Made by a program: the position numbers and the translations under genes
The notes under the pieces: model-generated
Databases searched by the model: none
Seen by the model: only the letters and a program-made list of their open reading frames with translations
Told to the model about the DNA's origin: nothing
Assembly: GCA_010645155.1 (NCBI GenBank)
Contig: JAAGOF010000288.1
Location: forward strand, 439,328-503,327
Source: Tigriopus japonicus
Taxonomy: Eukaryota > Arthropoda > Copepoda > Harpacticoida > Harpacticidae
Length of the DNA stretch: 64,000 nt
Direction: 5' to 3'
In this document: positions 1 through 64,000 of the stretch, in pieces
How positions within the stretch are numbered: the first letter of the stretch is position 1
Layout of the letters: every line of letters begins with the position of its first letter

Positions 1-400
1 CAACGTCACCAGGGCTGCCATACAATTGTTCAACAAAAAAAGTCATTTTACATAACAATGCAATAATGTGCACAAGGAAAACGCTCTAATGGCTTCAATT
101 GACGTTCTAAATATTCACCAATCAATTTTGTATCTAGTTAGAATTAGTTTTCCTAAAATGTAAGAAAGTCAAGGCAAATCAGCGACGAGATTCTTCAAGA
201 GCTGACATTACCGAGTCAATTCACAGCAGCACTGGGCTTGAACGCGCATCGAGGTTTAAGGAGAACGAGAAGGTTATCTTCCGGCACTCATGTTTTTGGC
301 CCGTCTTGACCTTCAAAGGCTAAAAAGGTCAAACATTATGCTTTCAAAGGTAAGCTGAGATCAAGAGCGTCAATTTGATAGTAAATAGTACATAGGTAAA

Positions 401-500
401 GTTGCCTCAAACAGGTCGAACCCAAGAACCACAGTACAATGGAACCGACGTCTTGGGACCAAAATGGCACATGCGCGTACTCTTTTATTATAGCGCTCTA
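401..500 (-). mobile_element. End fragment of a hAT-type MITE inserted in a LINE
   Basis: Read on the minus strand, the sequence from 500 downwards starts TAGAGCGCTATAATAAAAGA, the same terminal sequence as the complete element at 10268-10732 and the fragment at 45061. It interrupts the LINE reading frame exactly at 500/501. The opposite end and the target duplication are not visible, so the lower boundary is approximate. Confidence 0.45.
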
Positions 501-1570
501 GTTTTGGCCTTGGCCTGGCTTTGGCTTTAACCTCTCTGTTTGGGGCATGCTTGTCCAGTACTTTGAGGATGTTTGTAGATAGTGTCTTGGCCTTTTGATC
601 AGTTGATTGTGCTTGGAAATTTTTCCATAATTTGAAATACTGAAGGTCCTCGTGGAAATGCTGAATGTTGATTTTCTTGAGGTTTCTTCTGAGTATTTTT
701 GTAGGGGGTCTTTGATGTAGTTCCATCGGTAGGTCAATGATTACTGCATCATGATCACTGCAGGAGGGATATTTTCTGATGGATGGTTGATATTTTCCCT
801 TGTATGCAGCCCAGTCAAGGCTTGAGGTTCTGACTTCTCCTTGGACAACCCTTCTCCAGGTTGGTCCAGGGGAGAGTATTTTGAATCCTGCCTCCTGTAT
901 CCTCCTTTTTTGTAGATTGTGCCATTGTCTTGTGTGCATAGTTGGAGCTCTTCTGAAGATCTAGATTCCAGTCCCCGACTATTATGGTTGTTGAGGATTT
1001 GTCTGCTTCTATCTTCTCCATCAGGTCATTTATGTCCTCTTCTTGATTCATGTTCCACTCCCTGTAGAAGTTGCATGTCTTTATTGTCTTTCCATTTGGG
1101 AGTTCCAGTTTGATCCAGATTTGTTGACCTTTGTTTGAGATCTCTGAGACATAACTTCTGAAAGTGTTGAGTTTTACAAATGACATTACTCTCTTTTTCT
1201 CTCCTCTGCCCACAATTGTTGAGAAGCCTGGGAAGTGGAAAGGTCTCTGACTGTCGTAGTTATTTACATCAGTCTCTTGTAGATGCACAATGTTTGGTTG
1301 GATGTTGTTGATAAGTGATTTCAGCTCCTCCTCCTTGTCAAACAAGCCCCTTCCTATATTCAGGGACAATATTTTGATTTGTTGCCTTGGAGGTTGCTGT
1401 TGGTGATCTCTTGGGGGCGGGTTGTTTAGAAAATGGCAGTTCTTGGTCCCATGGGCCAAGGTTGTTGCTGGCTTTGGCTCATTTTGATACTGGTTTGTAG
1501 AGCCTGATTGGACAGAAGGAGCTCCATTCTTTTCATGGCCTCTTCCATTTGACTCAGGCGCTTTTCCCAC
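501..1570 (-). pseudogene. LINE endonuclease domain, frameshifted
   Basis: The minus strand reads an AP-endonuclease-like domain: a start motif (KILSLNIGRGL), the catalytic-Glu motif region (IVHLQETDVN), a central VGDWNLDL motif, and, in another frame after about position 940, the terminal SDHDAVIIDLP motif. Motif order and spacing fit the N-terminal nicking endonuclease of LINE ORF2. The frame break lies near 925-945, just after LDLQKSSNYAHKTM. A Lys/Arg-rich linker follows, and the frame then ends at the MITE junction (500). No reverse transcriptase follows, so this copy is dead. Confidence 0.7.
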
Positions 1571-2340
1571 GTCGACGAGGCACCGCCCTCTAAAAAAGGC
1601 GCTCCTTTCTCACGGAAGTTTTTTCTCACTCCTTTCTTACGCGTGTGGAAATCGTCGAAGCGTTGGCTGTTGTTGTTGTTATTGCATCCAAAAGTGGTCC
1701 TGTTTTTCTGGCCGCCTCTAGATGGATTTGATCGCGATGATCCTCGGGCTTGATCTTTTGTCGAGTCTGCCTTGTTCTTTGGATTCCCCTCATGTCTCTG
1801 TTCAACATGGTAGAAATATCGACAGGCCTTGATTTGACAGGGATGCCCTTTCCTGGATCCGGGACAATGGACGACATGGACCCGTTCGCATGTTTGGCCT
1901 CGAGTACAACCATTCTCTAGGTTGCCATTCAAGAGAAACGGTTGACAGATGGGCCTATGCTTGTATAAGCACTCGCTGCCTCTCATACACCTCCCCTGCC
2001 TGTAAAATTTGCAGTCAGGCAGAGATTTGTTGTTCTTCTTGGGTTTTATTTTTGTTTTGGTTGTGGAGCAGCTGCTGGAGCGACTGCTGGAGCCGCTGCT
2101 CGATGACGAGCTGGACCTGGTCCGGGAGCGGGTCTTCTTCTTCTTCTTTTTTCCGCTCTCAAGCTCACTCTCCTCCTCGCCATCACCATCATCGCCACCA
2201 CTACCCAATTTGGCGTGATCGCCCTCCGTGTTGGGTCCTCCCGTTTCTCCACCCTCCAAGGCTCCATCAGGGATGCTGCTTTTTGGAGGAATGTCAGACC
2301 CCTTTGGAAGATCTGCTAGGAATTGTTTGACCCCACTTAC
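1426..2340 (-). pseudogene. LINE ORF1-like protein with CCCH zinc finger
   Basis: About 300 codons are open on the minus strand. The N-terminal part is acidic and glycine-rich, followed by a Lys/Arg run and then a long Ser/Arg-rich tract. Next comes a CCCH finger of spacing C-x7-C-x5-C-x3-H (CKFYRQGRC...CLYKH). A second Cys/His cluster follows (CTRGQTCERVH, HCPGSRKGHPC), then an Asn/Ser-rich linker and a short coiled coil near the C-terminus. Zinc-finger ORF1 proteins bind element RNA in several LINE clades. There is no in-frame ATG at the upstream limit, so this is a 5'-truncated relic. The frame overlaps the endonuclease frame by about 145 bases, a usual LINE arrangement. Confidence 0.6.
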
Positions 2341-2721
2341 AGTTACAATTCAATAACGGCATACGATGTTACTGAAGATCATGTTTTCAGGTCACCACCT
2401 CATTTCCAGTCGTGCAAATCAAGTTGTTAATGTAAATAAGGCCGTAGGTTGCCATTGTTTTGTCATTAAATATTTTTGTGTTTTTTCTGCTTTTCAGTAG
2501 TGCACCCGGTATTTCTAGCTCCATACAGATAACGCTTTCAACTGGATAATTCTTTTTTAAATTCCCAAAAACTTTTGAGACCAGTTTTGAGGCGTGAATG
2601 CAATACCGCATTTGTATTTTAATTCTGTTAATTAAGTCAAGGCAAAAAACCGATCAGGGGTCACTTAAAACATACTTTAAGACAATTTTTGAACATTGTG
2701 TTCTAATTAATTCTCAAGTAG

Positions 2722-3139
2722 CAGACCTGTTCAATTATCTTATCTAGATACTTTTTTCGGGAAAGTATCTTAAAGTATCTTTAACTAGATACTTTTTTCG
2801 GAAAAGTATCTTAAAGTATCTTTATCTAGATACTTTTTTTCGAGAAAATATCTTAAAGTATCTTTATCTAGATAGTTTTTTCGGGAAAGTATCTTAAAGT
2901 ATCTTTATCTAGATACTTTTTTTTGGGAAAGTATCTTAAAGTATCTTTATCTAGATAGTTTTTTCGGGAAAGTATCTTAAAGTATCTTTATCTAGATACT
3001 TTTTTTTGGGAAAGTATCTTAAAGTATCTTTATCTAGATACTTTTTTCGAGAAACTATCTTAAACTATCTTTATCTAGATACTTTGCAGAAAATACTATC
3101 TTATCTAGATACTTTTTCAAAGTATCTTGAACAGGTCTA
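2722..3139. mobile_element. hAT-type MITE filled with a minisatellite
   Basis: The left end reads CAGACCTGTTCAA and the reverse complement of the right end reads TAGACCTGTTCAA, so the termini are inverted repeats. Flanking 8-mers are tcaagtag (2714-2721) and tcaattag (3140-3147), a 7/8 match. Terminal C/T-A-G plus an 8-bp duplication is the hAT signature. The interior is almost entirely a tandem array of a roughly 40-bp unit (described separately). There is no coding capacity. Confidence 0.7.
2740..3125. repeat. Minisatellite, unit about 40 bp, 8-9 copies
   Basis: The unit is roughly ATCTAGATACTTTTTTCGGG followed by AAAGTATCTTAAAGTATCTTT. It contains the palindrome ATCTAGAT and short inverted AAGTATCTT/AAGATACTT segments, so each copy can fold on itself. 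Copies differ by single substitutions and T-run length. Confidence 0.9.
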
Positions 3140-3399
3140 TCAATTAGTCATATGGGTGTATCTACCCCAAAAATTGCCGAAATCTAATCAGCTGTTCGTT
3201 TAAATTGATGTAACGACCGTCCTGTTTGGTTCTTCGAGAATGTTGAACAAAAAAACCGTTAAAAATTAATTTCCGAAATATTTTAGAGCAATATTGCTGT
3301 TAGCTGAAAACTGAAGAAGGATAATGGACCTGATTCAGGCCTAAAATAATCAACAAGATTGACCAAGTTCATCGAAATCCCTTCAACTTTGTCTGAGCC

Positions 3400-3595
3400 A
3401 CTAATTCCAGGATCACAAGAAGCTCAACCAAAATGGACAGTCATTCAAGAGTACAATACAGACGTCAGAAGCAATTTCTCTTCTGTACGAGTGACCAAAG
3501 ATTGGAACGCACTTCCACTATAAGTTCAAACTGCAAAAAATTCAAATAGGTTCAAGAAAAGGATTGGAAATCTGTTTGACTTCACCTAATCGATG
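3400..3595 (+). pseudogene. LINE ORF2 C-terminal remnant
   Basis: One plus-strand frame reads SSVRVTKDWNALPL, a stop, then NRFKKRIGNLFDFT and a stop. This is the typical C-terminal signature of LINE reverse transcriptase ORFs (R-V-x-x-x-W-N-x-L-P ... F-K-x-R-L/I-x). Only this tail survives, with an internal stop. The flanks 2346-2713 and 3148-3399 show nothing else I recognise. Confidence 0.5.
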
Positions 3596-3877
3596 ATATT
3601 ACCATATTCTTACACATTTCTGTGTCAGAGAATTAAATGTACTATAATACTTTTAACAGTGATTTTATTAACCAAATTCTAATGAGTATTTAGCATTGCA
3701 TTTACATCTCAAAACTGGTCTCAAAAGTTTCTGGAATTAAAAAAAAACTTCTCCAGCTTAATGAAACACCGTGGCAACACTAACATTTCATTTAGTGAAT
3801 CACGCAAGTTATTTACAGTTGAAAATCATTTGGTTTGTTAAATCATTTTTTGGTTGTTTTTGGTGTATTTATCAAAT

Positions 3878-5359
3878 TTATTGTTTATCACAACAAACAT
3901 CGGAACAATTTTCTGACGTTGGATCTGATTGGAGCATCCTAATTCGTCGTTCTCCATTTCTTAGACAATCTTGTAATCGCTTAACTTTCCTTCGAAGTTC
4001 CACAATTTGGTCATCTTTTGAACATGCATGCAGCCAAGACACGTGTTTAGGAACCGATTCCAATTTAGCATACGCATGATCTGGGAAAGATTGAACGTCC
4101 TCATCATTTTCTTCGTTGGCTTGCTGTAAATGGACAAGCTAATAAATTCAAAACTTAATTGGTTGCTGCAATCACAAAGTATTTTACCTCGTTTGTTTCG
4201 ATTGGAGGTAAGGACTCATGGAATTTTCCAACGGAAGGGATTCCCTAAAATAGATAATCAACAAATGGTATCGAATCTTATGAAGATTTTTATTGATCGT
4301 TTTGGTAAAATCTGTCAAAGGCTATCAACTGATTCAAGTTTTTGTCTGCGATAAGGAGGAATATCGTGGTTTGTCTGATGATCCCTTTTGAGGAGCTTGA
4401 TTCTTCTTTCCCGTCGTTTTATGGCCACTTGGAGCCTATGGGCCTGCTTTTTAAGTCGTATAATTTCTTCGTCCTTATCACAAGTATGAGGTTCAGATAC
4501 ATATTCGGAGGGAAACTGTTCATAAGTCGGTGCTGAATCAAATCTGGAATTGTCCGTAATTTTGTCTACCTTTTCAGTATCTGTAGGAAGGAATATCCCA
4601 GATTCACCGGTCTGAAATTAAAGAAGTGTGACCCTTAAGAAATATCAGTAAGAAAAAGTTTCCTATTTTAAAATTTTTCGGGTGATTTTGGGCCACAGGG
4701 CAACGTGGATGGAATAGAAAATTTGGCCTTAATAATAGACTAATAGACTTGATCGTAATCTGGAACAGACTCAACAGTTTTAGTACACATTCTTAATCGG
4801 GGAAACTTTGCATCAATACAAGATAAGCCAATTTTCCATTTAGGCGGCTCAAGCGTTGAAATGTAAAGCCCAAAATCTGACATCTTTCTCGTAATTTTCC
4901 CCCAGAATCCTCAGCTGAAGTCATCTTATTAGTTTCTGCCAGTTTCTTACTTCAAAGGTTTCATCCATGTCATCAAAGACTGCCTGAAATATAAAGGCAA
5001 AGTCAATTTTAATGTTACAATAGGTCGTCTATTGGTTGTACCGTTGAAAATGATTCTTCTTCCGGCCAAATTGACGTCTCATTGGATCCTTGAAAATCCG
5101 GAACAGCATTGATAACCAATCTTCTTCTTGGCCGGACTTTATTGTCCTTATTTGGTCTCCCCCTGATCTTCATTGAAGATGGGTGAAAATGCTTCCAACA
5201 AACAGCTGATGTTGGTTTGGGTACGAAATCGGGTATGCCAAGCAAATCCAGCCATTGTTGGCGCAATTTCAGATCGTGTTTGGGAAATTTAAAGAAAGAT
5301 TGCTCAAAAGAACCATCATGTTTTGAATTGCAACCTTTTGCCGCGCATTTTAACACCAT
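3878..5359 (-). CDS. THAP-domain protein with alternative coiled-coil 3' exons
   Basis: Exon 1 (5359-5042) opens with MVLKCAAKGCNSKHDG and encodes a full THAP DNA-binding domain: C4-x4-C9, the later C-x2-H pair (CWKHF) and the AVPxF box (NAVPDF). Exon 2 (4983-4951) encodes AVFDDMDETFE. Two alternative 3' ends then follow in the same phase (0). One is exon 3 (4611-4315), ending in a stop after a basic coiled coil (IIRLKKQAHRL...). The other is exons 4a (4244-4188) and 4b (4123-3878), whose coil (IVELRRKVKRL...) is visibly homologous to the first. All borders are GT..AG; introns are about 58 to 339 bp. THAP proteins are sequence-specific zinc-dependent DNA binders, often dimerising through a C-terminal coil, and are evolutionarily related to P-element transposase; no transposase domain is present here. 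The donor used for exon 1 (gtacaa) was chosen for phase and is the weakest join. Confidence 0.8.
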
Positions 5360-6934
5360 CTTTCACTTCAGGCGTCTGGGTACTCAACAACCAAACTGCA
5401 CCAAATCAGGGGGCAGAGCAATAACAGGTGTAATACTTCAATTTAATGTGCAATGTGTTGGAAGAGCCTGTGTAAGGTATGTAAGCCAGCTAGTGAGCAA
5501 CAGGGGTCATAAAGTACTTAACTTGACCAAATTATAAAATGATTTGAGGCTTTGGGGACAAAAAATAGCGTTTGAGGATTGTTGTTGTGGGCTTAGTCAG
5601 CTGATCGAGATCCAGCTTACCAATAGTTTCTACTACAGAACTTTAGTTTCTACTTAGTTTCTATATTTGGTTACGGCTTGTTATTTAAGATATTTATGAC
5701 TGGGGGAATATAATTTAAAACGAGCAATTGTGAGAGTCTGTCTTTAACTCATCTCATTAATAATCCTGATTTACAGTTCATTAGGCCTACAATCATACAA
5801 TCAAGGTTGCGTGATTGTTTCTTATTTGCTGGTCAATAAATGCTTCATTTCAAGCATAAATCATTAGAAAAAAACAAGCCTTTGAGGTTTACATTGGCTG
5901 GGTTAGGTCAAGTAATACTACTTTTTAGCTTATCCCTAATTAAGTTGGTTGATTTTTATTAAAACCTTGACCGACACGTTGATTGCGATCCCCCTTACTT
6001 AGAAATACTAGAAGGCAGAGATTGGCATCCAAATCTATGATTGCCCGACCCGGCACGGACTGTCTGTGACGTCATTCTTCATGCGGGAAGCCGAAGTTCA
6101 TGATTAAAGGAACCTTTTCTTCTAAGAAACACATCTAAACTATTTCGCTCATCTGATAGGGCAGTTTGGTTATTGAAAATCCTCAAGTCTGCTGGAAATG
6201 TGTCTAAGGTATTAACCCGATATGCAAAAAGTGAATTTCAACTAGTGTGGAGTTTAAACAGGGGCCGATTAATTCACATGATCGGGTGATTGACAACAAA
6301 ATTTCAGTGATGTGAAATCTCGGCTTGCGCAAGTTTTTTCACGGGAGGTGGCAGGGTAGGGTTTCCTCTTAGAGAATGGGTGCTTTGCTCTGGTATATGA
6401 GCAAACACGAATTTGAGTTTGATTTGCAACCCTGCTCAGAAGTCACAAAAGTCAGGGATGCCTTGCCTTATGGCGCTTCTTAAAGAAAAAACCTGGTTAT
6501 GAAGGCTGGTAGACATTAGGGAATATGATTTCACTCAAGTAAATTGGCAACCCCAGCACCAAGTCAGATCACTACAAAATCAACAAAGAAGAAGTACTCT
6601 GGTTTGTTGTTGAACTTCGTTAGGATTAGCTGAATGTTCAACTGAATGCTCTTGACCAATCACCAGCGTGAATCATCGGCACCGTGTGTTTGCTCACGAA
6701 TGCCAATATCTATCTTAGTGTATCTACCCTTACTGTTATTAAGCAAGACTAACGACTCCACTGACAAATGCACTTCTAGTATCCCTCGCACGAACTAAGT
6801 TAATGATGCGAACACATGTTTTGTTCCTTGAGAAATCAATCTTTAGTAGCGCTTTCAGACTGTTTCACATACACCATCTTTTTATAAACGTGAAGAGAGA
6901 AATGTGTGTGGTAGGGGCCTTCAGTAGATTGAAT
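5360..6934. other. Intergenic, no gene seen
   Basis: AT-rich DNA between the THAP gene start and the eL43 stop codon. Open frames here are short and show no recognisable motif. It must contain the THAP promoter (divergent from nothing) and the eL43 3' UTR; I see no clear TATA box. Confidence 0.5.
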
Positions 6935-9696
6935 TTAAAGCTCCTTCATTTCTCGCAGACGTCGGATGGCGGATCGAACGGAGGCGGCAGCGGTGGTTGT
7001 GTAGCTCCAAGCTCCTCCGGCCACGGTCACGCGACAGTTCTTCTGGTTGCAAAACCAGATACCCACGGCCTTACGTTTCATGGCATCCTAAAAATGAGAA
7101 GAATAAAGCCTCCGTCAGTCTCTAAGAAGTAGGTAGCAGTACCAGGACTCATTCATGTTTGATTAAATGGGGCATTCGTACGAGAGGTTAGGATTTTGAG
7201 ATATGTTCCCACAAAGGCCGGTGAGCACCAAAAGCCAAATGAGATTGTGTTAAACATGACTATCTTCATTTGGAAGGATAAAAAAGATACAAAACATGAA
7301 GGACAGTAAATTACTGAACTGTTATACTTATTGAAATGAGACCTCATGAACGAATAGTTGGTTTATAACATATAAAGTTATATTCTTCAACGATAGACGC
7401 AAGAAAAGCTTACAGTCAAAAGCGGGCTATTATAATAATTTGAGCCATAATAGATCACACCATCAAAACATTCAAAGAATATTTGACCTAACCACGGGTA
7501 GTTATTTCCAGATTTTTTTAATTTCAATGGCATTCCACTTTCAGTGGTACCACACCATTGGTTTAAGTCTTCGGAAGAAGAAAATGCAAAATATAAAATC
7601 TTCCCCCATGGAATATGACAGAAATTGTCATTTTAGTTATGACGTGTTTTGAATCTTTTTCCCCTTGATTAAAATCATGAGAAGGGTATCTCCTGAATGT
7701 AGGGCCTTACATTATTACCTTTCACTGTAACTGTACTGATGTTTGTAATTAACTGATCCTTGGCCAATTTCTTGACTTGAGTTTAATTTGATCTATGAGT
7801 ATCACTACCTAAACACAAGAAGGGACATGGATATTCAAGGCACAGCATGTTTGTTTAGTTTGTGAAAGTGACTTTTACATCCTGTATCTATTGGTGATTA
7901 ATTTGGATCAGTTTGGTACATCTGAGATGATGTTATTGTGGTAGATTGGTCATTTCCTCGTTGATCATGTGCTTATCATGTGTCATTGTGTGCAATCCTG
8001 AATATCATTCTGCAAACCCCTTTTTTCTTGCAAGAAATCCTCCACATCAAGATTGCAATCACCAAATGAACAATATGTGTTGGCCTTCCACTTTTTTTAG
8101 GCCAAGTATTTCATGCCAACAAAAATGTGCATGAAATAAAGTGCACTAATGACCAAGTGAAGAACATATAACAAAGGATTTTGAAGAATCTAAGTTATTG
8201 AAGCCTGAACAATGTGATCATTGATCAGTTCTTTTGCTGATTGTGTGCTTTAAAAGTGACCAAATCACAGGCCTGTGGACAAAATGTCACTTATACATCA
8301 AAGAGAGCACGAGCATCAAACTCATCTAATGTGCCATGTGTACAAACAATTTCCATGCATAAAAAATCTTCACAGTGCACTCAGTATCCAACACATCAAT
8401 GAAAATCATCTGAAAGGTTGTCCTAAAAGTTCTGTAACAAAACTATGTGAATATGAGTCATGGTGTTCAGTTATGATTTTGAGTTCATTGTTCAACATTT
8501 TCCATTCCAAGTCTTGTTTCTTGACCACCATGACTTTCCTATCTCCTTTTTTTGCCTTGCATTGTTTGCCATTGTGAATCCATTTCTGATGATAAATAAA
8601 CTGCCTTACTTTATAGTTGTTTAGTTTTTGTAATTTAACTCAGAAAGGCTTTCATTAGAATTATCAAAACAACAACTAAGCAAATTAATGCACTTGAAGC
8701 ACTATCCACAAGGGAAATTTTGCTCCTCTTCATCATTGTTATCATAGCAGATTGAAGCCTATATTTCTCAACTTTTCTTGATTGCAATAAACAAAGCCTT
8801 CTAAATCAATAAATTGTCTATGATGTGCAAAATTGAAATTAAGCTTTGCTCCATGTCAAGGACACATTGGGGCCCAAAAATGTGTTACAAAGGAGACACC
8901 CTTCTCATGATTGGATAAGGAGGAAAATGGATTCAAACCATGCCATAACTAAAAAGGCCATTTCTCTCATTTTCCATGGGGGAAGATTTTAATTTATGCA
9001 TTTCCTTCTTTCCACGGCTTATGCCAATGGTGTGGTACCACTGAAAATGGAATGCCATTGAAATTAAAAATTTCCTTAAATAACTACCCGTGCCTAACCC
9101 ACTATGTTTCAACGTTACTGCTAAAAGGTTTTAAAAAATCCGCCCTCCAAATAAATCCTTCCTAATTAATATTACTTCCAAAATCTTGCACTACATTATC
9201 CAACTTGTCAAGATTTTCCTGACTTTCTAAATACTGCAATTCTAATTGGGGTTCATTCCAGCTAAATATAACGAGTGAGTTTCCAAGTTTATCACTTAAG
9301 GGAGCTAATTCAACCTTCCCAAATTATATAGCCTGGACCTCGCATCACGATTTGTCTCACCTTGCCACAAAAGGAGCATGTGTACTTGGCGTGCTGCGAG
9401 ACCTCCATCTTCTTGACGGTCTTTCGCAGGGAAGCTCCATAACGGGTTCCGTACTTGCCCACGACTCCAACCTTCTTGGTACGCTTGGCCTGAAACGAGA
9501 TCAAATTTCTTTTCAGAGACTCGATTACAAACCCAAATTCGGGGTCTCTTGGGACAAGAAATCCGTGGATGAGATTGGATTTAGAAACTTAAAACACCCG
9601 TGAAGCACTTGAGACACGAAATGAGATCATGGGTTCAGGGATTCACGAGAAATTCGAGGATTTACAAGAGGATAGCAATGTTTAGGTTCTTACCAT
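6935..9696 (-). CDS. RpL37A: 60S ribosomal protein eL43 (RPL37A)
   Basis: Three coding exons on the minus strand. Exon 1 carries only the ATG (9696-9694), followed by gtaag. Exon 2 (9489-9361) encodes [20 protein letters not shown] through the first zinc pair CSFCGK. Exon 3 (7087-6935) starts [13 protein letters not shown] and ends REMKEL-stop. The product is 94 residues against the usual 92. It is a structural protein of the large ribosomal subunit with one C4 zinc finger. Here the second cysteine pair is CNQKNC (C-x4-C) instead of the usual C-x2-C, which accounts for the two extra residues. The stretch just 5' of the ATG, read on the minus strand, is a long pyrimidine tract, as expected of a 5'TOP mRNA. 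Intron 2 (7088-9360, about 2.3 kb) hosts a TIR transposon. Confidence 0.93.
7493..9092. mobile_element. Non-autonomous TIR element in eL43 intron 2
   Basis: Both ends begin CACGGGTAGTTATTT and share inverted repeats for roughly 170 bp (7493-7630 against 8930-9092). A 6-bp duplication cctaac flanks it (7487-7492 and 9093-9098). The first 45 or so bases match the ends of the autonomous-looking element at 60640-63533, including the internal segment AATTTCAATGGCATT. No long ORF survives; one short plus-strand frame (8275-8577) has a few Cys/His residues but no convincing finger. It is intronic, so it is removed from the mature mRNA. Confidence 0.75.
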
Positions 9697-9699
9697 TTT

Positions 9700-10259
9700 G
9701 CTTGGAAAACGGAAAAGGAAAGAAAGAAGGGAAGGAGGTAGAAAAGAAAAGGAAAGAGATTTGTTTTGATGAAATGTTTAAGGATGGTTTTATTGATTTG
9801 AATTAGTTGAGGGTGGAGTTTATATTTAAAATTGTTGATTTTTGTATTTTTTATATTTATCATTTTTCGTTTTCTTTTCTCAACTTCAAAGTGAGCGGAG
9901 TTGTGACAAGTATCTCACGCAACCTCTAAAATAGAAAGGTAGTAGAAAAAAGGTAGTCTAAAAAGAGAGCTTGTAAATCAGTTGTTTGTTTCTCCTGTTT
10001 GTGAAGGAAATGCGTTAACAACTTTCTTCCATTTAATGCATGTTGCATGCATTTCTGTAAAGGCAGGAGAATGTTAGTCTAAATTTTTAAATTGCAAATA
10101 CGAAAGTTTTCCCGCATAATATGCAGTGTTATTGTGTTTTTATGTCAGGGACATCAAAACCCGAATTTGAAATTTTAGTTAACGGGTAGATAGTTCTTAC
10201 ATATGAAGTTATTCTTTTGTTCAATATTTTTGCCTAAATCTTGGATTGTACACTCGTTG
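9700..10259. promoter_or_regulatory. eL43 5' leader and upstream region
   Basis: On the minus strand the 60-70 bases before the eL43 ATG are a nearly unbroken pyrimidine tract, compatible with a TOP-type leader and start site. Further out the DNA is AT-rich with no distinct element I can name. Confidence 0.4.
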
Positions 10260-10267
10260 ATATGACC

Positions 10268-10732
10268 TAGAGCACTATAATAAAAGAGAATGGTCATAAA
10301 ATGCACCACGCCATCTAGTGGATTCCATGCGGCAACAGCTTGCATTTCTCATGGCACGCATGTGATTGAAGATAGCAATGGTCATACATCAGTTTTGACC
10401 AAATTTAAATGCCTCAAATGTTAATTGGAGATTGTCAATGGAGCTGTAGGGGTCTTTGGTTGAATTGATGGGTAAACTCCCTTAAACATTGGCACGGAAA
10501 GCTTGACAATTGAAAAAAATCAGGTTTGAGACATTCCAAAATTGATTTTAAAAAGATTGAAGTTTTATTAGGAGTGCCTCCATCAACGGTTGAGGCCGTT
10601 TAGTTTGTCCAAAATGGATGTTTGACCCTTGCTATCTTTGAATATATGTGTCGTGGGAAGTGCGAGTTGTTGTCGCATGAAACCCACCAGATGACGCACT
10701 TTATGACCATACTCTTTCATTATAGTGCTCTA
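10268..10732. mobile_element. hAT-type MITE (TAGAGC family), complete
   Basis: The left end is TAGAGCACTATAATAAAAGA and the inverted right end TAGAGCACTATAATGAAAGA. Similarity continues for about 65 bp inwards (atggtcataaa...catctrgtggr). Flanking 8-mers atatgacc (10260-10267) and ataagacc (10733-10740) match 7/8. It is 465 bp with no ORF. Relatives are at 401-500 and 45061-45236. Confidence 0.8.
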
Positions 10733-10840
10733 ATAAGACCTTAAAAAAGATTGGAGCGCTGAAGCTCGATGGTCCAGGTTAAGTCCAGGTTATGACCTCA
10801 AAATTCAATGATTTTTCTAATAAAGCACTAATTTTCAGTC

Positions 10841-10890
10841 AGCCGATATCTAGAGAAACATTCGAAGCCGATATCTAGAGAAACATTCGA
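10841..10890 (+). repeat. Tandem duplication of a 25-26 bp segment
   Basis: The segment gccgatatctagagaaacat plus a few bases occurs twice back to back with no differences, suggesting a recent local slippage event. Confidence 0.85.
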
Positions 10891-13589
10891 CCAGTGAGAG
10901 ATTGCAAATCGCCCAGAAAGTTGCATTCATAGTTATGAAAATCGTGTCTTTCAGAAATTAATCTTCCACTTGCAAACTATTGACTTTTGAGTTTATAGCC
11001 ATATTTAGCATTCCCATTCACTTGATGTAAGGCATTCTTAAGCAGCCTTGGCAAATTTAATGTATGGTGAGCAAGTAAAATCATGAAGTGTCTACGAAAT
11101 ACGTGTTTGGCTGTTTTGACCCAAAAAAAAATTTTAAGTGCACAACGTGTTATTAAAGTATTCTCAAATTTTTCAGAAATTTGAGGAGAAAAAAACTTGG
11201 TTTTAGAAATTTTCGACGCAAAACACAAAAGCAGGTTACACTTTCTTTGCCATAGTATTTGACTCAGAAACTTGTTTTTAGCCATTTTTTGAACTCTTTG
11301 AGTTTTTGCCCTTTTGTGAATTTTGCCTCAAATGTTTTCAAAGTGAAGATTTGTCGGGTCCGCGAGGGCGTTCAACCAGAAGCATATCTAAATATTTAAA
11401 GAAAAAACATTTACAAAGGCTAATAATGCAACTGTGTCCTTTTCTTCCCTGATTCTCCGATCTTTTTAACAGAAAAAAATCCAAAGAGAAGGATTAAAAA
11501 AAGAATAAATTATTTGAACATAGTCCTGCAATTTTGAAGATGAGATGAGAACAAGTTAATAATTTCATAGAAAATGTCCTCACCTCTTGGCAAAAAGCTA
11601 AAGGTGGGAATAACGTAGTAAATTTACCACAATATCTAAAAATTACTTTTTAGTTCATCGGGCTTATAATTAATTGGGCTTTGAGTGGTCGCTTTTATGA
11701 GTAAGATTTCTCAAACCAAACGAACATTCAATCTCATTGTAAACGAGTGTTTTTCCTTCAAAAACAAATTTAAATAATGGGTGCCTTCATCAAGTGATGG
11801 CTTGGCTTATGGTCGTTAGTTATGTAGTAGAGAGCTCTTCCAAGCAACAGGAGAGCGATATTATCACGACTCGCTGACGGCGGGAAAAGGTGAATTGCAA
11901 GATCAAGGTAATTACCGAGAATTTCCGGTGCATAGCATAGCTCTGTACTTCAAGGTAGGTACGTTGGTACATCCTGTAGAACAGTAGTTGCTGCTAGATC
12001 GAGCTTTTGTGAACATCAAAGTGAACTTCTGACTCACCTGAGACCAGATGTGGAAAGACGACAAACACTTTGTGCATGAAGTGTTTTGGTATGTTCAGGT
12101 AAGACCTTTGAGATTTAGGGTTAAATTTGGTTCGATGCTGTATCAACTAGTACTCTTGATTACTGACTGATCTAAAATAAATACTATTAAGGCAAAAATA
12201 TGCCCAAGATATCCAGTTTTTGGTTGACTGGAAATCCCACTTGTTTTAAGCAAATCGGAACAAAAAGTACTTGTGAGACAATTACGGAAATCAAATTTTC
12301 GACCAAACACAGAATGCAGAAAATGTAAAGCTCAAAAGGACTTTATCTTGAAAAGAGGAATCGAAATTCGTTTTTCACGGTCAAAATGATTATCATCTCT
12401 ATGATAAATATTTTTGCTTTTGGTACCAAGTTAGGCCTTTTGGATACATATTTACCCTAAAATAACTATATTTTGGACTATCTAAACTTCATGACAGTTT
12501 GTAATTTGCATTTTACATTATATTAGTAAGCTAAATAGTCTAGTGAGACACTGTTTCAGTTCAATTTTTGAAGTTTAAGAGAGCAGACCAAATAGCAAAC
12601 TTACCGGACTTATTCAGGGCACGCTTTTTTCCCAAAATTGCTCGTTCAAACAAGTTAGTCCTTTTGTGGAGATCAGTGACGCGACGGTCCCTTTCAATGG
12701 CTTATCAAAAGAAATTCTTCACAATTGGGATATCTCTGACATGTGGCTCTATCCTTAGAGAAAATGGAAGACATTTGTCACCTATCTCTTTTTACAATGA
12801 AGCTCGATTTCGAACGCAAAAATAAACCATAGAGCGTTGATTTGCTCAATATGAAATGAGCACCTTCACCAAGTTGTCCGAGTTTGATCTACGACCTCAA
12901 AACCTCGAACGTTGGCCCTTCTTTGGCCTGCCAAGCCTCGAAATGCCCCATAAACTTGTCCATATCCCTTGTGATTTTTTTGACCTTCACACTCACTGGT
13001 TGTTCCACGTAGGCTTGGACTACTACATACGTACGTTCCCCGAGCAAAGAGGCAGCTTTTTGTGACTGTTCCACTCATATCTTATCTAAATGGTCATTTT
13101 CCACTCCTGAGCTGCGTCAGTATCATTTTTCTCGTCGAGAGATTCTCCTGGTCCACAGAGACCTTGATACAGTACATCCTAGTACACATACTTAGCCATT
13201 CTTTGTGCCAGAACATTCCATGAGAATGATGGTTGTGAGTCTGAGCGAAGTTATAAGTACGTATACAATCTCTATTGATCGACGTGTCGTCTTTGTCATG
13301 TTCGTATTTATGGTTTCCTAAATGGTTGTTGATTACGATGGGACCTTTATGATCTGGTAGATTGAATGACCAGAAGAATGGTTGCTCTTGTTTACAAGAA
13401 TACGAGTCGGTAGCAAACCAGTTTTTCGGAATGAAGACCACTATGTATTGCATCAGTAAGGAAATACTTCAGTTTTCACATAGCTATTCCTTAATTGTTC
13501 TATTCAATCAGTCACCCTGACAATTTGAACACAAAAATTGGGGGCGTCATCCATAATTTACTAAAAAAATCTATTACGATGCTTAACAT
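10891..13589. other. Intergenic, little recognisable
   Basis: AT-rich DNA. Only one protein-like frame stands out (12889-13074 minus, listed separately). I see no RNA gene, no splice-linked exons and no clear repeat ends in the remainder. Confidence 0.5.
12889..13074 (-). CDS. Hypothetical small ORF or orphan exon
   Basis: A 61-codon minus-strand frame reads like a helical protein segment (VQAYVEQPVSVKVKKITRDM..., then FMGHFEAWQ) with even residue use, but it matches no family I know. An overlapping frame of similar length (12866-13078) is rich in Arg/Gly/Ser and looks like a shadow. It could be an isolated exon or a decayed gene fragment, or chance. Confidence 0.2.
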   Translation of the reverse strand: MEQSQKAASLLGERTYVVVQAYVEQPVSVKVKKITRDMDKFMGHFEAWQAKEGPTFEVLRS

Positions 13590-13806
13590 CAGAGGTCGTC
13601 AAGCAATGGGCCTGGGTCCACATGCGGGTCCAAGGGTGATCGTTGGTAGGCCAAGAGCTAGGGGGAGAGTCCAAAATAATGGGCCTAAAAACATCCATAG
13701 TACTGTACTCGAGGGCCCAGAGCTCTTTGATAGTAGATTTGTGGGGCCCTGACTTCGCAAGGTCAAATTTGGTGGGCCTTGGCCGAAAAGCAGTTGCCGA
13801 CCTCTG
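13590..13806. mobile_element. hAT-type MITE (CAGAGGTCGGCAAC family)
   Basis: The left end is CAGAGGTCGTCAA and the inverted right end CAGAGGTCGGCAACTGC. The body is rich in GGGCC/GGCCC motifs. Flanking 8-mers (cttaacat, ctttataa) match only 5/8. The body is clearly related to the element at 19086-19277. CAGRGGTCGGCAA termini are known in hAT transposons. Confidence 0.65.
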
Positions 13807-14919
13807 CTTTATAACATTTCTTTTCGTGAAACAAATTTTCCATGCAAAATGCAGGTGAAATAATCTTTCACCAAACCTAACCTTTCCATGTAAATAAATT
13901 TTCCAGCCACCCGGTAGCACTTTTAACATCAGTCACGGTTTATTCTAGAGTCCCTTGAAGCTCTAGTAGAGAAAACGGGACCCTCAACTTTAATCGATTG
14001 TTCCGTGGAAAAAGATCCCAACTTTCATATCGGTTCGCCCCCGTCCCCAATGGTTAACCCCTTATTATTCCAATCGTGAATCTCGGCTGACCTCTTCGCT
14101 AATGAGACATGCGTTCTCCGCTTGGTTTTGTTTTACGCCACAAACACACTCACTCAGACCGGAAATATCCAAAACTTTCGAGACGAGATAACACCATCAA
14201 GTTCTGATTGTTTATTGATTTGTGTTATTTGAAAGTTCTCAGGCATTCTCGTCCATTTGGAATCGTCCCAGAGATTGATCGAATCCAAGATTCCGAACTT
14301 TTATCCCAAAGAGGATTACTCACCAAGGGTTCGCCCGCGGTTCCATGACCAGGATAGGGATAGTTTTGTTAGAAAGCAGCCCGCAAGTACAAACGTAGTA
14401 AGAGAGAAAGAGAGAATAAGAGGCACCAGAGTATGGGATTCCTCTTCCATCCTCTACTACCAAATGCATACCAGCCCAAGGCACGAGCAAACTTTTCGCT
14501 TAGGGAGTCTGCGCATCACTCTGGACCTGGAACTAGGGATGTGTTCAATCAAGCTTCAAGCTTTAAGGCTCTGATCCCTAATTTTGATTTGGTGATACAG
14601 ACATTGTTTGGTATTGATGAGTCATTTAGATTTTGTTATTGAGGGATAATGTTCGAAATGTTATCCTAAAACAGACCAGAAAATTACTTTTACGTGGTCA
14701 GCAGGTTTTTTTACTAAAAGGGTCACCTGCCTTGAAAACATAGTCAAGGATCATGGAAGACCTGTGTGTGATTTAGTATAGTCCCGTGGAATTAGCATGT
14801 AAGTATGAACTTTTACTAGTTATTATGTAGGAAAATCTTGAAATTATTCTAAAAAAACACTTTCAATATTGATGTGGTTAAAAAGACAGTCAAAACAGAG
14901 AAATAACCAAATAACAGCC
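13807..14919. other. Intergenic, no gene seen
   Basis: Contains short unrelated open frames. A 48-bp segment near 14534-14582 starts TAGGGATGTG and ends ATCCCTA but is too short and has no target duplication, so it is not called as an element. Confidence 0.4.
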
Positions 14920-15180
14920 CTCCCAATTAGATTGGAACAAAGCGATCCAGATCCCTTGCGGTTGCTTTTGCGCCGCTTATGGTGCCTCTCTCAATGCAGG
15001 ACATACATTCCATAGTCGTGCAGCGTGAGCAGCAAATGTGTTGGTCAGTCTCAATGGATTTGGAAGTATGCCAGCAGATTTGGATCTTGTATTCCGTTGC
15101 TCTAGGTCAGTTTGACATCTGGGAAGATCATTTTCCCTAGGAGACTGCGCTGCCCGCCACCTCCATTGATACTATGGAAT
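14920..15180 (-). pseudogene. LINE ORF2 C-terminal fragment, second family
   Basis: Minus-strand translation gives LEQRNTRSKSAGILPNPLRL, then TNTFAAHAARLWNVCPALRE. This is the end of a LINE reverse transcriptase ORF (the A-x-x-L-W-N-x-x-P-x-x-L-R signature). The sequence differs from the family with the AGGGAATCGCATTCCT tail. Only the tail of the protein remains. Confidence 0.5.
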
Positions 15181-15977
15181 GGTAAATCAAAATTCACATG
15201 TTTTTATTTCAAACTGATTGACTGAACATTGTAGCAATTAAAGTAATTTGAAGCAACAAGCACCCTCACAAGTACACCTACAGTTGTCCAAAAGAATGAT
15301 TGCAAGGTTTATTTGTTTCTTGCTTCCACAGGAAAGTACTACAACTTTTGCAATTTTGGAAGCATTGTTTCTTGCAAACAGAGAAATTTATCAACCTGAA
15401 ATTCAGAAAAAAGTCCTTAAATGTTTGCCTCATCAATCTTATTTAAAAATTGTTCATTGAGTAACATTTTAGATTTAAAAAAGCCATAGCTGAATACTTG
15501 CGAGGAGGCTTCTATTATGTCTTATGTTTCCCTTGACTTAGTAATGAACAGGTTGTTATGAAGCAAATGATTGAAGAAAGTCTTATGAATTATCTATTGA
15601 AAGTAATCCACAGAGTGAAACTTATTTAAAAATGATTTATCATCTTAAAAAATGCAATTTTCATGGACTGGTGACTCCTTTTTCACAAGAACATTGCAGT
15701 TAAGACCAAGATAAGTTTTTAGTGTGTGGCAAGTTTCACAAACCCTTGATTCAATGAAATAAAAAATCACACCTACAACACTTTGATAAATTTTATGATA
15801 TATAATATATAACAACATCATCCATTGTTCCGATGAACATTAAAGAGACAAGCTGGATGCCACAGATTTTAGAAATAGCCACTTGTGACATTATTCAAAA
15901 GATTTGCATGGTAACAGCCTTTATTGAAATGCCTTTAAGGGAAACAGCCTAAATTTGTAATATTTTTTCTTTGTTTC
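15181..15977. other. AT-rich intergenic DNA
   Basis: No gene, repeat or RNA signature that I can support. Confidence 0.4.
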
Positions 15978-16098
15978 CAGGTTTTTCCTGCTGCTACAAG
16001 GAATGCGATTCCCTGTAGACAATAGAACATCAATTTAATTTAGGCAATTTACATTTATATGAAATTTGGTCTGCCAACGAGTTACTGTTAAATAATCT
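15978..16098 (-). mobile_element. LINE 3' end fragment (shared-tail family)
   Basis: On the minus strand it ends ACAGGGAATCGCATTCCTTG followed by TAGCAGCAGG and an A-run. Upstream is the segment 'ctcgttggcagaccaaattt' found in the copies at 19855 and 41161. Only about 120 bp of the 3' end is present, as expected of a severely 5'-truncated insertion. Confidence 0.6.
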
Positions 16099-16099
16099 C

Positions 16100-19085
16100 A
16101 TTTTTTACTTAGTTTTCCAGAATCAATTGCTCGAGTTGATCCAATCTTGTGTTTTGCAATAGCCAAGGATTGAGCTTGCAATCCTGTTCAGGTCAATCTG
16201 AAATTGTTAGTGTCGGGAGATTTACGATTCATGCCACTAGTTAGCTTAAAAATATCAGGGTGTCAGCAAACAAGTAGTTTCCCCAAACATTTAATTATAT
16301 TTGTTGTTTGGAAAAATGGGCATTGTAAAAACTCCTTAGTGGCACCAAACTATTGAGGATTGACAACCAAGTCCAAGTTTAGTTTGAACTACAAATCACA
16401 ATTCTTTGCTTTACCCTATCTCGAGCAAAAAAGAACCTCCCGCTCCTCTTTCAAAGAGGTCAAACATACTTTCCAATGAAACTCGGTTCTCCACATGTCA
16501 ATAAACCAGACTTCTCGGTGTTTCAAGTTGGTCCATCTCGAGATGATCGCAAATTTGTGACTCGAGTTTAGCATTATGATTGGGAAAGAGAGAAAGAAAG
16601 ATGCTCACGGCTGGTGTCCTCTCTTCTTTCTTCCGCAACCCGCAGTTTGCAGTGAGTGGGGCAGTGAGATATAGTATACGAACGTAGTACACAACTCGAG
16701 TGTGGGTGCGTGTGCATGGTTCGTGAGACCCTGAGAGGCTCCTGGTGAAAGGAAACCTCCATCAAGGATCGAAGAAGAAGAGGCTGCTCAGTGGAGGAGG
16801 AACAAGACGAAAGAGGAGAGGAAGAAGAAGAAGACGAAGACGGAGGATCGAAGAGGAAATAGGAAAGAGAGGGGCCAACAGCCTCAAACTAGATGGCCGG
16901 GGATGACGAAGGCCTCGTCCTCCTTCTCGGTTTTCTTTCCAAGTCGTCTGAACGTCTCTGTGTGTGAAGTGTAAGACTGTGTAAGACCCATCCAAGGCTG
17001 TGCTTGTATTAGGAGGCCTGGAAGGAACGGAATGGGAAGCAAGATGAGAGGAGGAGGAGAAAGAAGGCTCTGGGTATTCTGTGCGTCCAAGGGCCTGCAG
17101 CAGGCCTGCCGCCTTGGAAGCCCATTTCCAGTCGCTGGATTTTCAGCAGGACCAAAAGAATGAAGGCGACCATGTTGTGGACGACAGCACGATCGAGGCC
17201 ACCAGCAAACACTCCCGAGAATGAACAAGAACAAGAACACCACAGCTATTCGACTGCACAGTGCACACTGTACACAAGAGTAGTGAGTTGTGACTAGTGG
17301 GGGCCCTCCGTTGTTGATAAGGAAAGTAGTAGTGTGTGAAAGTGTAATTGTGAAATAGTGGCAGAAGGACCTCCATTTCTTCCTTGGGTTTGGTGTTGGG
17401 TCAGGCTCTTGTGAGAGAGTGAGCAGTGGTCGGGTTGCAATGGATCAAGAAGTCCCTCCAATTTTCACGGACTGGTTGTCGTCGACCTTCAGGCCAGGAC
17501 CAAAACGGGCATAAAAAGTCATCACAACTATAACCATGGGTGAGATGTCTCTGAGTGCGTGTGTGGCCTATTCTCTGGAGTAGGTACAGAGACACACCGT
17601 GGCTTTCAAAATACCCTAGAAATCATGTGTGAATAAGGATATCCAAGTGAAGTGAACCCGAGATAACAACGACGATTGCCACCAAACACGGACAACGTGG
17701 TAAGACCACCATTCCTTCATGACTAATTACGTCCCTGCATGGTCCCAACATTTCACTAGGGGACGAACAACACGTTGCGTGCAAATTAAAACGGATCCCA
17801 ATCGCCTGAGGTCCGGTCCCTCGACAGTAAAAACCGCCTTGACAGCCAGATCAACAAGTTCAAATACATTGGCTAGAAAATTGTTTGGACTTGAAACGTA
17901 GAGTACCTCAAGGGAGCCCTCTCAAACTTTGTTCAACGAGACCTTATCACATTACCATTTTACCTACCAAATCGAGGGCTCCGAGCATGAAAGAAAAGGG
18001 GAAAAATCCGAAGATTAATGAGGGAAAATAATTTGAAGCCAACTTTAAAGGTCGAACCGAGAGACAATGCAAGAGGTGTTCACTTCAACGTCTCTGCCAG
18101 AAGGAAAGCCATTTTGCACTGGCTGATAAGCCGCTTACAATTTGTGCATAATCCGGAAAATCTTTGCCAAACTGGAAAATCCAGATACGTCCCATTTTAG
18201 CCAAGCAGATTGCTGGAAAGAAAGGAACCAAAACGAAGTTGCCATGATAATGGCTTGTTAGTCAAGACTGCTTTTATTGTCATTAGGAGTACTAAATGCA
18301 GGCAATTTGTCACGAATGGGTTAACTCGATGAAGTGAAAAGAGAGTCAAGTCTCTTGATTCTTACAACAATGTCTGTTTTCATGCTCAAACAATATTCAA
18401 CCAAACTTCTTCAATACCTATTTTTTCGATGAATACCTCGTTTTCAATTACGTTATGCTTTAGTTCATTGTACGATTTGGTTTTGGAAACGATCACATGT
18501 CTGATCGGATGCTGCGAACCACACTTTTAATATATATTTTTGTGGGTCTTCATTTGAATTGGCTTCAGGATCATCAGGTATGGGTGGCATTATCTGTGCA
18601 ATCAACGGCAAATCATTCTCTAATTTCATTAATTCTTGAAGAAACAATGATTTACCATAGAATTGTATATTAGCAAATGAGTGAAGTTCATTTCACTCTA
18701 GCATGTATAGTGTAGGCTTCGTAGAACTGAAAAGAAGAGCCGTCAACCACATTGACGCAATGTCTCAAAAACTCGGAAGAGCATATGTGTATGAGCCCAT
18801 TTGTTTTCATAACGTTTGTTTGTTAGCTTGTTTGTTCCGGAGTTAGACTGTTTTCTGAAAGAGGATTATGTGATGAAACCCCGAGTTTCGGGCATTTGGT
18901 TCTTTTGACTGAAAAACTAAATGTACTTCCGAAAAACTAGGTGTTTTAGGATATCACTAGGTCGAATGCTAACCTCACTAATTCAAATAGCTCTAGTACA
19001 CTCAAGTATAGCCAAGATAGCCATTTGAAATGGAGTCTTAATACGTCTGCCTTTTATACGCACCGTTTTGAAAGAGACAATAGAA
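16100..19085. other. GC-richer block, possible leader exon or promoter; no ORF
   Basis: From about 16490 to 17700 base composition shifts to GC-rich with purine runs (16770-16880) and no usable ORF in any frame. The block ends at 17700 in 'acaacgtg|gtaag', a good plus-strand splice donor. This would suit a non-coding first exon of a plus-strand gene, but I find no coding exon to join it to. 17710-19085 shows nothing recognisable. Confidence 0.25.
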
Positions 19086-19277
19086 CAGGGTCGGCAACCT
19101 GTGGGCCAAGAAGCTATTGGGAGGTCCAAAATATATAAATGAATATGTGTAGTGGGCCAGAGCTCTTCCATCGTTGAATTGCGGGCCCATGAACCTTCCA
19201 CCATCTGCTTGGTGGGCACCAGACTACAAAAGGTCAAATTTGTTGAGCCTTGACCCAAAAGCAGCTGCCGAAGCATG
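19086..19277. mobile_element. hAT-type MITE (CAGGGTCGGCAAC end)
   Basis: Starts CAGGGTCGGCAACCTG; the inverted right end is a mutated CATGCTTCGGCAGCTGC. Flanking 8-mers caatagaa and caacagag match 6/8. The body is homologous to 13590-13806 (gggccagagctctt, ttgaattgcgggccc-like motifs). It is older and more diverged than its relative. Confidence 0.55.
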
Positions 19278-19854
19278 CAACAGAGCTTTAAGGGGACCAG
19301 GAGAAATAGAAATTGGTGCAACCCCAAAGCATAGTGACAAAAAAATATTTTGTTTTGTTGTGTCCAGCACATACTACAAAGTTCGAAAACAGGTCAAACT
19401 TTTGTCCTAGGATGTTTTGGGGTTGTATTAGTGCAGCGACCCGTCAATCTCATGTAAATGTATGCGTTGTGGCCTTTATAGAGTTCTATAGAGACAGCAA
19501 AGTCACTTCCAAGTTGTTCGTGATTCAACAAGCGTGCACTGAGTGTGCAATGAAATTTGAAGTTAGCCACATTCAATGACATGATTTAAAACTGAAATTT
19601 ACGATTTCAAGGGGTCAGTGGCGGAATTGTTAATTCAATTGCTTTGCTAGAACGAAAGCAACGCGCAATTAATGAAGCCACTTGACACCCTTACTGCCCG
19701 ACTGATAAAATGAGCTCAAAGCAAATTTCTTCGAGTGACAGTTATGTCTCTATAGAACTGTAGTTAGCTGTTGTTAAAGGACCGTATACTCGAGGATGAT
19801 TATTTTGACCATAGGTTGGTATACTCGAGCTATTTTGTTTTGGGTTGGTAGCGG

Positions 19855-20540
19855 ATTTTCTATTACCGCTAAAAGGAATGTGATTCCCTGCAAAAATAAA
19901 TTATAAGTAATATAATTTTATCAATTAATATTTGTACGAAATTTGGTCTACCAACGAATTATTGTTGGCAGATCTGCATAACCCCTTGAATAGTGCGTAG
20001 ATCAGGAATAGTATTCAAAAATTTATGTAACCCTGCTTTGCAAACTGTTAGAGGATCAGCTCCTACATATTTCCAACGAAGACTAAAGGGTAAAGGATTG
20101 AACAATGAAGGAACCCGATAACAAAGAGAGGAGCACTTTATTGTTCGAACTAGAGGGCTAACAGAGAAATGCCACTCCAGTGCAGTCAGTGGAGATTGTT
20201 TTGAACATTGATCCAGCAGCAAGGGTGTTAAGTGACTTGATTCATCATGCATTGCTCTTGTTTGACCAAAGCAGTTTAAATAATTTACAAATTGCAAATT
20301 ATTTTTTTATAGTATTTGCCACTGACTCCCTAAACACGCAAGTTTGAGTTGTGAATCACATAACTTTGGGTGTTCAAGGTCAAATCCCATCCCACAAACA
20401 GCCCAGGCTTGGTGACTCACAAATATTTTCGGAGTGTCATTTCTCTGTTAGCACTCTAGTTCGAACTGGTCTGGATTCCTTTGGATTTGGAGGTGCTCTC
20501 AGAGCACAAGTAAAACCTCTATGATCGTTACAGCTGACCT
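19855..20540 (-). mobile_element. LINE 3' region split by a hAT insertion
   Basis: The minus strand encodes the C-terminus of a LINE ORF2 (SLFNPLPFSLRWKYVGADPL, then a stop after ICQQ). A short 3' UTR follows, ending GCAGGGAATCACATTCCTTT-TAGCGGTAATA. The coding part is interrupted at 20150 by the hAT element 20151-20458 and resumes at 20459 with the duplicated gttcgaac. Upstream of the break the minus strand continues in frame (PPNPKESRPVRT). The rest of the LINE is missing. Confidence 0.7.
20151..20458. mobile_element. hAT-type MITE (TAGAGGGC family), complete
   Basis: Left end TAGAGGGCTAACAGAGAAAT; inverted right end TAGAGTGCTAACAGAGAAAT. A perfect 8-bp target duplication gttcgaac flanks it (20143-20150, 20459-20466). 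It is 308 bp without coding capacity. Homologous ends occur on the longer element 51682-52756, and the interiors near both ends also match (agtgacttgatt..., tcacaaatattttcgg...). Confidence 0.85.
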
Positions 20541-23090
20541 CAAATCCTGGTTTAGGACAGAGCCCATGAATGCTCTTGATTTTAAAGTAGTGCAGTGAAC
20601 ATCCAACATATTAGCTGTTTTGGGTTAATGTAAAGAGCGATCAAGATGCTTTGAATTTAAAAAAAATATAAGAATATGAATTCGAAAAATCTACGGTAAA
20701 ACTCCAGACCATTTGTAATGGAAAGAAAATTACATAATTTTATTGTTAAAGTGTTTCAGGCTTTTTACCAATTAGATAGCAGCACTTCACGTATTTACTC
20801 CGGTAATAAAGTGTACTGATTGTGGTGTTATCTCTTTATGTTAGTTGGATGGAACTACCAGCCATCGTAAACGGAATGAGAATGTGGTTCCAGATTATTT
20901 ACAAAGCAATAGCAAGGCATACACATATTTTGGGGCAAGTTTTAAGGGACGAGGAAAGTGCCAGTTTGATGTAACTGATTGCTAGTGCAAGGGAGCCTTT
21001 CGCTCAATGTATTTCTTCCACGGAACTACTAACAGCCATGACATCACATCATTTTTACAAAAGTCTTATAGAATTTACGCCTCAGTAATGCAGCTCATGT
21101 GATTCTGATATGCTCTGGAATATGGATAATTGTCCAAGGAGAAGAAGTACAACCGTGAAAAGTTCACTTTATTTTGATCAATCACGAAAAAGCTACAAAC
21201 TTTCTCTTTCCTGGGTAAAATCCCTTACTTCAAGAGGGGTTCAATATTTAATCCTGTTATTGTAATGAATTTATGAAGCCGCCCTATTTTTGCAAATTCT
21301 ATTAGAGTTTCTTGCTCTATTAAAACATTACAAAGTGTTGTCGACATTTTATCCTATATTAAAGGAACTGTATAGAAATAGATCAGTACAGTCGGGTGAA
21401 TTCAGCTAGGGATTTTTGGTGTCCAAGGGCTAGAGGTGGGTCAGATCTCTCAAGCTTTGGTTTTCAAAATTTTGAATGTTGGGAACCGTTCTTTAGTGTT
21501 TTGATCTCAGATTGGTGATAAACAAAAATGAAAAAGAAGCTCTGGAATTATTAATAGTGTTTATCAAGTTCATTGAAGGGTGAGTCTGGGCCTTGACACA
21601 TACCTAACAATTTGCCCCCAAGAAATGCAAAATCCCCCAAAATTCCCTAATCTGAAATCATCAGACCAGTATTCATTATGTATACTCAATGCGTTACAGT
21701 ATTAACCAGTTTGAACAAGATGAAGCAACATAGTCAAGAACTAACTTTTCTGTCATGTCCTAATGAAGTTTCCTCTCCAACTTCATATTGTGAAAGTGAT
21801 GGACAAACTAACCCATTTCTTAACTCTACTTAAACCCTTGATCACAACAAAGGCTATTCGATTATTAATCTCTGAATTTCAAGGCAACATCAAGGTCATG
21901 TTTTCCCTTTAGAATTGAAATCGTGAATCTCATTTTTGATGCTTGCCAAATTTGGCCACGCCTTAGTGTTTGGACTGTAGCGAAAGAAATGAGCGTTTCG
22001 TTTAACGTCCCCCGGAAATTTGTTTTAGCTCCAAATGAGACTTTCGGGATCAGCTTTCTCTCCTTTCGGTTTGTCTATTTTGTCAATGGAAGGTCGAAGA
22101 AAAAAGCCACTTTTAACCAACCGGTTTCACCAGCTCACAAAAATGAGAAAAAAGTGAGAGAATAATAAAAGTTAAAAGGAGAGATTTGATCATCACTTGA
22201 ATGAGAACCAACCACTTCTATCACAAAGAACTCTTAAGAATTTAAATTCTGAAAAGAATATGCCAAGGACTTTGTCAGTGAAGGACTCAGGCGGTCATCA
22301 AAATAATTATTAGGGAATGCGATTTGACTGCAAAGATTACGTTCGTCTTTCTTTGAACACGGATTTGGATCTCACGGAATTCGTGCTCTAATTTCCAACT
22401 CAATCAAACAACTGAGTCAAAAGTTAGCTTTGTTCAAATTCGAGCAAGAGGACGCACAAACCGAATGGCTTGACCCTCTTGTTTCAAGATCTTGCAATAA
22501 GTCATTTTCCGTCCATGCTTGTCTGAATTTCAAAGACGCATAACTTTTAACTCCGTTATGCGATTGAGCTGAAAATTGGTATACATATTTCTTGTTATCT
22601 AAAGCACAGGTCTTTTAATGTAAAACGCATCAAACGGATCGGGAGCAAAGTTGTCGTCTCAGTCCAAAATACCGTGGTCTAGAGCTCTTAAGTAAAGAGT
22701 GAAATCATGAGATGAGACCTCTTGCGGGCACAGGTGTTCAGACCCATGAAGCAAAACTTCGCAACAGCTTTTGATACCAACCATTTTTTACCAATAGGAG
22801 TTGTCAAATCTTGCCAATGAATGCACAAGTGACGACTGTGATATTATTGACCAGTTTGTGATGTGTATTCAAGATATCTGAATATTAAATACTTGTAGAA
22901 ATTGGTGTTCCATGTATCCATTTTGTCCAGTCTTGAATATTCCTTGATGTTTCAGTGCTTAGGTTTGCTCTATGAAAGTGTTTCAAGACTCTCCATGTCA
23001 TTTTTCAATGTCAGAATAATGAAGATATTTTGTTAAGGTGTGCATTTTTAATTAGCTCAAATAGCTGTATGAATTTTTGGTTTTAGGGGA
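20541..23090. other. AT-rich intergenic DNA
   Basis: Open frames are short; the longest (21923-22165) shows no motif. No RNA gene or clear element ends are seen. Confidence 0.4.
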
Positions 23091-23099
23091 TTCAATAAA

Positions 23100-23330
23100 G
23101 TTGAACAATGAACACTCTTCTTAATCGGGCTTCTTCATTGTTCAATCTTTTGCCCATAAGTCTTCGTCGGGAATATGTAAGAGCTGATATTCTATGAGCT
23201 TTTAAAGCAGAGTTAGATAAATATTTGAATACGATTCCTGATCAACCCATTTTTACACATATTTGTCACACATTTTTAACGTTTACTCAAATCAATTTAA
23301 CTACAATAAAGTAATTAATCAGTGGTTTAT
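23100..23330 (+). mobile_element. LINE 3' fragment, plus orientation
   Basis: Homologous to the minus strand of 19990-20150: the shared order is gggcttcttcattgttcaat, tcttcgtcgggaatatgtaa, gagctgat, then cctgatcaaccc. It reads the same LINE ORF2 C-terminus on the plus strand. Its own 3' tail is not present; the next 180 bp is a SINE on the opposite strand. Confidence 0.6.
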
Positions 23331-23334
23331 TTTT

Positions 23335-23512
23335 AATTTTTTATTACCGCTACAAGGAATGCGATTCCCTGTAAATTGAAGGATTTCTCCCGACTGCTTC
23401 AATTTGATCCCCAACAGGATTCGAACCTACGCCGTCTGGGGAAGCACTTACACTCGGTTCTTATAAGAACGCATTAGTACGCGCGGCCACTCTGGTTTCC
23501 TTGAAACAAAGG
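23335..23512 (-). mobile_element. tRNA-derived SINE with a LINE-shared tail
   Basis: On the minus strand an A-box-like GAGTGGCCGCGCGTACTA (complement near 23475-23491) is followed about 60 bp later by a perfect B box GGTTCGAATCC (complement 23417-23427). The spacing suggests a tRNA with a long variable arm (Leu or Ser type). After a short spacer the element ends TTTACAGGGAATCGCATTCC, then TTGTAGCGGTAATA and an A-rich run. That 3' tail matches the LINE copies at 15978, 19855 and 41161, so this SINE is probably mobilised by that LINE's machinery. It could instead be a tRNA pseudogene that captured the tail, but the unit structure argues for a SINE. Confidence 0.65.
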
Positions 23513-26500
23513 GATGTATTCATGGGATTGAGGCCTGATTTTTTGACAAAAATATGTTATTTATGCTATTTTGAGTTCCAAATGACTTATCCTCAAGGCT
23601 TGTTGAGGCAAAACTATGAGCTGTCAAAAAATTGACGCCTATGTGATTTGAAGTTTTCTCATTGAAATTTTTTCCGCATTCCTCTAAAATCACAAATGCA
23701 TGGGCAAGCAGAAGTAAATAAAGGGACGATCTCAGATCAGATCAGAGATGAAACTTCATTTTAGGCAGCAAAGCTGAACTCTCCATTAAGTGAACACGGT
23801 TTTCAGCAACACAAGGAGGATGTGAACAAAACATATCGGTGGCGTAATTTGAACCACAAGTCCAGACAAAACTAAGATTTTGTTCAATACCGAAATTCAG
23901 ACAAAAATTTGTTACTCACTTAACAATTGCCTTCTTAAGTTTGCAAACGTATATTATTGTAGCCAACCCATGAGACTTCATTACAATCACAGTGTAATTA
24001 TTACGAGGTTCAACAAACCACCACATTAAGTAAGCACTTTGTTATCTCCTCGTTTTGGCTACCCTAATGATTGTCTTTGGCTTTGGTGAACGACGCCGCG
24101 CAGATTTGAGGTTAATGGTTGGTTGATTGTATATTAAGATCACCAAAGTTGAAAATGACACAGACCTGTGATGTGATGGGTTGCATTAGTTCTTTGGGCG
24201 ATTTGAGAGAATATACTTCGAAAAATCTTGTTTTTTTTTCAGGCAGCTCTTGGTATGCTGCATCACCAAACCAAGTGAAGAGATTACAATTAAAGCAATC
24301 AAAACTACTTAGTGGCTCTAATTTCTTTCTTTTCCACGGATGAAGACAAAGCTGCAGTATCATTATTATCTCGACATCACATTACTCATGTTCCTTGATG
24401 CAAAAAACTAGATTTCATAGATCCCATCATTGATTGTATCCATCCATTGGTGGCTTTTCAAGAAAAGTTTAAATTGCTCAACGGGGTCCCATGATTTGAT
24501 CCTAAAATTTAGCAAGATTCTTCTTTTAAAGCATCGTTACAAATTTCTATGAGCCAATTGCAGTCAATTGCAGGTTGCTATTCGTCCCCTACCGGTCGTG
24601 AAGGTTCCATATTTAGGGGATGACTTTGGGTGGAATATTGTGCCGTTTCGAGCAAAGGTTTTAGCCATGAAACAGTTCTTTTGAAGAGTTCTCGTAAATA
24701 TTTTTTGAACCATTTACTACTCATTTGCCAAACTTTCAATGCACATGAGAGCGAAGCGTTAGGAGTCCGTAGTTCATTTGCATGGCCCCTAAGGAAGCGA
24801 GAGATCGGATTTTTGGCAAATCACGATTGAATTCCAAATCCATTGAAAGCGGGATTCGAACGTGAAAGCGTTGAATAATTTCACGAATAGCGGATCCTGT
24901 GCTCCCTGAAAGAATGAATGGTGCCAAAGAGAACAACTAACTAAACAGAGCGAGTGCGGTGGGGGAAAAAATCCAAGGACGCGAAAGAAAGGCAAACCAA
25001 CCCTATAAACCCCAATTTCTTTTTGTTGACTTGCTTGCAAAACCCATTACTTCTTCCATACCCGGATTCCACGTGTCTCCTAACCCCTACCGACGTCGAC
25101 TTGATGTTTCAGAGAAAGACAAAAGGTTCCACCACATGGCCCGACTTTCAAGTACTCTCCGTGGGTTCCAAATTTAAAGAGAAGCTTTTAAGGTTAACCT
25201 TTTTGGGGAACAACCTTTACCATAGGAAAAAAATTCGAATGCATATGCCATAACTGAGATGGTCCTTTGCGAAACCCAAATCCCGCTTCACTCGCCAAAT
25301 TCAAAGGTCAAGTTGGAGAGCTTGGCGGGGTTCCTTAGTTTAATGCTAAGAATGGGAATTTGAGATTGGCTGGGGTTTGCTGCAACTGATCCCCAACATG
25401 GGAAGCAAGTATTCGCTTCGTTGGCAACAATTAATGTTGAGACGGGTGTTTCTGTTCCTGTTATGGTCTCTCTCTCTCCATCATGAATGAGGATATCCGT
25501 TTCCTCCAGCCTTCCGTCCACGCCATCTCTTTTCTTATTGTCATAACCAAGTCTCTATTAATTATTCACTCTCTTGGAAAGGTTTGGGAGCTAAGAAACG
25601 AAGGGGAAGCTCGTTTTTCATGTCTTGGGGAAATCCATCTCTGTTTCCACAATTGAATACATTATCATCGGGAGCGGTACTACTCACCCTCATGCACACT
25701 CTAACAAACACAGTGTATAAATGGCTCTTAAACAAATGCTCGAGAAAACGAGTGAAGTTAATGAGATGTTGTATCTATCTTGTTCTTGGTTTCAGGTCTG
25801 AGGAGGTGTGAGAGAGAGTGTCTGCCGTCTTTGGGGTCCCCAAGCGAAAGAAAAATCTATCCCAGTTTCACAATGATATAGCCTCCGTCGGCATGTCATC
25901 ATTGTCGACTGTTCAGTGTTCTCGTCAACATCTGTGAAGTCTTTTGGCAGGAATACAAAGTGGTAAAAGTCTTGACTCTGCCAAACTGTCCCTTTTTTCA
26001 CTAGTGGCCCAAACGGCGGCAGGCGTGACTGTTTTGTTTTGCCTTTCCCGCTCTTGAAGTTTTCTACAAAAACACAACAACCGAGCTGAGAAGAACAGGG
26101 GCGCAAGGGAAGAAAAAGAAGGGAGCCCAAAAGCTGGTCTTTTGTTTCTCCTGATGCCTCTCGCCCTTCAAGACTTGAGAAATTCATTTCGCGGGGACAG
26201 TTGCGGTGGACTGGGAGAAATCGATGCCTCGAAAACTTGCACAATTTAAGGCGCCTTCCCGTCTCTTATTGTCAAGGTTAGAGATTGCACCCCATGCGGA
26301 GTGTTCTTCCTGAGAACCTCTGAAAAAGTATCATTGTGACTTCGAAGGCTGCCATTATTTGGATCATCACCAACAGTGGTCCGGAGGTCCGTTCCCTTCT
26401 GTGGTTCTCCCCAACACCATAATGATGGGTTCCAAATTACATAGCTCATCCATAGACAAATCTCTCTAGGCGCAAGGAGCTAAAAAAGCAAGTGCCCTGT

Positions 26501-29500
26501 CGTCATAACTGCAAGTTCATGTCACATCACTAGTCAAGAGAAACCTTTGTACCCCTTGGCCCGTTTGTCTGGCCAGGGATTGCACATTGTTGGCATTGGT
26601 GGTGGTGGCGGCGGTGGTTGTGTGTGTGTGGAGGAGGGCATTCATCTTTCCCGCCATTGAACCAGTGAAGAGTGAGTGTACCAAGGAGGAGGAGGAGGAA
26701 CCTCTGTTCTTCCAGAGTTAATGCAGCATATGATCTAGCTCCTTTAGCTCTCAACGACCTTGGCCCCACTTCCTTGTGTGTCCATGGAGACTGCCTGAAC
26801 AGGGCAGACGGAACCCTCTTTATGGACCTTGAGGCAATACGGGAAAAAAATCCGCGTCTTCTTTGAGATTAATATTGTTTTTGGGATCTCTCCTGTCGCC
26901 CTCCATTGTGAACAGGTCTTAGTCCATGGTGGAGGTCTCTTGCAGAGATATTTATTTGCATGCACTGAGACTCCATCATTTATGGATGCCTACCCCCGTC
27001 TACATTGGATCCATCCAGATTTGGCGCCAATCTTATCGGAATCAGAGACATTGATGACTTCGGCAAACAAGCCGTTCCTAGTTTTCAGCCCAGCCTTGAC
27101 AGCCAATCCTCATTTGGTACTATGAACGAAGACTTTTCCAAGTGACAAGGTAAGCGATGTGCTTAGCACCTCCTTCAAGTCCATGAGAAGGTTCACCTTC
27201 AATTTTAGCAGTCGTTGGTTTCTTGTTTTCCTTGATCTTCTCCTTGAGGAGTTCCTGGATTCTCCTGGCTCAGTTAGTTGATGCCCAGAAGATTGAGGTC
27301 TCTTTAATGGTTGTGCTGCAATGCAGAGAATTATTTTACTTACCAGTGATTGTACACCAGACCCTGAAATCTTACTAGAGAATTACTTAGGATCATACTC
27401 TTAGAGAAGTTACTTCCTTGAGTACACAATATAAGAAAATATTCTTTAAACTGTAAATATAAAGTACTTCATAAGAAGATAAAAAGAAATTGGATGACTG
27501 TTTTTATTATTTTAAGCTTTTTTGCCGAATGAGACATTCATTTGAAGATTTCAACTCCCTTTTTAATTCTTTTCGTCTCAAGCAGCAGGTTGAGTGATTG
27601 AATAATGGAATAATGAAGAGTATAAAAAGTTAGTCGTTTAGAAAGAGTCAACTGAGAATTGAGCCATGGATTCGATGGTTTCGAAAATACTCGAAGATAC
27701 TATATTCGAGAAACTCGAATTTCGGTGACATCAATAAGCCTCCATAGCGAGATTGAAGTAAGATGTAATGGTGTACTCCAATCCACAGTTCTCAGAGTAG
27801 TGACGAACCATTCTTTGTCGCTCTATTGTCGAGACGAAATATCTCTTCTAATGCAGATTTTTTCATCATATAAATACCAATATTCCCGTTCCAGATTTCT
27901 TTGGCTTGCCCTTTCTCTGATTATGGACTAGCCTCGTTCTCTCTTTGGTCCTCTTTGGACTTGTCTCCTCTCCTCACTGTGCACAAAGGACATCCATCCA
28001 TTTTGTCTTTCTAGCTTTGGCACTGAAAAACAAATTACAAGTGAAAGTTGTTCTTCCTCCTCTGTGCAGTCCTCTTCAGACAATACTTAAATATCTCAAA
28101 TCGTTCATCGTTTTATTGAAGGGTTTCACAAACTTCAAGGGCCCATAGTAAATCCTTCCGATGGGTCACAAAGCCTTCAGTTTTGCCATTTACCTCAGTG
28201 GATGTTTATTGATGTGATATCTAAGTAGTTGGTCCTCAGTTGTTGAATGGTCAATGGGGCTTGAGTGAACACCACAAATGAAACAAGCTAGTGAACCATT
28301 GACAAAGATAAGCAATAGTTACTTATCTGCAAAAAGGTTTGAGGACTGAAGATATTTGGTCTCATCTTGAAGAAAACAAAACTTTGATAGGGGCAGTTTT
28401 TTCCACATGAAACAAGGCTAATGGAACTTTCTTTGGTATCTGGAACAGCCTTGATTGCGCACTAATAATCAATTAGAGCCTTGACTGGAACTATTTTGAT
28501 AGAACTTGAATAAGTCATCCTACACGTTATAGCCCGCAATAATATCTAGAATAAATAGATGGCGCCACCGAATATTATGGATTAATATCAATAGAATCAA
28601 AACTCTCATAAACGAATTTGGGGCTGTGCATTGACAATAAACCAAAGGATTATTTATCAAATCAACGTGTAGGTGATCCCTCAACATAAAATAGGCAAAG
28701 AGCTATAGCTTGTTTTTTTTGACTTTTAGATCAAGGTTTGGAAATACGAGCACTTCCTATCAGCCGAGGCTTGAACAACGGAAAACAAGGTTTCTTCTTG
28801 CCGTGTCCATAACATTTAAGTTTCAATGACATTGGTACTCTCTACTAGACCCGTTTGTGTGTTGTGTCCGATTTGACCACGTACCTAGCAGACATACAGG
28901 ATCCCAACTTTTGCTCTGAGATAGATGTGGACCACTTTCAGTCAATGAACTCTAGCTCCTGTGCCTTTCACCATGAGGTCATCTCAAAAAGGCCTTGAAG
29001 CATTTGATACCTCGTGCTTCGTGTTCCCCTCTCCTCTGCTCCCTTGCGTATATAAATCTTAGGAATTGGCTCTCGGCACACACTCACTCACACAGACACA
29101 CATTCGTTCAACCAAGGGGATCTTTGGGTTGTTTTGGAATCTAGACAAACAAATCTCTCTCTTTTCGCCAATAGGTTGTCATACATGGGGAGACTGGTTC
29201 TCTGTAGGAATTTGTTTTGAACGCAACTTCTCAATCTGTGGACCGGGTCTGAGATCCCCTGAGCATGGCTCTATGTTTGGCAGTTGTGGAGTGTGGTGCA
29301 TGTTCAAAGGCTTGAGTAGTCTTTGGGTCTAAAATCCCCATGGGCAATGTCTGCTATCTCAATTCAACCCTTTTTTCATGATAAATTGTCTTCTAGCACC
29401 TTTTCGTGGGATTGGAGAGGTTTCAAGGATGCCTCCAGAAACCTTGGGATGAATGAGAATAGCTTGAAGAAGGAGTTTGACTTTTGGTACAGATTTGCAC

Positions 29501-32185
29501 AATTTAATTGGCTTTTCCACTTTCATCATTGAGGCAATCAGAACCTTAGGAGAAAAACTGTAATGATAAAACACAAAAGTTTCAATAGAAAGTGGAACAA
29601 ATGCTGACGCAGTTCTTCGCTGCTTTGTCCTCATCTGGCTCATACCCTGATGTTCGTATCTTCACACTTCTTTCCGTGGCTCCAATGCCATTTTACAACT
29701 GTCCTTCACAACCAAATAACAAACACGGTGGTTCAAATTGGATATAAGGTTGAACTATACTGCATTTAACCACCGTTTTCACTTTTTTTTTTGGCAAATC
29801 AAGTAGTATTTGAACGAGTCGAAACGACACTAAAAAGCTTCTAATTCCATAGAGTAACAGTTCATTTTTATCAGTATTTTCATAGAATAGGATATGATTG
29901 TTTTTTGGAAGAGTAATATTGTTGTCAGGCTTATTTGGAGCTTTCATAATGGAGGAAACTACATTTTCGTTCAAACACAAAAAACAAAGTGTAAGTTCAA
30001 ATCAACATCTTTTAAATACCGTGTGAGCAGCTTCCACTCAACACAGTGGAAAATGTCTTGCCAAGGGCTAAACATGTTCCATTTGTTCCTGCCAAAGAGC
30101 GCCACTGAACAGATTGCATTGACAAAGACAAGGTTGCAAATTGTAAAACGAGATCGTTGGCCTTTTATAGAATCAGCTGGCTCAAGGTCTGCGCTGCTTC
30201 AACTTCTGCTCAGTCTTCTTCCGTTCTGGTCTTGTTCGCTCCCGGCCTTCGTTGGCTTCTTCTCTCTGTACCCCTAGATTTGTGAGTGAGTGCGTTCGTA
30301 TATGTGTAACCTTCCTTCTTTGAAGCCTGGAGAGTCCCTGCCTTTCACCAGGATCAGACTGGAAATGGTCCTGTTAGTCTCCTAGTCCCTTTGGAACAGA
30401 GTGTTCCATTAACTTACGCCCTTCCGATTGCAGAAAATCAAACATGGGCTTTTCATCGTCAATCGGGGTCTCAACTCCTTAGGAATCAGGATGTGTTTGC
30501 GTGGTTTGAAACCCAATGCAACTAGTTTTGAGACACCCTGGTGGCAGTTGCCTTGTGCCAGGGTTTAGCAGAGATGCCATTTGCCAAGATATTTTGGAGA
30601 GATTCCGAGTTTTAGACCGGCCACCACCTTGAGAGTGAAGCTTAATTATTGTAGAGTTCTCGACTTGAATGGAAGCCATGGGGTCCTAATCGGAAGTAGG
30701 AGAAAGTTCTTTATTGGGAGAACACATGGGAGAATCGACTCTAAGCCTGATTTCAATATTCAATATTCTTGTTAAAATGAAAATATCGGGGTTTGGAATC
30801 GACTTCAGTTGGTTCCAATTGAGTTCCAAAGTTCCAATCCTCAGCACTGGTGACTGATTTCGAGGATCGAGACTCATTCGAAATTTCCTTTCCTTCTCTC
30901 CATTGCGTCAGACGAGAGTTCTTCCAGAAAATTAGTTATAATTCTACCAGGACTTCGGCAATTCAAACATGGGAAACTTTTTAACCGAGAAGATCTATAT
31001 GAAGACCCATTTTGATCCTATTTTTTATTGTGTCCAATCTCTGAGATTGTTCCAACCAACTTGGTAAAACCAGTGATTATCCCGTTCATTTTCACGCTTC
31101 AGGCCTCGTTTTGGACGTTTCTAAAGGTAGGGTAACTCATCTCCATGAGATGAAGTTGTCCATGAAAAGTTTAGACCTTGCACATGGGAATAGCGGTGGT
31201 CTTTTGGCCACTCTATCTAAGTACGTCATCGTATTGGTGGTGGGTGTTAAGTCCTCAACTCCCTGTCTGTTCCTGAGATGGAGCAACTTCTGCTCCCTTT
31301 CAAATGGAACAGTCCAAGTGCCTTTTTCAAAGGAAGCCCATGGAACTTAGAGTTCGCCAGCTTTGAGGATGTGGGGCGAATTTAGATGAATTTGAATGAC
31401 CTCCCTCTTGACTTGGATGGATCCAAACTTCACAAGAACGCGAAGCCTGTGATGAAAATAGTTGTAAATTAAGGTTGGGTTATGGTAGTTTTTTATTCTC
31501 CCACAGTTAAAAGTATCGCCTTTGTTCCACCAATCAGTTGTCAATGGACTTAAGACCACATATGTGGAAGAGAGAATGCATGCACATGAACAATGCGAAT
31601 GAGTAGTAATCCTATGGAATGGGTAGAATGTGGAATAGCAATTAGTTGTGTTCCGTTCTTGTGCAGAAGAAAATATGTTCCGTGACTTTGGGAGGTGACA
31701 TAAATCTTATTTAGTTGGAAAGCCCAAAGGTGCGAAGACTTGTTAATAGACAGAGATAGGCGCGAGGAGAGATAAAGAAACCGTCTTTGCATTGCCAAGA
31801 GTAACTCATTTTTTATGAAATTATTTTAGTACCCCCTGAGTGGTTTATCTTGTTTAATCTGTCCTCTAAACTTAATTCCTAGTCCTTCTGCATTGCAGTT
31901 GATGGGTCAGTCACAGCATCCTCCATCAGTCCCTCTCCTTGTTGTCTTCTCTGACACTGGTACAAGAAAACTGGTTGCTGAATCAGCTGATGACAAATCA
32001 ACAAGGGAACCAAACAAGTTACCCACGTGCCTCTACGTTCCCACCCAAAGAACGACAACCCAGACGAGTACGACTGTGCATTCTCATCCCTCCCAATTAC
32101 TGATCTATTCCGCCCACACTGCCCATTTCTTTGCCTCCTGGCATGTCCACCTGCCATCAATCAGGCGCCTTGACGTCCACAGCAG
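23513..32185. other. Long region without supportable coding exons
   Basis: GC-richer blocks alternate with AT-rich DNA (24.9-25.3, 26.0-27.2, 28.9-30.9 kb). Several blocks have long but motif-free frames on both strands. At 27150 'gacaag|gtaag' is a strong plus-strand donor following a 600-bp GC-rich block, and there is a canonical TATA box at 29049. These may be leader exons of a plus-strand transcription unit, perhaps the YjbQ-like gene at 32186, but no join can be proven from sequence alone. Confidence 0.25.
29049..29056 (+). promoter_or_regulatory. Candidate TATA box
   Basis: TATATAAA lies in a GC-richer context and is followed 25-35 bp later by 'tctcggcacacactcactca', a plausible initiator. 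No coding exon is attached with confidence. Confidence 0.3.
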
Positions 32186-34109
32186 ATGGCTTGCTCGGCC
32201 AATCACAGTAAAGGCTCGGGATCGGCTGTTGGCGCGGGCCTAATTGTCGGCCAGACTCCAGCCTGGTTGCAAAGAAAAATTCATCTCAGACCACAACACA
32301 GAGGAGTCCATTTGGTCACGGAGGAGATACTGAGACAGGTAATAACCATTTGGGGTTGCGTGATATACTAAATGATATTTCCGGTGATATTTAGTAGGTT
32401 GCGGTGTTTTGTTCAATAATTGTAGAGCTTAGCTTCACTTAAAAGAGAGGCATATAAATTGTATAATAAGAATAATAAATGGTTCACGTTCAATATTTAC
32501 TTAAAGGAGATACGGTATTCACTTAATACGTAAAATATTTTGTTCCAAGCATACAAAATCGCCATTGTATGGCACACATGTCAGGGCAAGGAAGGGGAAA
32601 TTCTTTGACTTAGCAATAACTGGCACAGGTTGCATATTATAGTGATTGAATTATTAGTATTTGACCAAAACCAAACTGATAGTTTCATAGAGGATGGCAG
32701 TAGGCTGTTTGTTTTGTTAAATGTACCTGAAAGGGAGGTGTATGTCTTTTTCTTTCAGCTACCTGAGTTGTCCCAGTTCACCGTTGGCCTAATGCACATC
32801 CAGCTCTTACACACCTCGGCCAGTCTGGCCATCAATGAGAATTGGGATCCAGACGTCCGAGACGACATGGAAATGATGCTCAATCGGATAGTTCCAGAGG
32901 ACATGCCATTCCGACACTCTTGTGAAGGACCTGATGACATGGTAGGTTTTTCGGACGTCTTGATTGGCTACAACATCATTTTTAGGGACCTTACAACTGG
33001 ATCAAATGAAGAGGGGACACTCCTTTACCAAAATTTGCGTAGAATTCCTAGAATCTCTAGCGAAAGGACGCAAAGTAAACATAGTTGCGCAATTTTGTTC
33101 CTAAAACGGAAAAGGAGCCATCTTCAGAGGAACTCAACTCTCAAAAAAGGAATCAGTTATGATTGGTGCAGTGTGCAGATTCGTACTTTTAAAGACTGCA
33201 GTCTTTGTTTGGTCTTAACTTTATTGGACAGATAGCATGAAGGTCAGATTTTCGCTAAAATTGGTGCATTTTTGGCGAGTTCCACAAATTGAAAGTTCTC
33301 TATTATCGGCAGGAGGGTCTATCACTCACCTGTCTTGAACACAAAGCATCCTAAGAATGGAAATTGTGCTTACGCCCACTATTGGCATGTGTTTTTAGTT
33401 TTTGGAACCATCTGAAAAAACCGATTCATTCATGAAATGAAGTTAAGATAAAGTTGAAAGGAGCTACTGTGCTTTCCCAAAAGGTATTTTGATCACCAGT
33501 CCTTGCCGAGATCTGCCTTTGACACATCTTCAAATCAAGATTTAATGGACGTTATGACAAAGGCATACCTAGTCTGTTGGAGCCTGCACAGCCACTTGCA
33601 AAGCTTGAATGTTTGATTAGACCTTTGCATGTCAGTAGGTAAAAAGCCTTTTCTCTCATAGATAATTTCTTCTCCGTTCCTTCTATTGGCATTGAGTGTG
33701 TTGGCGCCTTTCCCTAGAACAAAACTATGCTCTTAAAAGGACCAAGGCTTGACAAAACCAATTGAGTCAATTTGTAAATGCCTCCACTCCTAAAGATGAA
33801 CTTGGAGCCTAACCGTGGTTGCGTCCACTGGCTCGTTATGCACAAAATATAAAAAGTGCAAATAACTTGACAAGACTCTTTTCTTTGCAGCCTGCACATG
33901 TGAAAGCTTGCTTTCTGGGCTCCAACCTGACCGTCCCAGTCTCTGATGGCAAACTGAATCTTGGAACCTGGCAGGGGGTGTGGCTTTGTGAGCATCGAGA
34001 TAGGGCGGGGTCTCGGAAAGTGTTAGTGACGGTCAACGGGGCTCTTCGGGACCCTGAGCGGACTCCGATATCTCCGACCTCGCCCATTGCCTCCACAACG
34101 AGTAGCTAA
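32186..34109 (+). CDS. YjbQ/UPF0047 family protein
   Basis: Three exons, all phase 0 with GT..AG borders: 32186-32338, 32759-32941 and 33891-34109, giving 184 residues. The joined product follows the whole YjbQ fold. WLQRKIHLRPQHRGVHLVTE is the N-terminal strand region. LHTSASLAINENWDPDV holds the conserved His and Glu. Then come DMPFRHSCEGPDDM-PAHVKA with further conserved His, and LNLGTWQGVWLCEHRD. The bacterial member YjbQ shows weak thiamine-phosphate synthase activity when overexpressed, hence database names such as 'secondary thiamine-phosphate synthase'; the physiological role in animals is unknown. Compared with the roughly 140-aa family core there are extra tails of about 24 residues at each end. 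The start ATG gives continuous phase; the N-terminal tail has no obvious targeting signal. Confidence 0.88.
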
Positions 34110-35394
34110 TGAAGATGGAAATACGTATGTTGTGAAAGACAAGTGTGACCAGAAGTGTGACAGCCCAATCCAGCCCCTGCCCAAAACGCCCGCCCTCTCT
34201 AACTCAGTTTTGAAGATCAAAATCCAAGTGCAATAAGTGGAGACAAGCATTCTGATCCAACATTTGGAACTTCATTAGAACACAGAAGATGAACAAGGAT
34301 TCAACGTATCAGAGGAAATGCACAAAGAGTGAATTCAAGAGGGTTCACGACTATGATACCTCGCCACTAACTTTGAAGAATTATCTCATACATGCAAGAA
34401 TTGTGAACGATCTTTTGACCCGGTTGGCTTTACCCGAACCCGATACTCGGTCTCCATCCTATTGACCCAAACTAGAATGGCAGGCTGTCGAGGTTTCCAA
34501 GTAAGCCACTGGAGCTAATCCAAATTTGTCCAAGCCTGTTTGAAAGGCAATCAGAAGGATTATTTGATAAATAACTCATCTGACAAATCTTATTTTCATT
34601 CGTCCATACGCCATACTACTACTATTAGACTATCTCTTCTGATTCAATTTCCCGGCGGAGAGTCCATTTTTTCCGAAATCTCAAGACCACCAACCTCTCT
34701 GACCTCGCGCGTTTTTGACGGGATCGTACTCTTCGTATGAAGGGCTTCTTCTAATGTGTACTTAGCTGAGCGAGTCAAGTTTTGAAGAGATTCAGTGCCA
34801 ACGCTAAAGAAGACATCCATGATGAGGAAGAACAGAAACCAGTCCATAAGAAATTATAATATGAATTCAAACTAAATGACCCCAATTTCGTTCCAATTTC
34901 TTGATCATTTTGGGTCTAATCTTTTCCCTCCCAAAAAGCCGAGACTGCTTGATTTTCACCCTTCTTTGGAATTCATTGAAAACCAAGGAACACCCCTTCC
35001 ACCGCCCCCTTTCAACTAGTTCATATTGACAAATTCTAGTTCCATTTAAAGATTGCCCCTCTGCAATGTGTATAGAGCAAAAATCAAAGACGAGAAACCC
35101 CACTCTGAGTTGAATTCCATATGATGATCATTCTGCATTATCTTGCAAAAAAGCCTAGAAGTTTCTAACATGTGTAAATCTGTTGAGGGAAATTTATGCA
35201 TATACTACCTACTAATGATACATTTTATGAGAATATGAATAAACTGAGACAGTGAACACGCAAGTAGAGGTTGAGTGGCTTTTATTTTCTATGGCCGAAA
35301 CTTTGCTCTAGATCAATCCCAAACAAAACAAACAACTCAATCGATTTTCTCTTTCTTATCCGATAAGAATTGTCCAATAATTTCATTTGAAGTC
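34110..35394. other. Intergenic between YjbQ-like and F-box genes
   Basis: Holds the 3' UTR of the upstream gene and the promoter/leader of the F-box gene. Nothing else recognised; open frames here are motif-free. Confidence 0.4.
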
Positions 35395-36639
35395 ATGGAT
35401 GACTTAATCCTGGAAGACATTGAAAATGAGGTTGTGGAAAGGCAACAAACTTGTAACTTTGAACACCTTCCAGACGAAATCATCATTCATATTCTCTCTT
35501 ACGTCAGTGAAACAGACCTTGCCCAAAATATATGCTTAGTGTCCAAAAGGTTCTACACTCTTGCCATGGATCCATCTTTATGGACTGATATTCGACTTCC
35601 CAGAGACAAGTCCATGGAATTCGAAGAGTGTACGCTTCTCTTGACCAGATCTCCAATGCTACAAAAGCTCAGTATGAGGGAAAGGTCTGACTGCAATGAA
35701 CTGGCCGTGTTTGCCCTTAAAGTGTGTCCAATGATGCAAACATTGGAGGTGATCTATTGTTCCAAGCTTAAATGCGACTTTTTCGAGGTTTTAGCTCACA
35801 ATCGCAACAACCTAAAGGAGCTTAATCTCTGGGGATCCGGTTTGGAACATCAACATTTAAAAGAACATGCCCTTTCCATGTCCAGTCTCACCAGTATTAA
35901 TCTATTTGATTGTAGAGGTGTGGATGATGATGGTTTGATTGAATTGGCGAAAAAATGCAATCACATTCAATCCATCAATATTAAAGAAATCACACAAGTT
36001 GGAGATCGTGGAGTGGAGCTCCTCATTGACCATCAAAAACAGAATCTTCAATCTTTGGAACTGGATGGGGAGAGTCTATCCTCTCAAGCTTATCTAAAAC
36101 TAAGGCTTTGCTCCAGTTTGACCTTCTTGGATATCAGCTTTGCTGAGAATATGGATCGAGAGGGGCTTGTGGCAATCTCAAATTTAGCAAAGCTCAAGGC
36201 CTTGACAATAAGAAGGGGCAGAGTCCTGACAGACTCGGATTTTGTTTATGCATTTACCACTGGAGCACTGAAATGTCTGGTGTACCTGGATTTGTCAGAA
36301 TGTTCGGGATTAGGGGATGATGGATTGATTGCTATTGCCGGTCATTGCCCAAAGCTGAAGAAATTTGAGCTAAATTGGTGTTGGGAGCTAACAGACAGGG
36401 GTGTGGGCACTGTGGTGGAAAAGTGTCCAAATTTGGAAACACTGGGCCTCACTGGAATTGTGAAGTTGACATGCGACCCTTTGGTGCCTATGTTACAACG
36501 GTTACCTCATCTGGTGTACCTGGATCTTCAGCAGTGCCCCAATATCAATGATGATATCATGAGGGATATGGTTAGGGCCAAACCGGCGTTAACAGTAATT
36601 AACTACTACGGGGAGAGTTTTATATTTCATTCTGAATAA
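35395..36639 (+). CDS. F-box and leucine-rich repeat protein
   Basis: A 414-aa intronless ORF. The open frame extends 120 bases upstream but the first ATG is at 35395 (MDDLILEDIENEV). An F-box occupies about residues 22-66 (FEHLPDEIIIHILSYVSETD ... DPSLWTDI). About ten leucine-rich repeats of the cysteine-containing FBXL type follow (e.g. LVYLDLSECSGLGDDGLIAI, LKKFELNWCWELTDRGVGTV). Such proteins are substrate receptors of SCF (Skp1-Cullin1-F-box) ubiquitin ligases: the F-box binds Skp1 and the repeats bind the target. Which target cannot be told from sequence. The lack of introns, next to multi-exon neighbours, allows a retrocopy origin, but the ORF is intact and looks constrained. Confidence 0.9.
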   Translation: MDDLILEDIENEVVERQQTCNFEHLPDEIIIHILSYVSETDLAQNICLVSKRFYTLAMDPSLWTDIRLPRDKSMEFEECTLLLTRSPMLQKLSMRERSDCNELAVFALKVCPMMQTLEVIYCSKLKCDFFEVLAHNRNNLKELNLWGSGLEHQHLKEHALSMSSLTSINLFDCRGVDDDGLIELAKKCNHIQSINIKEITQVGDRGVELLIDHQKQNLQSLELDGESLSSQAYLKLRLCSSLTFLDISFAENMDREGLVAISNLAKLKALTIRRGRVLTDSDFVYAFTTGALKCLVYLDLSECSGLGDDGLIAIAGHCPKLKKFELNWCWELTDRGVGTVVEKCPNLETLGLTGIVKLTCDPLVPMLQRLPHLVYLDLQQCPNINDDIMRDMVRAKPALTVINYYGESFIFHSE

Positions 36640-37803
36640 TTTCCCCATCTTCTTTTATTGTCATCAGTTCTTGCTAGATGTGTTGTTTTAAATGGCTTTA
36701 CTTAATCTAACCTTTCATTTTGTGATAGGATATCAAGCCAGAAGGAAATTTGGTCCTCTAGAAAGAGGCTTAAGACCAATCTCTCTTGAAATGTTCCTCT
36801 TCATCTTGTCTTTTCTTATATTGGGATGACGTTTGACAGGACATAGGAATTTTTGCGATCGGTGCTTTTTCCCATTCTTTTCGCCTATTATTATAGGAAG
36901 CTGACGTTTCAATGTTCCCAACATTTCCAATTTTGGAACCTCATTGAAGTCTGCAAGGTAGATTTAAGCTTGAAACAGCTTTAAGAAAAAAATAGCTTAA
37001 CCTCCTTACCTTAATCTTGGGCACAATTTTATTGATAAAACCGGGATCGGGGATTGTCTTGTTTTCGAGATGGTGAAACACCCTTCATCAGGTCTAACAC
37101 ACCTATTTGTAGATCATTCTTTTATTAATAAATCATGACAAACAAGCACTCTTCTTAAAGCACAATTGCCCCCATACTGTATGTACTGTCTGTGATAACT
37201 CTAAAATACACTTAACTTTGACGTAAGTCAGTTCTTCTGTCATTTCCAAATTACCAACTTGAGCGAAAATAAACATCAAATTTTGAATATATTGCAATGC
37301 CCATGGGCTGTGTTGTTTAACATTGATTTTTTTGTTAAAAAATAGAGAATTTGGACAGCATTGTGACCTTTGTCAAGTGTATTTCATTAGTCAACGTTGG
37401 GTTGTGGTGAATATAACATAATGAAATTGATAATTAACATCATTTAGACATTCGTTGACACATTATCATTAACAATAGCAACATGAAATTTAAAAATTTG
37501 ACTGAAGTGCGGTATTGGCTTTTAACTTCTCGAAAGATTGCTTTTCAAATCCCAAAAATGTTTTAAGATTGAAAAATGTGTTTCTTTACTCAAAATATGT
37601 TGGCCTTAATATTTTTGTTACAGTTGTAAAAGCTACCAAAAATTCAAAATGCGTAGTTCATATCACAAAATTACTGATGAGGTGGATAACACTTCCATTT
37701 GATCTTCTAACAAGTCTTGAAGGACAGCATTAAAATGATCAAATTAACCTCTCTTAATTTAAATTTTTTATCCTCAACCCCAAATTTAGGCATTTTGGTC
37801 AAG
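36640..37803. other. Intergenic, convergent 3' ends
   Basis: Lies between the stop codons of the plus-strand F-box gene and the minus-strand ankyrin-RING gene. AT-rich; only 3' UTR-like sequence and no further feature. Confidence 0.5.
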
Positions 37804-38748
37804 TTAGTCAAGCTTTCCATGCAAAATGTTCACAAGCTTTTCAGCCCACCGATTCCGGTGAGGCAAATCATCATCAAAGTTGGATCGACATCCAGGACAG
37901 ATTTTGACTTGGTCCTGACAAGCATGACATAACAGAACATCACACTTCCGACATGTTAATATCTTCTTTTGCGGCACCGTCAGGCACACTGAACACTCCA
38001 GGTTCACTTCTGATCCCTTGACGCTTGTAGTAAGGTCAGCCAATTGCTTCTCCAACTTGTTCAATTCCGAATACAACTTGGAGCGCCTCTCACGCAAATC
38101 CTGAATCTTGGCTTGAGTGGCTTGATCCAATTTATCCACTGTTTCTTGCCTCTCTCCACTATCACTGGAATCCTCTGCAAGAAACAAGAGAGCCAAATTT
38201 GGTCACCCTGGAAGTGATAACAGTATTCTTGTTTGAATTTCTGCTGTTGTGGTCAGTCTACCTCTGAAGGTAGTGTTAAGACCACCATCAGAACTAGATC
38301 TATCACAGTAATGAAAGTTACCATCTGGAGTGACATTCTTAAGGATTGTGATCAAGGAGCGCAGTCCTCTTTGTTTGGCAAAATCAAAGGCATCTCCACG
38401 TGTTGATCCCCATCTTCCCACAAGTGCAGGGTCCGCCCCGTGTTCCATAAGGAACTTTACAGTCCCCACTTTGTTTCTGTACACTGCAAAGTGTAGACAA
38501 GTCACTTTATATCCGTCTGAATAGACATTAAAACTGTCAATATCCGCTCCATGATTGAGGAGAAGTTCCAGAATGTCATTATAACCGCAATATGCGGCCA
38601 GGTGCAAAGGTGCCTCTTCATTACGCCACACTTTTAGGTTTTGAATCTCGGTTTTCACGCGGTCTTCATGGAGTAAATGTTGAACTGCATCAATTTCATT
38701 GCGGCTAACCGCATCCCACATTAACTTTTGCCATGTTTTTCGAGGCAT
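37804..38748 (-). CDS. Ankyrin-repeat RING-finger protein, putative E3 ubiquitin ligase
   Basis: Two exons on the minus strand: 38748-38262 and 38174-37804, joined in phase 1 (AGA G|gtagac ... ttgcag|AG GAT) with an 87-bp intron; about 285 residues. Exon 1 encodes four ankyrin repeats (EAPLHLAAYCGYNDILELLL, VTCLHFAVYRNKVGTVKFLM are clearest). Exon 2 starts acidic, continues as a coiled coil (residues about 175-215, KIQDLRERRSKLYSELNKLE) and ends with a C3HC4-like RING: C-x2-C (CSVC), CRKC, CHAC, CPGC. RING fingers recruit ubiquitin-loaded E2 enzymes; the ankyrins would choose the partner. This layout recalls inhibitor-type or neuralized-like small E3s but I cannot name an orthologue. The ATG lies in a clean context just left of the duplicated GT31 fragment. 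Confidence 0.88.
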
Positions 38749-38929
38749 TTTTTGGAGTTCAAGACTTCAATCTCGTTGGGCGAAGTTGAATGTGCGACTG
38801 ACGAGTGGTTGTACACTGGAACACCCACGCATTTAAATTTCCCCGAACCCAGGTCACTTCATTCAGGAGGCAGAACATGTTTGGATGCAACGCCCTCTAG
38901 GGAAGCTTTAGAGAACATTAGACATGTGT

Positions 38930-39980
38930 GAAGCATTTTTTGGCAGACGTCGATGAAAGGAGTGTCATATGTTTATCATGTAGGTTTTAAAACGTCTCAA
39001 AGCACAAATGCCTGTTGGAACTGCGTACTGCGTTTCTTATTATTGAAGTGACTGGTATGTGTAACAATACTCTCAATTTTATTGGCGATCTGATTTTTCA
39101 AGGTTTGTTATTTTTTTGTTTTGAGTTCAGGTTTAGGAGTAGTTATTGGATGGCAAATTCCATGGCTTTTCATTGGGTTTGGACCCGAGTTATGCAATAA
39201 GATTATTGAATTTGTTTAGGAGGCTGTCATATAGAGCCATTTTGAGCAAAATATTCTTTGTCAAGCTGTTTGTGTAATGGATCATGAATGACATCGTCGG
39301 AGCCAATATCAGATACAAATGGAGGGTTGGTAAAGAATTGTTTGTGATCTGCGAGAGTGTAAAGTAGCAGTTCTGAGCACCTAAGGCACTGATGAAAACA
39401 TCCTCCATATGAAAGAAAGGGAGTTTCCATAACTCTTTGTAAATGCAATGAACGGCCTGAAACATAAAAGTGATTTTATTTCCATGGACCTTTTTCATGA
39501 ACTGAAGAACAAACATCAGTGGTTAAGAAAGAAGAACTGTGTGCTTCAACACAGAACACAGAAAAAGAAGCGCCTGTTTGTCTGAACTTTTCAGTTCTCT
39601 TTTATCTACACCAGATTTTTTCCTGAATTTTTGTTTGTTTGTTTGTTACTGTGGGCTTTTTACTGCACACCTGTTTTGATTTGATATAAAAAGGTTTACA
39701 CATAGACTTTTGTTGGAACCCCTGACCCTGTAGAAGGAAATACTTGTACGTGCCAGGGCCAGAAATGACGAGAAAAAAAACCCACAGCCAGTACCGGAAA
39801 TGGAAGAAATCACTGAACTTCGCTTTTGTTCATCAAAAATCACTTTTGTTATGCACAGTTTACATAGCATTCAAAAGAAATGCTCACAGCGTCAAAACCT
39901 TAGTTTTTGTTGTTTCCAATTCACATTTGGAATGTAATAACAAGGTGCAAGTGGTTTTATTGAGTGTAATGTGTTCATAG
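38930..39980 (-). pseudogene. Partial duplicate of the GT31 glycosyltransferase gene
   Basis: The final exon of the gene at 47549-49771 is recognisable at 39456-39185 (AVHCIYKELWKLPFFHMEDV against AVDCIYKEVLKLPFFHLEDV), with its splice acceptor kept. It carries a frameshift after CYFTL and a nonsense change (CAA to TAA) after NNLIA. Homology continues into the 3' flank (38930-39180 against 47395-47690). Separately, 39890-39965 matches the 5' flank of the intact gene (49995-50060: caattcacatttggaatg...gtgcaagtggtttt). So the duplicate once spanned the whole gene and then lost exons 1-3 by internal deletion. Confidence 0.75.
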
Positions 39981-41160
39981 TGTATTTATTGAACTGAGGA
40001 ATCATTTTAGATGATATAGAGAACATATAAGCGGATAGGGGAACGAGGGATATCCTGGCAAAAGATAGACTGAGCTTTTAACTTGTTTATATGCCCGATT
40101 TTTGGAATGGGGTAAAAAAACGATGTTGTTTTACAAAATTTGTTGTTAGACAGGCTTGTTTGTTACAAAGAGAGAAAGCGTAAAGAGCGAGCAACATGAC
40201 AAAAATCAGCTACCTTTTAAAGTAAAAACGTCTCGCATCAAAAATTATTTTCTTTCTCCAGAAAGTCTCACCAAATATTAATAGATGAATACGAAAATTA
40301 TCTTTACTTTGAAAGCCTTTGAATTTTGACGAGTTCATCAATTTTGACATCCATTTTTTGAAACGGGCATGGGTCGCTTAACTTACGTTGTCAAATTAAA
40401 TCATAAGTTCGAACAAGGTTGCCTACCAACAAAACACGTACACAGAATAACACCTACTCATCAGAGAGTAAATCTTCATTCTGATGTTAAGTATCAATCC
40501 GATAATCATGCATTTCAGCGAGTTACAAGCCCAGTCTACCTATAGTCTGCATACCCAACGTAGATGCAGGGGAAGTGATATGAAATCCAATGAAAAATGT
40601 AGGATGAGGTGTAACGGAAATAAGAACTGCTTATAGTAGTAAAAGACAAAAAAGGCTGTTTACCAAAACCAATAGTGGCTGACTAAACAAAATCATACAC
40701 ATTAAATTCACTTTGAAACTAAAATTGATCATGTGTACGATGTTGGGTATTTTTTAGGGAAAGATCGGGCCAAGATTTTCCAGTAACGGGTTATGGTCGG
40801 TTCGGCGACTTTTCGGATCTGATCGGCTTGGTTCGAAAGCAACATTCAATTTTTGGATTCGGATCAGATCCGTATCGGTGTGAATCCGCATGGGATCGGA
40901 TCGAATCCGGCTCACATATGGTCTTGAAGATAGATTTTCCAACATTGCTGTGCTTGTTAGCACGGTTGTAAGGATCAATAACATTTTTAAATTTTTTTTT
41001 TCTTTAAGGTAAAAAGAAGGGCCAAGATAAAGCTGCTATTTTTAGGCCTGGAATAACAGTTTTAGACTTAAACTTGCAATATTTTTTGTTAAAAGTGCCA
41101 TCAGTTCAACAAAAGTTGTTAAAAAGTTGCCATTTTATGGCCTAAAAATGACATATCTTT
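39981..41160. other. Intergenic with a CpG-rich patch
   Basis: Mostly AT-rich. The stretch 40760-40920 stands out with repeated GGATCGGATC/GATCCG-like motifs and many CpGs; it may be the relic of a mobile element end, but boundaries cannot be placed. Confidence 0.35.
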
Positions 41161-42853
41161 TTGGGTTTACTGCGGTTTTTACTACCGCTTCAAGGAAAGG
41201 GACTCCCTGTAAAGAGAGTTAATCATTAATATAGTTTCAATAATTAATGTTTATGTGAAATTTGATCTACCAATGAGTGACTGTTGGCAGATCTGTACAA
41301 CCCTTGAATTGGGGGTTGATCAGGAGAAGAACTTAAAAATTTGTCCAACCCTGCTTTAAATGCTGTTAGAGGATCAGCTTCCATATCTTCACGACGAAGA
41401 ACGGGCAAATAGTGTAAAAAGATTTTTTGTAACATAAACCCATTTTTCTGCACTTTTGCACTTTTCACCTTTATTTGCACTTTTTATTTTCGTTTTTGGC
41501 CAAAATTGACAAATTGTAAAGAAAATGTAGTGGCTTTTGAAAGAATTTTTAGTTTCAAGATCAAATTTTGAACTAGTCGAAAAAGCTTGCATTTGTAATC
41601 AACCATTCTTAGCACCTTGAAGAAATATGTGCATTTCAGACGCAAACCTCACACTTTATTCACCATCTTGGCTTTAACTATAACATCCTGTTTACTAAAC
41701 TAAAGATTGGACAAAAGAATCTCATGGCATGCAACCAACAAATTGCAAACCTAAAGAAACTCATGTTATGGTAATGGAAGGATCTACAAACAATATAGTT
41801 TGCAGAATTAGGTTTGTTGCCTACAAAGATCGCTATTTCTAAAAAAATGGCCGTTATAAACTTAAAATCATCAAGCTAAGGTTACATCAATGTAGCAGTA
41901 CACATTGTTTAATTGACTTGGAAATATTACTTTTAAGTTCCAAAAGTATTTGAGAACAGTTTTGATGTGATGAGACAATGAATACCACATTTGAAATTGA
42001 GTTCTGGTAATTAGACCATGGGCCAAATATGGGACACTGTAATCGCATGCGTTTTCTTTTCTCACCGCTGGAGCCACCACCCCAACTTCAATCCGCCTGT
42101 CTTAGCTTGGAAGAAGCGAGAGTGCTTCAGTTAAAACGTGATAAATCCCTTCTGTGGTAGGCCTTTTGCCAAAATAAGAACAGAATTGACTAGGGTAGAG
42201 ACATATGTATGTCATCAAACAATCATTCTCAACATTGGTTGACAAAATGCCGAGCATTTAGATGATTAGATGAAGGCTCATTTTGGCAAAAGGCCTACCA
42301 TAGGAGGGATTTATCACGTTTTAACTGAAGCACTCTCGCTTCTCCCAAGCTAAGAGATTGAAGTTGGGGTCAGGGTTGCCAGGTCCCACGGAGGGCTCGC
42401 GGCCAAATTTAAAATCAGAAGTTGCCTTTTGGCGGCCAAAAATGAGGAAAAGTTGCCACTTGGCAGCCATTTTTTTATTTTCATTGTTTTCATTATTGTT
42501 GTTCAATTGTCACGCACATTGCAAAAAAATGTATAAGAAAGGAGCATTGCTCAAGACATTTTTTGTAAAATATATATTTTCTTAAACTTCTTTACATTTT
42601 TTGTATTGTGCGTTCTAGTAAGAAACTTCATGGGAACAAAGCGTCAACTTGGCATTATAGACAATTGACGTTAACGTGAATCCTTAGGTGCTAGGATTGC
42701 AGGGTTGATCCTCCCCCGCCCAATAAAGCTGGTATTGACCCAATTTTGCCGATAGGTAACATTATGTGTCTGTAAATCGGAATTGTTAAATGCATAGGGT
42801 TTCATCTTTAGTCTTTATACAAAATTATTTAACAATCAAAATCCATCTTATTT

Positions 42854-43241
42854 AGTGCATGTCTGCTTTTAGTTTTGGTAAGCATAACTGAAACTGCTGA
42901 TGGAATGAAGACGCTTTCGGCCGAAATAAGGGAAGCTCAGTAAACATCAGCTGGGCCTGCTTGTTTACTCCGTAGCACCGTCGTGGCCTCTGTTGTCTCA
43001 TTGCTTCACAAAAATTCTATGATCGCATCTCTTTCTCGACCGTTTGTTGCGGAGCAACTGACCATTTGAAATATTTGATCGAGTGCAGAACAGGAAAGAA
43101 CAGAATCACCAGAAAAGGGCGGCGCAACACTACGGAGCACAAAATCAACAACCTTTTTTCTCACTGTGCTTATCAAATTGCAGCCGAAATTTTTATTTCG
43201 GTTTCAGTTATGCTTAACTAAACCAAAAGCAGACATGCACT
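42854..43241. mobile_element. Small inner MITE
   Basis: Ends are inverted repeats of about 45 bp beginning AGTGCATGTCTGCTTTT (left) and AGTGCATGTCTGCTTTT (complement of the right), continuing to agcataactgaaac. The target duplication is unclear (ttt or tta). It lies inside the CAGGG element. Confidence 0.6.
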
Positions 43242-43969
43242 TTAAAGAAGCCGAAGATACTTTTGGTTCAAAAACCTTTACAACTTCTTTTGACCAAATT
43301 GTTTTTTTCAAAACTGAGTTTTTCATGATGTTGAACACATAATCAATTTAAATTTAAAGTGAATTTTGCATGTATATAATTTTTCAATCAGTTGCTTGCA
43401 GTTTTGGTTAAGCCCTCTTTATACGAAAACTTTTGGTTATGATCTTGTTTGGTCCATCACTAACTGACATCAAAAATAAAATTTCTGCCCAAAAGCGCAT
43501 TTGTCCATCGCTATGATTCAGACGCCACAATTGACTGCAGTCAAAAACAAGGCACAACCTAATGTTTAACTTAAGTATTTGTTTAGAGGACTTGCTTGAA
43601 ATGGACTTTCAACTGGCAGCCAAAGATTTGCATGTGTCGCAATTTAGCAATTACTTGGTAATTGCCTGTGTCATCATTGATGATACAGGTAATTACAGGT
43701 AAGTACTTGATGATTCATCAAGTTTCAAAAGTTGCCAAATTCGGCTAAGATGCTACAAAAATTTTCTTGTGGCCATTCAGCAGCCTCAAAAGTTGCCATT
43801 TTGTGGCCAAATTTCAACCGGTGGCCACTAACGTTTGTTCGTGGCTATCACCTTTCCAAAGTTACCTTTTTTGGAAATTATGGCCGCCGCAGCGGCCACC
43901 TGACAACCCTGGTTGGCACTCACATAATGATCAGCAGCCTTTCGATATTTTCCCGTTGCCATTAACTTT

Positions 43970-44195
43970 CATAAGTTGCCATTTGGCGGCCAATTCTCCC
44001 CCGGCGGCCACAATTTTTTTCTCGTAGCCATCAGGTTTCAAAAGTTGCCAATTTGGCGGCCAATTTCCCCCCCGGCGGCCACAATTTTTTTCTCGTGGCC
44101 ATCAGGTTTTAAAAGTTGCCAATTTGGCGGCCAATTTCCCCCCGGCGGCCACAATTTTTTTCTCGTGGCCATCAGGTGTTAAAAGTTGCCACTTT
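43970..44195. repeat. Tandem repeat, unit 67-68 bp, about 3.3 copies
   Basis: The unit starts AAAGTTGCCAATTTGGCGGC and contains CCCCCGGCGGCCACAATTTT and CTCGTGGCCATCAGG. It forms the right subterminal region of the CAGGG hAT element. Open frames across it are by-products of the repeat. Confidence 0.9.
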
Positions 44196-44729
44196 TGGAA
44201 ATTTTGGCCGCCGCGGCGGCCACCTGGCAACCCTGGTTGGGGTGGTGGCTCCAGTGGTAAGAAAAGAAAACGCATGCGATTGCAGTGTCCCATTGAAGTA
44301 ATGTCACTAAAAACATGCTTAAAACACATTTATGACTATTTTCTTTGATGCAATTGTTAGGTACACGTGGGTATTTTTCTGTTCAATTTTCAATGTCTAT
44401 TTTTGAACAACTTGAAGGACGAAAACAGAGTGATGTAAAGCCATATAAAACAATTGCTAAATAAATTTCGACAATATTTTAGGTACATACATCCACAAGA
44501 GCACCTTAGGAATGAAAAATTCAGAAGATTGTTGACTAGAGTATTTCTAGAGTCTTTCATGACTTTACATCCTTTTTGCTAGTGACCTAATTAATAGAAC
44601 TCTTTTACTTGTGCAGCATTGTCTCTTCACCTCAAACTAGTCTCAAATGTCTTTAGAACTTGTAAATGACTTCTCCTGCTAAATTAGGAGCCGTGGGTAC
44701 TCCATGAATGACGTTTGAAGTCTAAATGC

Positions 44730-44900
44730 AAGTTATTTGCTCTTTTTGACATTTATTTGCTCTTTTTGATAATTATTTGCTCTTTTTTCGACATTTATTT
44801 GCTCTTTTTTCGACATTTATTTGCTCTTTTTGATAATTATTTGCTCTTTTTTCGACATTTATTTGCTCTTTTTTGACATTTATTTGCACTTTCAACATTT
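44730..44900. repeat. Tandem repeat, unit about 26 bp, about 7 copies
   Basis: Unit TTATTTGCTCTTTTTTCGACA with variants (gataa for cgaca). It forms the right subterminal region of the outer TAGGG hAT-type element. Confidence 0.9.
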
Positions 44901-45060
44901 TTCTGCACTTTGTTTTGCACTTTTGGGCACATTTTTTTGCAACTTTTGGTTACTAAAAGGGTAAGATTATTTGCACCTTCTGCCCGTCCCTACTAATAGG
45001 TAACAAATTGAACAATGAAGGAGCCCGATAAAGAAGAGAGGAGGACTTCGTTCTTCGAAC

Positions 45061-45236
45061 TAGAGCTCTATATTAGAAAGAGTACAATCATATCCAACGC
45101 CATCTAGTTGATTTGGCTCGCAACTGCTCGCCGTTCCCAAAAGGGCGCACAAGAACCCTCTAAGCTGAACAAATTTTCCAAATTATGGGACCAAGATAGC
45201 AAATTTTAAGAAACTAAACGGCCTAAAACCTTAATG
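45061..45236. mobile_element. hAT-type MITE fragment (TAGAGC family)
   Basis: Starts TAGAGCTCTATATTAGAAAG and shares 'aacgccatctagttgatt' with the complete copy at 10268 (cacgccatctagtggatt). 'aaactaaacggcct' (45209-45224) matches the interior of that copy near 10592. The far end is missing where LINE sequence resumes. Confidence 0.6.
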
Positions 45237-45289
45237 AAGAATAGAATATGATATGATATATAGGAATAGAAATGATGAATAGAGAAATG

Positions 45290-47024
45290 GGCCTATAATT
45301 ACTAGGGAGTGACTTATCTCCGCCCTTAAAAATTGGAACGACATGAGCTACTTTTAGAGAGGAGGGAAACTTGCCCTGATCTAAGATGCAACGCATCAAG
45401 TAGGAGAAAACAGAGGCAAGAATCTGTGAACATTTCATCAGAAACTGAGATGTCACGCCATCAGGTCCAGGAGAACTCGAGAGCTTTAAGCTCGTGATGA
45501 CCTCAAAAGCATCTTGATCTGTGACTGCCAGATCCTCCAATCGATTATCTTGACTGTCAATGTCAGTCTCACCAACAACATTCCTGTCGTCATGGCCTGC
45601 TTTTCCTACCCTTTTTGGAATCGAAAATGCACTTGAGAACTGATCTCCAAGCATATTGGCCATAACCTCACTATCATTGACGGTTTTACCGCCGACCTCA
45701 AAAGGTCCTACACGATGCTTCATTTTTCTCTTTGTATTCGCAAACGAGAAAAACGCCTTTGGATTCGTCTTAACCTCCTGGATCACTCTACTTTCCTTCT
45801 CTAACTGATCGGAATCAATGAAGGTCCTAATCTTAGCTTGAACCACATCCAAATTGCTTTGGAGGCTGGCTACAACAAAAGGATTCAAAGTACGCCGAAG
45901 TCTATTCGTAAGTTGAAAACTCCTTGTGAACAACTTCTTTCTAACCTTTGGAATTCTAAACAACGGGCCATCTTTTGCCACCATTTCTGGGATACTGAGG
46001 GACAAACAAACCTCGTCAAAATGTGAGATCGGCCATAGAGGACTATGGATCGGCCTATTTATAGCTTCAGTATGGATATCAAGTCCAAGTCTCCTAATAT
46101 TTCAACAATAAGGGGTCAGTGTTCATCATTTGAACTTAAACTTGGCCACGCCCACCTTTTGAGACGGTTCAACTCTAGAGCTCATTGGTTTTTGAGTAAT
46201 GGTCGACCCTATCTCCTCAGAATGTTATGATCTGAAAGGCTACATGGCAACATGGACATACTGGATCAGATCAGGGTCATTGGAAAAAACTAAGTCTAAA
46301 GCACTCTCTGCTTTGGTTGCAGCACCAACGTGTTGAGAGAGATTACGAAAGGTCGCAAACTCTTCCAATTTATCGAAAGACAGCGATGCTGTTTTCGAAA
46401 TGGGAATGTACCCATCCGCACTAACCTCCCACTCAACAATGCTAGCCGGAAAATTGAAGTCGCCAACAACAAAGAGTCGAGAACAAACCTCTCGATCTAG
46501 CTCCTTTCGTGTAAATTCGAGTGCCGAAAGATATGAGGAAGAACTACAAGAAGGTGGCCGATACATTGTTACTATTGTAAGATCAAGAGCCTTGACGTGG
46601 CAAATCAAAACTTCTACTTCTCCATTCGACTTATGAACATGACTAAAATGTAAGTCTTTCCTGACTATAGACATACGCCTCCAAGTAGGAAAATGGGATT
46701 GTCAGGCCGTGCTCCATCACAACGAACTAGCCCAAAACCAGCCATTGCTACTTCTTCTTCTAAAACTCCTGGGCGAAGCCAAGTCTCTGTGATAGAAATG
46801 AAGGAGACGTCTCTATCAATGGCTAGCTCCTCCAGTACTCTGACTTTTTTCAGGAAATCAAGACAATGCAGGTTCAAATAGAGCCCTTTTATGAGCTTAA
46901 GGTCTTCTGATGGACCAAGTCTATCAGTTCTTGGACCTTCCTGTCTAACCTTAAAAAAATCCTGCTTACTAACAAAGTTTTGCCCTTCAGGAAAGATTTG
47001 TTGGGGAGGGGAGGGGGTGGTCAC
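45290..47024 (-). pseudogene. LINE ORF2: endonuclease and start of reverse transcriptase
   Basis: Three minus-strand frames in series. 47024-46665 begins the endonuclease (GLYLNLHCLDFLKKVRVLEE, SFISITETWL). 46674-46240 continues it (TIVTMYRPPS, LFVVGDFNFP, ALDLVFSNDP). 46005-45290 carries the first reverse-transcriptase motifs (SSPGPDGVTSQFLMKC, HVVPIFKGGDK, LPSNYRPISL). RT motifs from YRPISL onward, including the catalytic F/YxDD, are lost. The motifs resemble CR1/Jockey-type LINEs. The 5' flank (47030-47200) is extremely purine-rich on the plus strand and may be the remains of ORF1 or the 5' UTR. Confidence 0.75.
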
Positions 47025-47548
47025 AATAGAGTAAGACCTTGGTTGCCCATGGGAGAAAGTGGAAGAAGGAACCGGATTATGGATATTTGGGAGAAGGGTG
47101 GAAATGGGAATAAGTTTTGGGGTGAGGGCAGGGAAATGGAGCAGGGATTTGGGAGGAGGGGGAGGAGGATGAGGACAAGGAGGGGAAGGCTGAAAGGATT
47201 AAATGTTTGGGGGTTGGTTAGGGATTGGATGCTAACCTATAACCATATGTAGGAGACAAAGATTTTGCTGGTCTCCGTTTCCTCTGAGTACCTCGTATAT
47301 GGACATGTTTACACTCCACATTGAAACATGTCCCACTACTCATTGATCCACGACACATGTACGGGTGGAAGAAGAGACACGCCCAAAAAGCATTCTTTTG
47401 GGAGACATAAAAAAGGGAGTGTCATATGTGTAACATGTACGTACACTGTTTGAAACGGTTACAGCAATCGTGCCAGCTGAAGCTACGTGCTTATTGAAAT
47501 GAATGGTATGTATATCAATACTCTCAATGTTATTGACAATATGAGTTG

Positions 47549-49771
47549 TCAAGGTTTCTTATTTTTGGTTTTGAATTCAGATTTAGGTATGCGACCAACA
47601 TATTCCTCACTGAATTTAGGAGTCTTGAAGTAGTGATTGGATGGCAAAGTCCATGGCTTTTCGTTGGTTTTGGACCCAAGTTGTGCAATAAGATTATTGT
47701 ATTTGGCTTGGAGTTTGTCAAATAGGGCCACTTTCAGTAAAATGTTCTTGGTCAAGCTGTCTGTATAATGAATCATGATATCATCGGATGCAATATCAAA
47801 AACCAATGGAGGGCCGGCAAAGAATTGTTTGGAATCTGTAAGGGTGATATTGCAGTTCTGAGCACCGAATCCATTGATTAAAACATCCTCCAAATGAAAG
47901 AAGGGAAGTTTTAACACCTCTTTGTAAATACAATCAACGGCCTGAAAGATGAAAATGATGGTATTTTCATTAACCATTTTCATTAGGTTCTTAGAAAAGA
48001 GAAAAAATTGTGTACTTCAATCTTCATAAAAATCCGTAGAGCAAAAACTTTTTATTGGCGTCTCTTTGAATCATTTTCGGATTCAGTTCAACATTAGGCC
48101 GAAAATTGATTTCTAAATATTCTATGTTGTCAATTACAAGAAATATGTTCTGCCTCACATGTTTATTCAGTAGCTTTCTAGAATGCAACTCGCCACGCTC
48201 CGTGTCTTTTTTGACAATTTTTGGCCATTTTGAAAGTATTTTTTTTGCCCATTTCAAAATAACAAAAAAAACTTTTTCGGCCATTTTGAAATGAAAAAAA
48301 GCAACCTTTTTTGGCCATTTTGAAATAATAAAAAAACTTTTTGGGCCATTTTGAAATAATAAAAAAAACTTTTTGGGCCATTTTGAAAAGATAAAAAAAC
48401 TTTTTGGGCCATTTTGAAATAATAAAAAAAACTTTTTGGGCCATTTTGAAATAATAAGAAAAAAACTTCTTGGGCCATTTTGAAATAATAAGAAAAACTT
48501 TTTGGGCCATTTTGAAATTTAAAAAGCAACCTTTTTTGGCCATTTTGGGTCATTTTGAAATTTAATAAAAAACGGCTTTTTTGCCCATTTTAAAATAAAA
48601 AAAAAACTTTTTTTGGCCATTTATTTTTTTTTAGCATTTTTTGATTTCTTTCCTTTACTGATAGCTATATATTCCATGCCATTGTACTTACATCCATGCT
48701 CAAGAAATATCCTGATCCACTGACAAACGGTGGATAAAATGATCCATTAAACATGTATGAAGGGGAAACCCATTTCTTTGTGAAATTATCTTTCTCTTCA
48801 GAAGGTGACACCAACTTGGGTAAAGGATTGTAAGGCAACAGGTGGCCCATTACAAGTTTTTGGGTATTTTTCCCTAACTTTGTCAACAACATCTGTAATT
48901 GATCCACATTTACAAAAGAGTCGTCATCCACTTTAAACAAATATTTAGGCGGTTTCTGAAATATGAACATTCATAAGTTTCCACCCTTCTTTCACTTTAC
49001 ATAGCCAACTCACAGCCCAATGCCTTTCCAAAGCATATTTGAAACAGAATAAGGTCTTCAAGGTAAGGTTGTTGTAGTGATCATCAAAGTTGGCTTGGAG
49101 AATGTCACCATGCACTTTGGCCTCATCTTGGATCTTTCTATTAATGTCGGGATCTGGATGAATCCCCACGATGAACAAAGCCAACATACCCTCTTTCCAA
49201 AAATTTTGGTAGAAGAACCAAGTTTTTCTCACTCCATCTCTCATTGAAAAATTCTCAGGACCAGAATGAACCAGGAACAAAATATCTCCTGAAGGGCTCC
49301 TTTCTTGTTCAGGTTGGATCAAAAATGGTTTATCTTTTATATTAAGATATCTCGGAAGGCTCCGATTTTTGCCAGGAGGCCAACCATCCACAATTGGACC
49401 CTTGTAAGTCATGGGATCCCCATAAGTGAAATGAACATATTGGACCACTCTGGTTTTAGCTTTATTCTTTGGAACTTCGGGCTCTAAGTGGGAAATATTT
49501 GGCTGACTGGAATTTGATTCAAAATTGTCTTTCTGCGTCCTAAAAGGTGATGAGAGTTATTTTACAATTAAAACTGGGTCAATATTGAAACTTACCTTTC
49601 GATTTTTTCTGATTTTAGATTGCCAACGGTGGGATGTCCAAAATATGTGCTTGGTTTATCCTCTACTTTCATGGCTTTGAAGGTCAAAATTGTGTTGGTC
49701 GTTAGAACTAGAAGAATTACCAAACAAGTGGTCCACGATAACAACTTTTTTTTGAGATGACGAATTCTCAT
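47549..49771 (-). CDS. GT31 beta-1,3-glycosyltransferase (galactosyltransferase family)
   Basis: Four exons on the minus strand: 49771-49596, 49539-49014, 48955-48692 and 47941-47549; 452 residues, with all joins in phase and GT..AG. Residues about 10-32 are a signal anchor (LLSWTTCLVILLVLTTNTIL), so the protein is a type II Golgi membrane enzyme. A stem follows, then the GT31 core: RDGVRKTW, FDDHYNNLTLKT, the metal-binding DxD in YLFKVDDDSFVN, YPPFVSGSGYFLS and HLEDVLINGFGAQ. It would transfer Gal or GlcNAc from a UDP-sugar in beta-1,3 linkage; the acceptor cannot be told. Intron 3 (48691-47942) contains a minisatellite. A dead partial copy lies about 8 kb away. The GT31 assignment is firm; specificity is open. 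Confidence 0.9.
48215..48630. repeat. Minisatellite in GT31 intron 3, unit about 31-34 bp
   Basis: About 12 copies of a unit like TTTTTGGGCCATTTTGAAAT plus AATAAAAAAAAC. Length variation is mainly in the A and T runs. Read as protein on the minus strand it gives a false repetitive ORF (FKMAQKVFFIISKWPKK). Confidence 0.95.
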
Positions 49772-50099
49772 GGTAATCAGTTCGAATTTGAAGACAATCT
49801 AAAAAAAAATTCTTTTGAATTAAATGGCAAGAACTTCTAATCTTTTTCAAACTGATTTTTCTTGATCTGTCTCACTCTTTAGTGGTTTAAAGGTATTTTT
49901 TAACTTTTGTTTCTCTTTTATGTAAATCAGACTTTCTCCTTTTATCAAAATAATGAAGTTATTATTATACTCAAAGTAGATGCTCTCAATGTCAAACCTT
50001 GAGTCTTTAATGTTTCCAATTCACATTTGGAATGAAATCACAATGTGCAAGTGGTTTTTTTTCACTTCTTTCAATTAACGAATCACTCTCTAATGAGAA

Positions 50100-50753
50100 G
50101 GCCTTCAAAAACAATGTTTTTCACAAGTGAAAGTTGTCATCACTGATTTGTTCTGGTTGTCTAAACTTTTGTAGGCCTCTTACAGAATCACAGCTTGTGG
50201 TGAAAGATGTGCGGTACAACAAGGCAATCAATATTTGTAATTCAAGATACCCAACTCAAGTGCTTATATTTAGACAAGGTTTAATTGAAATCAAGATATT
50301 CCTGTCAAAAATGTGTCTATATAATAAAGGATGGAAAATTATTTACGTTTATTAAAAAGGTTGTCTTTTAGATATTCCTAAAACCTGTCTTACCACAAAA
50401 TTATACTTTGAATCCAAACGTAAAATGTATAAACAAGAGTGCTCTTGCATGAAGTCAAGGAGAATCTAGATTAGTTAAAAACTGGAGTCTTTCCAGTCAA
50501 ACTTCTTTTTCGTCTGCCATTTTTCTTCTACCTGCTTCTTTTATCTCGTTAACATAACCTGCTTTAGGGAGAAATTTGATACTTCAAAAGAAAGTGGTCG
50601 AAGGTTGCCCATTTATGACGAACCTTGAGAAATATTTGCTGAATCGAGAGAATTTCAAAATAGACTTTTCAAAACCATTGTTGTTAAGGATCATAAGAGC
50701 ATACCAAATACATATGGACCAAGCGATGTACTAAATTTCAAGTTTTTCTTCTT
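50100..50753. other. Upstream of GT31 gene, no gene seen
   Basis: AT-rich. 49995-50060 is the segment shared with the pseudogene's 5' flank, so it probably belongs to the GT31 promoter region. Nothing further recognised. Confidence 0.4.
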
Positions 50754-50761
50754 GTCTGAAG

Positions 50762-51673
50762 CAGGGGGCCACTTCTAAAAATGGCCAAAAGTGGCCGAAT
50801 TTGAGATCTGGTGGCCGAGAAAAAAATATTTCCTCGGTCATATCCAAAAGTGGCCGAAAGTGGCCGAAAATAGTAAATACATAATCGAAATGTTTATGAA
50901 TTTTGTAAAGTGAAGCCTGCATTAGTCTGAAATCTTACTACATTTGAACGTGCCATGTTCTACCTACAAGAGCATAGACATCTAAGTATACATAGACTTG
51001 AAACTCTACTTTGTGTCCAAAAACTGGGCACTTGCAAATCTTGATAAAATGGTCGATTTTACAATTAGGAACACCCTTAGTAGAAATTTTTGGTTGATGT
51101 GTCTTCCGTTTAATGTTGAACCCTCTTTCTGAAGAAACTTTTGGTTTCATTTGGTTACTCAAATCGTCAATCACTGCAAAACTTATCAAAAATGGACCAG
51201 TCAAACTCACAGTCAAGAATTTGAAAAATAAATCCTCTTATTTCTCTAGATTTAAAACATACCTCATTGTGTTTGCAAATTTTTATACCAATTGGATAAC
51301 AATTTAAAGTTAACTATCTTTACTTGGAAATGTTGGAATTAGAAATGTTTTAGGAGGCTGGGCCAATGTTGATTAAGGGAATTGAAATTTGCTTTGTTGT
51401 GATACAAGTATTTTTCAGACTATTTGTTCCAACTTTTCGGCGTTAAACTGAGTGCTTGAATTTTTCAGATTTTATTCAATTTTTTTGAAAATTAAATATA
51501 AAAATTGAAAAGAGAAAAAAATTGATGGATCGATTTTAGTTTTAAGCGAAAACGCCATTTTTATAAGAATTCAGAATTTACCTTGTGGCCGAAGGCTTCA
51601 AAAAGGTGGCCGAAAGTGGCCGAATTTCAAAGCAAAGGTGGCCGAGAGGCTTCCCTAGAACCTGGCAACCCTG
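50762..51673. mobile_element. hAT-type element, CAGGG ends, GTGGCC-rich
   Basis: Starts CAGGGGGCCACTTCT and ends (inverted) CAGGGTTGCCAGGTTCTA. A perfect 8-bp duplication gtctgaag flanks it (50754-50761, 51674-51681). Both subterminal regions contain repeated AGTGGCCGAA motifs. 912 bp, no transposase. Same family as 42371-44235. Confidence 0.85.
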
Positions 51674-51681
51674 GTCTGAAG

Positions 51682-52756
51682 TAGAGGGCTAACAGAGAAA
51701 TGTCAATCAAGCAGAGTCAGTGGAGATTTGTTTTGAGCACACTTGATTGATTCAGCTGCAAGGGTGTCAAGTGACTTGATTTATCATACATTGCTCTTGT
51801 TTGACCAAAGCAGTTGAATTAGAGTTCTAGTGAGAGAAATGACACTCCAAGCCAGCCGCTTGCTTTCAGTTTTGATCCCCTTCACTAGCCTGAAGTTGGG
51901 CAGGATCACTGTAATGTGTTCTAAAAAGAAGAGTGACCTGACAACCCAGACAGAAATTGGTCCCTGACCCAGTTAGGTGCCTTCTATTGGCACGCCCCTG
52001 GAAAGGAAAAATCTTGAGTCATTGCTCTTGCTCATATTCTAGTAACCCATTCCAGTCATTTTTCTCTGTATATAAATGCATGCTTTCCCTGAATAAAGAA
52101 GTCAAACTAGTTCAGTCCATGTCTTAACAATTTGTAGATGACATGGGTTGAAAAAATAAGTCATTTGGCAACGTATTGAAACCCAATACTCCTCCCAACA
52201 CTCAAATCAGATCAGATCTTGAATTAGATTACTTGGAATTGAAATGCAAGGTCTCCAAAAAAATGGGGAACACTGAGGTTGAGTTCAGCCACTTTAGCAA
52301 TTGCGTGTTATTTTATGTGCATAAAGAGAATGAACCCTTAGTCAGGTTGACCAAATCTTAAAATAAAGAAAGTTATGTAGGAATTGTGAAACGTAAATGA
52401 TGAAATTAGGTAATCTTTGGTGTTTTATCTTGTATCTGTTTATCTCTTGAGCATTACAAACTTTGTAGCTGATCCACTGTATGAGTAAATACCTCCATAA
52501 AATTTCTGGAAAAAGTTTTCATTTTGTGAGATTTTGGTAAACCTGAACTTCAATTGTGTATGTGTCAATCTCCTGGGTATTTTGAATTTGGCGCCATGCC
52601 ATGAGAGTGAATTGTCAGCTGAATGGAATCATAACATAAGAAAAAAAAAACAAAAAAAAATAAGGTTGTGAATCACATAATTTAGCATGTTCAATGTCAA
52701 ATCCCATTGCACACTCACAAATATTTTCGGAGTGTCATTTCTCTGTTAGCCCTCTA
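51682..52756. mobile_element. hAT-type element, TAGAGGGC family, long version
   Basis: Left end TAGAGGGCTAACAGAGAAAT; inverted right end identical over the same 20 bases. The flanking 8-mer is gtctgaag on both sides (51674-51681, 52757-52764). The outer 150 bp on each side match the 308-bp element at 20151. The interior also holds a second TAGAG-like end (51836, tagagttctagtgagagaaa), so it may be a composite. No transposase. Confidence 0.85.
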
Positions 52757-52764
52757 GTCTGAAG

Positions 52765-54240
52765 TAGATTCACCAAGGTGAAAAACAGTTAGAAAATCTC
52801 TGTACAAATCACATCAGGACACTCATGTCATTATATATATCGGATTGAAGGGGAAAAAATGTGGAGACTTGTCAAAAGAAAAAACACGTTTTTATATTAA
52901 TTATTCTTTTCCTCCATCCATAGACCACTGGATCTCTAGACTGCGCTGCCGCTGTCAATCTGCTGATCTGATTCTCATTTGTTAGCAGGGAAGAAACAGA
53001 TAATGACACGAGAACGCAACCGTCCAAGAAAAGTTGTTTTAAGTTCCTTTTCGTATGTGTTTTACATGCAAAGTCCCCTCTGCCCCAACCCTTGGAAAGT
53101 GGGGAAATTGACTTCTGATCCCTAAATTTCAACGTTTGGTCCTTGAAAGTTGCTAATCTATGTTCATTAAAAAAAGTGAAAGCAAGCTCATTGTTAGGTG
53201 AGACAGGAACCCCTGAAAGGGGTGGACACGAACTCCGATTTTTGAAAAAATGGTATGAGGCCGAGGCTATATTTTGACACAACGTCATTTATTCCTTATT
53301 AACGGCTAAAACTGTTGAACATGTGTCTTGAAAGAATTCAGTCAAACTTTTTGTGGTAATATTTGTGGACTGGATGTTCTTCACCTTGATTTTAGAGGTC
53401 CCAGCACTCTTTTTACTCGTATCATGAACTTTTGACATTGAGCTCTCCAAAGGATTTTCGTCCTCATATCAATCAGGAAAATACATAGATGGTATCTTGC
53501 TTCACCCATTAGTCCAACTTCTGTGAAACACTGCTAAATAGAAGTATCTGTGGTGATATCTGGAGTGTTACCCCTCTTCCATCCTCTTCAACACCTCCAC
53601 AACGCAGGAACCATTTCCATAAGAAAATGAAAGAACAAGAATGGTCTCATTTTGAAACAAGATGGAGTCCAAGTCGGAGATGTTGTTGGCTATAACTATT
53701 GAAGGGCACTTTTGACGATTCTGAATCAGATCAGCCATCTGATCCGGATTGGAATAGGAACAAAGGCAATCACAACATCCTTGAGACAAAATGAGTGAAA
53801 AACATGAGGATTAAATCCTTATTGTGGATTTGATTGAAAATTTTTCAAGTCTTGGGGCTCAAGAAGGTCAGGACCACGCAAGACGGGGGCTAAGGGTCCT
53901 AGAGGACCAGAGGATCATGTCTTATGATTTCAGGGATAGGCTCTACAGGCTTGATAAAGTTTGATTGATCTTCTTAGATCCCCTTGTCCAGGAATTAACA
54001 ATCAGATTGATTGAAAAAATCCACACAATTCAATCTTGATGGGAGCATTTCATTCTAAAGAGGGTCCATATAATCCGGGTTAGACTGTCAAATCACCAAT
54101 TTGGGCTGACTGACTTGAAAGGCAGATCAAAATATTTAGCCCATCCATTGCTTGTAGGTCCACTTGATAGGTTTCAAAGTCATCTTAATTTGTTCCTCAT
54201 TTGATCGAATTCTTGACACTGAGGACTTCTTCTTTCTTTG
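52765..54240. other. Intergenic, one exon-like frame
   Basis: Apart from the candidate exon at 53571-53785 I see only motif-free frames; the longest (52872-53288 minus, 138 codons) has no family signature and biased composition. Confidence 0.35.
53571..53785 (-). CDS. Candidate orphan exon, unknown protein
   Basis: The minus-strand frame CCDCLCSYSNPDQMADLIQN ... ILVLSFSYGNGSCVVEVLKR is protein-like. It is preceded by a pyrimidine-rich stretch ending in AG and followed by GGGTAAC, a possible donor. No family recognised and no neighbouring exon found; it may be a decayed gene or chance. Confidence 0.2.
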
Positions 54241-54242
54241 TT

Positions 54243-54936
54243 CTATATGGACCTTAATCCGAACGCAAATTCCTCTTGAAAACGGATTAACTCTTTCAGG
54301 ACGATTGGGTGTTACCCAATCGTCCCAACGCGTTGGGACGCGTACCCAAACCCAACGCGTACCCAAACCCAAACGCGTTTCTTGAAACCTGTTCTTTCGT
54401 CCTGAAAGAGTTAAGAACCAACTTTCCCCACATACTCGCACCCGGATCAAAACGGGGAGTTTTATCGCACTCGTCCATCACACAACTTGAACAACTTAAG
54501 AATATCTTACCTGTCCTTATTATCCTGAACTAAAAGACACAACCATACAATAAAGGAAATTCAAAAATGGATCATCATTCATAGAACATTAAATTATCCC
54601 AAGGTGACACAACCTATAACAACCTTGATTTCATGCAAAGTTTGGCATGTGTTAATTCAATTCAGGATAATACCTTAAATATTGATGGATGGGTTCAATT
54701 GTAAGTTCAAAGATACTAATAAAACGTTCAAGTCGGATGATATATGAGCTCGGAAAAACACGTTATTTTGTTGTTGATAATTCATGGAATCGTAAAATAT
54801 TCTTTGTTGTTCAAGTTGTGTATTGGATGTGCGTAAAGAAACTCCCCGTTTTGGTACGGGCGAAAGTTGGTTCTTAATCCTTTTTCACGAGGAATTTGCG
54901 CTCGAATTCAGGTCCATATTCATTCTATTTGCTTTA
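54243..54936. mobile_element. Fold-back element with long inverted arms
   Basis: The left arm (54243-54286 plus 54411-54465) pairs with the right arm (54835-54936). Shared pieces are atatggacct, cgcaaattcctc, ggattaagaaccaactttc and aaaacggggagttt. The left arm is interrupted at its internal TTAA by a 120-bp element. Outer boundaries are approximate and no target duplication is certain. Confidence 0.65.
54291..54410. mobile_element. 120-bp TTAA-flanked MITE
   Basis: Terminal inverted repeats CTCTTTCAGGACGA at both ends, with TTAA on each side (54287-54290, 54411-54414). TTAA duplication is characteristic of piggyBac-type and some Kolobok-type elements. The interior contains the hairpin ACGATTGGG-TGTTA-CCCAATCGT and repeats of acccaaac and acgcgt. 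Confidence 0.75.
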
Positions 54937-56219
54937 GATGAGGCTATCACTTCTAAAGATTGTAGCAGGTAACCTGGTCATCAAATTTCATTTAATCACT
55001 TGATCGTCATCTTGAAGTAAAGACACCTTGCGGGTTCATTCGAACTTGTAACCAATGAATTAGCCCTCCATGATGTGATCATTTATTCACTCTTTCATTC
55101 ACTCGTTCATGGCTGAACTTGTTGTCTTCAAAACACCAACATCGGACTAATTTTGGGGCGTGGGGTTGACCTTTACCAAGGCTAGGACTTGGCTGGACCC
55201 GCTTGAAACACAGGGAACACCGATTGGCGCACTATCTTTTGGAATTTTGGTCGATTTCCGTTTGATTTTCCGCTCCCAACATGGCCGGCGTTTGTACTTC
55301 TTGTTTACGAATCTCGGCCTCATACCGGAGGTTGCGTGCCGGAGAAATTCCGCGAGTTCGTATCCAGTATTAATACTATTATATAGGTTATCCCTGGGTG
55401 AGAATAAAAGTCCAATAAAAGAGTGATTGAACCATCATGAACCAAGTTATTGTAAATATGTCTCTACAGAGTTGTCAACCTTGTCTCCAGATTCTCACAA
55501 ACAAAGGCTTCAAGAAAGCTACACCACCTTTTCACCTCATTACATGTCATCTAAGAAAGCCCACGCTTCAGGATTAACCAAGGGAATCAAATAATACTTT
55601 TCTTGCAATTTAAAGGTCACACTGTATCACCTTGTGAAAGCAAAGTTATTCAAATATTTGATAAAGTTCTCCAACAAGTGAAATAGTGTCCTGCATAAAT
55701 TATTGGTTTGCAATCAGAGTGATAATAGTAAATCAAATATGAAGTTGGGCTAAACTTAACATGAACATTTTTTATGGATTTCATTGACCAAATATGGGTA
55801 AAATTTTGTGTCTATGCATAACTATAGCCTCTTTAGATGGCTATCAATTCAGTTTTAGAATTGATATCAACACCATGACGTTAAAAAGGTGTTTAAAGGC
55901 TTGACATTCGATCAGAGAGAGCTATGCAATCCACGTGCTTAAGATAGACTTTCCCACAAAGGGATGCGGCGGAATGTGGTCACTAACACCGGGATAGCAG
56001 GAATTTCATGCGACTTTTTACCGTAATAGCAGTACCCGTCGGGGTAGCAAGAAGGAATAGCATTACCCTTAGCCAAATGATAGGGTTCCTGCTAATTCGT
56101 CAAGCAAAATTGTCTCCCGAAAGGTTACTGCTAGTGTTAATACCAGGGTTAATTTGGGAACATCAACACTTCCTTGACAGAAATCGACTGAAGAGTTCTC
56201 GCAACCTCTTCTACAATTC
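54937..56219. other. Intergenic; weak tRNA-like segment
   Basis: Near 55278-55375 a TGGCCGGCGT A-box-like motif is followed by GAGTTCGTATCC, close to a B box, so a decayed tRNA-derived sequence is possible. No cloverleaf could be drawn convincingly. The rest shows nothing. Confidence 0.25.
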
Positions 56220-56745
56220 CAGGGTTAACTTCAATGTGCTTGAATTGGCAAGAAGTTAAACCCTGTTACAGGAATGCAAAATGCTTGCTAAGGGAGTTAA
56301 ACTTTTGCTGCCTAGAGGAAAACAAACATGAACAAATTTAACTCCCTTAGCAGGAACATCTATTTGCCCTTTATAATCCAATGTACTTGAATTGGCAAGA
56401 AGTTAATCCTTGTAGCAGGACCACAAAATGTTTGCTTAGGGAGTTAAACTTTCAAATTCGAACAAGTTTAACTCCCTTAGCAGGAACATCTGTTTGCCCT
56501 TTATTATCCAATGTACTTGAATTGGCAAGAAGTTAACCCTTGTAGCAGGACCACAAAATGTTTGCTTAGGGAGTTAAACTTTCAAATTCGAACAAGTTTA
56601 ACTCCCTTAGCAGGAACATCTGTTTGCCCTTTATTATCCAATGTACTTGAATTGGCAAGAAGTTAACCCTTGTAGCAGTACCACAAAATGCTTACTTAGG
56701 GAGTTAAACTTTCAAACTCGAACAAGTTTAACTCCCAAGGTCAAA
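56220..56745. repeat. Satellite-like tandem repeat, unit 130 bp, about 3.5 copies
   Basis: Unit starts at 56292, 56439, 56569 and 56699 (spacing 147, 130, 130). Each unit has an inverted pair GGGAGTTAAACT ... AGTTTAACTCCC that can form a hairpin of about 45 bp, plus 'tgtacttgaattggcaagaa'. Degenerate pieces (tagcaggaa, gggttaa) extend upstream to about 56000. Confidence 0.9.
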
Positions 56746-59700
56746 GGTAGTATGTCGTATCTTTTGATATCTATGAACTTGAGATGTTGTGATCTTGCAT
56801 GCATTGTGACTGAAGTGCAAAGTAAAAAAATCGTTTTGAAAAAAGACAAATATCATATCATCATATTGAGCTTGCTAGATCTTTTCAAAAGCAAAAGAAC
56901 GTAGTCCTGCGTGTTGTAAAGGAATATATTATTTGAAGTCTTCATCAATGGCTGTTTTTTTTTGTTTACATCCACGATGTCCAATCCCGGAATATGTTCA
57001 ACATTCCTATCAAGTGGCCACACTGAAGGCTATCCCTTTATTCCTCGGTTGCTCCATGGACAGGGTTGCCGTTCAAAAAAAACAGTTTAGCAACTGTAAC
57101 AAATTAACCACCCCAAAAGTGATGATGTTAACGCAACATTTACAAATTCCCCCATATCTAAGATTCTAGGTCATATGTCTTGGTATGCTTGCTAGTTTAC
57201 TTGAAGGTATGCTCCAAAGTCTACTTGAGAGTAAACCTTTCATTAACTTTATAAACACAGCTCTTTTGAAGATTTCTGCAACCCAACCAAATCGCATTCA
57301 GTGATTTCAGATACTAATTCAATTTGAACTTGTGGCACTCTGATAGTTTGTTGGGTGCAATTTTGACAAATCGTGCCAAACGCAATATGAATCGTCCTGT
57401 TCAAGTAAATGGTGTGAGCATATGTTTTGATGGCAACTCTTGAAAGTGTACTTGTTAGTACTAGTGATGTGACTTGGGCAAGTAATGAGTCATCACAAAC
57501 ACCCAAGAACAAGTTGTTGACAAGCATTACTTGGGCAATACACCCAATACACTTGGCAAGCTCAAGGAACATTGGAAGATGCAGTTGCCGGCAGTTGCTC
57601 TTAGAAGAGTTAAGATGCTTGCAGTGTGACTTAGAAGAAAAGAATGCCAAGTTGCATTTTCAATGATCTTTTGACCTTGATAATTCAGCAATAAACAGTG
57701 GAAGTGAAACAAAAAATATTTTGATTTGGATAGCATTTGCAAAACCATGTTTTTTCTTTAGTTTCCGTTCTAAGCCACACATGAATACACTTTTCAGGTC
57801 AATCAAGAATGACATTTAACAGTCACACTTGGGAACAAGCTCGGTCACTCAGAGTTGCTAGAAAAAAATTTAAGATGCCAATTTTTTTTTTTTGAAATAT
57901 TCTCAAAAGCTTTTGCATTTCTCAATGCAAAAGCTTTGAATTGTGTATTTTCATCTAAAAATCCATCCTAACAAGGACCTGGGCCCTATTTAGCTGAAAC
58001 TTTCTGGTTAATTGAAATTCTGATGCCGAAGGTTTAGTCTTCATTCCTAGCAAATTTGGCAAACCTGTAAGGTGGGAAAAATACTTGTACAGGCACCCAA
58101 GTAGACCCAAGTTTCGGCAAGTCCAAGGTACTGTGCCGGACCGCTTGCCCAAGCTCTTGTTTGCCTCCCATCACTAGTTAGTACACTTCGTAGTTCAATT
58201 GGCTGGTTTTGTTGAGACAGCTGCCATTTTGAAAAGTAAGTCTCTCATTCCAACCTAGAAGTGCCTCTACATCTGTGATCGTAAATTCATCCTCTCGAAA
58301 CACTAATTGCCCGCTGATTCAGCTGTTCCACATTTCTCCTTCTTTATTTCATATTACTCCATTCAACTCAAAACATTGATTGATCTCACAGGAGCATGCA
58401 AATTTTGGCAGCTAATTTAAGGAAACACTGTAAGGAAGTTCGCTGGCAGTTCGATTGATCAGCTTTGAAGTATTCAAATGGGAGTGCTTCCACAACGTTG
58501 GAATGCTCCTCTCTAGGCGTGCTTCTCGGAGAACCTCTCAGCAATCAAACCTGATGCTAAGCCCAAATAGCGACCCAGCTTGCTAGAAGTTTACTTGAAG
58601 TCAATGGAACTAGCACATGTTTGTGCATGCTAAACATATGACTAGCGTTGGATTGTTGTTGAGGTATCTACTTGTTGCACCTTGGCACCAGTGGTACACT
58701 TCTCTTTTCATGAGTTGCTTAGTGTACTTCTGATTCAAGAAAGCTTATGCTATCAACAAAATGGCTGAAACTGCCTTGAAGTTGCCTCGAAGTCAATTTT
58801 GCAAGCACACCTTGGAATACACAAAACATCTGACCTTCTATTTGAAAATGCAACTTTGAACCTGTCTCTCATGACACCAATATGGCAACTTCAATGATTC
58901 ATTAGAAAACTACCGATTCTCATGTTATTGACATTTATCTCGGTAGGGAAGCAAATTCCAAGCAAAAGCGTCATTTGATGGTTCAAATTTAGAACCGAGA
59001 TGAACTTAGTCGATTTGAGTCCAGTGGGCTTGGTTGAGCATGCGCGCAATACTTCTTTTTTGGTTTCAACTTCAGAGTTGCGCCGCAAGGGTCCTCGTAG
59101 GGCTGGGAGTCTCCCTCACTGGAAGTGTGGCCAAGCCGTCTCTGGTGTAACCCTCTTATGAGGTATTTGAGCGGTGAGGGCTAAACTGAGACTGACGCCA
59201 ACATGTTAAGTTGGATTACTCTAATGGCTGGACGGCTCCCAACCTTTGAGAACACCTTAATGATTGCACAAAGATCCACTCCAGATGTTAGTGGCATCCT
59301 CCTTCCATTCAGTGTACAGCACATCTTTTACTGGGTCAGGAAGGGTCGCTAGGTCTGGTGAAATTCTTGATTTATGGAGTAAATGCCTTGCAAAAGTTAA
59401 CGTTAGCAGGAATCTTATGTCTATTTTAGCATTAGCAGGAATTATATACCCCTTTGTAATACTAGCAGCAACTTTCTGTCATTGAGATAAAATTCAGGCG
59501 GCTCAATCCAGTAAAAACAGGATCAAAAGTCCAAATGCTTAATTACTTTATTTTTAGTGCCAAATGAAAGTCCAGTGTTTCGTAATAGTGGGTAATTTTT
59601 TTCATCATTTCACGCCATATATTTCACTACTTTTTAGCCTTTCAAAATATTGTTCTGTTATTGCTGTAAAGAACCGTAGTGACTGCTATTGAGGCTTTAG

Positions 59701-60020
59701 TGCGTATTTTTGAGGATCAGTCTCCAGTTTACTGCTCTCTATGCTCCATCAATGTGATGATTTAAAATTTACCTTCAGCTACTAATCATGAAATCCCTTT
59801 GACAATTAATACTTACCATTATTCACTTGAAGCAATTTACACTTGATTTGTCCCTTTTTTGAAGTTAACTCTTATGAACCATATTTGCCGCGTTTAGGGA
59901 GAGAGATGCACGTCCTTTTAACAAGGTATGATCGAACTGGACCCTGCCCATGCTCAACAAATCAACGTCTTCCTAAACTTAAACAAGAACATCTGAACAA
60001 TGGACAGACCTGTGATGACC
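56746..60020. other. Intergenic, no gene supported
   Basis: Many short frames, none with a motif. A GC-rich patch at 59080-59190 and repeated 'tagcaggaa' at 59405-59470 are the only composition features. A short frame ending at 60020 (LLTRYDRTGPCPC...) may be a LINE C-terminal relic but is too weak to call. Confidence 0.35.
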
Positions 60021-60027
60021 TGTGATG

Positions 60028-60287
60028 TACAATGTAATTGTATTTGATTAATTTTGAGACCAATGTTATTGTATTTGATTAATTTTGAGACCAATGTAAT
60101 TGTATTTGATTAATTTTGAGACCAATTTAATTGTATCTGATTAATTTTGAGACCAATGTAATTGGATTTGATTAATTTTGAGACCAATGTAATTGTAATT
60201 GTATTTGATTAATTTTGAGACCAATGTAATTGTAATTGTATTTGATTAATTTTGAGACCAATGTAATTGCAATTGTAATTAATTACA
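60028..60287. repeat. Tandem repeat, unit 31 bp, about 8 copies
   Basis: Unit AATTGTATTTGATTAATTTT plus GAGACCAATGT, with some copies extended by a duplicated TAATTG. AT-rich with very few substitutions, so likely recent. Confidence 0.95.
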
Positions 60288-60639
60288 TCTAGAGTTAATT
60301 GACACAAGTCTGACAATGGGCAAAAAGCCTAGGGAGCAACAAACCTGTTGCTTTTCCACGACACTTGAAATATATCTCAATCAGAAAAATGGCTAAGTAA
60401 CTTAAAATCAAATATGTGCTCCCCTTTTGACAGGAAGCTAACTTTTAGGGCGAAAATCAGGTTTGAGATAGTAAAAGTTAGAAAGTTGGCAAAGCATATC
60501 TGTCCACTTTCCAGAAGTTTCAATTCTGGTTCACGGACGTTTTTCACTCATCTTGTGAAACCACATTGCATAAATCCTGCAGGGCTAGCATGTTGGTAAG
60601 ACTAGCTCAAGCATCAAATGAGATTTGAAAGACACCCTT

Positions 60640-63533
60640 CACAGATGGTTATTTCCAGAAATTTATGATTTCAATGGCATTTGAATTTCTAAGCGACCAA
60701 TTCGTAGACGTAGCTTTTTTGAGCATATATATGTCAAAAATAAAATGTCTGCCCATCACTGCATTGGAAAAATGCAAATTATTTCAACTCATTTTTATGT
60801 ACTAAAATAAAACAATAGTCAATGCAAATCTGGTTTTGAAAATCAGGATTCAAAACTATACACTCATGAAAATATCGGAATAGAGGTGAGATACCAGCTA
60901 TGGATTTCCATGAAAAAAATCGCACAAAGCTGTGCTTAATTTGTGGATTTGGACTGAAGGTAATCTCCATACCACCATCCTTGATTGATTCCATTCAAAA
61001 CTTCTACATGGCCAAGTATGTTACTGAAGATATTCGGCTTCCAAAAGCATTGTGCCAAACCTGTTTAAGGAGAGTCTATTCCTTTAAGAAGAGAGATTTT
61101 TCTCGACCTTTACCAGAATTTTACGACTGGTCAGCTATGGCCACATTTAGAATTCCCAGAGGATCCACAACTTGCTGTTGTTCAGAAATTTGCAAACGAG
61201 TCAAGACTCGAGCGTACTATGGAAGTGATGGCCGTCGAAAAACAACAAAACGCACTGTTGGCAATCCAAGAGTTATTTCAAGTACTTCAATGTCATCATG
61301 CACTGGTACTCAAGGGAGATTGTGCGTTGACTGTTTGTCTCAGATCTACCCTGGTTGCATTCACCAATGTGGGAGAAGAGCAAGAAAGATCAATTTAGAA
61401 TCTTTGTTCACAAAATCCGAGTATAAGGACCAACTACTGCGGAAACATGAAGAGGTCCTGAAGAAACGAAGCTCAATTATTCAACATCCTCTTTCAAATG
61501 CAGACATGATCTCTTTGAAAAACGACATTGGGTTATCCAACAAGCAAACATTGAGAGTTGCCAGAACAATTCGGAGTAAGTTTGGGTCAATGGCTCTTGA
61601 GGTCGGACTTAAGACAAAATTGACTGAAACCAACTCTCAATTCAAAGAATTCTTCTCAGAGGCTAAAGTTTTCTTTCCTGACGACAAGAAACTTTGCCAT
61701 TTTGTTTGGTGTCATGATTTGAGAGGGTTCATTGATCATGTAATGGAAGTCAGAGTTTGTGGAGGTAATGAAGTATTAAGATTTAGTATTGATAAAGGTG
61801 GCACGACATTAAAGATCACGATGTCAATCATCAAACATGCATCAGAAGAACAAGATGGTGAAAGAAACAGTCATTCAAGCAATGGAGTGCTGAAGATGTT
61901 TTGTGTGGGATTGGGATATGAGGTGTCTGAAGGGTATCTGAACTGCAAGAAGATGCTTCGCAAAATTAATCTCAATTCTCTTGAATACAATTTCAAAATG
62001 GTGTGTGACCTCAAGATGATCAACATTCTTTGTGGCATGACCTCTCATGCAAGTAGTTTTCCATGTCCTTATTGCACATGGAGAGCAGGCACCAACCCCT
62101 CGGGAAATGAAATTGCAAGAACATTTTTGTTCAATGCTACCAAGAATAGTGAATGGATCCACTCTGGTCAAGAAAGAAAGACTCTAAAGGAATTTTTCAA
62201 TGTGCAGTTCCCTCCCCTATTCCACCACGGTTCAATCATTGAAGTTTTTCCGCCCCCTTCCCTTCATCTAACCCTTGGATTGGTGAATCGCCTTTTTGAT
62301 GGAATAGAAGCTTTAGCTTGTGACGTAGCACACGATTGGGCTACTAGTCTTTATCTGAGGAAGGAAAATTATCACGGTGGATGCTTTACAGGACGTGCAT
62401 GCACAAAGCTCCTGAGAAATATCGACAACCTTGATTCATTGGTCCAGAAACAACCAAATTCAGATAGATTGAACCACTTTGTCAATGCCTTTCGTGATCT
62501 GAAAGATGTTAATGATGGTTACCTTGGGCAAATGTTAGCCTGTGATTTACCTGCACGGACTGAGAAGTTCAAGCAGTCATACATGCTCACAGGACTTTCA
62601 ATAAGTAGTAAAGCACATGTCATGTTTGAACATGTGCTGCAATTCACAAAAATTACAGGTGAAAGTTTTCTCCGATTCAGTGAGCAAGCTCATGAAGCAA
62701 GCCATTATAGTTTTGAGAAAACATGGTTCAGATACAGTATCAAGAATACACATAATCCAAAATTTGGAGCAAACCTTCTCAGGGCAGTATTGGATTTCAA
62801 TGGATGTCATTTGTGATCAAAAATGGATGTGAATAAACTTATGTTGAACCTAAAACCAGCACTGAAATTTCATTGATTTCTACCTTAAGGTCCATGCCTG
62901 AAAATAAGATTGATGCATTCAAACGGTATATACTAACAACAAAAAGAACCAACATAAGACATAAGACAATTAAACATTTCATCAACAATGAAGGTAAAAA
63001 ATTACTATGAGAGGAAGCTAGAAACACACTACAACAAACTTAGATAAAAAGGTGCAGTCAGGTAAAAGGTAATCAGTTGCAACAGGATCATTGAAAGTTA
63101 TAAGTAAATTAAGGGACGCCATGAAATACAAGCGTTTTGGTTAGTGTCAAAAGTATTCTTCAATCAAGAGTGTATTTTGAGCATGTATTTTGAACGTCAA
63201 AATGTTGAGTGGGAGCAGAGAACATCAATTGCCAACTGTTGGTTACACTAAATGAAATAATTCAATTTGAGACTTTTAAGTCCCAAAAGTAAACTGGCAT
63301 TAGACATTTTTAAGAGGCTGAAGAAATGTTGTCTAAAAATATTTCTTCTACATTTCTCATCACACAATGACTGAAAACCAAGCCAAATTATAAATTTGCA
63401 ATAACTCCAAAATATCATGGCGCAGTAATTTCTTTTCGACATTTTTTGTTTCATTTCATTTCACCCTTTGATAAAAGACTTCGAAATTTCAAATGCCATT
63501 GAAATTAAAAAAAATCAGAAATAGCCACCCGTG
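60640..63533 (+). mobile_element. Complete TIR DNA transposon with a 638-aa ORF
   Basis: The left end is CACAGATGGTTATTTCCAGA and the inverted right end CACGGGTGGCTATTTCTGAT. Both continue with ATTTCAATGGCATTTGAA, an inverted repeat of about 50 bp. The adjacent 4-mer cctt is duplicated (60636-60639, 63534-63537). Total length 2,894 bp with a single intact ORF (60900-62816). A related non-autonomous element lies at 7493-9092. Termini starting CAC recall Transib/RAG-type ends, but target-duplication length does not fit cleanly, so no superfamily is assigned. Confidence 0.75.
60900..62816 (+). CDS. Putative DDE-type transposase of an uncharacterised family
   Basis: 638 residues, one exon, ATG start about 260 bases inside the left inverted repeat; an AATAAA follows at 62832. 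N-terminal zinc-binding-like cysteines: C12-x2-C15 with LCQTC near 55, then CVDCL...GCIHQC near residues 140-160. A central helical part (LSNADMISLKNDIGLSNKQT) leads to a probable RNase-H-like core. D298 sits in SIDKGGTTLKI. D370 sits in VCDLKMINILCG, followed by C389-x2-C392 (PCPYC). E595 sits in FSEQAHEASH, with Trp and Arg following. This order (DKGG...DLK...CPYC...SEQAxExxH) is one I recognise from abundant, unannotated repetitive proteins of crustaceans, insects and cnidarians. The function as transposase is inferred from its position between inverted repeats and the D-D-E layout; it is not proven. Confidence 0.7.
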   Translation: MDFHEKNRTKLCLICGFGLKVISIPPSLIDSIQNFYMAKYVTEDIRLPKALCQTCLRRVYSFKKRDFSRPLPEFYDWSAMATFRIPRGSTTCCCSEICKRVKTRAYYGSDGRRKTTKRTVGNPRVISSTSMSSCTGTQGRLCVDCLSQIYPGCIHQCGRRARKINLESLFTKSEYKDQLLRKHEEVLKKRSSIIQHPLSNADMISLKNDIGLSNKQTLRVARTIRSKFGSMALEVGLKTKLTETNSQFKEFFSEAKVFFPDDKKLCHFVWCHDLRGFIDHVMEVRVCGGNEVLRFSIDKGGTTLKITMSIIKHASEEQDGERNSHSSNGVLKMFCVGLGYEVSEGYLNCKKMLRKINLNSLEYNFKMVCDLKMINILCGMTSHASSFPCPYCTWRAGTNPSGNEIARTFLFNATKNSEWIHSGQERKTLKEFFNVQFPPLFHHGSIIEVFPPPSLHLTLGLVNRLFDGIEALACDVAHDWATSLYLRKENYHGGCFTGRACTKLLRNIDNLDSLVQKQPNSDRLNHFVNAFRDLKDVNDGYLGQMLACDLPARTEKFKQSYMLTGLSISSKAHVMFEHVLQFTKITGESFLRFSEQAHEASHYSFEKTWFRYSIKNTHNPKFGANLLRAVLDFNGCHL

Positions 63534-64000
63534 CCTTCTGAATGTAAGAATTGAGACTAAACTTTCCCGTTCCCGCTTGTCTCGAGAGTTCTGTAAACTA
63601 ATTGATTTTAAGACTAAAGGCTCCATTTGTTTATTAACCGCTCTCTTCAACCCAAGAAAACCACACTGGTTACATGTCTTTTGGGTAGGTTTAGCTCATC
63701 TTCCTCTGCCGTTCCCAAAAAGTAGTTCAGAAAGCTAACTAGATTGCTGAGATAACTAGTAGATTGCTATGAAGGCTCCCGTGCATTGAGTTCTATTAAT
63801 ACTAGAGGGAGTGTAAGTCTAAAAATGTGTCTTCGGTCGGCAACTGTTGAGCGGACAAAAGTGCGGGAACATTTGAAATGTGTGACCAGGCAAATGTCAG
63901 CCATGTAATTGATGAATCAAATGTGGAATTGTGTAATGTTTTTGGGTCATTTTTTGTTATTGACAGTGGTCACTTTCTTGAAATACATGAATAAAATAAA
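63534..64000. other. Intergenic right edge
   Basis: No gene seen. A 'cggtcggcaactg' at 63834-63846 resembles the hAT end found at 13590 and 19086, but no partner end is in the window. Confidence 0.35.

Follow-up and report, generated by a model that had tools for sequence, protein, structure and literature searches.

The window analysed here is a stretch of 64,000 bp from Tigriopus japonicus (C50:439328-503327 in the assembly searched, which comprises 194.85 Mb in 158 contigs). It harbours on the forward strand a whole transposon of 2894 bp (60640..63533), termed element A and assigned below to the Chapaev type. The element begins with CAC and ends with GTG. Its terminal inverted repeats (TIRs) are 49 nt each, at 60640..60688 (plus strand) and 63485..63533 (minus strand), and are 76% complementary; 37 of 49 positions pair, whereas 300 dinucleotide shuffles of the flanking sequence never exceeded 32. 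A transposase of 638 aa is encoded in a single open frame on the plus strand (60900..62816), and no second ORF of at least 150 aa was found inside the element. An initial annotation of this DNA had proposed inverted repeats of about 50 bp starting with CAC and a single 638-aa ORF between them, and both were confirmed. It had given no target site duplication (TSD); CCTT is present on both sides of the element (60636..60639 and 63534..63537), and duplications of 4 bp predominate in the TIR family (21/31). A 5-bp duplication, CCTTC, can be read if the left boundary is set 1 bp further in; judged by the termini of the TIR family, the 4-bp version is preferred. Element A is a genuine transposon that looks intact; its class is already in print, and as an element it is a new member. 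By DNA search its coding part is single-copy in the genome, apart from one decayed fragment (L058, C1:4599037-4599826) that matches A at 87-89%. As the differences between A and this fragment show no third-position excess (13/166, 20/167 and 18/167 by codon position), they are uninformative on selection on A.

The ends of element A belong to a large family. It was found that the TIR pattern, with up to 3 mismatches, has 142 matches in the genome and the reversed control has none. Forty regions were fetched from these matches, and 29 of them have both ends paired at 8 mismatches or fewer; together with A and element B they form the set of 31 used for counting duplications, which excludes L067, L068 and L070, whose ends differ at 9 positions. 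Element B, in the same window (7493..9092, 1600 bp), is non-autonomous, has the same end type and lacks a long ORF; the direct repeat CCTAAC stands to its left (7487..7492) with a second copy at 9093-9098. Non-autonomous elements with such ends are abundant in the genome. CAC...GTG termini were found in A, in element B, in the fetched copies and in two coding relatives of A (L081 and L082); the left ends of L080 and L061 are not intact. The initial annotation had advised looking at target duplications in many copies, and such duplications were indeed recovered: exact direct repeats at the junctions measure 4 bp in 21/31, 5 bp in 4/31 and 6 bp in one (element B). The remaining five have no exact duplication of 4-6 bp; L039 and L049 resemble 5 bp with one mismatch, L055 and L056 have none and L061 has a shifted end. 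When left and right flanks were taken from different elements, a 4-bp match was seen in only 4 of 930 pairs. The spread from 4 to 6 bp is unlikely to be due to chance, because a match over 4 bp does not entail one over 5. The longer duplications, of 5 or 6 bp where 4 is usual, occur at L042, L048, L050, L060 and window 7487-7492, and the target spacing of the transposase seems flexible. One candidate for a second autonomous element, L057 (2902 bp), was rejected, as its ORFs resemble a Tc1/mariner-like transposase near identical 31-bp inverted repeats; this element (L057:1683-2994) is nested in a copy of the 1.6-kb non-autonomous family. Elsewhere in the window, the ORFs at 45223-45984 and 370-939 (minus strand) resemble pieces of non-LTR retrotransposons; no Pfam family scored above the cut-off for either.

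The transposase of A displays an ordered set of invariant residues. In alignment A2, D298 (61791..61793) is conserved in 12/12 covering rows, D370 (62007..62009) in 20/20, the C(2)C motif formed by C389 and C392 (62064..62075) in 20/20, the LH motif L455-H456 (62262..62267) in 20/20 and the H(4)H motif of H573 and H578 (62616..62633) in 14/14. The positions given earlier for D298, D370, C389-x2-C392 and E595 were correct and all are invariant. The choice of E595 as the catalytic glutamate stood only in part, since E599 (62682..62696 for the two) is equally invariant (both 14/14). In the predicted model E599 lies on helix 598-610 and E595 just ahead of it, and the catalytic glutamate may be E599 rather than E595. 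The N-terminal region (60900..61370) is rich in cysteine (C12, C15, C52, C55, C94, C98, C142, C145, C153 and C157), and the two clusters noticed before, C12/C15/C52/C55 and C94/C98/C142/C145, are real, each cysteine being conserved in at least 4 of the 5 rows that cover it. The N-terminal Cys pairs (window 60900-61100) resemble zf-AD, a weak match seen in 1 of 31 rows (E 0.068). Mouse RAG1 has the order D600, D708, C727/C730, H937/H942 and E962 (PMC4914335), and the second D and the first C are 19 residues apart in both proteins (D708-C727 in RAG1; PMC4914335). It should be noted here that a D-18-C..C...H4H...E pattern also arises in shuffled protein, in 82 of 20000 shuffles in its tight form and in 504 of 20000 in a looser one, and the motifs were therefore not taken as proof.

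Sequence searches gave little for this protein. No Pfam family was significant in sequence and family searches, profile sequence search found no transposase in the PDB, and neither RAG1 nor Transib was matched in Pfam and PDB sequence searches at E<=10. Viral contigs, prokaryote contigs and phages yielded nothing useful. The only relative outside the genome in protein databases is T. californicus LOC131892379 (399 aa, 44-48% identical). An AF2 model of the transposase reached pLDDT 71 and pTM 0.59 (an earlier fold from 2 sequences, with pLDDT 31.8, was left out of the structure search), and Foldseek retrieved RAG1 with it at E 4e-10. The structural Z scores were 21.1 for RAG1, 18.6 for BbRAGL, 14.7 for HzTransib and 9.5 for Hermes, and the predicted model has a RAG1-like core fold. 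Superposition on RAG1/Transib and hAT, which the initial annotation had suggested, thus places the predicted fold closest to RAG1 (Z 21.1 vs 9.5 for Hermes). Identity to the Transib, ProtoRAG and RAG1 proteins in the structural alignment is about 12%. The initial interpretation was supported in part: the predicted fold agrees with a transposase akin to RAG1/Transib, and the class of the element, called uncharacterised there, is in print. The predicted fold links to RAG1 a family that was missed by sequence searches of Pfam and the PDB.

Ends, motifs and fold can be compared to the known classes. Hallmarks of Chapaev are TSDs of 3-4 bp, CAC/GTG ends and the C(2)C, LH and H(4)H motifs (PMC4079192). 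Element A resembles them in its CAC/GTG ends, in a TSD within 3-4 bp (CCTT at A, 4 bp in 21/31), in C(2)C, LH and H(4)H placed between the second D and the E, in its Cys-rich N-terminus and in its non-autonomous derivatives. It differs in that duplications of 5-6 bp are also found here and in the in-frame stop carried by its relatives, which was not found in the Chapaev descriptions consulted. The membership proposed for A is based on ends, motifs and predicted fold, the Chapaev proteins being compared by description. That A falls elsewhere within CMCT, in EnSpm/CACTA, in Transib or in a lineage without a name, is rather unlikely, though a real alternative. The motifs C(2)C and H(3-4)H are common to EnSpm, Mirage, Chapaev, Transib and RAG1, and CMCT members in general combine them with mostly CA..TG ends and TSDs of 2-5 bp (PMC12730594). 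Some TSDs here are 5 bp, the CCTTC reading is possible at A, and the fold comparison has no power to separate these lineages. On the other hand the 4-bp majority, the CAC/GTG ends and the LH motif fit the printed description of Chapaev (PMC4079192). Transib makes TSDs of 5 bp. ProtoRAG likewise has a TSD of 5 bp; here 4 bp is the commonest length, A has CCTT and exact 5-bp duplications occur in 4/31. Transib, ProtoRAG and RAG1 also differ from element A in that A has no second ORF of at least 150 aa. That A is a hAT-type element is extremely improbable: RAG1 scores twice as high as Hermes, over 397 residues, and the 8-bp duplications usual in hAT (PMC12730594) were seen in 0/31. We hold with good confidence that A is an autonomous cut-and-paste transposon of the Chapaev type (CMC/CMCT clade) and, jointly, that the stop in its relatives is decoded.

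This stop is the main interest of the lineage, as the element class itself is known; the conserved stop is the new feature. The genome search for relatives listed 74 matches, and as we read this list, the 43 loci studied are all those other than A that span or bracket one homologous codon shortly behind C(2)C. This codon reads TAG in 36 loci, TGA in 2, TGG in 4 and TAT in 1. An in-frame stop is thus present in 38/43 loci. The 43 loci represent 33 distinct 39-nt contexts, and the same codon is stopped in lineages down to 36% identity. Element A has a sense codon there, for N399 (62094..62096). In L080, L081 and L082 a single in-frame TAG is followed by 244-246 open codons that run through H(4)H and the glutamates, and none of the 20 longer fragments (L083-L102) has a second stop in the 130-167 codons behind the site. 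The amino acid sequence before and after the stop follows that of the TGG relatives with no interruption. Part of the relative set is decayed, as more than one stop is present in at least 14 of the 74 matches; among the 20 short loci several are visibly decayed (e.g. L108, L111, L114 and L117). Global reassignment of TAG was considered and rejected, because one locus (L086, L123) terminates its frame with TAG behind the internal TAG. Two side observations may be added. T. californicus LOC131892379 stops matching at C369, shortly before the stop site of the relatives, and its model was possibly bent round an in-frame stop. In L092-L097 the homologous frame starts abruptly near VSGNL, which suggests an intron there that is absent from L080-L082 and A.

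Selection behind the stop was estimated in 20 rows (190 pairs; L098, L099 and L100 were left out of the 23 long loci), and the dN/dS figures come from 12 pairs with usable dS. Where both members carry TAG and dS lies at 0.6-1.2, dN/dS downstream of the codon amounts to 0.12-0.21 (L090-L092 0.12, L080-L081 0.16, L080-L089 0.12, L084-L089 0.18, L081-L089 0.21; L089 has an additional TAA in its match). Upstream of the codon, pairs with finite dS give 0.06-0.12. The constraint behind the stop is strong and somewhat weaker than before it. The nearly identical pair L081-L084, with few changes, gave 0.29 behind the stop, the TGG pair L101-L102 gave 0.63 and the TAG-TGG pair L086-L088 gave 0.21. pN is smaller than pS in 118 of 120 TAG-TAG pairs. 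Neutral change was simulated on the frame behind the stop of L080 (244 codons), with 2000 runs at each level. The frame survived in 76 runs at 0.1 changes per site, in 5 at 0.2 and in none at 0.44, a level at which about 8 stops are expected. A frame under selection behind the stop means that the stop is very probably decoded.

The copies with the stop have also been mobile. L081 has CAC/GTG ends with the TSD CGTA, and L082 has CAC/GTG ends with the TSD CATA. A second copy of L082 on contig C17 was reported as 100% identical over query 1-3407, the match breaking off 1 bp beyond the terminal GTG. The flank is not shared: its 190 bases match at 100% only on C8, and other places match at 71-86%. 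L083 equals L080 over 801/801 bases, and the 490-base flank of L080 is found at 100% only at its own place. This shows that TAG-bearing copies moved recently; the moving protein may be any. It could be argued that these copies no longer function, and that stop-free relatives like A spread in trans a master copy in which a nonsense mutation had arisen. Such relatives exist (A and the 4 TGG loci), the genome is rich in non-autonomous elements with such ends, and several stops were counted in at least 14/74 matches. Nevertheless we regard this reading as highly improbable, because 244-246 codons are open behind the stop in L080-L082, purifying selection acts there (dN/dS 0.12-0.21 at dS 0.6-1.2), about 8 stops would be expected under 0.44 neutral changes per site, and the same codon is stopped in lineages as distant as 36% identity. 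Two-protein transposons exist, and the stop might likewise mark two separate proteins, or an alternative splice site, with no recoding at all; TAG can act as a 3' splice site. This too is very unlikely. The residues on either side of the stop are continuous with those of stop-free TGG relatives, no shared ATG was seen by eye at the start of the second frame, and an intron of ordinary length ending at TAG would remove C(2)C. Decoding of the stop at some rate is very likely on the evidence of sequence evolution.

The route of decoding is a separate question. In a tree of 27 rows (without L083-L085, L098-L100 and 11 of the 20 short loci) three changes explain the codon states. TAG is kept across deep forks, TGG appears twice, nested in TAG groups, and TGA forms one clade. 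As the tree has a long root and poor support at some of its inner forks, it is likely, short of certain, that TAG came first and that the TGG codons arose from it. The sense alternatives are mostly TGG, which fits the insertion of Trp and makes A-to-I editing possible. Editing would remove the stop by turning UAG into UIG, read as UGG (Trp), and UGA into UGI, read as the same codon. In 42/43 loci the state is TAG, TGA or TGG, which are linked by A/G steps at two editable positions, and both nested sense groups are TGG. In Fusarium, an in-frame stop of PUK1 is rescued by editing of UAG to UGG, and metazoan ADARs, too, favour the triplet UAG (PMC4817773). PUK1 is similar in that its in-frame UAG interrupts the sequence for an enzyme domain and recurs in related species (PMC4817773); it differs in being a fungal host kinase edited independently of ADAR, the present case being known from genomic DNA. 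Against editing, there is no local folding signal and no outstanding long-range duplex in L081 or L082, transition bias alone favours TGG as the return codon, and one locus reads TAT. Editing is therefore a tentative explanation, possible and still on the doubtful side. A stop/Trp switch, in which host A-to-I editing of the conserved UAG/UGA sets short against active transposase, is tentative to much the same extent; if true, the short protein would possibly be repressing.

Readthrough by the ribosome, to which we give an even chance, is the other route considered. The relatives, and not A, combine a conserved stop with purifying selection behind it, as is seen in programmed readthrough. Synonymous variation was compared in 16 rows, including one TGA and two TGG (L083-L085, L098-L100 and L102 were left out). 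The first two codons behind the stop show no synonymous differences among rows with the same residue, and the 10 columns within 6 codons of it average 0.34 as against 0.58-0.59 beyond 15 codons. In a wider set this low variation is not absolute, as L117 has AAC where AAT is found elsewhere. The base after the stop is A in 24 of 28 distinct contexts, G in 4 and never C. RNA folding around the stop was no better than in shuffles, long-range pairing at the site was ordinary (rank 14/41 in L081 and 11/41 in L082), and no known readthrough motif was recognised at the stop, including the contexts named in PMC10085805. The arrangement is similar to gag-pol readthrough of retroelements, in which a stop is kept, the frame behind it is used and the ratio of short to long product is set (PMC10085805). 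It differs from gag-pol in lying within the catalytic domain of a DNA transposase and in being mostly UAG-A and not UGA-C, with no recognised motif. Among the papers listed, mostly open-access literature, no stop readthrough in a DNA transposase was found, the cases shown being those of retroelements.

It could be possible to place these features in one scheme. The helical segment ahead of residue 290 would, together with the Cys-rich N-terminus, bind the TIRs and pair the two ends. The RNase-H core, with D298, D370 and E595 or E599, would cut at CAC/GTG, C389/C392/H573/H578 may form a Cys2-His2 zinc site in that core, and the element would be joined to target nicks about 4 bp apart. In the relatives, a decoded stop would result in a short product (412-416 aa in L080-L082, without H(4)H and the E) together with the full-length enzyme, and element A would make the enzyme from one uninterrupted frame. 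Frameshifting between OrfA and OrfAB limits transposition in insertion sequences, and the split into short and full-length protein could plausibly be limiting transposition in a similar way. Element A supplies defined ends, a target duplication and a full-length frame for a RAG1-like transposase. Among the papers listed, the conserved stop of its relatives would be an undescribed regulation of a DNA transposase.
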